This document shows positions 1 through 45,856 of a DNA stretch of 45,856 nt, piece after piece. The notes beneath the pieces are model-generated. The model ran no database searches, was not told the origin of the DNA, and worked only from the letters and a program-made list of their open reading frames with translations. A program made the translations under genes and the position numbers. The stretch's first letter is position 1, and every line of letters starts with the position of its first letter. The stretch is taken from NCBI RefSeq assembly GCF_900104615.1, contig NZ_LT629939.1, positions 1,088,435-1,134,290 on the forward strand, given 5' to 3'. The DNA is from Merdimmobilis hominis (GTDB lineage: Bacteria > Bacillota > Clostridia > Oscillospirales > Ruminococcaceae).

Positions 1-81
1 CCCGCCGCAGGAACCGGCGGGGAGAAGGCGCAGCGCTCTTTTTGAGGACAGCGCACTGGTATGTTGTCTTGCTTTTTCCAT
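1..81 (-). CDS. possible start of an unrecognised gene leaving the left edge
   Basis: An open frame starts with ATG at 81 and runs 27 codons off the window edge (it begins MEKARQHTSALSSKRALRLL). There is no clear Shine-Dalgarno before it and I recognise no family. Two inverted repeats lie inside the same stretch (CCCGCCG/CGGCGGG at 1-22 and GCGCT/AGCGC at about 33-53), so this could equally be a structured untranslated leader of a gene further left. The only support is a good minus-strand promoter at 222-251. Confidence 0.2.
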   Translation of the reverse strand, partial: MEKARQHTSALSSKRALRLLPAGSCGG

Positions 82-221
82 TTTAGCCGCTGGAACTAGT
101 TTTCCCCGCGGCGCGGAAGAACATCCCCAAAAGGGAATTTCCCTCCAAAAAAAGGATTGAGAAAATGGCTCTATCCCCGGTTTTGTCAATCCCCCGGCCA
201 AGCAGTCATTGTCTCGCATTC

Positions 222-251
222 ATTATAACATATCGGTGGTGATTTGTGGAA
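222..251 (-). promoter_or_regulatory. sigma-A type promoter reading out of the left edge
   Basis: On the minus strand an extended -10, TGTTATAAT (222-230), is preceded 18 bp upstream by a weak -35, TTCCAC (246-251). It would transcribe leftwards through 1-220. That leader contains a small palindrome (AGGGAA/TTCCCT near 130-145) next to a GGAGGG Shine-Dalgarno-like site. The gene it serves lies outside the window. Confidence 0.5.
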
Positions 252-290
252 TAAAATATTTCAAAAATTGTCGCCAAATTTTCATCGAAT

Positions 291-333
291 TGCTATAATT
301 TCCTGGCCTTTCCTCCCCTGCCTGTGCTACAAT
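291..333 (+). promoter_or_regulatory. candidate tandem extended -10 promoters for ogt
   Basis: Two extended -10 elements lie upstream of ogt: TGCTATAAT at 291-299 and TGCTACAAT at 325-333. Neither has a convincing -35, as is usual for TGn promoters. The region 334-497 between them and the gene is a leader with a small hairpin (TGGGGC/GCCCCA near 397-420) and no gene that I can support. Confidence 0.45.
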
Positions 334-497
334 GGGTCCGAGGCAGTTTTTAGGGGGAGAGGGATCTGCTGGGGAAACTCTCCATTTCAAGCCCTGGGGC
401 ATCATCCAAAAGCCCCATCCGGGCAAACCCGCAGCACCTGCCTGTAGAATAGGACTATAAAACCCAATACTTTCCAGTGTAAGGAGGCTGACCGCCT

Positions 498-1022
498 ATG
501 CTTTATTACTATTCTCTGCAATCCCGTTTGGGCACTATCACCTTAGTCCAAGCCGGGGAAGCCCTGATTCGGCTCATCCTCTCCCCCCAGGACGCGGACC
601 TTGTCAAAGACCCATATCTCGCCCGGCAATTTCTCGGGGAGGAGTTGGAAGAGCGGCGCACCGACCTGATGGACCGGTTTGTCATCCAGCTGGCCGCTTA
701 CCTCAAGGGCAAACAGAAGGGATTTGATCTGCCTTACCAGCTGTATGGCTCCCCCTTTGCCCGCCGGGTTTGGGAGGAGCTGGGCCGCATCCCCTATGGG
801 GAGACAGTCTCCTATGGAGAGCTGGCCAAACGCTGTGGCACCGAAGGCGTCCAGGCAGTGGGTACCGCTGTGGGAAACAACCCCCTGCCGCTGATCCTGC
901 CCTGCCACCGGGTAATCCGAGCAGATGGGGCTCTGGGGCAGTACAGCGCCGGGGAGGGGCCCAGCACCAAGCGTCTCCTTCTCCAGCTGGAGGGTGCCGC
1001 CTTTCGGGAGCAGGTCACCTAA
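498..1022 (+). CDS. ogt: methylated-DNA--protein-cysteine S-methyltransferase (Ogt)
   Basis: This suicide repair protein transfers the methyl group of O6-methylguanine or O4-methylthymine in DNA to its own cysteine. The 174-residue length matches single-domain Ogt/MGMT. The diagnostic active site PCHRVI is present near residue 139, with the acceptor Cys inside it, and is preceded by the winged-helix segment containing RIPYGETVSYGELA. A weakly conserved N-terminal ribonuclease-H-like domain comes first. The ATG at 498 follows an AAGGAGG site by 10 bases. No ada-type regulator is attached or adjacent. The gene stands alone and ends in a shared bidirectional terminator facing the M20 peptidase gene. 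Confidence 0.93.
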   Translation: MLYYYSLQSRLGTITLVQAGEALIRLILSPQDADLVKDPYLARQFLGEELEERRTDLMDRFVIQLAAYLKGKQKGFDLPYQLYGSPFARRVWEELGRIPYGETVSYGELAKRCGTEGVQAVGTAVGNNPLPLILPCHRVIRADGALGQYSAGEGPSTKRLLLQLEGAAFREQVT

Positions 1023-1023
1023 T

Positions 1024-1055
1024 AAAAAAGCGCCGGCAATGCCGGCGCTTTTTTT
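1024..1055. terminator. bidirectional rho-independent terminator
   Basis: A perfect 9-bp stem (AGCGCCGGC/GCCGGCGCT, loop AAT) is flanked by A6 on the left and T7 on the right. It can therefore end both ogt (plus) and the converging M20 peptidase transcript (minus). Confidence 0.92.
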
Positions 1056-1065
1056 GTTAGCCCGA

Positions 1066-2187
1066 TTATTCAAAGTGGGAAAGAACCACCTGGGCAAAAA
1101 TTTCCATGCCCACATCCAGGGAGGAGATGGAGATGTGCTCCCCGCGAGTGTGGGCGCCTTCGCCCAGATACACCCCGAAGCAGACCGCCGGCACCCCTTG
1201 GGACAAGGGGATGTTGCAGTCGGTGGAGCCGGAGCAGGTGGTCATTTCCAGCCCATGCTCCTTGGCGGCGCTGCGGACCAGCTCCACCAGGTGGGAATTG
1301 TCCACATCCCCTTTGCAGGGCCGGTTGCCCACCAGTTCCACATCCACCTCCACCCCCATGCTGCGGTAGGTGGCGATACAGTTTTCAAACAGGCGATCCA
1401 TAATTTCCAGGGCCTCCCGCTTGTCGGAGCGGTACTCATAATACATCTCGCAGCTCTGGGCGATGGTATTCACCGAGGTGCCCCCCTGGATCAGCCCCAC
1501 GTTGTAGGTGGTCTTGCCCAGGTCGGGCACCTTCATGGCGTAGAAGGTGGAGATCATCTGGCTCATGTAATAGATGGCGTTGCGGTTGCCAAAATCCCCG
1601 TAGGAGTGGCCGCCCTCCGTTTTGAGTTCAATGCGGTACCGTTTGGAACCCACCGCGTCGTTCACCACCTTGCGGTAGTTGCCGTCGATGGCGAACAGCC
1701 GGGAAACCCGGCCCTTGTAATCCTCCATGACCTGACACACCCCTTTCAGGTTGCCCAAGCCCTCCTCCCCGGTGTTGAGGACAAAGAGGATGCCCGTCTT
1801 GGGGGTGAGGTTCATCTCGGTGACCATCCGGGCCATCTCCATCACCGCGACGGCATTGGCGGTGTCGTCGCCGATGCCAGGGCCGTAGATGGTATCCCCT
1901 TCGATGCGGACCGGCAGTTCGTCGGTGTCGGGGAACACCACATCGGTGTGGCCTAAAAAGGCCACCAGCTCATCGCAGCCTTCGGCGTGGTACGGGTACA
2001 CCACATTGAGGGCGCTGTCGATATACACCCCTTTTGCGCCAAAGGATTCCAGGTATTCTTTGCACCACTGGGCGCGTTTTTCCTCGTGGTTGGAGGGGGC
2101 AGGGATTTTGCCCAGGGTGACGATTTCATCAATCATCCGGGGGCGGTTGTCGGTCAGGTACTTTTTTACGGCAGGGGTCAGGCCCAT
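1066..2187 (-). CDS. M20 family metallopeptidase/deacylase
   Basis: Predicted cytoplasmic dinuclear-zinc hydrolase of the M20/M28 clan; the substrate cannot be told from sequence. The co-catalytic metal site is recognisable: GHTDVV (HxD), GIGDDTA (bridging Asp), the NTGEEG general-base and metal Glu pair, the Asp of AIDGN, and the late GAHTRGEH histidine. A dimerisation (lid) domain lies in the middle. Two ATGs are possible. The AAGGAG at 2198-2203 directly abuts the first (2196) but is nine bases from the second (2187), so I start at 2187 (373 aa). It is the last gene of the minus-strand run polA-PPC-rimI-tsaD-small membrane protein, and may be read from it or from its own promoter. Confidence 0.85.
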   Translation of the reverse strand: MGLTPAVKKYLTDNRPRMIDEIVTLGKIPAPSNHEEKRAQWCKEYLESFGAKGVYIDSALNVVYPYHAEGCDELVAFLGHTDVVFPDTDELPVRIEGDTIYGPGIGDDTANAVAVMEMARMVTEMNLTPKTGILFVLNTGEEGLGNLKGVCQVMEDYKGRVSRLFAIDGNYRKVVNDAVGSKRYRIELKTEGGHSYGDFGNRNAIYYMSQMISTFYAMKVPDLGKTTYNVGLIQGGTSVNTIAQSCEMYYEYRSDKREALEIMDRLFENCIATYRSMGVEVDVELVGNRPCKGDVDNSHLVELVRSAAKEHGLEMTTCSGSTDCNIPLSQGVPAVCFGVYLGEGAHTRGEHISISSLDVGMEIFAQVVLSHFE

Positions 2188-2218
2188 CCAAAACATCTCC
2201 TTCTATCTTCGGGCCGCT

Positions 2219-2350
2219 TTAGCGGCCGCGGTTGACGATAATCATGGCGGAAATCACACTCAGGACAAAAGCGGCGCAGCCAGCGGCCACCATCACCATA
2301 CCCACGATAGGTGCCCAGATGTTGGGCTTTTCAATCCGTTCGATTCGCAC
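2219..2350 (-). CDS. 43-aa single-pass membrane protein
   Basis: A short gene starting with GTG at 2350. It is preceded by a very strong AAAGGAGG site eight bases away and lies 16 bp past the tsaD stop. The product has a charged N-terminus (VRIERIEK), one hydrophobic helix of about 25 residues (roughly residues 11-37, with small residues AAGCAA inside) and a basic C-terminus NRGR. I do not recognise a family. The longer ATG frame beginning at 2446 overlaps tsaD and has no ribosome site, so I rejected it. Its position suggests translation from the tsaD operon mRNA. Confidence 0.55.
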   Translation of the reverse strand: MRIERIEKPNIWAPIVGMVMVAAGCAAFVLSVISAMIIVNRGR

Positions 2351-2366
2351 AGTTCCTTCCTCCTTT

Positions 2367-3383
2367 CTACACCAGGGGTTGGTCAATGGGCATGCTGGCC
2401 GTCCCGTTGAGGGACAGTCCGGCAATCTGCCCGTCCAGGTATTCATAGTAGGCTTGGGAGCCGATCATGGCGGCGTTGTCGCCACACAAATTCAGGGGCG
2501 GCATATACAGTTGATATCCCTGTTCCTGACAGGCGTTTTCCAGCATGGAGCGAAGGCCGCTGTTGGCCGAGACGCCCCCGGCCACCACGATGGTGCGGTA
2601 GCCGTAGGTATCAGCAGCCAGCATCAGGCGGCCGGTCAATATCTCCGCCACCGTCTTTTGGAAGGAGGCGCAGAGGGAGTCGGTGTCCACCTCCTGCCCC
2701 TTTTGGGCGGCGTTGTGAATCAGGTTGATCACCGCAGTTTTTAGGCCGGAAAAGCTGAAGTCATAGGGGCTGCCCTCCACTTTGGGATGGGGCAGGGGAT
2801 ATTTGGCTGGGTCCCCTTTCTGGGCGGCCTTGTCCACGAACACCCCGCCGGGATAGGGGTACCCCATGGCCCGGGCGGCCTTGTCGAAAGCTTCGCCGGC
2901 GGCGTCATCCCTCGTCTTGCCGATGACCGAAAATTCGGTGTAGGATTTCACCTCAATGATGTGGCTGTGCCCGCCGGAGGCCACCAGGCAGAGGAAGGGC
3001 GGTTTCAAGTCCGGGTGGGCCAGATAGTTGGCGGCGATGTGTCCCCGGATGTGGTGCACCGGGATGAGGGGCTTCCCCGCCGCCAGGGCAAGGCCCTTGG
3101 CGTAGTTGACACCCACCAGCAGCGCCCCGATGAGGCCGGGTGCGGCGGTGACCGCCACCGCGTCCACATCTTCCAGATTGCAGCCCGCCTCCCGGAGGGC
3201 CTCATCCACAATGCCGACGATGTTTTCGGTGTGGCGCCGGCTGGCGATCTCCGGCACGACCCCGCCGTATTTGCGGTGCTCCTCCACCTGGGAATTGACC
3301 GCGGAAGAGAGGACCTTCCGGCCATCCTCCACCACGGCGGCGGCGGTTTCGTCGCAGGAGCTTTCAATGGCTAATATCTTCAA
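2367..3383 (-). CDS. tsaD: tRNA N6-adenosine threonylcarbamoyltransferase TsaD
   Basis: Catalytic subunit of the complex that transfers the threonylcarbamoyl group to A37 of ANN-decoding tRNAs (t6A synthesis), acting with TsaB and TsaE. The ASKHA-fold ATP site begins IESSCDETA, the metal ligands are in HHIRGHI (HxxxH near residue 110), and the GGVSANSGL motif lies near residue 272. The length of 338 aa is normal. The start is TTG at 3383 after AAGGAGG with 11 bases between; the nearby ATG (AUGAACCGUUGA) closes at once. rimI lies 19 bp upstream, the usual partner, but tsaB and tsaE, which commonly precede rimI, are not in this window. Confidence 0.96.
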   Translation of the reverse strand: MKILAIESSCDETAAAVVEDGRKVLSSAVNSQVEEHRKYGGVVPEIASRRHTENIVGIVDEALREAGCNLEDVDAVAVTAAPGLIGALLVGVNYAKGLALAAGKPLIPVHHIRGHIAANYLAHPDLKPPFLCLVASGGHSHIIEVKSYTEFSVIGKTRDDAAGEAFDKAARAMGYPYPGGVFVDKAAQKGDPAKYPLPHPKVEGSPYDFSFSGLKTAVINLIHNAAQKGQEVDTDSLCASFQKTVAEILTGRLMLAADTYGYRTIVVAGGVSANSGLRSMLENACQEQGYQLYMPPLNLCGDNAAMIGSQAYYEYLDGQIAGLSLNGTASMPIDQPLV

Positions 3384-3402
3384 CGGTTCATCTGCCTCCT
3401 TT

Positions 3403-3852
3403 TTATTCGTCCAAATACCGGGTCAGCAGCAGGGCGTTCTCCACAGGGTTTTGATAGAAGTTTTTCCGCTCCCCCACCTGCTGGAACCCGTGGGCCTCAT
3501 AGAGAGCCCTGGCCCCCTGGTTGGAGGGCCGGACCTCCAGGGTGAGGAAGGCCATGCCCTCTTTCTCCCCATAGGCGATTAAGGCGCCCAGCAGAGCGGA
3601 TGCCACCCCTTTGCGCCGGTGGGCGGGGAAGACGGCCACATTGTCGATGTAGCCCTCGTCCAGCACCCGCTCCATCCCCAGGTAACCAACCACCTCCCCA
3701 TCCAGGCAGGCGGCGAAAAACACCGACGATGGCCGCCCCAGCTGGGCCCGAAGGGTCCCTTCGCTCCAAGGGGTGGAGAAGCACTCCCGCTCCAGGGCGG
3801 CGATGGCCTTGATGTGCTCCTCCCCCATGGGCAGGATGTTCAGCCCCTCCAT
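3403..3852 (-). CDS. rimI: ribosomal-protein-alanine N-acetyltransferase RimI
   Basis: GNAT-family enzyme that acetylates the N-terminal alanine of ribosomal protein S18 (family knowledge). The 149-residue product carries the acetyl-CoA loop in FPAHRRKGVASALL (R/Q-x-x-G-x-G/A type) near residues 78-90, the preceding beta-strand YIDNVAV, and the family C-terminal segment GFQQVGERKNFY. Its ATG overlaps the stop of the PPC-domain gene by one base (TAATG), indicating translational coupling. It is followed closely by tsaD, the standard neighbour. Exact acceptor specificity is inferred from context. Confidence 0.9.
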   Translation of the reverse strand: MEGLNILPMGEEHIKAIAALERECFSTPWSEGTLRAQLGRPSSVFFAACLDGEVVGYLGMERVLDEGYIDNVAVFPAHRRKGVASALLGALIAYGEKEGMAFLTLEVRPSNQGARALYEAHGFQQVGERKNFYQNPVENALLLTRYLDE

Positions 3853-4271
3853 TAGAACACCATCAGATTGATGCCGGTTTTGGGATCGGCTTTGCGCTCG
3901 ATCACCATGTCCAGCTTGCGGATGAACAGCTCGCAGGTGGCGCTGACCACCGCCTCGTTGAGGTGGCCGCCATGGGCCAGGCCCTTGTCATCCCCCAAGG
4001 TGGCGTGGATATGTAAATAGAGCTCCCCGTCTTTGGTGGAGACGTTGCCGATGAGGGCGGTGATCTCCATATCCTGGTCAAAGGTGTTGGAAACATAAGC
4101 GTTTTTGGTGAAATCGAAGATCCCCACCACACTGTGATCAGCGGCGCCAAGGCCCTGGATGGTGCCGGCTTTGACCCCTTCTTTCTCACAGATGGCGCGG
4201 ATGGAGGAGACGATCTCCTCCCCCTTTTCCAGACGGACGGCGATGGTGTCGCCACAGGTTTTGTATACCAT
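3852..4271 (-). CDS. PPC (DUF296) domain protein
   Basis: A 139-residue stand-alone PPC/DUF296 domain. The family is known from plant AT-hook proteins and from bacterial and archaeal trimers that bind metal through clustered histidines. The motif is visible as LHIHATLGD followed by LAHGGHL, giving three or more conserved His. No AT-hook or other DNA-binding arm is attached, so a DNA-binding role should not be assumed. The function of bacterial stand-alone members is unknown. It starts at ATG 4271 after AAAGGGG and is coupled to rimI by a one-base overlap, 56 bp downstream of polA. Confidence 0.85.
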   Translation of the reverse strand: MVYKTCGDTIAVRLEKGEEIVSSIRAICEKEGVKAGTIQGLGAADHSVVGIFDFTKNAYVSNTFDQDMEITALIGNVSTKDGELYLHIHATLGDDKGLAHGGHLNEAVVSATCELFIRKLDMVIERKADPKTGINLMVF

Positions 4272-4303
4272 GCAGATTCCCCTTTCTTGTGTGGATCGGT
4301 GAT

Positions 4304-4325
4304 GGGAGGCCCCGCAGGGCCTCCC
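4304..4325 (-). other. intercistronic hairpin between polA and the PPC gene
   Basis: A perfect 9-bp GC-rich stem (GGGAGGCCC/GGGCCTCCC, loop CGCA) sits immediately after the polA stop. No T-tract follows on either strand, so it is not a normal terminator. It may protect the polA 3' end or separate the messages. Confidence 0.5.
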
Positions 4326-4327
4326 CG

Positions 4328-6931
4328 CTATTTGGCTTCAAACCAGGTTTTGCCCACCTTGGCCTCCACCGACATGGGCACGGACAGCTGGACGGCGCCC
4401 TCCATTTCCTCCCGGAGGATGGCAGCGGCCTTTTCATTCTCCTCCACCGGCGATTCCACAATCAGTTCGTCGTGGATCTGCAGCACCAACCGGGATTTCA
4501 TCCCCTCAGCGGCCAGGCGGCGGTGGACCCGCACCATGGCGATTTTGATGATGTCGGCGGCAGTCCCTTGGATGGGGGTGTTCATCGCCACCCGCTCCCC
4601 AAAGGCTTTGAGGTTGTGGTTGCTGGCGGTGAGTTCCGGCAGGTAGCGGCGGCGGCCAAAGAGGGTCTGGACATAGCCGTGTTCTTTGCCAAAGGCAATG
4701 GTGTCCTCCATATACTGCTTCACACCGGAATAGGTGCGCAGGTAGTCTTTGATGTATTTGTCGGCCTCAGCCACCGAAACCCCGATGTCCTGGGAGAGGG
4801 AGAAAGCCCCAATGCCGTAGACAATGCCGAAGTTGACCGCTTTGGCCCGGGAACGCATCAGCGGGGTGACGTAGAGGGGGGGCAGGTTGAACACCTGGCT
4901 GGCGGTGGCGGTGTGGATGTCCGCCCCGTGTAGGAAGGCGTCGATCATGTTTTTATCTTGGGCGATGTGGGCCAGCACCCGCAGCTCGATCTGGGAATAG
5001 TCGGCGTCCACCAGCATCTCGCCGTCACCCGCCCGGAAGAACTTGCGCAGGTTGCTGCCGATTTCGGTGCGGACCGGGATATTCTGCATATTGGGCTCAA
5101 TGGAGCTGATGCGGCCGGTCCGGGTCTCGGTCTGCTGGAAACTGGTGTGAATCCGGCCGTCCTCCCCCACCACCTTCAAAAGGCCGTCCACATAGGTGGA
5201 TTTCAGTTTGGTCAGCTTGCGGTATTCCAGAATATCTTCAATGATGGGGTGTTTGCCCCGCAGGGACTCCAGCACGTCGGCATTGGTGGAATAGCCGCTT
5301 TTGGTCTTTTTGCGGGTGGGCAGCCCCAGCTTGTCAAAGAGGATAGCCCCCAGCTGCTTGGTGGAGTTGATGTTGAACTCCTCCCCTGCATGGGCGTAGA
5401 TGCTGGCCTGCAGCCGGGCGATGTCCACGTCAAGGCCCTGGCCAAAGGCGATGAGGCCGGGGACATCCAGCTCCACCCCGATGCACTCCATGTCCGCCAG
5501 CACCTGGGCCAGGGGGATTTCAATATCCCGCAGCAGGGAATCCTGCCCATGCTCCACAATCTGGGCGGAGAGCCGTTCCCACAGGGGGATGAGCCGGAGG
5601 CCGTCGCCCCCCAAAGCCTGCCATTCCTCCGGCAGTTCGGTGCAGGAGAAGGGGGCCACCTGGTATTCGTCCGCCAGCCGGCGGATGGTGTATTCGGTGG
5701 AGGTAGGGCTTAACAAATACCCCGCCAACTCCACATCAAAATCTACGTTTTGTATATTGATATCGTGATAATACCCATAGCGATGAAGCTTTTTGGATTC
5801 GGTGGTCACCAGTTTTCCAGGGAAGGCCAAAACCCGGCCCAAAACCGAGGCAAAGGGCTTGTCTTCCCGGGAGAGAAGGGCCATCTCCTCCTGGCCGGCC
5901 AGGCACAGGGCGGTGATTTCATCCCCCTCAAAGGCGAAGAGGGCAAAGAGCCGCTCCTCCCCCAAAAGGCGGGTCAGCTGGCCCTCTTTGGGGGAGATAT
6001 GAGGGGTGATCTGGGGCTTTTCATCCGGCTTGTTCACTGCGGGGGCCGCCGATTCTACCGTTCCGTGGAGGCCCAATTTCTCAATCATCGTGTGCATCTC
6101 CAATTTGGAGAGGAGGGTGTAGGCCGCTTGGACATCCCGCTCTTTGAGACGGTAATCCTCCAAATTGCAGTCAATGGGGGCGTGGCGGTCGATTTCTGCC
6201 AGTTTGCGGCTCAGGTAGGCCATCTCTTTGCCCTCTTGGAGCTTTTTGCGGACGCCGGGTTTGACGTCAATGGTGTCCAAATTCTCATAGATGGCATCTA
6301 CACTGCCAAACCGGGAGATGAGGTCCAAGGCCGTCTTCTCCCCGATGCCGGCCACGCCGGGGATGTTGTCGCTGCTGTCCCCCATCAAAGCTTTGACCTC
6401 GATGAGCTGTAAGGGCTCCACTCCATATTTTTCCCGGATGGCGGCGGGGTCGTAGAGGGTGGATTCGGGGCGGCCCATCTTGGTGGCAGCTAGGCGCACC
6501 GCCACCTGGTCGCTGACCAGCTGGAGGCTGTCCCGGTCCCCAGTGGCGAGGACACATTCCTGCCCCTGCTCTACACACACCCGGGAGAGGGTGCCCAGGA
6601 TGTCGTCCGCCTCAAAGCCGGGCAGCTCCACAATGGGGTAGCCCAAATCGGTAAGCAGTTCTTTGAGCACTGGCAGCTGTTGGGCCAGCTCCTCCGGCAT
6701 CCCCTTGCGCTGGGCTTTGTAGCCGTCGTACATCTCATGGCGGAAGGTGGGGTGCTTGACATCAAAAGCACAGGCGATGGCATCTGGCTGCACCTCGTCG
6801 ATAATCTTTAAAAGTATATTCAAAAAGCCATAGATGCCGTTGGTGTACTGGCCATCTTTGGTCGTCAAAAGCTTGATGCCGTAAAAGGCCCGGTTGAGTA
6901 CGCTGTTGGAATCAATCACCAATAATTTCAT
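4328..6931 (-). CDS. polA: DNA polymerase I
   Basis: Repair polymerase that removes RNA primers and fills gaps. At 867 aa the layout is: 5'-nuclease domain (about 1-290, with PGFEADD and GDSSDNIPGVAGIGEKTA), a central 3'-5' exonuclease-like domain (about 300-460), and the polymerase domain. Pol motif A is DADYSQIELR near residue 642, motif B RSRAKAVNFGIVYG near 693, motif C QIHDEL near 820. The proofreading domain lacks the DxE, NxxxD and YxxxD metal ligands where expected, so it is probably inactive, as in Bst and Taq. The start is ATG 6931 (MKLLVIDSNS) after GGAGG; an upstream in-frame extension to 7183 is leader sequence without family similarity. It heads the operon, behind two hairpin elements. 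Confidence 0.96.
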   Translation of the reverse strand: MKLLVIDSNSVLNRAFYGIKLLTTKDGQYTNGIYGFLNILLKIIDEVQPDAIACAFDVKHPTFRHEMYDGYKAQRKGMPEELAQQLPVLKELLTDLGYPIVELPGFEADDILGTLSRVCVEQGQECVLATGDRDSLQLVSDQVAVRLAATKMGRPESTLYDPAAIREKYGVEPLQLIEVKALMGDSSDNIPGVAGIGEKTALDLISRFGSVDAIYENLDTIDVKPGVRKKLQEGKEMAYLSRKLAEIDRHAPIDCNLEDYRLKERDVQAAYTLLSKLEMHTMIEKLGLHGTVESAAPAVNKPDEKPQITPHISPKEGQLTRLLGEERLFALFAFEGDEITALCLAGQEEMALLSREDKPFASVLGRVLAFPGKLVTTESKKLHRYGYYHDINIQNVDFDVELAGYLLSPTSTEYTIRRLADEYQVAPFSCTELPEEWQALGGDGLRLIPLWERLSAQIVEHGQDSLLRDIEIPLAQVLADMECIGVELDVPGLIAFGQGLDVDIARLQASIYAHAGEEFNINSTKQLGAILFDKLGLPTRKKTKSGYSTNADVLESLRGKHPIIEDILEYRKLTKLKSTYVDGLLKVVGEDGRIHTSFQQTETRTGRISSIEPNMQNIPVRTEIGSNLRKFFRAGDGEMLVDADYSQIELRVLAHIAQDKNMIDAFLHGADIHTATASQVFNLPPLYVTPLMRSRAKAVNFGIVYGIGAFSLSQDIGVSVAEADKYIKDYLRTYSGVKQYMEDTIAFGKEHGYVQTLFGRRRYLPELTASNHNLKAFGERVAMNTPIQGTAADIIKIAMVRVHRRLAAEGMKSRLVLQIHDELIVESPVEENEKAAAILREEMEGAVQLSVPMSVEAKVGKTWFEAK

Positions 6932-6989
6932 TGTTTCCTCCACGGGGACATGCCCGAATGTATTCTTTGTTCCGCCCAGGGCGGATAAA

Positions 6990-7172
6990 ACGCGAGGGAT
7001 TGCAGATAGCCCGCAGGACGCGGGCCACTTGGAAAATTCTCCAAGCAATGCGCCCCAAAATTGTGTTGCGGCGTTGCCACAGGAAGGGCGGCCCCTCAAA
7101 AAGGCATTGCTCCTATACGGGCCCGAGAGGGATTTCTTCCCCAATGATCGCTTTGCGGCTCTTGTAGCATAA
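6990..7172 (-). repeat. decayed copy of the hairpin element, in the polA leader
   Basis: Read on the minus strand, an extended -10-like TGCTACAAG (7161-7169) runs into an imperfect hairpin (AAGAGCCGC aaa GCGATCATTG). GGAAGAAATCC follows, identical to the first arm of the long stem in the copy at 30478-30608. The rest has diverged: the second arm is not found in place, and a separate hairpin CTTGGA/TTCCAAG appears near 7026-7044. Other short GC inverted repeats follow to the polA start. I read this as a degenerate member of the family. Confidence 0.5.
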
Positions 7173-7180
7173 AATCTGCA

Positions 7181-7276
7181 CAAGCTTTAAGAATTGCGGT
7201 GCGGCTCTGCCGCAAAGGGCTTTGCCCTGTAAGCAATTCTTCGAATGCCACAGGCTTCGCCTGTGGCTATTGTACC
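7181..7276 (-). repeat. structured hairpin element, copy D
   Basis: Minus-strand order: extended -10 TGGTACAAT (7269-7277), hairpin P1 (GCCACAGGC gaa GCCTGTGGC, 7247-7267), long stem P2 of 9 bp (7233-7241 with 7089+100, that is 7189-7197; AGAATTGC/GCAATTCT core), enclosing P3 (AGGGC aaa GCCCT, 7216-7228) and P4 (TGCGGC aga GCCGCA, 7200-7214). Every stem is perfect. The order matches copies at 15964 and 30478 although P1 and P2 sequences differ. It lies in tandem upstream of the decayed copy and of polA. Confidence 0.7.
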
Positions 7277-7325
7277 ACAAATCCTCGCAAAAAGAATGGC
7301 TTTTGCTGTTTTTTCCACCTGGAAA

Positions 7326-7334
7326 TGCTATAAT
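7326..7334 (+). promoter_or_regulatory. extended -10 promoter for the second M20 peptidase
   Basis: TGCTATAAT, an extended -10 with a consensus hexamer, stands about 130 bases before the gene at 7466. A poor -35 (CTGTTT, 17 bp away) precedes it. The leader 7341-7465 shows no gene. Confidence 0.6.
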
Positions 7335-7465
7335 AAAGACAGTTGACCGCCTGGGATGGGCAGTTTTCCCCTCTGCCTGGGCGGGCCTATATGATCAGCC
7401 TCCCCCATTCCTTTCCTGCACCCAAGCGGCAATGCCGCACCTAAAAATAGAAAGGAGCCTTTACC

Positions 7466-8626
7466 ATGTGTCCATCCTATGACCGCGACCAATTGGTTCT
7501 CCTCTTGCAGCAGCTGATCCAAATCCCCAGCATTGCCCCTCCAGGAGATGAGGCCCCCTGCGCCGACCTGCTGGCCCAATACCTGGGGGATTGCCCCAAC
7601 CTGGAACTCTCTTTCCAGGAGATCGGCGAGAACCGTAAGAACTTGATCGCCACCCTCAAAGGCACTGGGGAGAAGAAGGCCATCCTCCTCAACGGCCACC
7701 TGGATGTAGTCCCTGTGGGGGAACGGGCCAACTGGAAGTATGATCCCTTCGGGGCACAGATTGTGGACGGCACCATGTATGGCCGGGGCACCGGCGACAT
7801 GAAAGCCGGCCTGCTGGCTTTGGCCGCCGCCCTAAAACTCCACGCCCAAAGCGGAAAGCCCCTCAAAGGGGACGTGGTCTTTTTGGCCACCTGCGGCGAG
7901 GAAGTAGACGGCTGCGGCGCCCGCGCTTTTGTCAAGGACCACGACATGAGCGCCTTTGACGCCTCCATCATCGCCGAGCCCACCGGCTCGGCGGTCGTCT
8001 CGGCGGAGAAGGGCCTGCTTTGGGTAAAAATCCACTCGGCAGGGGTCACCGCCCACGGGTCGGTGCCGGAAACCGGGGTCAATGCCATCCAATATCTGAT
8101 GGAGGCCTTGTTCCACATCAAAGCCGGGTTCAACCCCCAGAGCATCCACCCCACTTTAGGCAAGACCACCATGAACATCGGGGTGTTCCACGGCGGCATG
8201 GAGCCCAATATCGTGCCGGACAGCGCCTATGCCTCCATCGATTTCCGCTGTGTGCCCGGCTATGACCACAACGACGTACTCCAATTGATCGACGACTCCA
8301 TCGCAAAGGTCAAGGCGGAACACTCGGATGCCAATCTGTGGGTGGAGATCCTCAACAACCGGCTGCTCATCTCCACCCCCGACGACCACCCCCTGATCCA
8401 GAAAGCGGTGGAGCTGAACCGGAAGATGGGCCTTTCCACCACCATCGAAGGTAAAGTGGCCTGCACCGATGGCTCCATCCTCAACACCGTCTGCGACACC
8501 CCCATGCTCATCTACGGCCCCGGCGAGTCCAGCCAGGCCCATGTCTACGACGAGTATGTCACCTTGGAGGCGTTCCACAACAATGTCGCCTTCTTCTACG
8601 ACATTTTGGAGGAGCTGTTGGGCTAA
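7466..8626 (+). CDS. M20 family peptidase, ArgE/DapE/CPG2-like
   Basis: Predicted cytoplasmic zinc-dependent amidohydrolase of the ArgE/DapE group, cutting an N-acyl amino acid or small peptide; the substrate cannot be named from sequence. The 386-aa product has the complete metal site: LNGHLDVVP (HxD near residue 76), GRGTGDMKAG (bridging Asp), TCGEEVDGCG (Glu-Glu), IAEPTG and the late GPGESSQAHVYDEY histidine. The middle dimerisation domain contains TAHGSVPETG. The start ATG 7466 follows AAAGGAG. It is monocistronic, with its own extended -10 promoter and a strong terminator, and no arg or dap genes are near. It is not a close copy of the other M20 gene at 1066-2187. Confidence 0.88.
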   Translation: MCPSYDRDQLVLLLQQLIQIPSIAPPGDEAPCADLLAQYLGDCPNLELSFQEIGENRKNLIATLKGTGEKKAILLNGHLDVVPVGERANWKYDPFGAQIVDGTMYGRGTGDMKAGLLALAAALKLHAQSGKPLKGDVVFLATCGEEVDGCGARAFVKDHDMSAFDASIIAEPTGSAVVSAEKGLLWVKIHSAGVTAHGSVPETGVNAIQYLMEALFHIKAGFNPQSIHPTLGKTTMNIGVFHGGMEPNIVPDSAYASIDFRCVPGYDHNDVLQLIDDSIAKVKAEHSDANLWVEILNNRLLISTPDDHPLIQKAVELNRKMGLSTTIEGKVACTDGSILNTVCDTPMLIYGPGESSQAHVYDEYVTLEAFHNNVAFFYDILEELLG

Positions 8627-8637
8627 CGGCGCCCCCT

Positions 8638-8680
8638 CAAAAAAACAGCCTTGTCTTTTCCAAAGACAAGGCTGTTTTTC
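8638..8680. terminator. bidirectional rho-independent terminator
   Basis: A long perfect stem (ACAGCCTTGTCTTT with AAAGACAAGGCTGT, loop TCC) is flanked by an A-run and a T-run. It serves the M20 gene (plus) and the amidohydrolase gene (minus), which converge here. Confidence 0.95.
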
Positions 8681-8697
8681 TTATCAACCCAGTTGGA

Positions 8698-10032
8698 TCA
8701 GAGGACGGCTTTGTCCAACTCCCGGGCGATGGCGGCGATCTCATCCCGATAGGCCAGCATCCGGCTGCGGGCCTCCTTCAGATCGATGGTGAGGAGCCTC
8801 CTATTCTCCACCACCAATTCCCCGTCCACAAATACCGACTCCACATTGGAGGGGTTGGCGCTGTAAACGATGACCGAGTAGTAGTCGTAGATAGGGTTCA
8901 TGTTGACGCTGTCGGTCTCAAAGATGACAAGATCCGCCCGCTTGCCCACCTCCAGGGAGCCGGTGATCCCGTCAAGTCCCAGGGCCTTGGCCCCGCCGAT
9001 GGTGGCCATCTCAAAGATCTCCTTGGCTGGAAAGAGGCTGCGGTCGTGGTTGAACAGCTTCTGCACCTTGCCCACCAAGGGCAGCTGGGTGAGGATGTCG
9101 ATGGTGTTGCCGCTCATAGGGCCGTCGGTGCCCAGGCTGACGGTGATCCCCCGCTCCCGCATCTTTTTGATGGGGGCCACCCCTTTGGCCCCTTTGGCGT
9201 TGGAGCCGGCGTTGTAGGACACTTTGACCCCCCGCTTCTCATAGATATCCAGGTCGTTTTCCTCTAAATTGATGGAGTGGGCGGCCAAAAACCGGTTGTC
9301 CAGCACCCCGATGCTGTCCAAATACGCGACAGGGGTCATGCCATGATCCCGCAGGCAGTCCGCCTGCTCATAGCCCATTTCAGCCACATGCATGCAGAAG
9401 ATGATGCTGTTTTCCCGGGCGATGCGGTGGCATTCCTGGAGATGGGCGGTGTCGTTGGTGTAGATGGCGTGGCAGTTCACCGCCGGGGTGATGCGGGGAT
9501 GGCCTTTCCACTTCTTGACGAACTCCCGGGTATAGGGGATGCCGCCATAGGGCTCCTTGGCGCTGGGAGAGGGGTTGCAAAGCACCGTCTCGGACAGCAC
9601 CCCCCGGATGCCCGCCTTCTCTGCCTCCCGGGCGATGTCATCTTCAAAATAATAGGCGTCGTAAACGGTGGTCACCCCACCCAGCAGCAGTTCGGCAAAG
9701 GCGTAATTGGCCCCGGCTACCGCCATTTCCCGGGTCATGGCGGTGCGTTCCAAGGGGAAGAGGTACCGTTTCAACCGGTCGGGCACATCGTCCGCCAAGC
9801 TGCGGAACACCATCATCGACAGGTGGCTGTGGGTGTTGATCATGCCGGGGGTGATGATCTTGCCCCGGCAGTCCAGGACGGTGTACCCGGCAAATCGGGA
9901 TTCCTCCAGCTGAGCGGTGGGGCCGATCTCCTGGATGGAGTTGCCCTCCACCGCCAGGTAACCGTCCTCATAGAGGGTAAAATCGGCGTCCATGGTGAGG
10001 ATCGCCGCATTTTTGAGCAAGTACTGTGCCAT
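8698..10032 (-). CDS. amidohydrolase, TRZ/ATZ (SsnA/MtaD-like) family
   Basis: Metal-dependent deaminase or hydrolase of the amidohydrolase superfamily, cytosine-deaminase-like branch; members deaminate purines, pyrimidines or S-adenosylhomocysteine, or act on chlorinated triazines. Ligands visible: NTHSH (HxH near residue 65), CMHVAE, LAAHSINL and LGTDGP (the catalytic Asp). An N-terminal beta-sandwich half (ILTMDADF) and the closing GSLEVGKRADLVIFE segment are normal. I start at ATG 10032, eight bases after AAAGGA, giving 444 aa rather than the seven-residue-longer frame. It lies 27 bp after the PPOx-like gene and is probably co-transcribed with it. The substrate is unresolved. Confidence 0.85.
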   Translation of the reverse strand: MAQYLLKNAAILTMDADFTLYEDGYLAVEGNSIQEIGPTAQLEESRFAGYTVLDCRGKIITPGMINTHSHLSMMVFRSLADDVPDRLKRYLFPLERTAMTREMAVAGANYAFAELLLGGVTTVYDAYYFEDDIAREAEKAGIRGVLSETVLCNPSPSAKEPYGGIPYTREFVKKWKGHPRITPAVNCHAIYTNDTAHLQECHRIARENSIIFCMHVAEMGYEQADCLRDHGMTPVAYLDSIGVLDNRFLAAHSINLEENDLDIYEKRGVKVSYNAGSNAKGAKGVAPIKKMRERGITVSLGTDGPMSGNTIDILTQLPLVGKVQKLFNHDRSLFPAKEIFEMATIGGAKALGLDGITGSLEVGKRADLVIFETDSVNMNPIYDYYSVIVYSANPSNVESVFVDGELVVENRRLLTIDLKEARSRMLAYRDEIAAIARELDKAVL

Positions 10033-10059
10033 GGTGTCTTTCCTTTCCGCCAATGGGTT

Positions 10060-10554
10060 TTATTTGGTTTGGCTGGCCTTGACGTATTCGATGGCCTCTT
10101 TGCCGGTCATGTGGTCGATCTCAACGCCGATGAGGATGGCTTGGGTACATCCCCCCACCTCCGCCTCCTGCTTCTCCCGAGGCTGGTCGGCAGAGTATTT
10201 GGCGGTGAGGGCCAGAAAGGCATCCCGCCTCTCTGCGGCATCCTCCACCACAAAAGCCCGGCCAAAGGCGATGACACTGCGGAAATAGGTGGTGTATTCG
10301 GCGCTGACCACCGTGTCCTCATCCACCACGGCAAAGGAGACCTTGGGTTGCCGCCGGATGGCGTCCACCTTGTGGCCCGCCTTGGCCGAATGGAAATAGA
10401 GTTTGCTGTTGTGGTACACATAGCTCAAGGGCACGGCGTAGGGATAGCCGTCGTCCCCCTGCACTGCCAGCACCCCGTTGGTGCCCCGGTGAAGGACTTC
10501 TTCCACCCTGTCCAAAGGGAGCTCCTGGCGGATTCTGCGCATCTTGCGAAACAT
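10060..10554 (-). CDS. pyridoxamine 5'-phosphate oxidase-fold flavoprotein (NimA-like)
   Basis: A 164-residue split-barrel flavin/PLP-fold protein. The family includes nitroimidazole-reductase-like NimA proteins and uncharacterised FMN binders. Diagnostic stretches are GVLAVQGDDGYPYAVPLSYVY near residues 30-50, LYFHSAKAGHKVDAI, VSFAVVDED, and the later RSVIAFGRAFVVEDAAE. The start ATG 10554 follows AAAGGAGAGG. It is the first gene of a two-gene unit with the amidohydrolase. The true substrate and cofactor are not determinable; antibiotic inactivation should not be assumed. Confidence 0.8.
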   Translation of the reverse strand: MFRKMRRIRQELPLDRVEEVLHRGTNGVLAVQGDDGYPYAVPLSYVYHNSKLYFHSAKAGHKVDAIRRQPKVSFAVVDEDTVVSAEYTTYFRSVIAFGRAFVVEDAAERRDAFLALTAKYSADQPREKQEAEVGGCTQAILIGVEIDHMTGKEAIEYVKASQTK

Positions 10555-10588
10555 GGTGTCCTCTCCTTTTCCACAATGTCTGTCTTTT

Positions 10589-10624
10589 AAAAAAGGGCCT
10601 GCCGATGGCGGCAAGCCCTTTTAG
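10589..10624 (-). terminator. terminator of the ABC transporter operon
   Basis: On the minus strand GGGCTTGCCG pairs with CGGCAGGCCC around a CCAT loop (one mismatch) and is followed by T6. It lies 12 bp past the binding-protein gene stop. Confidence 0.88.
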
Positions 10625-10635
10625 GGGGATATCGA

Positions 10636-11715
10636 TTACTGGTTCAGGGTCTTGTTCCACATGTCGACCCAGTTCTCAAGCAGGGGGTTGACCACGCTGA
10701 AATCCACGATGTTGGACTGGTTGGCAGTTTCCACAGTGGTCAGCTTTTTAGCGGCTTCCTCGGGGATCTCCACCTGGGTGTTGACCGCGGATTCGGGGAC
10801 GTTCAGTGCGGCATCCAGCTGGTTCTCCTCCGAGAGGACATAGTTGATGAACTCATAAGCCAGGTCTTTCTGGTCGGAGTTCTTGACGATGTTCACGGTG
10901 TTGAAGTTCAGGTAAGCGCCCTCGGTGGGATCGATGAACACCAGGTTGGTGTTGGAATCGCCCATGGTGTTGTAGGCGAACTCAGCGGCCAAAGCCACCG
11001 AGATCTCACCAGAGGAGAACATGTTCTTCAGGTCGGAGGATTTGGAATAGGTCTTGACGATGTTGGGCTTCAGCTCCTCCAAAGCTTTGAAAGCGGCTTC
11101 GCCGCCATCGGTGGCATAGTCCACGCCGGCGTAGTTGGAAGCCACGGTGACCATAGCGGGGCCAAAGGTGGTGGAGATGTCGGGGATGGCCACCTGGTCG
11201 CGGTACTCTTCTTTCCAGATGTCGGCAAAGGAGGTGATCTCACCGGCCTTCTCCGGGTTGTAGATAATGCCCAGGCGGTTCATGGTGACTGCGGGGCCCT
11301 GTTTGGATTCCTTCAGGAAGTCCGCTTTTTCCAGCAGGTATTCCGCGTTGGGGATGCGGGAGTAGTCGATCTCTTCAAACAGGCCGGCGTCCACACCCTG
11401 CTGGGCGTACTGCTGAGCCAGGTAGATGACGTCCACATCGGTGTTGGGGTCGTTTTTCAGCTTGGTCAGGCGCTCACCGTTGGTGCCGCCCTCATAAACC
11501 ACGGTGCAGTTGTACTTCTCCTCAAAGGGCTTGATGACGGTGTCCTTGATCCGGTCATCGGCCAGGGCGAAGTTGGAGACCACCAGGACGGGCTTCTCCC
11601 CGGAAGCGTCATCCGCCCCCTGGGACGAAGAACTGCTGGAATTTCCGCCATTGCTGCAAGCAGCCAGCATGCTGGCGCAGAGCAGAAGGGCTACCATAGC
11701 CTTAAACTTCTTCAT
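10636..11715 (-). CDS. ABC transporter substrate-binding lipoprotein, PotD/iron-binding class
   Basis: Extracellular solute-binding component of the importer encoded upstream. It has a lipoprotein signal peptide with the lipobox LAAC (Cys near residue 20), then a Ser-rich linker and a type II periplasmic-binding fold that begins VLVVSNFALADD. A length of 359 aa fits PotD/AfuA/PotF-like proteins. The conserved segment MNRLGIIYNPEKAGEITSFADIW is typical of that group. Polyamine, thiamine or ferric-chelate ligands are all possible; I see no decisive residues. The start ATG 11715 follows GTAGGAGG. It is the last gene of the operon, 138 bp after the ATPase. Confidence 0.87.
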   Translation of the reverse strand: MKKFKAMVALLLCASMLAACSNGGNSSSSSSQGADDASGEKPVLVVSNFALADDRIKDTVIKPFEEKYNCTVVYEGGTNGERLTKLKNDPNTDVDVIYLAQQYAQQGVDAGLFEEIDYSRIPNAEYLLEKADFLKESKQGPAVTMNRLGIIYNPEKAGEITSFADIWKEEYRDQVAIPDISTTFGPAMVTVASNYAGVDYATDGGEAAFKALEELKPNIVKTYSKSSDLKNMFSSGEISVALAAEFAYNTMGDSNTNLVFIDPTEGAYLNFNTVNIVKNSDQKDLAYEFINYVLSEENQLDAALNVPESAVNTQVEIPEEAAKKLTTVETANQSNIVDFSVVNPLLENWVDMWNKTLNQ

Positions 11716-11794
11716 ACTTGTTTCCTCCTACATTGTCTTTTGGTATTTTTGTTTCTATCGAACACAGCAACCTGTGCAGCGAGCTGTTTGGGGC

Positions 11795-11809
11795 GGGGGC
11801 TTGTCCCCC
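11795..11809 (-). other. small hairpin in the ATPase-binding protein gap
   Basis: GGGGG pairs with CCCCC around a five-base loop, 80-94 bp upstream of the binding-protein start. No T-tract is visible. A processing or stability role for raising binding-protein expression over the membrane genes is only a guess. Confidence 0.3.
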
Positions 11810-11853
11810 ATGGTAGCAGAACCAGAGCGCAAAATCAGGCGAATCATCGTTGG

Positions 11854-12894
11854 TTACACCACTACCAGCTTTTGGGGAGGCAGATAGAGGCGGACCCTCT
11901 CCCCCGCCTCATGGGTGCGGGTGTTGGAGCCGTTGGCCACCAGGTCGCCAAAGGGGGTGGCAACCTTGTACTGGTAACTCTTGCCCAGATAGGTGCGGAC
12001 TGTCACCGTACCCTCAATCACATTGTTCTCCTCTTGGGCGCCGTCCTCCAAAAGAACGATGTCGTCGGGCCGGATGGTCCCCTTGGGGGCATCCATCTCC
12101 CGCTCCGGCAGATGGCCAATCTCAAACCGGGTGTCCCCGCAGTAGTAGCCGTCCTCCCGCTTTTCCAAGGGGAAGAAATTCTCAAACCCCACAAACCGTG
12201 CCACGAACTCGGTGGCCGGGTGGGCGTAGATATTTTCCGGGGTGTCGTACTGTTCAATGATGCCGCCGTTCATCACCGCCACTTTATCGGAGATGGAGAA
12301 ACACTCCTCCTGGTCGTGGGTGACAAAGACAGTGGTGATCTTCAGCTTCTGCTGAAGCTCCCGAATCTCCACCCGCATTTTCAGGCGGAGCTTGGCGTCC
12401 AAATTGGAGAGGGGCTCGTCCAGGAGCAGCAGCTCCGGCTGAACCACCAGGGCACGGGCCAAGGCCACCCGCTGGCGCTGGCCGCCGGAAAGTTCCCGGG
12501 GATACCGCTTGCCCAAGTCCGCCAGGTCCACGGTGGCGAGGATCTCCTGCACCTTAGGGGCGATCTCCTGCTGGGGCATTTTTCGCATCTTCAGGCCGAA
12601 CGCCACGTTTTCCTCTACCGTCAGATGGGGGAACAGGGCATAGCTTTGGAACACGATGCCGAAATTCCGCTTGTGGATGGGAACCTTGGTGAAGTCCTTG
12701 CCATTGAGGAGGAAGGAACCCCCATTGGGTTCAATAAAACCGGCGATCACCCGCAGGGTGGTTGTTTTTCCGCAGCCGGAGGGCCCCAAAAGGGAGATGA
12801 GTTTGCCCTCCTCAATGTCCAGGCACAGGTTGTTGAGAATCTTCTTTTTTCCGTCGTAGGCGACGTCGATATTCTTCAGCTGGATAAACGACAC
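11854..12894 (-). CDS. ABC transporter ATP-binding protein, PotA-like
   Basis: Cytoplasmic ATPase of the importer. Walker A is GPSGCGKTT near residue 37, the Q-loop is FQSYALFPH, the signature LSGGQRQRVA, Walker B LLLLDEPLSNLD and the switch histidine is in VTHDQEE. A C-terminal TOBE regulatory/ligand-sensing domain (about 240-346, including TIRPDDI) marks it as the PotA/MalK/FbpC group. The start is GTG 12894 after AGGAGG. Its leader closely resembles that of the EamA gene just upstream (see findings). Specificity for polyamines is inferred from the operon pattern, not proven. Confidence 0.92.
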   Translation of the reverse strand: MSFIQLKNIDVAYDGKKKILNNLCLDIEEGKLISLLGPSGCGKTTTLRVIAGFIEPNGGSFLLNGKDFTKVPIHKRNFGIVFQSYALFPHLTVEENVAFGLKMRKMPQQEIAPKVQEILATVDLADLGKRYPRELSGGQRQRVALARALVVQPELLLLDEPLSNLDAKLRLKMRVEIRELQQKLKITTVFVTHDQEECFSISDKVAVMNGGIIEQYDTPENIYAHPATEFVARFVGFENFFPLEKREDGYYCGDTRFEIGHLPEREMDAPKGTIRPDDIVLLEDGAQEENNVIEGTVTVRTYLGKSYQYKVATPFGDLVANGSNTRTHEAGERVRLYLPPQKLVVV

Positions 12895-12941
12895 AGCAGT
12901 TCCTCCTATCGTTGGGTAGCTTTCCTCAGTTCAGAACGGTT

Positions 12942-12959
12942 TTCCGGCTGCCGCCGGAA
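12942..12959 (-). other. hairpin between eamA-like gene and ATPase gene
   Basis: TTCCGGC and GCCGGAA form a perfect 7-bp stem with a four-base loop, just after the EamA stop on the minus strand. No T-run follows, so read-through into the ATPase gene is expected. Confidence 0.4.
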
Positions 12960-12971
12960 CGAAAATACCAG

Positions 12972-13385
12972 TTATAAGACCATTATCAATGTCCCCGCGG
13001 TGATCAGAGCCCCGCCAATCCACGCTTTCATGGTGGGCTGCTCATGGAGGAACACAAACGCCAGTACTAGCGTGATGACAACACTCAATTTATCGACGGG
13101 AACCACTTTGGAGGCTTCGCCCATCTGCAAGGCCCTGTAGTAAAAGAGCCAGGAAGCCCCAGTTGCCAATCCGGATAAAATCAAGAAGAGCCAGCTCTTC
13201 CTGCTGATTTCGGTGATCCCGGACTGTGTGCCAGTCAGGAACACCATCCCCCACGCCATGGCCAAGACTACCATCGTCCGGATTGCCGTGGCCAGGTTGG
13301 AATTGACCCCTTCAATCCCGATTTTCGCCAATATGGAGGTCAGCGCAGCAAAGACCGCAGACAAAAGAGCGAACACAAACCACAC
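12972..13385 (-). CDS. single-domain EamA/DMT-type membrane transporter
   Basis: A 137-residue, very hydrophobic protein with about five predicted helices. This is one half of the usual ten-helix drug/metabolite transporter, so a functional unit would need to dimerise. The EamA pattern is clear: an N-terminal helix with ALTSILAKIG, GLATGASWLFYYRALQMGEASKVVPVDKLS in the middle (positions about 75-105) and the final helix LITAGTLIMVL. Short members of this kind exist, and the frame is intact with its own GGGGGA site and GTG start, so it does not look like a fragment. It is inserted between the permease and ATPase genes of an ABC operon, which is unusual. Confidence 0.8.
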   Translation of the reverse strand: MWFVFALLSAVFAALTSILAKIGIEGVNSNLATAIRTMVVLAMAWGMVFLTGTQSGITEISRKSWLFLILSGLATGASWLFYYRALQMGEASKVVPVDKLSVVITLVLAFVFLHEQPTMKAWIGGALITAGTLIMVL

Positions 13386-13409
13386 AGCGATTTCCCCCTA
13401 TCATTCCGG

Positions 13410-14186
13410 CTATTTCCCCACCTTGACAAGCTTTTCGGTGACCAGCATGATGGCGAAGGACATGATCATCAGCAGGACCGAAAGTGCAGAAACGGTTGGG
13501 TCGTAGTTGTATTCAATGTAGCTCATCATCGCCACCGGCAAGGTGGTGACCCCAGGGCCGGAGAGGAAGATGGTCAAGGGAACATTGTTAAAGGCGTTGA
13601 TGAAGGCCAAGAGGAAGGCCGACACAATGCCGGAGGAGATATTGGGCAGCACAATTTTAAAGAAGACGGTCAGACGGCTGGCCCCCAGGCTCATGCCGGC
13701 TTCCTCGATGGCGTAATCCAGGCTCTCAATGCTGGCCCCTACGATCCGGAAGGCGTAGGTCACCACCGAGATGGCAAGGCCCACCAGCAGCGCCACCCGG
13801 ACGCTCAGCCGCAGGCGAACGATGATGAAGGTAAACAGGGCAAAGCCGCAGACCACCTGGGGCACCATGTTGGGGGAGAAAAACAGGTCCTTGATAAGCT
13901 TCTTCCCCTTAAAATTGTACCGGGAAAGGGCGTAGGCCCCGGGGATGCCCACCAAGAGAGCAATGACTGTCGCCGCTGTGGAGATCAAGAAGCTGAGCTG
14001 GAAAGCGTCGATGAAGGTCTGGTTGGAGAAGACGTTCTCATACCACTTCAAACTGAACCCCACCGGCGGAAAGCTGATGTAGCTTTCGGTGGTAAAGGAG
14101 GTCAGCGCAATGAGGATCAGGGGTGCAAAGATGAAGAAGTAGACCAGCACCACCATAAACAGGAGGAAATAATTTTTTCGTTTCAT
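13410..14186 (-). CDS. ABC transporter permease, PotC-like
   Basis: Second membrane subunit of the importer, 258 aa with about six helices. The cytoplasmic EAA loop that contacts the ATPase reads EEAGMSLGASRLTVFFKIVLP near residues 165-185 in usual position. The N-terminal helix FLLFMVVLVYFFIFAPLILI acts as the membrane anchor, and PPVGFSLKWYENVF after it is typical of PotC/spermidine-class permeases. The start ATG 14186 follows GGAGGGG, 15 bp after the other permease gene. It is followed by the EamA insertion instead of the expected ATPase. Confidence 0.9.
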   Translation of the reverse strand: MKRKNYFLLFMVVLVYFFIFAPLILIALTSFTTESYISFPPVGFSLKWYENVFSNQTFIDAFQLSFLISTAATVIALLVGIPGAYALSRYNFKGKKLIKDLFFSPNMVPQVVCGFALFTFIIVRLRLSVRVALLVGLAISVVTYAFRIVGASIESLDYAIEEAGMSLGASRLTVFFKIVLPNISSGIVSAFLLAFINAFNNVPLTIFLSGPGVTTLPVAMMSYIEYNYDPTVSALSVLLMIMSFAIMLVTEKLVKVGK

Positions 14187-14201
14187 CTTTCTTTTCCCCT
14201 C

Positions 14202-15029
14202 CTAAGCGCTTTTTTCGCCCAGTTTATCGGCGATGGTGTTGAGGGCGCCCACCACCAGATAGGAGGTGACGATCATCACTGTGGCGATGACCGAGGCCCG
14301 GGTCCAGTTGTCCAGCAGCATGGCCTGCTGGTAGATCAAGGTGGACATCATCATATTTTTGTTGCCGCCCAACATCAGCGGGGTGCTGTAGGCGGAGGCA
14401 GTGCCGGCAAAGACCAGCACGCTGCCCACGATGACCCCCGGCATGCTCAAAGGCACCACCACTTTCAAAAAGGAGACAAACCGGTTGGCTCCCAGGCTCT
14501 GGGCGGCCTCCAGCGTCTCATCGCTGATATTCTCCATCACCCCCACCAAGCTGGTGAGCATGATGGGCAGGAACAGATAGACCGAACCCACTACAATAGC
14601 CCCTTCGGTGTAGAGGAGTTTGAGCGGCTCTTCTACCAGGCCCAACTTCATCAGCAGGTTGTTGAGGATTCCCTCCCGGCCCAGAATGGCGATCCAGGCA
14701 AAGGCGCGGACCACCGTGTTAGTCAGAAGGGGGAAGGTGGCCAGGGCGATCATAATCCCCTTGCGGGAGGATTTCATCCGGGAGATGTAAAAGGCCACCG
14801 GAAGGGCCAGCACCACACAGATCAGCGAGGTGACCAGCGCCACCCGGATGGTCCGCAGGAAGATTTTTTGATAAAAACTGTCCCCCAAAAAGTCGGTATA
14901 TCCTTTTAGGGTAAGCCCGCCATCCCCAAAGAAGGTGGGAACCACGATCCGAAGGATGGGCAGCACCAAAAACAGCAGGATCAGCAAGAGCCCTGGTAGG
15001 AGCAGGAGCCAATGGCTTTTCTTTTTCAA
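14202..15029 (-). CDS. ABC transporter permease, PotB-like
   Basis: First membrane subunit of the importer, about 275 aa with six helices. The EAA loop is LEAAQSLGANRFVSFLKVVVPLSMPG. An ATG at 15044 exists, but its codon is part of the Shine-Dalgarno site (ATGGAGGTG), so the better start is TTG 15029, seven bases after GGAGGT, giving MKKKSHWLLLLPG and the first helix. The longer in-frame extension to 15125 overlaps the regulator gene and is not credible. It lies 22 bp downstream of the Crp/Fnr-type regulator, so the two are very likely co-transcribed. Confidence 0.88.
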   Translation of the reverse strand: MKKKSHWLLLLPGLLLILLFLVLPILRIVVPTFFGDGGLTLKGYTDFLGDSFYQKIFLRTIRVALVTSLICVVLALPVAFYISRMKSSRKGIMIALATFPLLTNTVVRAFAWIAILGREGILNNLLMKLGLVEEPLKLLYTEGAIVVGSVYLFLPIMLTSLVGVMENISDETLEAAQSLGANRFVSFLKVVVPLSMPGVIVGSVLVFAGTASAYSTPLMLGGNKNMMMSTLIYQQAMLLDNWTRASVIATVMIVTSYLVVGALNTIADKLGEKSA

Positions 15030-15051
15030 AAGAGGCACCTCCATAATGTTG

Positions 15052-15762
15052 TTATAGAATTTGGGACACCAACTTGTCCAGCTGCTGGAACTGTTCCTCT
15101 GAAACGGAGATCTTCCCCCGCTCAATGGCGATCAGCCCCTCCTCCTTCAACCGGCTGATATACCGGTACAGGGTGCGCAGGTTGATGCCCAGTTCCTCCG
15201 CCATGGTTTTGCGCTCCACCGGGAGGATGGCGGGAAGGCGGCGGCCGGTGCAGTACTGGTGGATGTAAATGAGCAAGTTTTCCATCCCGCTGTTCAATAG
15301 GCTGCGGTCATTGCGGCGGTAGTTGTTCTGCACAAGGCCCGCCAAGTATTCCAAGGTGATCAAGGCGATGGCGTTGTCCCCATAAATCCAGCGGGAAAAC
15401 TCCTGGGCGGAGAATTCCAGCAGCACGCATTCGGTTGCCGCTGTGACGGTAGCGTCGTAGACCGGCGCCTGGCGGAGCATCTCATACAGCCCGAACAGCT
15501 GCACCGGGTACATGGTGTCAGCGATGATCCGCTTGCCGTCGATGGAATACTTTACAATGTAGCATTTGCCCGCTGCCAGCAGGTAGATTTTATCCACTGG
15601 CAGGCCGCCGCCTATGCACTGCATCCCCTGTTTCAGGTGGACAAGCCGCACCCCGGGCGGGAGGAGCGGCGCAAAGACCTCTGCCGCCTCCCCACAGGAG
15701 TATGGGCGGGCAAAGGCGGTTTGCAGCAGTTGGAAGATGGATTGGTGGGACGATGTCGGCAA
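15052..15762 (-). CDS. Crp/Fnr family transcriptional regulator
   Basis: 236-residue regulator with an N-terminal cyclic-nucleotide-binding-type beta-roll (about 25-140, DKIYLLAAGKCYIVKYSIDGKRIIADTM) and a C-terminal winged helix (about 165-236, with RKTMAEELGINLRTLYRYISRLKEEGLI as the recognition unit). There is no N-terminal Cys cluster for an Fe-S centre, and no full cAMP-binding RxS signature. The start is TTG 15762, seven bases after AGGGGGG; the extension to 15966 covers promoter DNA. It heads the ABC operon and faces yjjI divergently. Likely autoregulation and control of either flank is inference from position and the palindrome at 15921-15942. Confidence 0.85.
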   Translation of the reverse strand: MPTSSHQSIFQLLQTAFARPYSCGEAAEVFAPLLPPGVRLVHLKQGMQCIGGGLPVDKIYLLAAGKCYIVKYSIDGKRIIADTMYPVQLFGLYEMLRQAPVYDATVTAATECVLLEFSAQEFSRWIYGDNAIALITLEYLAGLVQNNYRRNDRSLLNSGMENLLIYIHQYCTGRRLPAILPVERKTMAEELGINLRTLYRYISRLKEEGLIAIERGKISVSEEQFQQLDKLVSQIL

Positions 15763-15838
15763 AATAGTTCCCCCCTCCCAGCAAAAAAGCAGGCAAATCC
15801 CCAGGGATATCCCTTGTGTACACAGAATGTTGATTCTA

Positions 15839-15866
15839 ATTTTACTGAAAATTCTTATCTTTGCAA
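15839..15866 (-). promoter_or_regulatory. promoter of the regulator/ABC operon
   Basis: Minus strand TTGCAA (15861-15866), 16-bp spacer, TAAAAT (15839-15844). It lies about 75 bp before the TTG start. The region is distinctly AT-rich against the surrounding genes. Confidence 0.5.
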
Positions 15867-15920
15867 GCAACTTTACAAATAAAACGCCAATTCTCCCGCA
15901 AAATTGGGGATTTTGTAAAA

Positions 15921-15942
15921 TTAACTGACATCTGTCATTTAA
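15921..15942. promoter_or_regulatory. operator-like palindrome between the Crp-type gene and yjjI
   Basis: TTAA-C-TGACATCTGTCA-T-TTAA is a palindrome over 22 bases apart from the C/T pair and the central dinucleotide. It lies between the two divergent promoters and touches the -35 of the yjjI promoter. It matches neither the classic CRP (TGTGA-N6-TCACA) nor FNR (TTGAT-N4-ATCAA) site, but the half-site TGACA is of a kind Crp/Fnr proteins use. Confidence 0.4.
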
Positions 15943-15967
15943 AAGTGGGCATTTTTTATGATACAAT
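15939..15967 (+). promoter_or_regulatory. promoter of yjjI-yjjW
   Basis: TTAAAA (15939-15944), 17-bp spacer, extended -10 TGATACAAT (15959-15967). The -10 runs directly into hairpin P1 of the structured element. A second TATAAT at 16211-16216 immediately before the ribosome site is too close to the gene for a normal leader. Confidence 0.5.
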
Positions 15968-16098
15968 CATCGCAAAGGCGATGATTGTGGAAGAAATCTC
16001 TGTTAGGGCGAAGCCCTTCCTGCCGCAAAGCGGCATCGAGATTTTTTCCAGTCCGCGAGGACCCGGAAATTACCCGCCGCAAAGGCGATAATTGGGGA
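15964..16098 (+). repeat. structured hairpin element, copy B
   Basis: Plus-strand order: P1 (CAATCATCGC aaag GCGATGATTG, 15964-15987), P2 first arm GGAAGAAATCTC (15989-16000), P3 (AGGGC gaa GCCCT, 16005-16017), P4 (TGCCGC aaa GCGGCA, 16021-16035), P2 second arm GAGATTTTTTCC (16038-16049), giving 12 pairs with one G-U. A P1-like sequence CCGCAAAGGCGATAATTG follows near 16078-16095. It forms the leader of yjjI. The rest of the leader (16099-16228) is GC-rich with short inverted repeats and no gene. Confidence 0.7.
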
Positions 16099-16228
16099 GG
16101 GAACCCTTTTGGGGCGGCGCGCCCTCCCCCTTTCTCCAGTTGTCCCCGGCCAGCAGCCCCACATATAGGGCGCCGCCAGCCCTTTTCACCAATGCGGATA
16201 CACCCGGCTATAATCAGGAGGTTACAGT

Positions 16229-17743
16229 ATGGATCAGTTGCAGCAAAAACAAGAGGAAATCCTGGGGATTCTCCGGGACCCCACCCTAACCCACGAACAG
16301 ACGGTGATGACCTTGGCCAAGGCGGCGGAAAACCTGCTTGCCACCCCCGGCGCGCCAGAGGAATATTACAAACTAAAGGAAGCCGGCATCATCTGCGACC
16401 TGTTTGAGGGCAACGCCCCTTACAGCCCCCGCTATATCCTGCCGGATTATGAAAAATTCTTCCGGGAGGGCAGCCAGTTCCTGCGCCTCGCCCCTCCCAC
16501 TACCCTGCTGGAGGCTATCACAAACCTGCTCATCCTCTACCACCATGTGCCGTCGGTGACCCATTTCCCAGTGTACATCGGCCGCATCGACCGGCTTTTG
16601 GAACCGTTTATTGAGGATGAAGCCAGCGCCAAGCCGCTGATCAAGCACTTTTTGATGCAGATTGACCGGACGGTCACCGACTCCTTCTGCCATGGTGACA
16701 TCGGGCCGGAGGCCACCCGGGCCGGGCGGATCATCCTGGAATGCGAACGGGAACTACAGGATTCCACCCCAAACCTCACCCTGCTGTACGATCCCCAGAT
16801 CACCCCCGATGACTTTGCCCTCCAGTGTGTGGAGGCCGCTTTGGACTGCGCCAAGCCCAGCTTTGCCAACCACCGGATGTTCCTCTCGGAATTTGGGGAG
16901 GACTACGGCATCGCCAGCTGCTACAACGGGCTGCCAGTGGGAGGCGGAGCCTATACCCTCACCCGGCTGGTTCTGGGCAAATTGGCAGAGACCGCCGCTT
17001 CCCGGGAGGATTTCTTCCAGCGGGCCCTTCCCCACGCGGTGGATGTGATGTGCCGCTTTATGGACGCCAAAATCAAATTCCTGGTGGAGGAGACCCCCAT
17101 CTTTTCCGCCAATTTCCTGGTCAAAGAGGGGCTGATCCGCCGGGAGCGGTTCAACGGCCTCTTCGGCATGGTGGGGATGAACGAATGCGTCAACACCCTC
17201 ATGGCCCTGGAGGGGAAACCCGACCGGTTTGGCCACAGCGAAGCCGCTGACGCCTTAGGGGTGGAAATTATGGAGGCCATCGACGCCCTGGTGAAGGCCC
17301 ACAAAAACCCCTACTGTGAATTCTGGAATGGCAGCTTTATCCTCCACGCCCAGGTGGGCATTGCCCAGGATCAAGGGATCAGCCCCGGCACCCGCATCGC
17401 CATCGGGGAGGAGATCCCCCTCTACGACCACCTGCGCCAGGCGGGCCTCTTCCACAAATACTTCCCCTCCGGCACCGGGGACATCTTCCCCTTTGACGCC
17501 ACCTCCGCCCGCAATCCCGCAGCGGTCCTGGATGTCATCAAAGGAGCCTTCCAGGTGGGCATCCGGTATTTTTCCACCTATTCCTCCGATAGCGACGTCA
17601 TCCGCATCACCGGATACCTGGTGAAAAAGTCGGATATCGAAAAGCTGGAACAGAACCAGCAGGTGGTCAACGACACCGTCTTCTTGGGCATGGGGGCCAA
17701 ACACAACGGCCATATCCTAGACCGGAAGGTGCGCAGCCTATGA
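16229..17743 (+). CDS. yjjI: YjjI-type glycyl radical enzyme
   Basis: Glycyl radical enzyme of the YjjI family, about 504 aa against roughly 516 in Escherichia coli; the reaction is unknown. The thiyl-radical cysteine is in the loop GMNECVN near residue 318, and the radical glycine is in the C-terminal RITGYLVKK near residue 459, after the finger-loop region with PFDATSARNP. The C-terminal KHNGHILDRKV tail is a family feature. Activity needs strict anaerobiosis. The stop overlaps the yjjW start by four bases (ATGA). The start ATG 16229 follows CAGGAGG. No microcompartment or substrate-import genes adjoin it. Confidence 0.9.
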   Translation: MDQLQQKQEEILGILRDPTLTHEQTVMTLAKAAENLLATPGAPEEYYKLKEAGIICDLFEGNAPYSPRYILPDYEKFFREGSQFLRLAPPTTLLEAITNLLILYHHVPSVTHFPVYIGRIDRLLEPFIEDEASAKPLIKHFLMQIDRTVTDSFCHGDIGPEATRAGRIILECERELQDSTPNLTLLYDPQITPDDFALQCVEAALDCAKPSFANHRMFLSEFGEDYGIASCYNGLPVGGGAYTLTRLVLGKLAETAASREDFFQRALPHAVDVMCRFMDAKIKFLVEETPIFSANFLVKEGLIRRERFNGLFGMVGMNECVNTLMALEGKPDRFGHSEAADALGVEIMEAIDALVKAHKNPYCEFWNGSFILHAQVGIAQDQGISPGTRIAIGEEIPLYDHLRQAGLFHKYFPSGTGDIFPFDATSARNPAAVLDVIKGAFQVGIRYFSTYSSDSDVIRITGYLVKKSDIEKLEQNQQVVNDTVFLGMGAKHNGHILDRKVRSL

Positions 17744-18579
17744 TCGCCCCGGTAAACAAAATCATCGACCACAGCGTAGTGGACGGGCCAGGCAACCGGA
17801 CTGCCGTCTTCTTCCAAGGGTGCCCCTTCCGCTGCCAATACTGCCACAACCCGGAGACCATGGCCCTGTGCACCCACTGCGGGGCCTGCGTCTCCGCCTG
17901 CCCGGCGGGGGCGCTCTCCCTGCGGGAGGGAAAAGTCCATTGGGAGGAAGCCCTCTGTGTGGGGTGTGACAGCTGCCTGCGGGCCTGCCCCCACCTCAGT
18001 TCCCCCAAGGTGAAGGAGATGACGGTGGAGGAGATCCTCTTGCGCATCCAGCAAAACCGCCCCTTTATCCGGGGGATCACCTGCTCTGGCGGGGAGTGCA
18101 CCCTCTATGCTGGTTTTATGGCGGAGCTGTTCGCCAAAACCAAGGCCATGGGCCTTACCAATCTGATCGACAGCAACGGCATCCTGGATTTTTCCCAGGC
18201 AGACGCCCTTCTGGAACACGCAGACGGGGTCATGTTGGACATTAAGTGTTTTGACCGGGCTGGCCACATCCGCCTCACCGGCAAAGACAATGACCTGGTG
18301 CTGCAAAACGCCGCCTACCTGGCCCGGCGGGGCCTGCTGCCGGAGGTGCGCACCGTGATTATCCCCGGGGTGCTGCCCAACGAGGAGACCGTCGCCCTGG
18401 TGAGCCGACTTCTTGCCCCTTACCAAGCAAACGGGCCCATCCGCTACAAGCTGATCGCCTTCCGGCCCATGGGGGTGCGGGAGGAATTCCGCTCCTTCCC
18501 GGTGCCCAGCCGGGCGGAGATGGAATCCCTGGCTACCCTCGCCAGGGAACAGGGCATGGCGGACGTGGCAATCGTATAA
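17740..18579 (+). CDS. yjjW: YjjW-type glycyl radical enzyme activase (radical SAM)
   Basis: Radical S-adenosylmethionine activase that would install the glycyl radical on YjjI. The SAM-cluster motif is CPFRCQYC near residue 28 (CxxxCxxC), preceded by the family signature DHSVVDGPGNRTAVFFQGC. Next come two inserted 4Fe-4S ferredoxin-type motifs, CTHCGACVSACP (about 48-59) and CVGCDSCLRACP (about 73-84), normal for this activase class. GITCSGGECTL is the glycine-rich SAM contact. Length 279 aa. It is translationally coupled to yjjI through an ATGA overlap and ends at a strong terminator. Confidence 0.93.
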   Translation: MIAPVNKIIDHSVVDGPGNRTAVFFQGCPFRCQYCHNPETMALCTHCGACVSACPAGALSLREGKVHWEEALCVGCDSCLRACPHLSSPKVKEMTVEEILLRIQQNRPFIRGITCSGGECTLYAGFMAELFAKTKAMGLTNLIDSNGILDFSQADALLEHADGVMLDIKCFDRAGHIRLTGKDNDLVLQNAAYLARRGLLPEVRTVIIPGVLPNEETVALVSRLLAPYQANGPIRYKLIAFRPMGVREEFRSFPVPSRAEMESLATLAREQGMADVAIV

Positions 18580-18610
18580 AAAGGGGATTTCCTGTTTTTT
18601 TACAAAATAT

Positions 18611-18640
18611 GCCGCCGGGGACAGGCCCCGGCGGTTTTTC
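18611..18640 (+). terminator. rho-independent terminator of yjjI-yjjW
   Basis: A 9-bp GC stem (CCGCCGGGG/CCCCGGCGG, loop ACAGG) is followed by T5, 30 bp past the yjjW stop. Confidence 0.9.
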
Positions 18641-19001
18641 TGTTATACTGAAAGAAAAGGGGGCGGTTCCCCAACATGGAGAAAGCGGGTGACAGCACGG
18701 GGAAATCTTTTTGTTTCTGGCCGCTTTAATCCTTGCGGTGAATGGGCCACGGAGACGGCAAGCCCGATTTTGTGAAGGACTCCTACATCCTCTGCCACCA
18801 GCGGTCAGACGGGCCTTACCAGGGCGCGGTAATCTCCATCCCAGAGAGCGTCTACTTTCCGGGCCTTTCCCCCGACCAGCAAAATCCTTTCCCCAAAGCC
18901 TTTGCCCTTCGGCATTTTTCTGTTATACTGTCAAGGCGGCCCGCCTGCGGGCCAAAGGAATACCCAACCGTACAGCTTTGCTATAATTAGGAGCGATCTA
19001 T
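18641..19001 (+). other. 361-bp gap with a duplicated promoter-like 16-mer and weak coding-like remnants
   Basis: The 16-mer TTTTTCTGTTATACTG occurs twice exactly, at 18635-18650 and 18915-18930; each contains an extended -10 (TGTTATACT) directly after a T-tract. Between them an ATG frame at 18742 could encode 82 residues, but it has no ribosome site, no recognisable family and a tail running through the second 16-mer. A palindrome GGCCCGC/GCGGGCC (about 18938-18953) and TGCTATAAT (about 18978-18986) precede dus. I favour a decayed gene plus regulatory DNA, not a functional protein. Confidence 0.35.
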
Positions 19002-19973
19002 TTGAAATTAGGCAACATTATTTTACCCCAAACCGCCTGTCTGGCCCCCATGGCCGGGGTGGCCGACCGGGCCTTCCGGCAGATCTGCCGGGAACACGGG
19101 GCTTGCTACGTCATCGGCGAAATGGCCAGCGCCAAGGGCTTGACCTATGGCGACAAAAAAACGCCCGAACTGTTGGAAGTCTCCCCCGAGGAACGGCCTA
19201 TGGCGGTACAGCTCTTCGGGGATGAGCCGGACACCATGGCAAAAGCCGCCCAGATGGCCCTAGCCTACCAGCCGGACGCCATCGACATCAACATGGGCTG
19301 CCCCGCCCCCAAAATAACCGGCGGCGGCAGTGGCAGCGCCCTAATGAAAACCCCAGAACTGGCCGCCCAGATCATTCGGGCGGTGCGGGCAGCGGTGGAC
19401 CTCCCCTTGACGGTGAAGTTCCGCAAGGGCTGGGATTCCAATTCGGTCAACGCGGTGGAGTTTGCCAAGATGGCCGAAGCCTGCGGGGCGGATGCCATAG
19501 CCATCCACGGCCGCACCCGGGCCCAGATGTACGCCCCCACCGCCGATTGGGCTATCATCCGCCAGGTGAAGGAGGCCGTCTCCATCCCGGTGATCGGCAA
19601 CGGGGATGTGGATTCGGTGGACAGCGCCATCCGCATGTACGAGGAGACCGGCTGCGACCTGGTCATGATCGGCCGGAGGGCATTGGGTTCCCCCTGGGTG
19701 TTTGGCCAGATCCGGGATTACTTCCTCACAGGCGAGCGCACTCCCGACCCCTGTTTGGAGGAGCGGATGGCCGTCATGCTGCGCCACCTGACCCTCATGT
19801 GTCAATACAAAGGGGAATCCCACGCCATGCGGGAGGCCCGGAAACATGTGGCCTGCTACATGAAAGGGCTGCGGGGCGCCCCCAAATTCCGCAAAGCGGC
19901 AGGGGAGCTGTGCACATTGGACGACGTCCGCCGCCTCATCCAAGAGGTGAAGGATCAAAACCCCGAGCTGTAA
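19002..19973 (+). CDS. dus: tRNA-dihydrouridine synthase (DusB-like)
   Basis: FMN-dependent enzyme that reduces uridines in the tRNA D-loop using NADPH. The TIM-barrel shows MAGVADRAFR near residue 17, the DINMGCPAPKITGGGSGSALM active-site stretch with the catalytic Cys near residue 100, the FMN/phosphate motif LPLTVKFRKGWD, and VIGNGDV and MIGRRALGSPW. The C-terminal helical domain has CQYKGESHAMREARKHVACY, typical of the DusB class. The start is TTG 19002 after AGGAG. It is followed 24 bp later by a FabG-like gene, suggesting one transcript. 323 aa is normal. Confidence 0.93.
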   Translation: MKLGNIILPQTACLAPMAGVADRAFRQICREHGACYVIGEMASAKGLTYGDKKTPELLEVSPEERPMAVQLFGDEPDTMAKAAQMALAYQPDAIDINMGCPAPKITGGGSGSALMKTPELAAQIIRAVRAAVDLPLTVKFRKGWDSNSVNAVEFAKMAEACGADAIAIHGRTRAQMYAPTADWAIIRQVKEAVSIPVIGNGDVDSVDSAIRMYEETGCDLVMIGRRALGSPWVFGQIRDYFLTGERTPDPCLEERMAVMLRHLTLMCQYKGESHAMREARKHVACYMKGLRGAPKFRKAAGELCTLDDVRRLIQEVKDQNPEL

Positions 19974-19997
19974 CCACCCAAGAAGGAGGGGAATTCC

Positions 19998-20732
19998 ATG
20001 GCAAAAACCGTTCTCATCACCGGCGGAAGCCGGGGCATTGGCCAGGCTTGTGCCATCGCCTTTGCCAGGCAGGGCTATCAGGTGGCCATCAACTACATCC
20101 ATTCCAAAGAGAAGGCGGAGGCGCTGGCTCAAGAGCTGTCCGCCCAAGGGCATCCAGCCCTGGCTGTGGGGGCTGATGTCTCCCGGAAGGACCAGGTGGA
20201 AGCCATGTTCCAGCAGGTGGAAGCGGCGTTCGGCCCGGTGGACATCCTGGTCAACAACGCGGGCATCGCCCAGCAGAAGCTGTTTACCGACCTGACCGAA
20301 GAGGATTGGGACCGGATGTTCCAGGTGGACGTCAAGGGCATGTTCCTCTGCTGCCAGCGTGCCCTTCGCACCATGCTCCACAGCCACAGCGGCTCAATCG
20401 TCAACCTATCCTCCATCTGGGGGATCAGCGGCGCCTCCTGCGAGGTCCACTACTCGGCGGCCAAAGCGGCGGTCATCGGCCTGACCAAGGCCTTGGCCCA
20501 GGAGCTTGGCCCCTCCCACATCCGGGTCAACTGTGTGGCCCCCGGGGTGATCAACACCGAGATGAACGGCCTTTTGGGGGAGGAGACCTTGGCAGCCCTG
20601 GCGGAAGAAACCCCTTTGGGCATTCTGGGGGAGCCGGAGGATGTGGCCAAAGCGGTCCTCTTCCTCGCCGGGGAAGAAGCCCGATTCATCACCGGCCAGG
20701 TTTTAAGCCCCAATGGCGGGTTTGTCATATAA
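19998..20732 (+). CDS. SDR-family 3-oxoacyl-ACP reductase-like (FabG/YmfI-like)
   Basis: Short-chain dehydrogenase/reductase of 244 aa. The NAD(P)-binding motif is TGGSRGIGQ near residue 8; NNAG is at about 88-91; the catalytic tetrad is visible as the Ser in NLSSIWG, then YSAAK (Tyr and Lys) near residue 150. VAPGVINTEM and the end VLSPNGGFVI are normal for FabG-type proteins. It lies outside a fatty-acid synthesis cluster, so it may be a paralogue with another ketone substrate, such as the YmfI group. The start ATG 19998 follows AAGGAGGGG. Confidence 0.88.
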   Translation: MAKTVLITGGSRGIGQACAIAFARQGYQVAINYIHSKEKAEALAQELSAQGHPALAVGADVSRKDQVEAMFQQVEAAFGPVDILVNNAGIAQQKLFTDLTEEDWDRMFQVDVKGMFLCCQRALRTMLHSHSGSIVNLSSIWGISGASCEVHYSAAKAAVIGLTKALAQELGPSHIRVNCVAPGVINTEMNGLLGEETLAALAEETPLGILGEPEDVAKAVLFLAGEEARFITGQVLSPNGGFVI

Positions 20733-20734
20733 CA

Positions 20735-20776
20735 GCGCGCGGCAAAAGGAAACATTCCTTTTGCCGCGCTTTTTTC
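20735..20776 (+). terminator. rho-independent terminator after dus-fabG-like
   Basis: A long perfect stem (GCGCGGCAAAAGGAA/TTCCTTTTGCCGCGC, loop ACA) is followed by T6, directly after the stop. Confidence 0.95.
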
Positions 20777-20879
20777 TTTTTAAAAACATCCCTCAAAACA
20801 GCCTTTTTCCATTTCTTTTTGGGGATTTTTCAAAAGGAAGTTCTTCAAAATGCGTCCCCCTATATCTTTTTATTCTCTT

Positions 20880-20891
20880 TTGATGTATAAT
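20880..20891 (+). promoter_or_regulatory. candidate promoter of the NCS2 permease gene
   Basis: A consensus TATAAT (20886-20891) with an upstream T-rich stretch stands 64 bp before the GTG start. The -35 is weak. The short leader has a 5-bp hairpin (TGGGG/CCCCA near 20911-20925). I looked for a purine riboswitch and did not find its conserved loops. Confidence 0.45.
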
Positions 20892-20954
20892 ATACATTCA
20901 GTTTGTTCCTGGGGCCTGTCCCCAAAATATGTGTTTGATGAGAGGAGTTCTATC

Positions 20955-22349
20955 GTGCTGGAAAAACTGTTTCATCTCAAAGAGAACCACACCAATGTTA
21001 AAACAGAGGTGATGGCCGGCCTGACTTCATTTTTCACTATGGCCTACATCATCTTTGTAAACCCCCAAATTCTCTCCGCCTCGGGCATGGATGCCGGCGC
21101 TGTCATGCTGGCCACCTGCGTATCCGCCGCCATTGGCACCTTCCTTATGGCATTCCTTGCCAACTACCCCTTTGCCCTTGCCCCCGGCATGGGCCTCAAC
21201 GCCTTTTTTGCCTATACAATCTGCGGCTCTATGGGTTATTCCTGGCAGGCCGCACTGGCTGCGGTATTTACCTCCGGCTGTATTTTTGTGCTGATCACCG
21301 TCACCGGTGTCCGGGAAGCCATTGTCCGCGCCATCCCCAAATCGCTGAAAAATGCTATTTCGGTGGGAATCGGCTTCTTCATCGCCTTTATCGGCCTGAA
21401 AAATGCCGGCCTTTTGAAGTTTACCATTGACCCCGGCAACTACACCCTGCTGGATTCCGGCACTGTTCTTGCCAACGCCACCCCCATCCCCGCTTTCAAC
21501 TTTACCGGGGCCTCTACCCAGCTGGCCATCTTCGGCCTCGTTGTGCTGGCAATCCTCTATGTCCGTCAAGTCAAAGGCTCCCTTTTTGTGGGTATCTTGG
21601 CCACCTCTGCAGTTGGCTGTCTGCTCCAGTTCGGTTTGGGGATTGATGTAGGGGTCTCTGCCCCAACCGGCCTCTCCTCCATCCCCTCTTTGGCCCCCAC
21701 CTTCGGCCAGTTTGTCAAAGGCTTCGGTGAGCTTTTCAACTTCCAGGAAGGATTCGCCGTGGGTCTCACCTCGGTAATCTCAGTTCTCATCGCTCTGGTG
21801 CTGGTGGATATGTTCGACACCATCGGCACATTGATTGGCACCGCCGCCCGCGCCGGCATGCTGGATGAGGAGGGTAACCTGCCCCGTGCCAACGGCGCTT
21901 TGATGGCTGACGCCATCGCCACTGTCTGCGGCGCTGTCATGGGCACCTCTACCGTCACCACCTTTGTAGAATCCGCTTCTGGTGTTTCTGAAGGCGGGCG
22001 CACCGGCCTCACCGCACTGACCACCGGTGTCCTGTTCCTGGCCGCAGTGGTAGCCGCACCCTTCCTGGGGCTGATCCCCACTGCCGCCACCGCCCCGGTG
22101 CTGATCGTAGTCGGCGTGCTGATGATGGCCAATGTCCGGGAAATTGACTGGCTGGATTTTGAAACTGCCATGCCCGCTTTTCTGACCATCGCCTGCATGC
22201 CTTTTGCCTACAGTATCGCCGATGGCATCGCCGCAGGCTTCCTGTTCTACACCTTGATCAAACTGTTCCGGGGTAAAGCCAAGGAAGTTCACCCCATTTT
22301 GTATGTTTTGTGCGTCTTGTTTGTCCTGCGGTTCATCATTGTCATGTAA
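20955..22349 (+). CDS. NCS2-family purine permease (AzgA/PbuG-like)
   Basis: Integral membrane nucleobase transporter with about 12-14 helices, 464 aa. Diagnostic AzgA-branch features: TEVMAGLTSFFTMAYIIFVNP near residue 20, the PFALAPGMGLNAFF half-helix near residue 84, and the second repeat VDMFDTIGTLIGTAARAGMLDEEG near residue 290 carrying the substrate-binding Asp/Glu. GTSTVTTFVESASGVSEGGRTGL follows. These place it in the adenine/guanine/hypoxanthine group and not with uracil permeases. The start is GTG 20955 after GAGAGGAG; the earlier in-frame ATG at 20850 lies upstream of the promoter. Codon use looks less GC-biased than the neighbours. Confidence 0.92.
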   Translation: MLEKLFHLKENHTNVKTEVMAGLTSFFTMAYIIFVNPQILSASGMDAGAVMLATCVSAAIGTFLMAFLANYPFALAPGMGLNAFFAYTICGSMGYSWQAALAAVFTSGCIFVLITVTGVREAIVRAIPKSLKNAISVGIGFFIAFIGLKNAGLLKFTIDPGNYTLLDSGTVLANATPIPAFNFTGASTQLAIFGLVVLAILYVRQVKGSLFVGILATSAVGCLLQFGLGIDVGVSAPTGLSSIPSLAPTFGQFVKGFGELFNFQEGFAVGLTSVISVLIALVLVDMFDTIGTLIGTAARAGMLDEEGNLPRANGALMADAIATVCGAVMGTSTVTTFVESASGVSEGGRTGLTALTTGVLFLAAVVAAPFLGLIPTAATAPVLIVVGVLMMANVREIDWLDFETAMPAFLTIACMPFAYSIADGIAAGFLFYTLIKLFRGKAKEVHPILYVLCVLFVLRFIIVM

Positions 22350-22350
22350 A

Positions 22351-22392
22351 TAAAAAAGCGCCCTTCCCGATCAGGAAGGGCGCTTTTTATTT
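22351..22392. terminator. bidirectional rho-independent terminator
   Basis: An 11-bp stem (AGCGCCCTTCC/GGAAGGGCGCT, loop CGATCA) is flanked by A6 and T5. It serves the NCS2 gene (plus) and the facing QueT-type gene (minus). Confidence 0.93.
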
Positions 22393-22445
22393 AGGCAGGG
22401 TCAAAAGAAGGTTGGCAAGCTCATTCCCTGCCGTTCTTTGACCCA

Positions 22446-22970
22446 CTAAAATAATTTTTGATCCAGGCCGGTTTTTTGCATCCAATACACCAGCACAAGG
22501 CCCAGCACATAGCAGGGCACCAGCTGGCCCGCCGCCACCGACAGGGCGTTGGTGAGAAAGATGGGAAAGTTCCAGCCTCCGGCCATAGCGGTCATAAGCT
22601 CCCACCCGATGACCACCCCGTTGACCAGGATAGGGGGCAAGGGGGAGAGGATGGGCAGGCCCTTCCAGGTAATTTTCCGCAGCTTCCAGGTCATCCAGGC
22701 GGCGACCAGGGTGGCCAGGCTGCCGAAAAAAATGTCCAGCAACCCCAGGATGCTGGTTCCGGTGACCATGCCGTAGAAATTTGTCAGGGCACAGCCTAGG
22801 GTCAGCCCTCCAATGGCCATGGGGGAGAACACCGGCAGCAGGGTCAGGGCCTCCGCCACCCGCATCTGCACCGCCCGGAAGCTGATGGGCGCAAAAACTA
22901 CACCCAGCGCCACATACAGGGCGGCGATCATCGCGCCCTTCACCATACGGTTCACGCTCGTTTGTTTCAT
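22446..22970 (-). CDS. queT: QueT-family transporter (predicted queuosine-precursor ECF S component)
   Basis: Membrane protein of 174 aa with about five helices, matching the QueT (COG4708) family, predicted to import preQ1 or a related queuosine precursor through a shared ECF energising module. The family core QMRVAEALTLLPVFSPMAIGGLTLGC lies at about residues 35-60 and is followed by NFYGMVTGTSILGLLDIFFGS. No ECF ATPase or T component is nearby, as usual for group II ECF systems. The start ATG 22970 has AAAGGA 14 bases upstream, longer than ideal, inside a structured leader. The leader may therefore control translation. Confidence 0.83.
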   Translation of the reverse strand: MKQTSVNRMVKGAMIAALYVALGVVFAPISFRAVQMRVAEALTLLPVFSPMAIGGLTLGCALTNFYGMVTGTSILGLLDIFFGSLATLVAAWMTWKLRKITWKGLPILSPLPPILVNGVVIGWELMTAMAGGWNFPIFLTNALSVAAGQLVPCYVLGLVLVYWMQKTGLDQKLF

Positions 22971-23072
22971 GGGTATTCACTTTTCCTTTCGTAGTGTGGT
23001 TTAAAGTCAGGAACTTGCGACTGACTGCCCACAGGGCCTATCTATTATAAAGCCTGTCCCTCCTATTTGCAA
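22971..23072 (-). promoter_or_regulatory. strong promoter and structured leader of queT
   Basis: Minus strand TTGCAA (23067-23072), 17-bp spacer, TATAAT (23044-23049). The roughly 65-base leader can fold: TGTGG pairs with CCACA around an inner AGTCAG/CTGACT hairpin with a ten-base loop, and GCCC/GGGC lies before it. The ribosome site AAAGGA follows at once. Homologues are often controlled by preQ1 riboswitches, but I could not fit the class I, II or III consensus from memory, so this is a candidate only. Confidence 0.5.
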
Positions 23073-23121
23073 CAAAAATTTTCTTTTGCAGCCTTCTTAT
23101 TTATTCCGTAAAAACATAACA

Positions 23122-23197
23122 TCTTGTAAAAATCCCCGGTATCATATAAACTGGTAACTGTGTAATACAATTCTTGGTTTGCCCGCTTTTTGCGGGC
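23122..23197 (+). promoter_or_regulatory. pyrK promoter region with a leader hairpin
   Basis: Candidate promoters are TCTTGT-17-TATAAA (-10 at 23145-23150) or a -10 TACAAT at 23166-23171. A perfect hairpin GCCCGC-TTTTT-GCGGGC (23181-23197) sits six bases before the ribosome site. A T5 loop is unusual. I see no PyrR-binding motif. Confidence 0.4.
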
Positions 23198-23213
23198 AGG
23201 ACGGAGGTTCATG

Positions 23214-23990
23214 ATGAGTTACCTACAAAGCAGCTACCCCCTCATCGCCAAGCGGGCGATCGCCAAACAGACCTACGATTTCACCATCCATTGCCCGGAG
23301 ATCGCCATCCAATCCCGGGCGGGGCAGTTTGTCCACATCCGAGTGCCCGGCCATACCCTGCGCCGGCCCATCTCCATCTGCGGTATCGACGCCGCCAAAG
23401 GGAACATCCGCATCGTATTTGAGGTGCGGGGCTCCGGCACCGACGAGATGGCCAAATTTAACGTAGGGGATCAGGTGGATATCCTGGGCCCCTTGGGCAA
23501 CGGGTTCACCCTGCTGGGCTCAGATAAAAAGGCCCTTGTGGTGGGCGGCGGCATCGGCGTGCCCCCCATGGTGGAGGTAGCCAAGCACTATGGGGAGAAC
23601 GCCACCGCAGTCATCGGCTTCCGCAGCGCTTCGGCGGTGATTTTGGAGGAGGATTTCACCGCCATGGGCTGCGATGTGCGCCTCTGCACCGACGACGGCA
23701 CCCGGGGGCACAAGGGCTTTGTCACCGACATGGTGCGGCAGCGCCTCTCTGAGGGCGCAGCGGACATTATCTACGCCTGCGGCCCCACCCCCATGCTCAA
23801 GGCGGTGGCTGAGGTGGCCAAGGAATACGGCGTCCGCTGCCAGGTATCCTTGGAGGAGCGGATGGGCTGCGGCATCGGCGCCTGCCTGGTCTGCGCCTGC
23901 AAGATCGCCGCGGAAAAAGGCGAAGCCATGAAGCACGTCTGCAAGGATGGCCCGGTCTTTGAGGCCGAGACGGTCATCTTTGACAAATAA
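23214..23990 (+). CDS. pyrK: dihydroorotate dehydrogenase B, electron-transfer subunit
   Basis: FAD and 2Fe-2S subunit that passes electrons from class 1B dihydroorotate dehydrogenase to NAD+. The layout is: FAD domain with LRRPISICGID near residue 51, NAD domain with LVVGGGIGVPPM near residue 110, and a C-terminal 2Fe-2S cluster with Cys in GCGIGACLVCACKI and VCKDGPVF near residues 220-248. Two adjacent ATGs occur; GGAGG is three bases from 23211 and six from 23214, so I use 23214 (258 aa). It heads a plus-strand unit with pyrD, a phosphoglycerate mutase-like gene and ruvX. Other pyr genes are not in this window. Confidence 0.94.
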   Translation: MSYLQSSYPLIAKRAIAKQTYDFTIHCPEIAIQSRAGQFVHIRVPGHTLRRPISICGIDAAKGNIRIVFEVRGSGTDEMAKFNVGDQVDILGPLGNGFTLLGSDKKALVVGGGIGVPPMVEVAKHYGENATAVIGFRSASAVILEEDFTAMGCDVRLCTDDGTRGHKGFVTDMVRQRLSEGAADIIYACGPTPMLKAVAEVAKEYGVRCQVSLEERMGCGIGACLVCACKIAAEKGEAMKHVCKDGPVFEAETVIFDK

Positions 23991-24055
23991 TCTCTCCCGG
24001 CTAAGCCGGTTTTGGAATACAGGCCGCCTTTTCGAGCGGCGGAAGGAGCATTGCT

Positions 24056-24967
24056 ATGGCAAATTTATCGGTCAACATCGCCGGGGTAGAATTTAAAAAC
24101 CCGGTGATCACCGCGTCGGGCTGTTTTGGCTTCGGCAAAGAATATGAAAAACTCTACCCCCTCTCCCGGCTGGGAGGAATTTCCCTCAAGGGGATGACCT
24201 ACGCCGAGCGGGCGGGCAACCCGGTGCCCCGCATCGCCGAGACCCCGGCGGGCATGCTCAACAGCGTGGGGCTGCAAAACCCCGGCGTAGACGCCTTTCT
24301 GGCAAACGAGCTTCCCTACCTCAAAGACAAAGGCACCGTCCTCATCGCCAACGCGGCGGGCAGCAGCGTGGAGGATTACTGCGCATTGGTGGAGCGGCTC
24401 TCCGATTCGGACATCGACATGGTGGAGCTGAACATCTCCTGCCCCAACGTGAAGCAGGGGGGCGCAGCTTTCGGCGTGGCCTGTGACAGCGCCGCCCATG
24501 TGGTCAAAGAGGTGCGCAAGGTCTGCAAAAAGCCGCTGATGGTCAAGCTCTCCCCCAACGTCACCGACATCGCCTCCATCGCCCAAGCGGTGGAAGCAGA
24601 GGGCGCCGATGCCATCAGCCTCATCAACACCCTGTTCGGCATGCGGATTGACATCGAGTCCCGGCGCCCCGTTCTGGCCATGAACGCCGGCGGCCTTTCC
24701 GGCCCCTGTGTCTTCCCGGTGGCGGTGCGGATGGTCTGGCAGGTGGCAAACCGGGTCAAAATCCCGGTGGTAGGCCTGGGCGGCATCGAAAAATGGCAGG
24801 ACGCCATTGAGATGATGCTGGCCGGTGCAAACGCCATCCAGGTGGGTACCGCCATGTTCTACGACCCCTACGCCCCCCTCAAGATCATCGAAGGGGTCAA
24901 CCAGTGGCTGGATGACCACGGCATCAAAGACGTCAACGAAATCGTCGGGCAGGTGAAGCCATGGTAA
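24056..24967 (+). CDS. pyrD: dihydroorotate dehydrogenase B, catalytic subunit
   Basis: FMN enzyme oxidising dihydroorotate to orotate in pyrimidine synthesis, class 1B (NAD-linked, with PyrK). The TIM-barrel has ASGCFGFGKEY near residue 21, NSVGLQNPG near residue 70, and NISCPNVKQGG near residue 127 carrying the catalytic cysteine that marks class 1 enzymes. Later come INTLFGMRID and the FMN phosphate motif VVGLGGIEKWQDAIEMMLAGA. 303 aa is normal. The start ATG 24056 follows AAGGAG. The short gap after pyrK holds two hairpins (CCGGC/GCCGG and GCCGC/GCGGC). The gene overlaps the next by seven bases. Confidence 0.96.
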   Translation: MANLSVNIAGVEFKNPVITASGCFGFGKEYEKLYPLSRLGGISLKGMTYAERAGNPVPRIAETPAGMLNSVGLQNPGVDAFLANELPYLKDKGTVLIANAAGSSVEDYCALVERLSDSDIDMVELNISCPNVKQGGAAFGVACDSAAHVVKEVRKVCKKPLMVKLSPNVTDIASIAQAVEAEGADAISLINTLFGMRIDIESRRPVLAMNAGGLSGPCVFPVAVRMVWQVANRVKIPVVGLGGIEKWQDAIEMMLAGANAIQVGTAMFYDPYAPLKIIEGVNQWLDDHGIKDVNEIVGQVKPW

Positions 24968-25584
24968 AGGACACCGTTCTCTATATCGTCCGCCATGGGG
25001 AGAGCATGGGGAATCTGGCCCGCCGCCTCCAGGGGCAGACCGATTTCCCCCTGAGCCCTTTGGGGGAGGAACAGGCTGCCTTGGCGGCCCAGCGCCTTGC
25101 GGGGGAACCCCTTTCCGCAGTGTACGCCAGCCCTCTTAAGCGGGCACACCGGACCGCACAGATCATCGCCGCCTGCCACGGCCTGCCGGTGCGGACCGAT
25201 GCCAGGCTGATGGAGATCCGACTGGGGGAGATGGAGGACAAGGAGATCGACTGGCTCCATGAAACATACCTGGAAAACATGGCGTTTTTTGAGAATGAGC
25301 CGGAGAAGTATCTCCCCCCTGCCGGTGGGGAAAGCTTTCCTGAGGTAGTGGCCCGGGTCTCCCCTGCCATCGATGAGATCGCCGCCTGCCATCCCGGCCA
25401 GGCGGTGGTCATTGTCAGCCACGGATGTGCCATCCGCAGCCTGATCCTCCACTGCAAAGGCTGGCAAATCGACCGCTTTAAGGAACTCCCCAAAGGGAAA
25501 AACACTGCCGTCACCAAGGTGCTCTACAACTCTCGGGACGGCTACCGGGTGGAATACATGTCCGATTCCTCCCATCTGGGTTAG
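24961..25584 (+). CDS. histidine phosphatase superfamily protein (phosphoglycerate mutase-like)
   Basis: A 207-residue phosphatase of the dPGM/CobC/PhoE branch. The phosphohistidine motif IVRHGESMGN is at residues 8-17, the Arg-containing YASPLKRAHRTAQII near residue 57, the acid Glu in LMEIRLGEMEDKEI near residue 82, and the second histidine in VIVSHGCAIRSL near residue 148. It is too short for glycolytic GpmA, so a broad-specificity phosphatase is more likely. Its ATG sits inside the end of pyrD (ATGGTAA overlap), so it is translationally coupled to pyrimidine synthesis, but a role there is not established. Confidence 0.85.
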   Translation: MVKDTVLYIVRHGESMGNLARRLQGQTDFPLSPLGEEQAALAAQRLAGEPLSAVYASPLKRAHRTAQIIAACHGLPVRTDARLMEIRLGEMEDKEIDWLHETYLENMAFFENEPEKYLPPAGGESFPEVVARVSPAIDEIAACHPGQAVVIVSHGCAIRSLILHCKGWQIDRFKELPKGKNTAVTKVLYNSRDGYRVEYMSDSSHLG

Positions 25585-25594
25585 GGGGCGGCTT

Positions 25595-26023
25595 ATGAAG
25601 ATTCTAGCCGTCGACCTGGGGGATGCCCGCACCGGCCTGGCTGTCTGCGACCCCACCGAATTCCTCGCCTCTCCCGCCGGGGTGATCCACGAGACCGACT
25701 TTGAGGTCATCCTTAAAAAGGTGGCCCAGGCCGCCAAGGAGCATCGTGCCCAGCGCATTGTGGTGGGCTACCCCAAAAACATGAACGGGACTGTGGGGGA
25801 ACGGGCGGAGAAGTGCGCTCTCTTCGCCCAGCGCCTGGGGGAGCTGGCAGAAATCCCGGTGAAGCTGTGGGATGAGCGCAGTACCACCGTTTCGGCCCAC
25901 AACATCCTCAACGTCACCGACACCCGGGGCAAAAAGCGGAAAAATGTGGTGGACGCGGTGGCTGCAACCATTATCTTGGAAAGCTACCTCGCCTACCGCA
26001 AAAACAACCCCGACCAAGATTGA
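25595..26023 (+). CDS. ruvX: pre-16S rRNA nuclease / Holliday-junction resolvase-like YqgF
   Basis: RNase-H-fold protein (YqgF/RuvX), needed for 16S rRNA 5'-end maturation in other bacteria. At 142 aa it begins with the signature MKILAVDLGDARTGLAV, whose first Asp is a metal ligand, then has IVVGYPKNMNGTVGERAEKC near residue 55, LWDERSTTV with the second acidic residue near residue 90, and the end VDAVAATIILESYL with the last Asp. The start ATG 25595 follows AGGGGGCGG, 10 bp after the phosphatase gene, and it closes the operon before a terminator. Confidence 0.92.
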   Translation: MKILAVDLGDARTGLAVCDPTEFLASPAGVIHETDFEVILKKVAQAAKEHRAQRIVVGYPKNMNGTVGERAEKCALFAQRLGELAEIPVKLWDERSTTVSAHNILNVTDTRGKKRKNVVDAVAATIILESYLAYRKNNPDQD

Positions 26024-26024
26024 C

Positions 26025-26053
26025 AAAAACCGCCCGGTTTTGGGCGGTTTTCT
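26025..26053 (+). terminator. rho-independent terminator of the pyrK-pyrD-ruvX unit
   Basis: AAACCGCCC pairs with GGGCGGTTT around a six-base loop and runs into T4. The A-run on the left is short, so plus-strand use is favoured. Confidence 0.85.
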
Positions 26054-26111
26054 CATCCTTCCAAAGAGGATTTATTTTTCCACAGCCATTCCCCTTTTGG
26101 TGGAAAACCCG

Positions 26112-26987
26112 CTACAACAGCATGGTCAGCAGCAGCATTTCCAGCAGCCGGGCATAGATGGGCTCCAGTTCCTCAATGGGCAATGGGTTTTTCCCCCGGC
26201 CAATTTCAATGGTGAATCCGGGGCGGTGCATGGTGTGGATAAACCAATCTTTGAACCCGCCGTGGGAAGCGATCTTCTCCGGCCGGCAGACCTTGTACCC
26301 GCAGGAGGCTGCCAGCACCTCAGCCATCAAACGGGAACGGTTGGGGGTATCCGCCCCATACTCGTAGTAGATCTCCTCCCCCTGGGAGTGGAAGGCGTAT
26401 ACCCGCCTAAAATCGCAGGCCAGGCAGAAGCCCGCAATGGCCCGGGTCTCCGGCTCGCTGTGTGGACGTTTTCCGCCGTAGCGGGTGGGCCCAGGGCCAA
26501 TATAGCCCTCCTGCTCCTCCATCTTGTGGAGGAGCTCCCATCCGGCGTCAAAGTTGTGGTTTAAATCCACCCCGTTGCCGTTGGCCTGCCAAGGGGAGCC
26601 GGGGGCGGATTTGGGCGGCGGCTGGTCTTTGCCCAGTGCAATCTGCACCCCGTCGGGGTTGAGGCAGGGCACAATCACCAGGGAATGGTTTTCCAAGGCT
26701 TTGGTGATGTCGATCTCCCCCAACACGCCCCCTTGCTCCTGGGCCAGCAGCAGGTCCTCACAGAACCGGAAAAGCAGCAGGGTGGTCAGCCATTCCGACC
26801 CATGGGTGCCCCCCACCAAGAGGGTCGCCCCCCGCAGGTCCCCCAGGGCCAGGGCAAAAATCCCCCTTCCCCGGGTGCTCTCCCCAATGGGAAAAGCCCG
26901 CAGGCCGTCGAACCTTCCCTTTAAATCATACACCGCCCGGTATATGTTTTCATAAACTGGCGGCGTGGTGTAAAACCCATCAAACAT
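26112..26987 (-). CDS. M14 family zinc carboxypeptidase
   Basis: Predicted M14 metallocarboxypeptidase, likely acting on peptidoglycan peptides or a D-glutamyl bond as many clostridial members do (inference). Zinc ligands are the HxxE of GGTHGSEWL near residue 66 and the His in YAFHSQGEE near residue 200; the general-base Glu is in FTIEIGRGKNP near residue 262. The substrate-binding Asn-Arg pair reads N-H in GVDLNHNFDAGW, a variation seen in bacterial M14 groups. There is no signal peptide, so it is either cytoplasmic or unconventionally exported. I choose ATG 26987, seven bases after GGAGGG; the earlier ATG is part of that site. 291 aa. Confidence 0.85.
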   Translation of the reverse strand: MFDGFYTTPPVYENIYRAVYDLKGRFDGLRAFPIGESTRGRGIFALALGDLRGATLLVGGTHGSEWLTTLLLFRFCEDLLLAQEQGGVLGEIDITKALENHSLVIVPCLNPDGVQIALGKDQPPPKSAPGSPWQANGNGVDLNHNFDAGWELLHKMEEQEGYIGPGPTRYGGKRPHSEPETRAIAGFCLACDFRRVYAFHSQGEEIYYEYGADTPNRSRLMAEVLAASCGYKVCRPEKIASHGGFKDWFIHTMHRPGFTIEIGRGKNPLPIEELEPIYARLLEMLLLTMLL

Positions 26988-27203
26988 ATGCGGTCCCTCC
27001 AAAATGGCGTTCTACGACACTGTATGCGGCGGGACATCCCCTCTATCCCTTCTTTTTCCACAGCGGTGAAAAATGCGGGGGAGCGCCGCTCAAAAAAGGC
27101 GGCACCTCTCCATGGCCCGGCCTCATCCCCGTCTGGGGTTTTCAGAACCATGAATTTCTGACAAAAAATATGCCGGCTCAGTCCGGCAGAACGGAGGATA
27201 CCG
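26988..27203. other. 216-bp divergent intergenic region
   Basis: It separates the M14 (minus) and NUDIX (plus) genes. It holds several GC inverted repeats, among them GCCGC-N9-GCGGC (about 27087-27105), similar to one before pyrD, and CCCC-N4-GGGG near 27125. I see no clear sigma-A promoter on either strand and no complete copy of the structured element. Confidence 0.4.
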
Positions 27204-27758
27204 ATGAATCTGCTGGAAACCACCCTCTCTTCCCAGGATGTTTACAAAGGGAAGATTCTAACGCTAAAAAAAGACCAAGTCCGCCTGCCCAATGGCGGCA
27301 CCGGCACCCGGGAAGTGGTGGTCCACAACGGGGCGGTCTGCATCGCCCCCATTGACAAAGAGGGCAACGTCATCCTGGTGCGCCAGTACCGGTACGCCCT
27401 CTCCCAAGAGTTGTTGGAACTGCCCGCCGGGAAAATTGACCCCGGCGAGGACTTCCACGCCGCCGCTGTGCGGGAGCTGGAGGAGGAGACCGGCTGCACT
27501 GCCGGGGAGCTTCGGTACCTGGGGACATTCTTCCCCTCTGTGGGGTATTTGACCGAGGTGATCCACCTGTTTGTGGCCACCGGCCTCACCCAGAAGGAAC
27601 AGCGTCTGGACCCGGACGAATTCCTAAAGGTGGTAAAACTCCCCTTGGCCCAAGCGGTGAAACAGGTGTTGGCCGGGGAGATTCCCGACGGCAAGACCCA
27701 GGCCCTCCTTCTGCGGGCAGATGCACTTTTTCAAGCAGGGGAACTCCACCTGCAATAA
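27204..27758 (+). CDS. NUDIX hydrolase, ADP-ribose pyrophosphatase-like
   Basis: Hydrolyses a nucleoside diphosphate linked to another moiety; the closest group is ADP-ribose pyrophosphatase (NudF/YqkG), releasing AMP and ribose-5-phosphate. The Nudix box is complete: GKIDPGEDFHAAAVRELEEETG near residues 74-96. The typical ILVRQYRYAL and LLELPAGK lead-in and the GYLTEVIHLFVATGL segment support this class. 184 aa. The start ATG 27204 follows GGAGG by six bases, with a TGCCGG/CCGGCA hairpin (27170-27187) just before it. The lipoprotein gene follows 52 bp later with its own strong ribosome site. Confidence 0.9.
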   Translation: MNLLETTLSSQDVYKGKILTLKKDQVRLPNGGTGTREVVVHNGAVCIAPIDKEGNVILVRQYRYALSQELLELPAGKIDPGEDFHAAAVRELEEETGCTAGELRYLGTFFPSVGYLTEVIHLFVATGLTQKEQRLDPDEFLKVVKLPLAQAVKQVLAGEIPDGKTQALLLRADALFQAGELHLQ

Positions 27759-27810
27759 ATTCCAGGGAATTGGACACTATAGAGATACCAAAACAATAAA
27801 GGAGACAACT

Positions 27811-28329
27811 ATGAAACGTATTTTTTGCGCGGCCATCGCCGCACTGACCCTCTTTTCCTTTACCGCCTGCCAGAAAGAGCCGGCCCCCAAGGAGTTCACC
27901 GCCGAGGAACTGAAGCCCATCTTCCAAGAGGCCATCACCGCCGCCCGGGATGAGGAGATCAACCAGGTCCTTCCTATCCTCTCCAGCAGCGAGGATGAAG
28001 GCGGCGCTTTGATCTTCGACATGGTCGGCTTGACCGATGAAGACATCAAGGCCGCAGGCATTTCCATCTCCCCTATGAACATAAAAGCTTACGGCGTGGC
28101 CATCATCGCCCCGGCAGAGGGCAAAGCCGAAGCGGTGCAGACCGGGCTGGACAACTTTGTAAAAGCCCAGCAGCAGAGCTTTGCCAACTACCTGCCTGAT
28201 CAGGGGGAAATCGCCAACAGCGCTATCCTCACCACCCGGGAGGACGGGATCATCGTGCTGGTGATGTGTGAAGATGCCCAGACGGTGTACGATTCCATCA
28301 CCGCCACCCTGGATGAAAAACTGAAGTAA
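27811..28329 (+). CDS. DUF4358-type lipoprotein
   Basis: A 172-residue secreted lipoprotein: basic start MKRIF, hydrophobic stretch, and lipobox FTAC with the Cys at residue 20. The mature part is a small alpha/beta domain with the DUF4358 pattern: AYGVAIIAPAEGKAEAVQTGLD near residues 95-116, FANYLPDQGEIANSAIL, and IIVLVMCED near the end. The function of the family is unknown. It is acidic and lacks repeats. The start ATG 27811 follows AAAGGAG. It is followed by a strong terminator. The family assignment is from remembered pattern and is moderately sure. Confidence 0.68.
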   Translation: MKRIFCAAIAALTLFSFTACQKEPAPKEFTAEELKPIFQEAITAARDEEINQVLPILSSSEDEGGALIFDMVGLTDEDIKAAGISISPMNIKAYGVAIIAPAEGKAEAVQTGLDNFVKAQQQSFANYLPDQGEIANSAILTTREDGIIVLVMCEDAQTVYDSITATLDEKLK

Positions 28330-28334
28330 CCCTG

Positions 28335-28371
28335 TTAAAAAAGCCCCTGCCAAAAAGGCAGGGGCTTTTCT
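28335..28371. terminator. bidirectional rho-independent terminator
   Basis: AAAAGCCCCTGCC pairs with GGCAGGGGCTTTT around A5. It separates the lipoprotein gene (plus) from the converging ATC-hydrolase-like gene (minus). Confidence 0.93.
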
Positions 28372-28379
28372 TGTGTTTT

Positions 28380-29105
28380 TTAGTCGATGACGGTGAAATC
28401 CTGTTTTGCCTCTTCCAACAGGGCGGCGGTCTTTTCCTCGCCGAATTTCTCCCGGAAACCGGCGATGGCGGTAGAGACTACCTTTTCCGCTGCCTCTTTG
28501 CCCAGGATGGACTGGTATACCCGGTCCATGGCGGAGAGCTCGCTGGCGGTGTGGTAGAGGAAATCTTTGACGGTGTGATCCTTCAAAGAACGCTTTTTGG
28601 CGTTGAAGGCGTCCAGTTCTTCCTGGTTGGCGAAGGAGACTTTTTCAAACTCAAAATCGCAGCAGGGGCCGTTCTGGGAAAGCACGCTTCGAATGTTGAG
28701 CACGTTGTCCGGGTTAAACCCCTTGACTAGATTGACGTCGATGTGGGAACAATACAGGTTGCCATACTCCAGCAGGCCATGTTTTTTCCAGCTCTCACAC
28801 CAGCCGCAGTGGGTGCAGTGGGTGGTGAATGCAGGGGAGATGGCATAGACATCCTTTTTGCTCCACTTCCGGTCGTCCACCCATTCGCTGTACAGCAGGT
28901 AGTTTTTGGGGGAGAGGTCTTCCCCGTCCTTGAGTGCGCGCAGGGCCATGCGGCGTCCCCGCTCCCGGCCATATTGGATGGTGCCCTCCACATTGGCCAG
29001 CTCCCCTTTGTCCCCGTACAGCTCCCGAGCCGCTTTGACCAGCAGGGCGTAGAGCACCGCGTGCTCTTCCATGTAAAACTGTTCTGCGATTTCTTTTCGA
29101 TCCAT
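28380..29105 (-). CDS. L-2-amino-thiazoline-4-carboxylate hydrolase-like protein
   Basis: A 241-residue soluble protein resembling the ATC hydrolase family (named for an enzyme in Pseudomonas conversion of aminothiazoline carboxylate to cysteine); most clostridial members are uncharacterised. Seven cysteines stand out: CTHCGWCESW near residues 96-105, LYCSHIDVNLVKGFNP near 117-132, and GPCCDFEF near 146-153, plausibly binding a metal. There is no signal peptide. The start ATG 29105 follows GGGAGG. A strong promoter and a large inverted repeat lie upstream, suggesting dedicated regulation. The activity on the namesake substrate should not be assumed. Confidence 0.6.
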   Translation of the reverse strand: MDRKEIAEQFYMEEHAVLYALLVKAARELYGDKGELANVEGTIQYGRERGRRMALRALKDGEDLSPKNYLLYSEWVDDRKWSKKDVYAISPAFTTHCTHCGWCESWKKHGLLEYGNLYCSHIDVNLVKGFNPDNVLNIRSVLSQNGPCCDFEFEKVSFANQEELDAFNAKKRSLKDHTVKDFLYHTASELSAMDRVYQSILGKEAAEKVVSTAIAGFREKFGEEKTAALLEEAKQDFTVID

Positions 29106-29139
29106 GATGGTTGCCTCCCTCGACTGAATTGTTAGTTCT

Positions 29140-29168
29140 AGTGTAAAACCTCAGCCGATGGATGTCAA
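29140..29168 (-). promoter_or_regulatory. strong sigma-A promoter of the ATC-hydrolase-like gene
   Basis: Minus strand TTGACA (29163-29168), 17-bp spacer, TACACT (29140-29145). The -35 is consensus. The start codon lies about 35 bp past the -10. Confidence 0.8.
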
Positions 29169-29170
29169 GC

Positions 29171-29205
29171 AATTTGCATAGATTCATTGCCGAATCATGC
29201 AAATT
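29171..29205. promoter_or_regulatory. 14-bp inverted repeat abutting the -35
   Basis: AATTTGCAT-a-GATTC pairs with GAATC-ATGCAAATT around a six-base centre. The arms match perfectly apart from one bulged A. Its position two bases upstream of the -35 fits an operator or activator site better than a terminator, since no T-tract follows on the minus strand. Confidence 0.5.
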
Positions 29206-29213
29206 TTTATGTA

Positions 29214-29233
29214 CTGCGGAAAAATTTCCGCAG
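29214..29233 (-). terminator. near-perfect palindrome after the rubrerythrin gene, possible terminator
   Basis: CTGCGGAAA and TTTCCGCAG form a 9-bp stem with a two-base centre, 24 bp past the rubrerythrin stop. On the minus strand it is followed by ACATAAAAATTT, a poor T-tract, so termination is uncertain; a regulator site is the alternative. Confidence 0.4.
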
Positions 29234-29256
29234 CAACCTTTGAAGTGGCAGCCCGT

Positions 29257-29796
29257 TTACAGCTGGGGCTTGTCCACCTCGAAAAATGCCTGGGGATATT
29301 TGCACAGGGGGCACTGGGGCGGGGCCTCCACCCCTTCCAGCACAAAGCCGCAGTTGCGGCAGATCCAGGTCTGGCTGGTGACCTTTTTAAACACCTGGTT
29401 CCCGTTGACGTCGTTCACCAGGGCCTGGTAGCGCTTTTCGTGGGCCGCTTCCACCTTGGCCACCTGTTCAAAGGAGAGGGCGATCTGAGGGAAGCCCTCC
29501 TGTTTGGCTACCTCGGCAAATTCTTTATACATCTGGCTCCACTCAAAATGCTCCCCGTCGACGCCGTTTTGCAGGTTTGGCAGGGTCGAGGGGATGGAGC
29601 CACCATGGATGTACTTGAGCCACAATTCGGCGTGGGCCTTCTCGTTGTGGGAGGTCTCGTCGAAAATGTCGCCAATCTGCTGGTAGCCCTCCTCCCGGGC
29701 CTTTTCCCCGTAGATGCCATATTTGACCCGTGCCTGGCTTTCCCCGGCGAAGGCGGACATCAAGTTTGCATAGGTGCGCGATTCTTTCAATTCCAT
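29257..29796 (-). CDS. rbr: rubrerythrin
   Basis: Non-haem di-iron peroxidase that reduces hydrogen peroxide in anaerobes. The N-terminal four-helix di-iron domain (about 1-140) has Glu ligands in AFAGESQARVKY near residue 18, ETSHNEKAHAELW near 47-57 and KVEAAHEKRY near 115. The C-terminal rubredoxin domain has two Cys pairs, CRNCG and CPLC, near residues 146 and 163. 179 aa is normal for the short form. The start ATG 29796 follows AAAGGAGG; the longer frame to 29880 is leader. No superoxide reductase or PerR gene is adjacent. Confidence 0.95.
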   Translation of the reverse strand: MELKESRTYANLMSAFAGESQARVKYGIYGEKAREEGYQQIGDIFDETSHNEKAHAELWLKYIHGGSIPSTLPNLQNGVDGEHFEWSQMYKEFAEVAKQEGFPQIALSFEQVAKVEAAHEKRYQALVNDVNGNQVFKKVTSQTWICRNCGFVLEGVEAPPQCPLCKYPQAFFEVDKPQL

Positions 29797-29880
29797 AGTA
29801 CTTCCTCCTTTAGTGGGTTCAACCCTAGTTTGGAGCCATTTTTCCCGGGTTATGCCGCAAAAGGGGAATATTTTTGCCAA

Positions 29881-29908
29881 ATAAAAACAGAGGACCCTAT
29901 TGGGGCCC
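29881..29908 (-). terminator. terminator of the DUF1836 gene
   Basis: On the minus strand GGGCCC pairs with GGGTCC (one G-U) around CAATA, followed by TCTGTTTTTAT. It lies 30 bp past the stop. Confidence 0.65.
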
Positions 29909-29937
29909 CCTGCCAGGTAAATCGCTTATTTTATGCC

Positions 29938-30450
29938 CTATGCCGGTCCATTTAAAGAAAGGGTGGTCTTTTTGACAAACAGCCGGTTGACGGTGGCCAA
30001 TACCATGGCCCGCACCAATACCGTTTGATCGGTCTCAGCTGTGGCCACCATGGGGAGGGGGTTGCCCGTGGGGGAAAAGGTCTCCCGCAGGGCGTTTTCA
30101 AACTCGGTGCAGAAATAGTCGTAGGAGATCTCCAACGGATAGGTCTCCTTCTGCACTTGGAAGAGGGCGCAGATCTCCGGCACGGTGAAGACCTCTTTCA
30201 GCAGGCTGATCACCACTAGGCGGGCAAGGTGCTCCCGGCCGTATTTCTTACGGATAGAGGGTTCTAAAGCGCCGGTCTTGATGTAGTTGCTCACCATAGC
30301 GCCGGTGATGGCATAAGGCTGCCCATACAGCGGGTGGATCACCCCTGCAACATAAGAAAGGGTTTGATCCAGATAGAGCCCCAATTCTGGCAGCTGGCTG
30401 TACCGGGGTAGGCGGAACGCCAAAAGTTCTTCCACCTCCTGCTTCTCCAT
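29938..30450 (-). CDS. DUF1836 domain protein, MerR-like helix-turn-helix
   Basis: A 170-residue soluble protein of the Firmicute DUF1836 family, which carries a MerR-like DNA-binding head and has no assigned function. The family pattern is RLPRYSQLPELGLYLDQTLSYV near residues 12-33, then ITGAMVSNYIKTGAL near 48-62 and KKYGREHLARLVVISLLKEVFTVPEICALF near 69-98, resembling the winged-helix and linker of MerR proteins. I start at ATG 30450 (MEKQEVEELL) after AAAGGGGG; upstream in-frame sequence is the structured leader. It is transcribed from a very good promoter through that leader, divergently from degV. Confidence 0.75.
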   Translation of the reverse strand: MEKQEVEELLAFRLPRYSQLPELGLYLDQTLSYVAGVIHPLYGQPYAITGAMVSNYIKTGALEPSIRKKYGREHLARLVVISLLKEVFTVPEICALFQVQKETYPLEISYDYFCTEFENALRETFSPTGNPLPMVATAETDQTVLVRAMVLATVNRLFVKKTTLSLNGPA

Positions 30451-30477
30451 CCTTGAGTCCCCCTTTGTATTGTAGTG

Positions 30478-30608
30478 CCAATAGTCGCTTCTGCGGCTGT
30501 TGCCCCATAAGCCTGTACAAACCTGGAAAAATCCTGGTGCCGCTTTGCGGCGGGAGGGGCTGCGCCCCCAAAGGATTTCTTCCCCAATGGTCGCTTCTGC
30601 GACCATTG
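30478..30608 (-). repeat. structured hairpin element, copy A
   Basis: Minus-strand order: P1 (CAATGGTCGC agaa GCGACCATTG, 30585-30608), P2 first arm GGAAGAAATCCT (30572-30583), P3 (GGGGC gca GCCCC, 30556-30568), P4 (GCCGC aaa GCGGC, 30539-30551), P2 second arm AGGATTTTTCC (30525-30535), making 11 pairs with one bulged G. A second P1-like hairpin (CAACAGCCGC agaa GCGACTATTG, about 30478-30501) closes the element 28 bp before the DUF1836 start. It is the whole leader of that gene. Confidence 0.75.
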
Positions 30609-30633
30609 TAACATGATTGGCGAATCCCGTCAA
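30605..30633 (-). promoter_or_regulatory. strong promoter reading into copy A and the DUF1836 gene
   Basis: Minus strand TTGACG (30628-30633), exactly 17 bp, then extended -10 TGTTACAAT (TACAAT at 30605-30610). The -10 hexamer overlaps the outer bases of hairpin P1. Confidence 0.8.
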
Positions 30634-30650
30634 TAAAGGTCGCCTCTCAC

Positions 30651-30679
30651 TTGACAGCATATGTGAAGTATGGTAACCT
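30651..30679 (+). promoter_or_regulatory. promoter of degV
   Basis: TTGACA (30651-30656), 17-bp spacer, TAACCT preceded by TGG (extended -10). The -35 boxes of this and the divergent DUF1836 promoter are only 17 bp apart, so the two may influence each other. Confidence 0.7.
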
Positions 30680-30715
30680 AATTTTAATTACTACTTACGA
30701 AATCGAGGTATCGCC

Positions 30716-31558
30716 ATGGTTCAAATCATGTCCGACTCATCCGCACTCTACTCCATTGCCCAAGGAAAGGAAGTTGGCCTTGTGGTCAACCCTTTAAGCG
30801 TATCGGTCGCCGACAAAACCTATCGAGAATTTGAGGAGATTGACAGCGACACCTTTTTAAAATTGGTGATAGAAGGCAACACTCCTTCCTCTTCCCAGCC
30901 CTCTGTGGGGGAGACGCTGTCCCTCTATGAGCAGTATGGCGACGCCCCTCTTTTAAATATCACCGTGGCCGATGGCCTTTCCGGCACCTATCAGACCGCC
31001 AGTGCAGCCGCACAAAACATGCCGGAGGAGAAACGGAAGAACATCACCGTCATCAACTCAGGCACCCTTTGCGGTCCCCACCGGTATCTAGTGCAAAAGG
31101 CGTTGTCCCTGGCCAAAGAGGGCCTCTCCACCGAGGAAATCCTCAATGCCTTAGCGCCCAGCCTGGGCAATCACCGCTCCTTCCTCATCCCCAACGATTT
31201 TGATTTCCTGCGCCGGGGCGGGCGGTTGACCCCTTTGGCGGCTAAGGTCGGCGGCCTTTTGAAATTGGTACCGGTGATGACCACCACCAAGGACGGCAAA
31301 CGGCTGGAGAAATTCGCCCTGTGCCGTTCCTTTGCCTCGGCTATGGAGACCATCTGCAAAAATTTCCTGGAAAATAAAGTGGGGCCGGAACATTATATCA
31401 CCGTCAGCCATGCAGGGGCGCCTGCCCTGGCTCGTCAAGCCCTGGAAAAGCTGCGCGCCGTTTTCCCAGACAGTCAGATCGATGTCCTTAACCTGAGCCC
31501 GGCATTTATCACCCAAGGTGGCCCCCAGTGTGTGGCCATCCAGTATATTTTGAAATAA
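30716..31558 (+). CDS. DegV family fatty-acid-binding protein
   Basis: A 280-residue DegV-fold protein. Members are known as FakB subunits that hold a fatty acid for phosphorylation by FakA. The N-terminal half begins QIMSDSSALYSI, with TPSSSQPSVGETLSLYEQYG near residue 56 carrying the conserved Thr-Ser region and ADGLSGTYQTASAAA near residue 84. The C-terminal half has the RRGGRLTPLAAKVGGLLKLVPVMTTTKDG segment near residue 163 and ends HAGAPALARQALE...GGPQCVAIQYI. No fakA-like gene is nearby, and the bound lipid cannot be told. The start ATG 30716 follows GAGGT. Confidence 0.88.
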   Translation: MVQIMSDSSALYSIAQGKEVGLVVNPLSVSVADKTYREFEEIDSDTFLKLVIEGNTPSSSQPSVGETLSLYEQYGDAPLLNITVADGLSGTYQTASAAAQNMPEEKRKNITVINSGTLCGPHRYLVQKALSLAKEGLSTEEILNALAPSLGNHRSFLIPNDFDFLRRGGRLTPLAAKVGGLLKLVPVMTTTKDGKRLEKFALCRSFASAMETICKNFLENKVGPEHYITVSHAGAPALARQALEKLRAVFPDSQIDVLNLSPAFITQGGPQCVAIQYILK

Positions 31559-31563
31559 GACCG

Positions 31564-31592
31564 AAAGAGGAGGCTTGCCCTCCTCTTTTTTT
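31564..31592 (+). terminator. rho-independent terminator of degV
   Basis: AAGAGGAGG pairs with CCTCCTCTT around CTTGC, followed by T6, immediately past the stop. Confidence 0.9.
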
Positions 31593-31599
31593 GCTGGTA

Positions 31600-31673
31600 T
31601 ATTTAGACAATTGTCAAATTGATATTGACTTTCTTCTTCCAAGGGGATATTATTTAGACAGAAATCGATTTGA
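31600..31673 (+). promoter_or_regulatory. sdpR promoter with flanking operator-like palindromes
   Basis: TTGACT (31625-31630), 17-bp spacer, TATTAT (31648-31653) is a good sigma-A promoter. A palindrome GACAATTGTC (31606-31615) stands just upstream of the -35 and another, AAATCGATTT (31662-31671), just downstream of the -10. Each is preceded by TTTAGACA. This arrangement suits autorepression by the ArsR-type product. Confidence 0.65.
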
Positions 31674-31697
31674 CGATTATCGAAATGAGGTGAGACT

Positions 31698-31982
31698 ATG
31701 GGGTTCCAGCAAACTTTCAAAGCACTCTCCGACCCCACTAGGCGGGAGATCCTGCGCCTGCTGCGGGACGGCGAGATGTCCGCCGGGGATCTCTCTTCCC
31801 ATTTTTCCAGCACTGGGGCGACCATCTCCCATCACCTGTCCATCCTGCGGGACGCAGGGCTCATCCTGGACGAAAAACGGGGGAAATACATTTATTATGA
31901 ACTCAACCTATCCGTCCTCGATGAAATTTTGGAATGGATTTCCAGCTTGAAAGGAGAACAAACCGATGAAACAGAATCGTAA
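31698..31982 (+). CDS. sdpR: ArsR-family autorepressor, SdpR-like
   Basis: A 94-residue winged-helix repressor. The helix-turn-helix region is GEMSAGDLSSHFSSTGATISHHLSILRDAGLI at about residues 26-57, with the beta-wing DEKRGKYIYYELN behind it. The opening FQQTFKALSDPTRREILRLLRDG is the SdpR-type start. No metal-binding ELCVCD motif is present, which argues against an arsenic or zinc sensor. In Bacillus SdpR is titrated to the membrane by toxin-bound SdpI. It overlaps the sdpI-like gene by 17 bases. The start ATG 31698 follows GAGGTGAG. Confidence 0.85.
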   Translation: MGFQQTFKALSDPTRREILRLLRDGEMSAGDLSSHFSSTGATISHHLSILRDAGLILDEKRGKYIYYELNLSVLDEILEWISSLKGEQTDETES

Positions 31983-32616
31983 CTATCAAATCCTGGCTTG
32001 GATCTTGGCCTTTCTCCCCGCAGTGGCAGTGGCCGCCCTGTATTCCCGCCTCCCGGATCAACTGCCCATGCAGTGGGATTTTGGCGGTCAGGAAAGGTAT
32101 GAACCCAAATGGCATATCTGGATCATCGCCGGAATGGCCCCCCTCTTCTGCGCCATGTTCTCGGTGCTCCCCAAAATTGACCCCCGCCGCCGCAACTACG
32201 CCAAATTCGGCGAAGCTTACCAGGGATTCCAGTGCATGATGATGGTTTTTCTGACGGTAATGGTTGGCATTGTCCTCACCGAAGGGCTGCGGCCCGGCAC
32301 GGTGGAGGTGCGCCGGGTAGTCATCTTCCTGATGGCGGCGCTCTTCCTCTTCATCGGCAACCAGATGCCCAAGTTCCGGCAGAACTATTTCTGCGGCGTC
32401 AAAACCCCCTGGACTTTATCCAGCGAAACCGTATGGAACCGCACCCACCGGCTGGCTGGCCGGCTGATGTTCGCCGCGGGGGCAGTCAGTTTAATCGGGG
32501 CTTTCACCCCCCAGGCGGTATCCCTTTTTCTGGTGTTTGGCTCACTGATTGCCGCTACCCTCATCCCCGCCGTTATGAGCTACCGCTGGTACCAGCAGGA
32601 GACCGGGGGGCAATAA
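31966..32616 (+). CDS. sdpI: SdpI-like membrane protein (DUF1648 + SdpI)
   Basis: Integral membrane protein of 216 aa with about six helices, matching SdpI, which in Bacillus gives immunity to the SdpC toxin and transmits its presence to SdpR. The DUF1648 opening has PDQLPMQWDFGGQERYEPK near residue 34 after the first helix. The SdpI half has FIGNQMPKFRQNYFCGVKTPWTLSSETVWNRTHRLAGRL at about residues 125-165, its signature. ATG 31966 follows AAAGGAG inside the sdpR end. There is no sdpA, sdpB or sdpC gene in the neighbourhood, so this looks like a toxin-orphan immunity/signalling pair. Confidence 0.88.
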   Translation: MKQNRNYQILAWILAFLPAVAVAALYSRLPDQLPMQWDFGGQERYEPKWHIWIIAGMAPLFCAMFSVLPKIDPRRRNYAKFGEAYQGFQCMMMVFLTVMVGIVLTEGLRPGTVEVRRVVIFLMAALFLFIGNQMPKFRQNYFCGVKTPWTLSSETVWNRTHRLAGRLMFAAGAVSLIGAFTPQAVSLFLVFGSLIAATLIPAVMSYRWYQQETGGQ

Positions 32617-32632
32617 CCCCCTATTTTTCGTA

Positions 32633-32677
32633 AAAAACCGCCCGCGCCAAAGTAAGGCGCGGGCGGTTTGCTTTTTT
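32633..32677. terminator. bidirectional rho-independent terminator
   Basis: A 14-bp stem (AAACCGCCCGCGCC/GGCGCGGGCGGTTT, loop AAAGTAA) has A6 on the left and a T-rich right side. It separates sdpI (plus) from aspS (minus). Confidence 0.93.
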
Positions 32678-32688
32678 CGAAGTATTGT

Positions 32689-34482
32689 TTATTCTTCCTC
32701 GGTGGCGGTGACGGCGATGGACAGCTCCCGCAGGTTTTTCTCCTCTACAGCAGAGGGGCACATGGTCATCAACTCGCTGGAATTCTGCACTTTGGGGAAG
32801 GCGATGACCTCTTTGATAGAGTCCTTGCCCAGCATCAACATCACCAGGCGATCCAGACCGTAGGCCATACCGCCGTGGGGGGGCACACCGTATTGGAAGG
32901 CATTGAGCAGGAAGCCGAACCGCTCCTGCGCCTCCTCCTCGGTGAAGCCCAAGGCGGAGAACACCTTGCTCTGAATGTCCGGGTCGTTGATCCGGATGGA
33001 ACCACCGCCCAGCTCGGTGCCGTTGAGCACCATGTCGTAGGCCCGGGCATAGACATGGCCCAGGTCGCCGCTGGCCATTTTGTCCAGGTCCTCCAGCTTG
33101 GGGGAGGTGAAGGGATGGTGCATCGCCATAAACCGGTTCTCTTCTTCGCTCCACTCGTACATGGGGAAGTCGGTGACCCACAAGAAGTCAAAGGTGCCGG
33201 GCTGGATGAGGTCCAACTTGCGGGCCAGATGGCCGCGCAGGGCGCCCAGGCTGTCGAAAACCACCTTGTTTTTGCCATCGGCCACCAAGAGGAGGACATC
33301 GCCGGTCTCTGCGCCCAAGGCGGTGCGGATGGCGGTTTTCTCCTCCTCGGTGAGGAATTTCTCATAGGAGGAGGACTCGGCCTCAGCGGTCAGGCGGGTA
33401 AAGGCCAAGCCCTTAGCCCGGTAGGTTTTGACAAAGTCGGTCAGCTTGTCGATCTCTTTGCGGGTGAGGGTAGCCGCCGCACCTTTCACATTGATGCCCC
33501 GGACGCTTCCGCCCTCCGCCAGAGCACCGGCGAACACCTTGAACTCGCAGTTTTTCAGCAGATCGGAGAGGTCCACCAGCTCCAGGCCAAAGCGGGTATC
33601 CGGCTTATCGCTGCCATAGCGGCTCATGGCCTCGTCGTAGCACAGGCGCTTAAAGGGGGTCTTCACCTCCACGCCCAAAACCTTGTGGAACACCTCTTTG
33701 ACAAACCCTTCGTTGACGGTCATCACGTCCTCTTCGTCTACAAAGGACATCTCCAGGTCGATCTGGGTGAATTCGGGCTGGCGGTCGGCCCGCAGGTCCT
33801 CGTCCCGGAAGCAACGGGCGATCTGCATGTACCGGTCATAACCGGAAAGCATCAGGATCTGTTTGTACAGCTGGGGGGACTGGGGCAGGGCAAAGAATTT
33901 GCCGGGGTGCACCCGGGAGGGCACCAGGTAGTCCCGGGCGCCTTCGGGGGTGGATTTGATGAGGATGGGGGTCTCAATCTCCAAAAACCCGTTGTTGTCA
34001 TAGTAGTCACGGGCCACCTTGACGATCTTGTGCCGCATCATGATGGCGTTTTGCATCACTGGGCGGCGCAGGTCCAGGTAGCGGTATTTTAGCCGCAGCT
34101 CCTCTTTGACGTTGGTGTCGTTGACGATCTCAAAGGGCGGCGTCTGGGATTTGGCCAGCACCCGCAGGTCGTCCACATAGACTTCCACCTCGCCAGTGGG
34201 AATCTCGGTGTTGACCGACTCCCGGCGGCGGACCAGGCCCTTGGCCATCAGCACAAACTCCGCCCGGGCAGCAGCGGCTTTCTCAAAAATCTCCCGCTGG
34301 GTGCCGTCGTTAAAAGCCAGCTGGACGATACCGGTGCGGTCCCGCAGGTCGATAAACACCAGGTTGCCCAGATCCCTTGTCTTTTGCACCCAACCGGTGA
34401 CCACAACCGTCTCACCGATGAGGCTGGGGAGCACCTCCCCGCAATAATGGGTTCGTTTGAGCCCTTGCATAGTATCTGCCAT
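32689..34482 (-). CDS. aspS: aspartate--tRNA ligase
   Basis: Class II synthetase charging tRNA with aspartate, 597 aa. The order is: OB-fold anticodon-binding domain (about 1-110, VVVTGWVQKTRDLGNLVFIDLRD), catalytic domain with motif 2 FRDEDLRADRQPEFTQID near residue 217, the bacterial GAD insertion (about 290-420), and motif 3 GMAYGLDRLVMLMLG near residue 535. The GAD domain shows the bacterial type; whether it is discriminating or also acts on tRNA-Asn depends on partners not in this window. The start ATG 34482 is 11 bases from AAAGGAG. It follows hisS by 30 bp and shares its T-box leader. Confidence 0.96.
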   Translation of the reverse strand: MADTMQGLKRTHYCGEVLPSLIGETVVVTGWVQKTRDLGNLVFIDLRDRTGIVQLAFNDGTQREIFEKAAAARAEFVLMAKGLVRRRESVNTEIPTGEVEVYVDDLRVLAKSQTPPFEIVNDTNVKEELRLKYRYLDLRRPVMQNAIMMRHKIVKVARDYYDNNGFLEIETPILIKSTPEGARDYLVPSRVHPGKFFALPQSPQLYKQILMLSGYDRYMQIARCFRDEDLRADRQPEFTQIDLEMSFVDEEDVMTVNEGFVKEVFHKVLGVEVKTPFKRLCYDEAMSRYGSDKPDTRFGLELVDLSDLLKNCEFKVFAGALAEGGSVRGINVKGAAATLTRKEIDKLTDFVKTYRAKGLAFTRLTAEAESSSYEKFLTEEEKTAIRTALGAETGDVLLLVADGKNKVVFDSLGALRGHLARKLDLIQPGTFDFLWVTDFPMYEWSEEENRFMAMHHPFTSPKLEDLDKMASGDLGHVYARAYDMVLNGTELGGGSIRINDPDIQSKVFSALGFTEEEAQERFGFLLNAFQYGVPPHGGMAYGLDRLVMLMLGKDSIKEVIAFPKVQNSSELMTMCPSAVEEKNLRELSIAVTATEEE

Positions 34483-34512
34483 AATGTATTGCACTCCTTT
34501 GCAGCTAAATCG

Positions 34513-35847
34513 TTACAATTCCACCGGGTTCATCTGGCCAAGCAGGCCCTCCAGAACGGGGCCCGCCTCGCCGATCTGCTCAAACAGCCGGGCATACAGG
34601 GCGTCGGTCAGCTGGCAGAGCTCCACTTCCTGCTGCTGGCCGTCGGCCATCCGTTTCAGGTTGGCTTTGCCTGCCGCCAGCTCGTTGTCCCCCAGCACCA
34701 AGGTGTACGCCGCCCCGATTTTGTCGGCGTACTTCATTTGGGCCTTCAGGCTGCGGCCCACCGTGTCGGTCTCAGCCACAAAACCCTCCTGACGGAGCTG
34801 GGTGACCAGGCGCAGCGCCTCAATGGATGCGGCCTCCCCCATGGGGGCGATGTACAGGTCGCAGGGGCGTTCCTGGGGGAATTCACAGCCCCCGGCTTCC
34901 ATCACCGCCAAAAGCCGCTCCAGGCCGATGGCAAAGCCCAGCCCGCAGGTGGCGGGTCCGCCCACCTCCTCCACCAAGCCGTCATACCGGCCGCCGCCGC
35001 AGACAGTGCCTTGGGCGCCGATCTGGTTGGAGACAAACTCAAACACCGTCTTGGTGTAGTAATCCAGCCCGCGGACGATGGTGGGGTCGATGGTATAGGG
35101 GATTTCCATAGCAGCAAGCCGCTGCTTCAGCCCTTCAAAGTGGGTGCGGCAGTCGTCGCAGAGGAAGTCCAGCACCACTGGAGCCCCTTTGGCGATCTCC
35201 TTGCACTCGGGGCATTTGCAGTCCAGGATGCGCAGGGGGTTCTTGTCCAGCCGCTCCAAACAGGTGGGGCAGAGCCGGTCGGTATACTGGGAGAAATACT
35301 CCTTCAGTGCGGCGTGGTAGCTGGGCCGGCAGTTGGGGCAACCGATGGAGTTGATCTCCAAGGTCAGGTTTTCCACCTCCAGCACCGACAGGCACTCGTG
35401 GATAAGGCTGATCACCTCAGCGTCTGCGCTGGGGGATTTTGCCCCCAACACCTCCACTCCAAACTGATGGAATTGGCGGTACCGGCCCTCCTGGGTGTTC
35501 TCATACCGGAAACAGGGGGTCACATAGCTGAGTTTGAGGGGCAGGGCCTCATTAAGGAGGCCGTTTTCCACCGCTGCCCGCACTACCCCAGCGGTGCCCT
35601 CCGGCTTTAGGGTGACCGAGCGGCCCTTTTTGTCATTGAAGGTGTACATCTCCTTCTGCACCACATCGGTGGTGTCCCCCACCGACCGGGTGAACAGCTC
35701 GGTGTGTTCAAATACCGGGGTGCGGATCTCCCCAAAACCATACAGTTTGGCAGTGCCCAGAAGGGTGCTCTCCAGGTATTGCAGCTTTCCAGTGCGGTCC
35801 GGCAGGAAATCCTGGGTGCCCTTGGGTCGTTTGGTCAGCAATGCCAT
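34513..35847 (-). CDS. hisS: histidine--tRNA ligase
   Basis: Class II synthetase of 444 aa. The start is typical (KRPKGTQDFLPD). Motif 1 lies near residue 45 (TPVFEHTELFTRSVG), motif 2 is PCFRYENTQEGRYRQFHQFG near residue 110, HisA is RGLDYYTKTVFEF near residue 265, and the anticodon domain occupies the last 100 residues. The insertion between motif 2 and HisA carries cysteine groups (GCPNC, LCPTC, DCKCPEC, LCDDC at about 167-230), probably a structural metal site found in some clostridial enzymes. The ATG 35847 has a fair AAAGGA site. It is the first gene after the T-box. Confidence 0.96.
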   Translation of the reverse strand: MALLTKRPKGTQDFLPDRTGKLQYLESTLLGTAKLYGFGEIRTPVFEHTELFTRSVGDTTDVVQKEMYTFNDKKGRSVTLKPEGTAGVVRAAVENGLLNEALPLKLSYVTPCFRYENTQEGRYRQFHQFGVEVLGAKSPSADAEVISLIHECLSVLEVENLTLEINSIGCPNCRPSYHAALKEYFSQYTDRLCPTCLERLDKNPLRILDCKCPECKEIAKGAPVVLDFLCDDCRTHFEGLKQRLAAMEIPYTIDPTIVRGLDYYTKTVFEFVSNQIGAQGTVCGGGRYDGLVEEVGGPATCGLGFAIGLERLLAVMEAGGCEFPQERPCDLYIAPMGEAASIEALRLVTQLRQEGFVAETDTVGRSLKAQMKYADKIGAAYTLVLGDNELAAGKANLKRMADGQQQEVELCQLTDALYARLFEQIGEAGPVLEGLLGQMNPVEL

Positions 35848-35944
35848 CTATTCTCAAATCCTTTCTGTTTTCGTTATAAATATATCCAAAACGCCGCCAG
35901 GCGGCGATGGGAACCATAGGGGGCTTGCCGCAGGGGCCGCAACG

Positions 35945-36201
35945 ATAAAAAATCCCCGTCTCCCTGTGCCCAATGCACAGAAGGGACGAGGAAAATTCCA
36001 CGCGGTGCCACCCTGCTTAGGCGGACAGCGCCGCCTCACTTTTGCCCTTTTTAACGCAAAGGGGACACGGGCAGGGCTTGCGCAACGCTCACCTTGCCAG
36101 CTCGGCGGGTGTCCTTCCCACTGCAAATTCCGCTGGCCCTCTCAGCAGCCGGGCCATTCTCTGTGGCGGTTCGCAGCGCTACTATTCCCGCGTCAGCGCC
36201 G
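35945..36201 (-). promoter_or_regulatory. T-box leader of hisS-aspS
   Basis: The minus strand carries the invariant T-box GGGTGGCACCGCG (36001-36013, read backwards), followed by a terminator that competes with it: two paired blocks, CCTCGTC/GACGGGG and CTGTGC/GCACAG, then T6 (about 35948-35991). Upstream are Stem I features, GGGAATAGTA and AGAGA with GCTGCTGAGAG. Uncharged tRNA would stabilise the antiterminator and allow hisS-aspS expression. The specifier side of Stem I reads GGACACC, offering CAC (His) and an overlapping GAC (Asp). A weak -10 TATAGA is at 36208-36213. Confidence 0.88.
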
Positions 36202-36224
36202 TTTCCATCTATACAAGAAGAGAA

Positions 36225-36629
36225 CTATCTCTTGGGGTTTACAATATTTCTCCAGTCCAGGTCACCCCGATCCAGCGCGTGGATCAACGCTTCTGCTGTG
36301 GCGATGTTGGTCGCCGCCGGGATGTTGTGGACATCACACAGCCGAAGCAGGTTTGCCTCCTCCGGGTCGGTTGACCGGGTGGAGATGGGGTCCCGCAGGA
36401 ACAAGAGCAGGTCAATTTCATTGCACTGGATGCGGGCAGCAATCTGTTGGCCGCCGCCTTGGCCGCCGCTCAAAAAGCGGAACACCGGAAGGCCGGTCGC
36501 CTCGGAGACCAATTTGCCAGTGGTGCCGGTGGCGCAGATGCTGTGCCTGCTGAGAATGCCGCAGTAAGCGATACAGAACTGTACCATCAGCTCTTTTTTT
36601 GAGTCATGGGCAATCAGTGCGATGTTCAT
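36225..36629 (-). CDS. mgsA: methylglyoxal synthase
   Basis: Converts dihydroxyacetone phosphate to methylglyoxal and phosphate, a bypass of lower glycolysis under phosphate stress. The 134-residue product opens NIALIAHDSKKELM with the conserved His and Asp. CATGTTGKLV near residue 37, the FLSGGQGGGQQIAARI phosphate-binding loop near residue 56 and the DLLLFLRDP segment with the catalytic Asp near residue 79 follow, then CDVHNIPAATNIATAE. ATG 36629 follows GGGAGGG by eight bases; the longer frame to 36653 lacks family similarity. It has its own promoter besides lying downstream of minD, the common clostridial order. Confidence 0.95.
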   Translation of the reverse strand: MNIALIAHDSKKELMVQFCIAYCGILSRHSICATGTTGKLVSEATGLPVFRFLSGGQGGGQQIAARIQCNEIDLLLFLRDPISTRSTDPEEANLLRLCDVHNIPAATNIATAEALIHALDRGDLDWRNIVNPKR

Positions 36630-36658
36630 GATGGATTCCCTCCCGTTACACACAGTCT

Positions 36659-36687
36659 AGTATAAACGATTTCTTCCTGTTTTGAAA
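36659..36687 (-). promoter_or_regulatory. promoter of mgsA
   Basis: Minus strand TTTCAA (36682-36687), 17-bp spacer, TATACT (36659-36664), between the minD stop and mgsA. Confidence 0.6.
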
Positions 36688-36705
36688 GCCTTTTTTCCAA
36701 AAAAG

Positions 36706-37446
36706 TCAACCGATCGCCAAGGGAATGTACTTTCCCTCGATCCGCCCAGCCAGATTGGCGAACACCCGATGGCAAACGGTGGAATTGGGCAGGGGCCTGC
36801 CCTTGGCGGTGATCTCCATCACCTGATTCTCCTGGGGAATGACCCCGATTAACTGCACCCCCACCCCGTCGATAACTGCATCCAGGTCAGGGAGCATCTT
36901 CATCTTTGCCAGCTGGGGCGTCACTTTGTTGATAACGAGGCGGATATCCCCCACGCCGAGGGCCTCCAGCGTATCAGCGACTTTGCGGCCGTCCCGCACA
37001 CAGATGGGGTCAGGGGTGACGACCAAAAGGGCACGGTCCGCCACCGCAGCTGCGGCCTGGAAATTGCGGCCCAGCCCGGCGGGCGTGTCCACCAATAGAT
37101 AATCAAAGTGATGGGCCAAGCCCCGGGTCAGGCGGATCAAATCCCCTTGATCTGGGATAAAACAGTGGTCATATGGGGCGGGCAGCAGATACAGCCCCTG
37201 CATGTAGGGGCAGGCCGCCATGGCCTTGATGGGTTCACAGCGGCGGGTCAGCACATCCGAGAGGTCGTAGACCGTCTCATCCTGCACCCCCAGCATAATG
37301 TCCATGCCTCTCAGGCCACTGTCCATCTCCAGCAGGAGGACCCGCTTGCCCGCCTGGGCCAGGGCCGCCCCCAACAGCACCGACACGGTAGATTTTCCCA
37401 CCCCGCCCTTGCCGGAGGTCACTAGAATTGTCTGCGCCAACTGCAT
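36706..37446 (-). CDS. minD: septum site-determining ATPase MinD
   Basis: Membrane-associated ParA-type ATPase that positions the division site. The deviant Walker A is TSGKGGVGKST near residue 10, with the signature first lysine. Switch-type segments are LEMDSGLRGMDIMLG near residue 37 and VDTPAGLGRN near residue 117. The C-terminal end lacks a long basic amphipathic helix, but it ends in GRIEGKYIPLAIG, a shorter tail than in enteric MinD, so membrane attachment may be weak. 246 aa from ATG 37446 after AAAGGA. minC and minE, which normally flank it, are not adjacent. It has its own candidate promoter. Confidence 0.88.
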   Translation of the reverse strand: MQLAQTILVTSGKGGVGKSTVSVLLGAALAQAGKRVLLLEMDSGLRGMDIMLGVQDETVYDLSDVLTRRCEPIKAMAACPYMQGLYLLPAPYDHCFIPDQGDLIRLTRGLAHHFDYLLVDTPAGLGRNFQAAAAVADRALLVVTPDPICVRDGRKVADTLEALGVGDIRLVINKVTPQLAKMKMLPDLDAVIDGVGVQLIGVIPQENQVMEITAKGRPLPNSTVCHRVFANLAGRIEGKYIPLAIG

Positions 37447-37622
37447 CGTTCCTTTCTGGCCCAAGCAAACCCTTCCCTGGCTTTTGGGGAGATAACCTGG
37501 ATGGCTGTACCAGTTACACATTGCTCAAATATTTGTCCCAATGGAGGTCAAAAAACACGACGCCGCTTTGGAAAGCCCCTCAAGCCGAGCTGAATTTCCC
37601 CCATAGGGACTGCTATAGAATC

Positions 37623-37652
37623 ATTGTAGCATGCTTTTCCCTAAAATAACAA
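37623..37652 (-). promoter_or_regulatory. promoter of minD
   Basis: Minus strand TTGTTA (37647-37652), 18-bp spacer, TACAAT (37623-37628, preceded by GC). The 176-base leader to the minD ATG (37447-37622) shows no gene. Together with 37653-37742 this is the space left between minD and the CAP-domain gene. Confidence 0.6.
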
Positions 37653-37742
37653 TAGTTTCGGTGATTATTTTTCCCGGTTCTACACATTTTGGCGGGATTT
37701 TTATCCAATTCGCAGGATTTCCTTCCTCTTTTAGAAGAATGG

Positions 37743-38708
37743 CTATCCCCCGGCAATGTCGGCGCTTGCAAACCACTGGGCCCAGTAGGTGGTGCCGCCC
37801 AGGGTGTACCTGCCAATACCAGTCCGCGTAAAATCGGGGTCGACCATGTTTTGGTAGTGGAGCGGGGAATGGATCCATCCCTCGCAGGCATCGGCATTCA
37901 CCCCACCGTATCCCTTGGCCAGGTTCTCCCCCAGCTTGGTGCGGGCGATGAGGGAGTAGCCCAGCTCCTCTTTTAGGGTGCTCCAGGATAGCCCGCCGGG
38001 CCTTTGATGGCTGTATTGGCCGGTGTAAGCGATTTCCATTGCCCGCACTGTGGCAATCTGACAGAGGGCTTCGTCCAGCAAAAGAGGGCCAACCCCTTCC
38101 TCGGCCCGGCAATCGTTGACAATGCCCAGGATCTCCTCCCGGGTGGCTGCAAGTTCCGGCTGGAGCGCCCTCGCTTCCGGTTCCAGCGCGGCGGCGCCGG
38201 CAAACCCTGCGGAATTGATCTTGACAATGTCGCCGGTTTCACGGCTGAGCTCGGTTACGCTGCCATCCTGCTCCACCCGGTAGGTGACGGTGTCGCTGGT
38301 GACCGTTTTGATGCCGTATCTCTCCTCCCGGACCGCCTCCCGCTTCCCCACCCCCAGGATGACCAGCTGGGCTTGGCAAACGGCGGTGTTCCCCGCCTCA
38401 TCCGACACAAGGAGGGAAAAAACATAGGTACCAGGTTCTTGAAAATCCAGGTAACCCTCCCCATACTGAACGGTGAAAGCTTTGCCTTTGCGGTTGTCGG
38501 TGTAAGTGTCAATGAAATCGGCGGCGCTGTAGGGCTCGGTGCGGGCCCCATCCGTGTCCACCCCATCCTCATAATGCCGGACTGTCACTGTTTTTGTGGT
38601 GACCTGGGGCGGTTCGGTGTCCTGCGCCAACAGGAGGCAGAGGGCCAATGCCGCCGCAAGCGCAGCCGCCGCGGCGATCCCTTTGATAATCTTGACCTCT
38701 CCGGCCAT
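37743..38708 (-). CDS. membrane-anchored CAP/SCP-domain protein with an Ig-like segment
   Basis: A 321-residue exported protein. A signal/anchor helix (about 8-27, AAAAALAAALALCLLLA) is followed by an immunoglobulin/cadherin-like segment (about 30-120, ending FSLLVSDEAGNTAVCQAQLVILG), a linker, then a C-terminal CAP domain (about 190-320): EEILGIVNDCRAEEGVGPL, the His in YTGQYSHQRPGG, LGENLAKGYG, WIHSPLHYQNMVDPDFTRTGIG. These are the CAP signatures, including its paired histidines. Bacterial CAP proteins are often secreted and of unknown function. Lying in the mre/min cluster, a wall-linked role is plausible but inferred. ATG 38708 follows GGGAGGG. Confidence 0.85.
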   Translation of the reverse strand: MAGEVKIIKGIAAAAALAAALALCLLLAQDTEPPQVTTKTVTVRHYEDGVDTDGARTEPYSAADFIDTYTDNRKGKAFTVQYGEGYLDFQEPGTYVFSLLVSDEAGNTAVCQAQLVILGVGKREAVREERYGIKTVTSDTVTYRVEQDGSVTELSRETGDIVKINSAGFAGAAALEPEARALQPELAATREEILGIVNDCRAEEGVGPLLLDEALCQIATVRAMEIAYTGQYSHQRPGGLSWSTLKEELGYSLIARTKLGENLAKGYGGVNADACEGWIHSPLHYQNMVDPDFTRTGIGRYTLGGTTYWAQWFASADIAGG

Positions 38709-38742
38709 GTTGTGTCCCTCCCAATCCTTTCTTGTCCGCCGG

Positions 38743-40761
38743 TTAGGGGAGCAGCTCCCCCTTGGGGGGAACCTGTGCCGGGGTGGCGTTCAGGGAGAAA
38801 TACTCGTCAAAGATGGCCTTGGCCACCGGCGCACCGGTGTAGCCGTGCCAACCCTTTTCAATGACCACCGCCACCGCGATCTGAGGGTCGTCCGCAGGGG
38901 CATAAGCGATAAAGGTGGAGTTTGGAAACTGATGGGTTTCAGGGGTACCTGTTTTTGATGCAACGGAAATTGGATAGTTCCCAAAGGTGGCGCTGGAAGT
39001 TCCCCCTGCGCCGGAAGCTGCGATCATGCCGCGGCGCACAACGTCAAACACCTCTTGGGAGGCATCCACCTGTTGGCGGATGGAAGGGGTGTGTTCCTGG
39101 TAGGTTTCTTCCCGAGTGTAGTCCTTCACCGCCTTGATGATGCTTACCTCCATCCGCTTTCCATCATTTGCCAAAGTGGCGGTATAGTTGGCCATCTGCA
39201 AGGGGGTCAGTTTGGTGTCCTTCTGGCCGATGGCCGCCTGGATCACGTTTCCCCCAGTCCAAGTCTCCCCTACGCTTTTGCTGAATTCAGGGGAGGAGAG
39301 GCGGCCCACCCGCTCAGGCAGTTCGATGCCGGTGGGCTGGCCCATGCCAAAACTGGAGGCGTAGTAGTTGATCCGGTCGATGCCGATCCGCCGCCCCACG
39401 TCGTAGAAGAAGATGTTACAGGATTTCTGAAGGGCGGTGATCACGTTGATATCCCGATGGAAAGAGAGGCATCCGGGCTGGTAGTCGTCAAAGAAGGTGT
39501 ACTTCATGCCACAGAAAACAGTGCTGCTTTCGTCAATTTCTCCGCTAGCCAGGGCGGCGGTGGCCACCGTGGGCTTGAAGATGGAGCCAGGGGTGTATTC
39601 CCCCATCAGCGCCCGGTTGAACATGGGGTTCCGCTCATCCTTGAGCAGGTCGGAAAAATCCTGGTTGTAGGTGGTCAGGTGGTAATCCGGCCAACTGAGG
39701 AGCACCAACACTTCGCCAGTTTTGACATCGATGGCCGCCACCGCGCCGGCATCCGCCTCACGCCCCTGGCCCACCGGGGCTGTGGCGTTGAGCAGCTGGA
39801 TTTCCTGGATCAAAGCGTCTTTGGCCACCTGCTGCAATTTCTGGTCCAGGGTCAGCATGATGGTATTGCCGGGCACCGGGGTCTTTCCCTCGGTGACTTC
39901 CACCACATTCCCTTGGGAATTTAAGTAAATCTGCCGGGTGCCGTTCTGACCCCGCAGCTGGTCTTCAAACTGTTTTTCAATCCCCTCTTTGCCGATGACG
40001 CCGTTCATGGCGTACCCCTTGTCCTTGAGATCCTGGTATTCCTCGGCATAGATGGGCCCAATCCGCCCGATGATGTGGGGGGCCAGGTCATCGTTGACGT
40101 ATTCCCGGACGGCGCTTTCCTGAATGTCCACCCCGGGCAGTTCAAACCCCCGCTCCTTGATCTTGGTAGCGGTGGTGATGGAGATATCCTCCGCAAAGGT
40201 GTAGGGGGTGGAGATGGAAAAGCCCCGCTGCTCCATCTCATACCGCACCCCGGCGATCTTCCGGGCGTCCTCGGGGGCGTACTCCTCCAGGTGGAACCGC
40301 TCGGTGGTCAGCCAGTATAGGACGTCGTCCACCGTGGCCGACTCCCCCACCCCGGCAAACTTCTTCAACCGGGCAACTTCAGCTTCATACCCCTCTTTGA
40401 ATTGGAAAGGGGCCGCCTCAGTGATGGGCAGGTTGTCGATCCAGCTCTCCCCAGTCTCCTCCAACATGTTGATCACCTTGAGGATGGTCTCATTCTCCCT
40501 GCCCTTTTCCAGGAACGCCCGGTCCAGGACGATATTCCAGCCCACCCGGTTGACGGCAAAGGGCCGGCCATACCGGTCGGTGATCTCGCCCCGGGCGGCT
40601 TCCACCACCTGGCTGCGCTCGGTCCCCCGGTTGACCATGGCGTAGTATTCCTCTCCCTGGACAATCTGGAGCTGCATCAGCCGGATGATATAAATGAACA
40701 GCACCACCCCCAGGGCCGCAGAAAGCAGCATGACCCGGGAACGCTGTGTAGATAGTTTCAT
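38743..40761 (-). CDS. mrdA: penicillin-binding protein 2 (elongasome transpeptidase)
   Basis: Class B penicillin-binding protein of 672 aa cross-linking peptidoglycan in the side wall with MreBCD and RodA. There is one N-terminal helix (about 12-31), the pedestal/dimerisation domain with RGEITDRYGRPFAVN near residue 58, and the transpeptidase domain with TPGSIFKP (SxxK, catalytic Ser near residue 395), the SCN triad near residue 449 and SKTGT near residue 609. These are all complete. ATG 40761 follows AAAGGAGG. It is 15 bp after mreD. The usual glycosyltransferase partner gene rodA is not next to it. Confidence 0.95.
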   Translation of the reverse strand: MKLSTQRSRVMLLSAALGVVLFIYIIRLMQLQIVQGEEYYAMVNRGTERSQVVEAARGEITDRYGRPFAVNRVGWNIVLDRAFLEKGRENETILKVINMLEETGESWIDNLPITEAAPFQFKEGYEAEVARLKKFAGVGESATVDDVLYWLTTERFHLEEYAPEDARKIAGVRYEMEQRGFSISTPYTFAEDISITTATKIKERGFELPGVDIQESAVREYVNDDLAPHIIGRIGPIYAEEYQDLKDKGYAMNGVIGKEGIEKQFEDQLRGQNGTRQIYLNSQGNVVEVTEGKTPVPGNTIMLTLDQKLQQVAKDALIQEIQLLNATAPVGQGREADAGAVAAIDVKTGEVLVLLSWPDYHLTTYNQDFSDLLKDERNPMFNRALMGEYTPGSIFKPTVATAALASGEIDESSTVFCGMKYTFFDDYQPGCLSFHRDINVITALQKSCNIFFYDVGRRIGIDRINYYASSFGMGQPTGIELPERVGRLSSPEFSKSVGETWTGGNVIQAAIGQKDTKLTPLQMANYTATLANDGKRMEVSIIKAVKDYTREETYQEHTPSIRQQVDASQEVFDVVRRGMIAASGAGGTSSATFGNYPISVASKTGTPETHQFPNSTFIAYAPADDPQIAVAVVIEKGWHGYTGAPVAKAIFDEYFSLNATPAQVPPKGELLP

Positions 40762-40776
40762 GGCGGCCTCCTTTGG

Positions 40777-41307
40777 TTACAGTTCCAGCTTGGACTGGTA
40801 AAAATCATAGAGCTTCCGGCTGCCCCAATAAAATAAGGGAGTAAACACGGTGGTGTACACCCCCGTGGGCAGAATTTTGGTTAAGTACAGGCGGAAGACA
40901 TCCTCGTATCCCCACAGGGCGTAGAGGAAGAAAAACTGGGTGATCCCCAAAAAAAGGGCCGTCCCCCCGCAGAGGATAGCGGCGGAGAGGAGGTTGTTCT
41001 TCATCAGGTAGATCACCAAAAGGCCGATGGCCACACAGATCACCAGCAGCTGGATGGAATAAAACCCGAAGACCGAAAAGGCCCCCAGGTCCAGGAGCAT
41101 CCCGCCCAGAGCCCCCAGGAGGCCGCCGACGAACTCCCCTTCCACCATGGCGATGCACACCACTGCGGGAATCACCAGGTTGGGCTTAATTCCGAACACA
41201 CTCAAAAAACCCGGTGTGGTCTGTAACACATACAGGGCCAAAAGGATGAGTACATAGGAGCAGTACTTGACTGCATAGACCTTGGCTTTGTTATTGTTCA
41301 AGCCCAT
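40777..41307 (-). CDS. mreD: rod shape-determining protein MreD
   Basis: Integral membrane component of the elongasome, about 175 aa with five to six helices and the MreD core PNLVIPAVVCIAMVEGEFVGGLLGALGGMLLDLG (about 47-80). The start is uncertain: the AAGGGGGG site directly abuts the ATG at 41307, whereas a TTG at 41301 is eight bases from it and may be the one used. The longer frame to 41403 reaches into mreC and is not credible. It lies between mreC and mrdA in the normal order. Confidence 0.88.
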   Translation of the reverse strand: MGLNNNKAKVYAVKYCSYVLILLALYVLQTTPGFLSVFGIKPNLVIPAVVCIAMVEGEFVGGLLGALGGMLLDLGAFSVFGFYSIQLLVICVAIGLLVIYLMKNNLLSAAILCGGTALFLGITQFFFLYALWGYEDVFRLYLTKILPTGVYTTVFTPLFYWGSRKLYDFYQSKLEL

Positions 41308-41374
41308 CCCCCCTTCGTTAAAATCCAAAAACAGCACAAAACGGGAGCGCTTATTGGCGCCCCCGTCCCCTTTG

Positions 41375-42226
41375 TTATTCCGCTGCGGACGCCTGCCCTT
41401 CAAAGGAGGTGATCACCAGCACATCCTTAACGGTGCGCACATCCACCGCCGGCTCGATCACCGCGTACAGGGAAATGCCGTGGCTCTCGGTCCGCACCTC
41501 CCGGATGGTGCCGATCACCAAATCCTTGGGGTAAAGGCCGCCCACGTTGGAGGTGATCACAATGTCCCCCGCCGAGGCCCCGCTCTCCCGCTGGAGGAGG
41601 GTCAGCTGGCACAGGCCTTCCTCCGCCAGGTCGATGCGGCCAGTGGTGATGCCGATGTCCTTGGTGCGGGAGTCATAGGAGCTGATCTCCAACATCACAT
41701 CCAGGATGGTTGCCACCTTGGCATAGGTCGGCCCCACCTCCACTACCATTCCCACCAAGCCATCCTCAGTGATCACCGGGTCGTGGAGGCTGATGCCGTC
41801 CAGGGAACCTTTGTCGATGGTGAAGGCATAGAACCGGTCGTTGGGGTCCCGCCCGATGACAAAGGCGGTTTCAAAGTCAAAATCGGGGTTTTTCTCCTTG
41901 ATATCCAGGTATTCCTTTAGCTGTTCGTTCTCCAGCTTGTATTTGTCAAATTCCAGCTGGCGCTGGGTCAGCCGCCGGTTCTCCTCCTTGAGGCGCTCGT
42001 TCTCCTCTAAGATCTCCCCAGAGCGGAACATCCGGTCAAACAGGCCGGAGAAACTGGCGCTCACCGACGCGCTGGCCTTTTGCAGCGGGTTGGTGAGAAT
42101 CCCCAGGATCTGGGAAGTCATCGGTGCAAGGCCGCCGGTGTAGGCGGCGCGGAGCATAAACGCAAGCAGGAACGCCAGCACGGCAACCAATATTTTAAAG
42201 CGGATGCTTTTGAAGAAATCGCCCAT
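41375..42226 (-). CDS. mreC: rod shape-determining protein MreC
   Basis: Bitopic elongasome scaffold that binds penicillin-binding proteins outside the membrane. The 283-residue product has an N-terminal helix (about 8-30, ILVAVLAFLLAFMLRAAY), a coiled coil (about 68-110, EILEENERLKEENRRLTQRQ...) and two beta domains beginning FETAFVIGRDPNDRFYAFTIDKG and VGMVVEVGPTYAKVATILD, the second with ASAGDIVITSNVGGLYPKDLVIG. ATG 42226 follows AAGGGG. It is downstream of mreB, separated by a hairpin that could attenuate transcription. Confidence 0.95.
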   Translation of the reverse strand: MGDFFKSIRFKILVAVLAFLLAFMLRAAYTGGLAPMTSQILGILTNPLQKASASVSASFSGLFDRMFRSGEILEENERLKEENRRLTQRQLEFDKYKLENEQLKEYLDIKEKNPDFDFETAFVIGRDPNDRFYAFTIDKGSLDGISLHDPVITEDGLVGMVVEVGPTYAKVATILDVMLEISSYDSRTKDIGITTGRIDLAEEGLCQLTLLQRESGASAGDIVITSNVGGLYPKDLVIGTIREVRTESHGISLYAVIEPAVDVRTVKDVLVITSFEGQASAAE

Positions 42227-42255
42227 GCTGTCATCCCCTTTTGGCGGCGTTTTCG

Positions 42256-42302
42256 AAAAAGGGGCCGCCTGTCCCGGGGTTTCTCCGGAGGAGCGGGCGG
42301 CC
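42256..42302 (-). terminator. attenuator-like hairpin between mreB and mreC
   Basis: On the minus strand GGCCGCC pairs with GGCGGCC, with an inner CTCC/GGAG stem, followed by CCTTTTTCG. The short T5 after two C suggests a partial terminator that would lower mreCD-mrdA relative to mreB. Confidence 0.5.
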
Positions 42303-42325
42303 GAACAATAGAATTTTGCCTTTCG

Positions 42326-43378
42326 TTAATAGTTCTTGTCATCCTCGTCGGTGAGGACTTCCCGCAGCTTATCAATATCGTCCAGCACCTTGCCAGTGCC
42401 GTCAGCCACGCAGTCCAGGGGGCTTTCGGCGATGTACACCGACATGCCGGTCTCCTGGGCGATCAAGCGGTCCAGGCCCTTGAGGAGGGCGCCGCCGCCG
42501 GTCAGCACAATGCCGTGGTCGATGATGTCGGCCGAAAGCTCGGGCGGGGTGCGCTCCAAGGTGGTGCGGATGGCGTCCAGCACATTGGAAAGAGGCTCCA
42601 CCAGGGCTTCCCGGACCTCGTCGGGGTGGATTTGGATATTCTTGGGAAGGCCGTCCACCAGGTTGCGGCCCTTGATTTCCATGGGCTGCTCATCCTCATA
42701 GGGATAGGCGGAGCCAATGGTGATCTTGATATCCTCTGCGGTGCGCTCACCGATGAGGAGGTTGTATTTCTTTTTCACATACTGGATGATGGAGGAATCG
42801 AACTCGTCTCCCCCCACCCGGACCGATTTGGCCGCCACAATGCCGCCCAGGGAGATGACCGCCACCTCGCTGGTCCCGCCGCCGATGTCCACCACCATGC
42901 TGCCGGTGGCCTCTGCCACGGGCAGGCCGGCGCCGATGGCCGCGGCCATGGGCTCCTCAATGATGGAGACCTGCCGGGCGCCCGCCTTGAAGGCGGCCTC
43001 CTTGACGGCCCGGCGCTCCACGGCGGTGACCCCAGAGGGGATGCAGATGATCACCCGGGGCCGGGCGAATTTGGAGCCGCCGCAAGCCTTGCGGATAAAA
43101 CTTTGCAGCATGCTTGCCGTGATGTCAAAATCTGCGATAACGCCATCCTTCAAGGGGCGCACCGCCACGATGGAGCCGGGGGTACGGCCGATGACGTCCT
43201 TGGCCTCCTGGCCCACATACCGAACAGTGTCGGTGCGGGTGTCCACCGCCACAACCGAGGGCTCCCGCATAATGATGCCTTTTCCCTTCATAAAAATCAA
43301 GGTATTGGCTGTGCCTAGGTCGACACCGATATCTTTGGAAAACCCTAAATTCAAATTCATACGGTCTAGAAACGACAT
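42326..43378 (-). CDS. mreB: rod shape-determining actin-like protein MreB
   Basis: Bacterial actin guiding side-wall synthesis. The 350-aa product has the phosphate-1 loop [10 protein letters not shown] near residue 20, the phosphate-2 loop [15 protein letters not shown] near residue 168, and the adenosine loop [15 protein letters not shown] near residue 293. The N-terminus [13 protein letters not shown] could form the membrane-binding amphipathic end. A length of 350 is usual. The ATG 43378 follows AAAGGGG by 10 bases. It has its own consensus-like promoter. A radC gene, which often lies between maf and mreB, is absent. Confidence 0.97.
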
Positions 43379-43456
43379 GTGGCGCGAATCCCCTTTCCAC
43401 TTCTACTCTCTAACTCTATTCGAAAGCCATATGGCAAATAGTCCTTTAACTCATTC

Positions 43457-43485
43457 ATTATAACCGCAAAGCCCCGATAACTCAA
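43457..43485 (-). promoter_or_regulatory. promoter of the mreB operon
   Basis: Minus strand TTGAGT (43480-43485), 17-bp spacer, TATAAT (43457-43462), 79 bp before the start. Confidence 0.8.
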
Positions 43486-43512
43486 CGTTTTTTTTCGGAT
43501 TTCAGGCTTTGT

Positions 43513-44070
43513 TCATCTATTTTTCAATTTTTGGTAAAGCGCCTGGACCGGAAGGCCCATCACATTGTAATAGTCTCCCTCAATCCCTTCAATATACGCG
43601 CTTCCAAAGCCCTGGATGCCATAGGCGCCCGCTTTGTCAAAGGGTTCGCCGGTGGCGATGTACGCCTCCATCTCCCCCTCGTCCATGGGGGCGAAGCGGA
43701 CTTTGGTGCCCATGGCGAAGGTCTCCTCACCCAACGGCCCCACCAAGGCCACGCCGGTGTAAACCATATGGTCCCGCCCCTGCAATTTTTGCAGCATGGC
43801 CCGGCTTCTCTGTGGGGTTTTCGGCTTGCCCAAAATTTCATCCCCCACAACCACAATGGTATCCGCCCCGATGACCAGGGCGGCGGGATGGGCGGCGGCC
43901 ACCTCTTTGGCCTTGTGGAGGGCCAGTTGCTGGACGGTCTCTTGGGGGGAGAGCCCCTCCTTGGCGACTTCCTCTCCCAGGGCGGGGATCACCTCATACT
44001 CCGGCACAATCAGCCGCAGCAGCTCCTGCCGCCTGGGGGAACCGGATGCCAAAATCACTTGTTTTTCCAT
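43513..44070 (-). CDS. maf: Maf-family nucleotide pyrophosphatase
   Basis: Hydrolyses non-canonical or modified nucleoside triphosphates (dTTP/UTP or methylated forms), a house-cleaning enzyme also linked to septum control. The 185-residue product begins VILASGSPRRQELLRL, the Maf signature with the Ser-Pro-Arg-Arg loop. LVIGADTIVVVGDEILGKP near residue 66 has the catalytic Asp. AYIATGEPFDKAGAYGIQGFGSAYIEGIEGDYYNVMGLP is the closing signature. The ATG 44070 follows AAAGAG. It precedes mreB, the standard order, and follows a DUF4321 gene by 14 bp. Confidence 0.95.
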   Translation of the reverse strand: MEKQVILASGSPRRQELLRLIVPEYEVIPALGEEVAKEGLSPQETVQQLALHKAKEVAAAHPAALVIGADTIVVVGDEILGKPKTPQRSRAMLQKLQGRDHMVYTGVALVGPLGEETFAMGTKVRFAPMDEGEMEAYIATGEPFDKAGAYGIQGFGSAYIEGIEGDYYNVMGLPVQALYQKLKNR

Positions 44071-44084
44071 CTCTTTCCCCTTTT

Positions 44085-44354
44085 CTACAGCCGTTTGATA
44101 GCGCCTTTGTAGGCGAACAGCGCTGCGGTGATGGTGAATATTTGGGCTACATTGATGCCCATTTCCAGCCCAAAGGCCACCCGGACCACCGAGAGATCCA
44201 GCACCATGGGGGAGGCGGCGGAGATGCCCACCGTCTTCCCATAGGCCAGCCAGGAGAGGAAGGGGACCCCTTCCGATAAGCTGGCGATCAGCGAGCCGAT
44301 GATAATGCCCGCGATGATAAAAAATAAAAACACCAGGTTCTTTTTCAGTTTCAT
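44085..44354 (-). CDS. DUF4321 small membrane protein
   Basis: A short integral membrane protein of about 89 residues with two helices: KLKKNLVFLFFIIAGIIIGSLIA at the N-terminus and a C-terminal INVAQIFTITAALFAYKG, with VLDLSVVRVAFGLEMGINV between. This is the DUF4321 pattern found next to maf and mre genes in Firmicutes; the role is unknown. The start is uncertain: ATG 44354 (MKLKK) is preferred, with an ATG nine bases upstream (44363) and a TTG at 44372, directly after the dut stop, as alternatives. No strong ribosome site is present. Confidence 0.7.
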   Translation of the reverse strand: MKLKKNLVFLFFIIAGIIIGSLIASLSEGVPFLSWLAYGKTVGISAASPMVLDLSVVRVAFGLEMGINVAQIFTITAALFAYKGAIKRL

Positions 44355-44373
44355 TGTGTCCATACCATCCAAG

Positions 44374-44817
44374 TTATTGTTGTTTCACGCCGGTGGAGCC
44401 AAAGCCCCCCGACCCCCGACCGGTGCCGGAGAGCTGTTCGGCCTCCCGAAGTTCCGGGGTCAGAACCGGCAGCAGAACCAACTGGGCGATGCGGTCCCCG
44501 TTTTCCACCACAAAGGGCTCCTCCCCGTGGTTGATAAGGCCCACCTGTACCTCGCCCCGGTAATCCCAGTCGATAACCCCCACCCCGTTGGCAGGGACCA
44601 CTCCTTTTTTTACCCCCAGGCCGCTGCGGCCAAAGACAAAGCCCGCCACCCCAGAAGGCAGCTCCAGGGCGATGCCGGTGGGCACCCGGCCGATCTTCCC
44701 CGGCCCGATGGTCATGGGCTCGGGGAGGCAGGCGCACAGGTCGTAGCCGGCGCTCCCTTCGGTGGCCCGGCTGGGCAGCTGGGCCCCGGGGGACAGCTTT
44801 TTCACAAGCAGTTCCAT
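44374..44817 (-). CDS. dut: dUTP diphosphatase
   Basis: Trimeric dUTPase that removes dUTP and supplies dUMP. All five motifs are seen in 147 aa: SAGYDLCA (motif 1), PTGIALELPSG then GRSGLGVKKGV (motif 2), GVGVIDWDYRGEV with the catalytic Asp (motif 3), GDRIAQLVLLPV (motif 4), and the C-terminal RGSGGFGSTG arm (motif 5). ATG 44817 follows AAGGGGG by six bases. It follows the U32 gene by eleven bases, and its stop is close to the DUF4321 start, so these are very probably one transcript. Confidence 0.95.
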   Translation of the reverse strand: MELLVKKLSPGAQLPSRATEGSAGYDLCACLPEPMTIGPGKIGRVPTGIALELPSGVAGFVFGRSGLGVKKGVVPANGVGVIDWDYRGEVQVGLINHGEEPFVVENGDRIAQLVLLPVLTPELREAEQLSGTGRGSGGFGSTGVKQQ

Positions 44818-44828
44818 CAAAAACCCCC

Positions 44829-45856
44829 TTACAGCACGTTGCGGTAGTAGAGGCCCCGGGTCTTATCCCCCTCTGGCCGGCCGCCAAAGGCGTATTCCCT
44901 GACGATCCTCTCGCAGGTTTTGCCATCCTCGCAGGTGAAGTAGAGGGTCAGGAAGGAAAAGCCCTCCAATTCCTCTTTCCGGTCGGCCAGGTAGACCGGC
45001 ACCGAATTGAACAGCTCGCTGATGCCGCTGCCGCAGTCCACCATAAACTCCACCCCTTTGCGGTCGGTGAGGGTATTCCATTTCCGGCCGCAGGCCTTGC
45101 AGCCCATGGCGGCTTTGATGGGGCAGTTGCGCAGGGCCATCAACGGGAAATAGCCGTAGGCCAAGATGCCATAGGGCAGGTAGTCACCCAATTTTTTGGC
45201 CTTGAATAGATTGATTTCAAAGGAGAGTTCCGCGTCCTTGAGGCCCAGCTCCGCTACGGCCTTCAGGGCGTGGGAATTGTTGAGGTTTAAGGAGAACCCA
45301 CCGTGGATTTCCAGCCCTGCTTCCCGGGCCAGTCGGACTGCCCCCAGGTTGCCGGCCCATGCCTTGGTGATCCCCTTTTGCTTCAGTCTGCCCAGTTTTT
45401 CTTGGGTAGAATCGGCTGGGCCGAAGAGAATCCGGGGGATTTCCACCGCCATCTTCTCCGGGCAGGGGATAGCCCCTGCCTCCAGCGCGGCCAGCAGGGC
45501 GTCCACCGGCATGGCGATCTGCTCACACTGCTCCAGCATCAGGGGTGAGAGCTGGGCCGCAGTCAGCACTCTGGCCCGCAGGGCCGGGATCTTGATATTC
45601 AGCAATTTGGGGTGGTTGCGGGGCACCACATCCTGGAAGGGCACCGGATGGAGGGCGCTGCGCTTCTCGCCGATCTCCTCCAGCACCTGGCGGCGCATGG
45701 CATTGAGGGCGGACACCGGCAGGATCAGCCCCTCGCCGATGTCGGCGGTCAGCTCCCCCAGATAATAGGGGGTGCCGCCGGTTTTGGCAAGGCTCTGGGC
45801 CACCTTTTCTTGGGTGGTGGGCTTATTCTCTGCAATTTGGGGCACATCCCCCTGGG
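44829..45856 (-). CDS. U32-family peptidase, C-terminal part (cut by window edge)
   Basis: The frame stays open through position 45856, so the N-terminus lies outside the window; the GTG at 45845 is not a real start, having no ribosome site. The visible 340 residues contain the inserted DUF3656-like domain at the front (AQSLAKTGGTPYYLGEL near the edge), then a barrel half related to U32 (MAVEIPRILFG), and the U32-associated cysteine segment RNCPIKAAMGCKACGRK, which could bind a metal or an iron-sulfur centre. U32 proteins of this kind include RlhA, which hydroxylates 23S rRNA, and collagenase-like proteases. The substrate here is not known. Confidence 0.85.
   Translation of the reverse strand, partial: QGDVPQIAENKPTTQEKVAQSLAKTGGTPYYLGELTADIGEGLILPVSALNAMRRQVLEEIGEKRSALHPVPFQDVVPRNHPKLLNIKIPALRARVLTAAQLSPLMLEQCEQIAMPVDALLAALEAGAIPCPEKMAVEIPRILFGPADSTQEKLGRLKQKGITKAWAGNLGAVRLAREAGLEIHGGFSLNLNNSHALKAVAELGLKDAELSFEINLFKAKKLGDYLPYGILAYGYFPLMALRNCPIKAAMGCKACGRKWNTLTDRKGVEFMVDCGSGISELFNSVPVYLADRKEELEGFSFLTLYFTCEDGKTCERIVREYAFGGRPEGDKTRGLYYRNVL

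Follow-up and report, generated by a model that had tools for sequence, protein, structure and literature searches.

The intergenic elements A, B and D of Merdimmobilis hominis are part of a large family of structured, modular repeats that sit on promoters across the genome. They lie in a window of 45,856 nt, the whole stretch of DNA that was analysed (contig NZ_LT629939.1, positions 1,088,435-1,134,290). With a probability of roughly 0.6, they represent a modular, non-autonomous dispersed repeat with a MITE- or BOX-like lifestyle and with extended -10 boxes as its points of entry into the genome. The original prediction had left two readings side by side, a widespread leader RNA and a promoter-carrying miniature repeat. 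The unrelated flanks, the local duplications, the near-absence from a relative and the patchy spread favour a dispersed repeat anchored on promoters over a dedicated leader RNA.

Architecture of the elements in the window

All stems claimed for copies A, B and D are present in the sequence as written. Their proposed common order, P1 followed by P2 enclosing P3 and P4, holds as well: RNAalifold returns identical P1-P4 stems, unguided, from an alignment of 10 type-I copies. The claim that each element starts in the CAAT of the -10 box needs correction for copy D, whose P1 (GCCACAGGC) begins right after the box; in copy A, P1 starts at 30608 and the box spans 30610-30605. All three elements are arrays rather than lone copies (Table 1): a partial second copy follows 106-107 nt downstream in both A and B, and a degenerate type-I copy comes after D. 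Copy D represents type II, a sister subfamily with its own P1 and its own P2, GAAGAATTGC/GCAATTCTT.

Table 1. Positions of repeat modules, their parts and adjacent genes in the window; R1 is the covariance model built from 10 type-I copies
Feature	Position	Strand	Remark
DNA polymerase I gene, downstream of D	4328..6931	-	
Degenerate type-I copy after D, within the D array	7042..7169	-	R1 hit E=2.2e-4, converted to window coordinates
Copy D, type-II module	7172..7277	-	TGG 7277-7275, -10 TACAAT 7274-7269; R1 hit 7172-7272, 55.2 bits
Palindrome TGACATCTGTCA, 24 nt before the copy-B -10	15926..15937	+	equal spacing in a relative free of the element (L145)
Copy B, full type-I module	15959..16064	+	-10 at 15962-15967; R1 hit 104.8 bits
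Degenerate second type-I copy in array B, P4 missing	16069..16140	+	AAAG P1 loop as in the first copy; extent approximate, by eye
YjjI-like glycyl radical enzyme gene, downstream of B	16229..17743	+	
DUF1836 protein gene, downstream of A	29938..30450	-	
P1', partial second copy in array A	30478..30503	-	AGAA loop as in the first P1
Copy A, full type-I module	30510..30613	-	R1 hit 106.7 bits
Copy A, P4	30551-30539	-	followed by the linker
Copy A, P3	30568-30556	-	
Copy A, P2	30583-30572 with 30535-30525	-	
Copy A, P1	30608-30585	-	
Copy A, -10 box	30610-30605	-	preceded by TGn
-35-like TTGACG of copy A, outside the element	30628..30633	-	17 nt from the -10

Upstream of copy B, the palindrome TGACATCTGTCA, which resembles CRP/FNR motifs, lies near a gene that is divergent from yjjI (15052-15762, minus strand) and encodes cyclic-nucleotide-binding and Crp-like HTH domains. 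The palindrome is kept in a relative with one base changed and its spacing to the -10 unchanged.

Copy number, orientation and downstream genes

In its own genome, R1 gives 80 hits at E<=1, a lower bound, since 150 of 3652 candidates were scored. Across the 2.58-Mb genome, blastn with copy A gives at least 38 matches (E<=0.01), with 40 of 50 candidates scored. The 80 hits group into 60 arrays, or 56 once four arrays in exact duplications are left out. These exact direct duplications, of 2969, 3003, 968 and 1131 bp (L114, L120, L116, L119; genome 2.39-2.54 Mb), lie about 2.8-3.0 kb apart and may reflect either an assembly artefact or an element-linked duplication. With 60 arrays of modules of about 106 nt, the family has the small size, the lack of coding capacity and the high dispersed copy number of MITEs.

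The arrays are intergenic and strongly oriented. By the gene calls made in the present analysis, no array of the 60 extends more than 60 nt into a gene, and the nearest downstream gene is co-directional for 58 of the 60 (55 of 56 without duplicates, with 315221 as the exception). Of the intergenic gaps of 100 bp or more within the fetched regions, those bearing an element are divergent in 31 cases, tandem in 26 and convergent in one, duplicates kept; the element-free gaps number 13 divergent, 65 tandem and 20 convergent. The genes that follow include polA, uvrC, lepA, NAD synthase, kdpD and rlmB, and Pfam hits in 18 of 19 further downstream proteins scanned cover many unrelated functions. Such a mixture of functions makes a dedicated riboswitch unlikely. 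A genome search had been proposed beforehand as the check on whether the family is widespread, and it returned dozens of matches before unrelated genes, together with strong covariation.

Anchoring on extended -10 boxes

The majority of copies start at an extended -10 box, TGnTAYAAT. Seven of the 60 arrays have no -10 by pattern and four duplicates were removed, leaving 49 distinct arrays for the counts. T occupies position -3 in 47 of these 49 and G occupies position -2 in 48; one array (2529399) is anchored on the wrong hexamer. Fewer than half of the copies have a -35-like signal 17-18 nt upstream: a -35-like hexamer matching at least 4 of 6 positions at a spacer of 16-18 occurs in 21 of the 49 arrays, compared with 6 and 8 at two control offsets. 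The sequence upstream of the -10 is unrelated between arrays, so any -35 present belongs to unique DNA beyond the repeat. The fetched regions also contain 30 intergenic TGnTAYAAT sites without the element, 26 of them co-directional with the next gene, so boxes of this kind look like common native promoters.

Fold and covariation

The fold itself is well supported. Single-sequence folds give z-scores of -3.7 (A), -7.5 (B) and -5.3 (D), and none of 200 shuffles is as stable. In the alignment of 10 type-I copies from the own genome, pairing holds in 99.0% of cells. Both partners change in 11 of the 31 pairs, a number that none of 500 shuffles reaches (mean 6.4); with the partners slid, it is at most 3. 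Four of five covariation measures exceed all 500 shuffles in this alignment, the remaining one being further pair types, which are no higher than in shuffles (16 versus 16.2). Among 51 distinct copies, paired cells make up 91.2%, both sides change in 28 of 31 pairs and all five measures exceed all 500 shuffles, in an alignment that is fitted to the model and with shuffles that ignore relatedness. The original observation that changes on one arm are matched on the other is thus borne out as strong covariation. RNAalifold on 20 type-II copies does not recover P2, and the figures given here leave out its pair counts.

P1 overlaps the -10 box and probably behaves as DNA; P2-P4 may act as RNA. A DNA role, suggested earlier for P1, agrees with its mismatches, which show no preference for G-U over A-C (16 versus 21), as would be expected of a DNA palindrome. 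The P2-P4 mismatches comprise 42 G-U and 15 A-C, leaving out one column in which G-U is the commonest pair. Their G-U share of G-U plus A-C, 0.74 versus 0.61 in shuffles (0 of 2000), stands out, and a control on the difference between the two counts is not significant (p 0.47). Neither control takes relatedness into account, and the model used to select the copies favours G-U, so the excess is no more than suggestive.

At the usual spacing, transcription from the -10 would be expected to start within the P1 loop, which would keep P1 from forming in the RNA made there. Without the 5' arm of P1, a copy-A transcript folds with a z-score of -0.23, and 76 of 200 shuffles are as stable. This result argues against a simple leader RNA and also against a well-folded P2-P4 leader at that locus. 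The case holds a general lesson: covariation alone can suggest a leader RNA even where part of the fold, here P1, may be a DNA feature.

Modular arrays and local duplication

Arrays consist of successive units (type I, type II and partial type I), and a unit as a rule closes with GTTTGTGCAGACTTTRTGGTAYAAT. Such tandem arrays of modular units with a structured fold are also a trait of BOX elements. Type-II copies share a mean pairwise identity of 80% (n=20, lowest pair 52%), compared with 25-28% in their flanks (n=17). A third type, with the palindrome TTGTTACAAGC/GCTTGTAACA, is seen by eye within the P3 region of several type-I copies. Its nesting in copies such as 485685, 1363971 and 2070529 suggests insertion. 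Tandem and truncated copies are common, and by eye P1 alone is left at 230673, 277176 and 1420602.

The loops of P1 record local events. A P1 and the next P1-like match have an identical loop in 9 of 20 pairs, where 1.6 are expected and none of 20,000 shuffles does as well, although these regular-expression pairs include some chance second matches. All seven pairs of P1 copies 106-107 nt apart share their loop, and the plausible P1 pairs at 485685 and 2373327 have loops that differ. The recurrence of the first copy's loop variant in the partial copy that follows it shows local duplication.

No inverted ends of the MITE terminal-repeat kind or of the 26-bp Correia kind are seen by eye; the ends are direct repeats, TRTGGTAYAAT. 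The original prediction would have taken target-site duplications as evidence for a mobile repeat; no classical ones could be made out, as the left and right -10 variants match inconsistently by eye. There is a direct duplication around P1, and tandem duplication could also give it.

Relatives and spread

A comparison is offered by CALXEL01 (L145/G313), a metagenome-assembled genome whose YjjI protein is 82% identical. R1 gives a single hit there, at E=0.31, which is essentially none. By eye, its yjjI gene has an extended -10, TGTGCTAGAAT, 82 nt before the ATG and no repeat, with the upstream palindrome 24 nt from the -10 as in the own genome. The polA leader likewise begins by eye at an extended -10, TGTGGTATACT, 66 nt before the ATG, again with no repeat. 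For rlmB the comparison is weak because the candidate box, TATGGTATAAT, lies 245 nt from the ATG. DNA identity within the yjjI region is about 76% and the leaders do not align, so the relative reveals element-free promoters rather than the exact joint. Its DUF1836 match is 29% identical and leaves the copy-A promoter without a counterpart to compare; a comparison of L110 (3001-3163) with G313 was set aside because the downstream genes differ.

The wider distribution is patchy. R1 finds no match in five named loci or in the genus of this relative (one genome). At E<=0.001 it matches at least 11 of 297 genomes of the family (10 of 126 genera) and at least 8 of 394 genomes of the order (8 of 169 genera), own genome included in each; these are lower bounds from searches with stricter filters and 13 or 10 candidates scored per genome. 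By eye, the P1-P2-P3-P4 order recurs with different sequence in G048, G187, G098, G232, G653, G635 and G584, and G353, G390 and G399 match mostly through P1. G653, from another family, carries two single units with direct repeats of 19 and 14 bases at both ends that contain the -10; these repeats can equally be explained as remnants of tandem duplication. Exact-pattern scans of IMG/VR for type I and type II gave no match, nor did BLASTN of copy D against phages or of copy A against plasmids.

Anchoring on a -10 is not universal, since some units begin at stop codons. They start at most 10 bases from an upstream stop codon in 3 of 5 units fetched from G048 (L130, L140, L144), 2 of 4 from G187 (L131, L137) and the single one from G009 (L061). 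Another hairpin family has several copies with TATAAT-like boxes at both ends and a P1, TATAATAGCCGC/GCGGCTATTATA, that spans the whole -10; it is found at L063, L066 and L068-L072 (G030) and at L064 and L067 (G019).

Proposed mechanism and alternative explanations

In the favoured reading, a unit of about 106 nt would consist of an extended -10 (TGnTAYAAT) overlapping or abutting the palindrome P1, then P2 with P3 and P4, a linker with GTTTGTGC, and TRTGGTAYAAT. It would join the genome at the extended -10 of an existing promoter, oriented with transcription. Joined at that point and in that orientation, it would leave the native -35 and -10 in place and become the 5' leader of the mRNA. A further extended -10 closes each unit, which would allow members of different subfamilies to stack in tandem, and the arrays may later erode from the 3' side. 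P1 would act as DNA, its 5' arm preceding the expected start site. P2-P4 would be transcribed and probably fold compactly, in a form tolerated by the mRNA 5' region or protecting it. We infer mobility from these patterns, with active insertion at -10 boxes as the leading explanation; recombination at the -10, an enzyme acting in trans and an effect on expression would belong to the same scheme. The orientation bias could also be explained by selection after random insertion. It is conceivable, though unlikely, that these are mobile structured non-coding elements, patchy in the order, with the extended -10 as insertion site and with their own P2-P4 RNA assisting the reaction.

A vertically inherited cis-regulatory leader RNA, in which P2-P4 senses a common signal and controls a regulon of about 55 genes, would account for the strong covariation, the co-directional 5' position, the raised G-U share of P2-P4 (0.74 versus 0.61) and the recurrence by eye of the GTTTGTGC linker in G232 and G048. 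It remains improbable in view of the unrelated functions of the downstream genes, the lack of the element before at least yjjI and polA in G313, and the weak fold of the copy-A transcript (z -0.23). Sequences also diverge between genera while copies within a genome are alike, and tandem or truncated copies, some reduced to P1, are frequent.

Another explanation is that an old repeat was domesticated as a structured promoter or insulator and spread by gene conversion and tandem duplication rather than by active insertion. At the -10 and start site, the P1 palindrome would ease melting or cruciform formation, and the P2-P4 hairpins would protect the mRNA 5' end. Such a role fits the loci where P1 is kept by eye at the leading -10 after P2-P4 are gone (230673, 277176, 1420602), the several downstream P1' copies whose 5' arms by eye no longer match the 3' arm, and P1 mismatches without strand preference (16 G-U, 21 A-C). 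It is nonetheless a doubtful alternative, as it leaves the arrival of copies at about 55 unrelated promoters unexplained.

Decayed products of an HUH (Y1) system of the REP/RAYT or IS200/IS605 kind, with P1 as the left-end hairpin, would match a hairpin that adjoins the left boundary, arms that still pair while their sequence varies and Y1 genes in 7 of 12 genomes checked, yet this origin is very improbable given direct repeats at both unit ends, unlike the tetranucleotide arrangement of REP elements, and no Y1 transposase match (PF01797) in the own genome (G000, 100% complete by table), G187, G232, G030 or G313. Absence from the own genome speaks strongly against a Y1 transposase as the mobiliser. 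G048 contains 34 Y1 transposase matches, most of them partial and many at contig ends, as if numerous similar IS copies had broken up the assembly.

Comparison with known systems

The original prediction recognised no named class, and Rfam agrees: it has no match to the elements, with the window searched at the gathering threshold and 12 loci at E<=1. The sole Rfam 15 match in the window at the gathering threshold is a T-box leader at 35979-36205 (minus strand, 101.9 bits). Candidate leader RNAs in Rfam resemble the elements in their multiple stems, covariation and 5' position; they differ in that no curated covariance model matches the elements.

The dispersed repeats favoured here share features with several known families. 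The Correia elements (CREE) of Neisseria are described as small, high-copy, non-autonomous elements, mostly just upstream of genes and with sigma-70-like promoter sequences (PMC10969869), delimited by 26-bp inverted repeats (PMC3049150). Size, copy number, non-autonomy, gene-upstream position and promoter sequences are common to both; the present units differ in their direct -10 repeats at the ends, the outside -35 and the P2/P3/P4 junction. BOX elements of Streptococcus pneumoniae are described as modular, with repeated internal units, predicted secondary structure, dispersal and occasional composites, and as having terminal inverted repeats and target-site duplications, with overrepresentation between convergent genes and, slightly, between divergent ones (PMC3049150). 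Modularity, structure and dispersal are shared, whereas here one of 58 occupied gaps is convergent and 31 are divergent. REP/BIME/REPIN sequences with RAYT (Y1) are likewise intergenic hairpin repeats in high copy (PMC2817692, PMC3116915, PMC3733652). The present elements differ from them in occupying a genome without a Y1 gene and in forming one-directional, promoter-anchored arrays.

Judged by titles and the beginnings of abstracts, none of the papers listed has this family as its subject and, as far as these literature searches go, it appears to be unpublished.

Biological significance

Small interspersed repeats usually occupy places where the harm is slight, such as the gaps between convergent genes in pneumococcus (PMC3049150). 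For a selfish element, sitting correctly oriented on the -10 boxes of housekeeping genes, polA and lepA among them, would be a way to preserve the promoters it occupies, and it would also supply new 5' leaders to dozens of genes at once. In the unlikely case that the elements move with the help of their own RNA, a -10 at both ends would allow integration at promoters without silencing them, and the P2-P4 RNA might, for instance, guide or scaffold a recombinase that acts in trans. The similar units found across several families of the order suggest a class of elements that has gone unnoticed.
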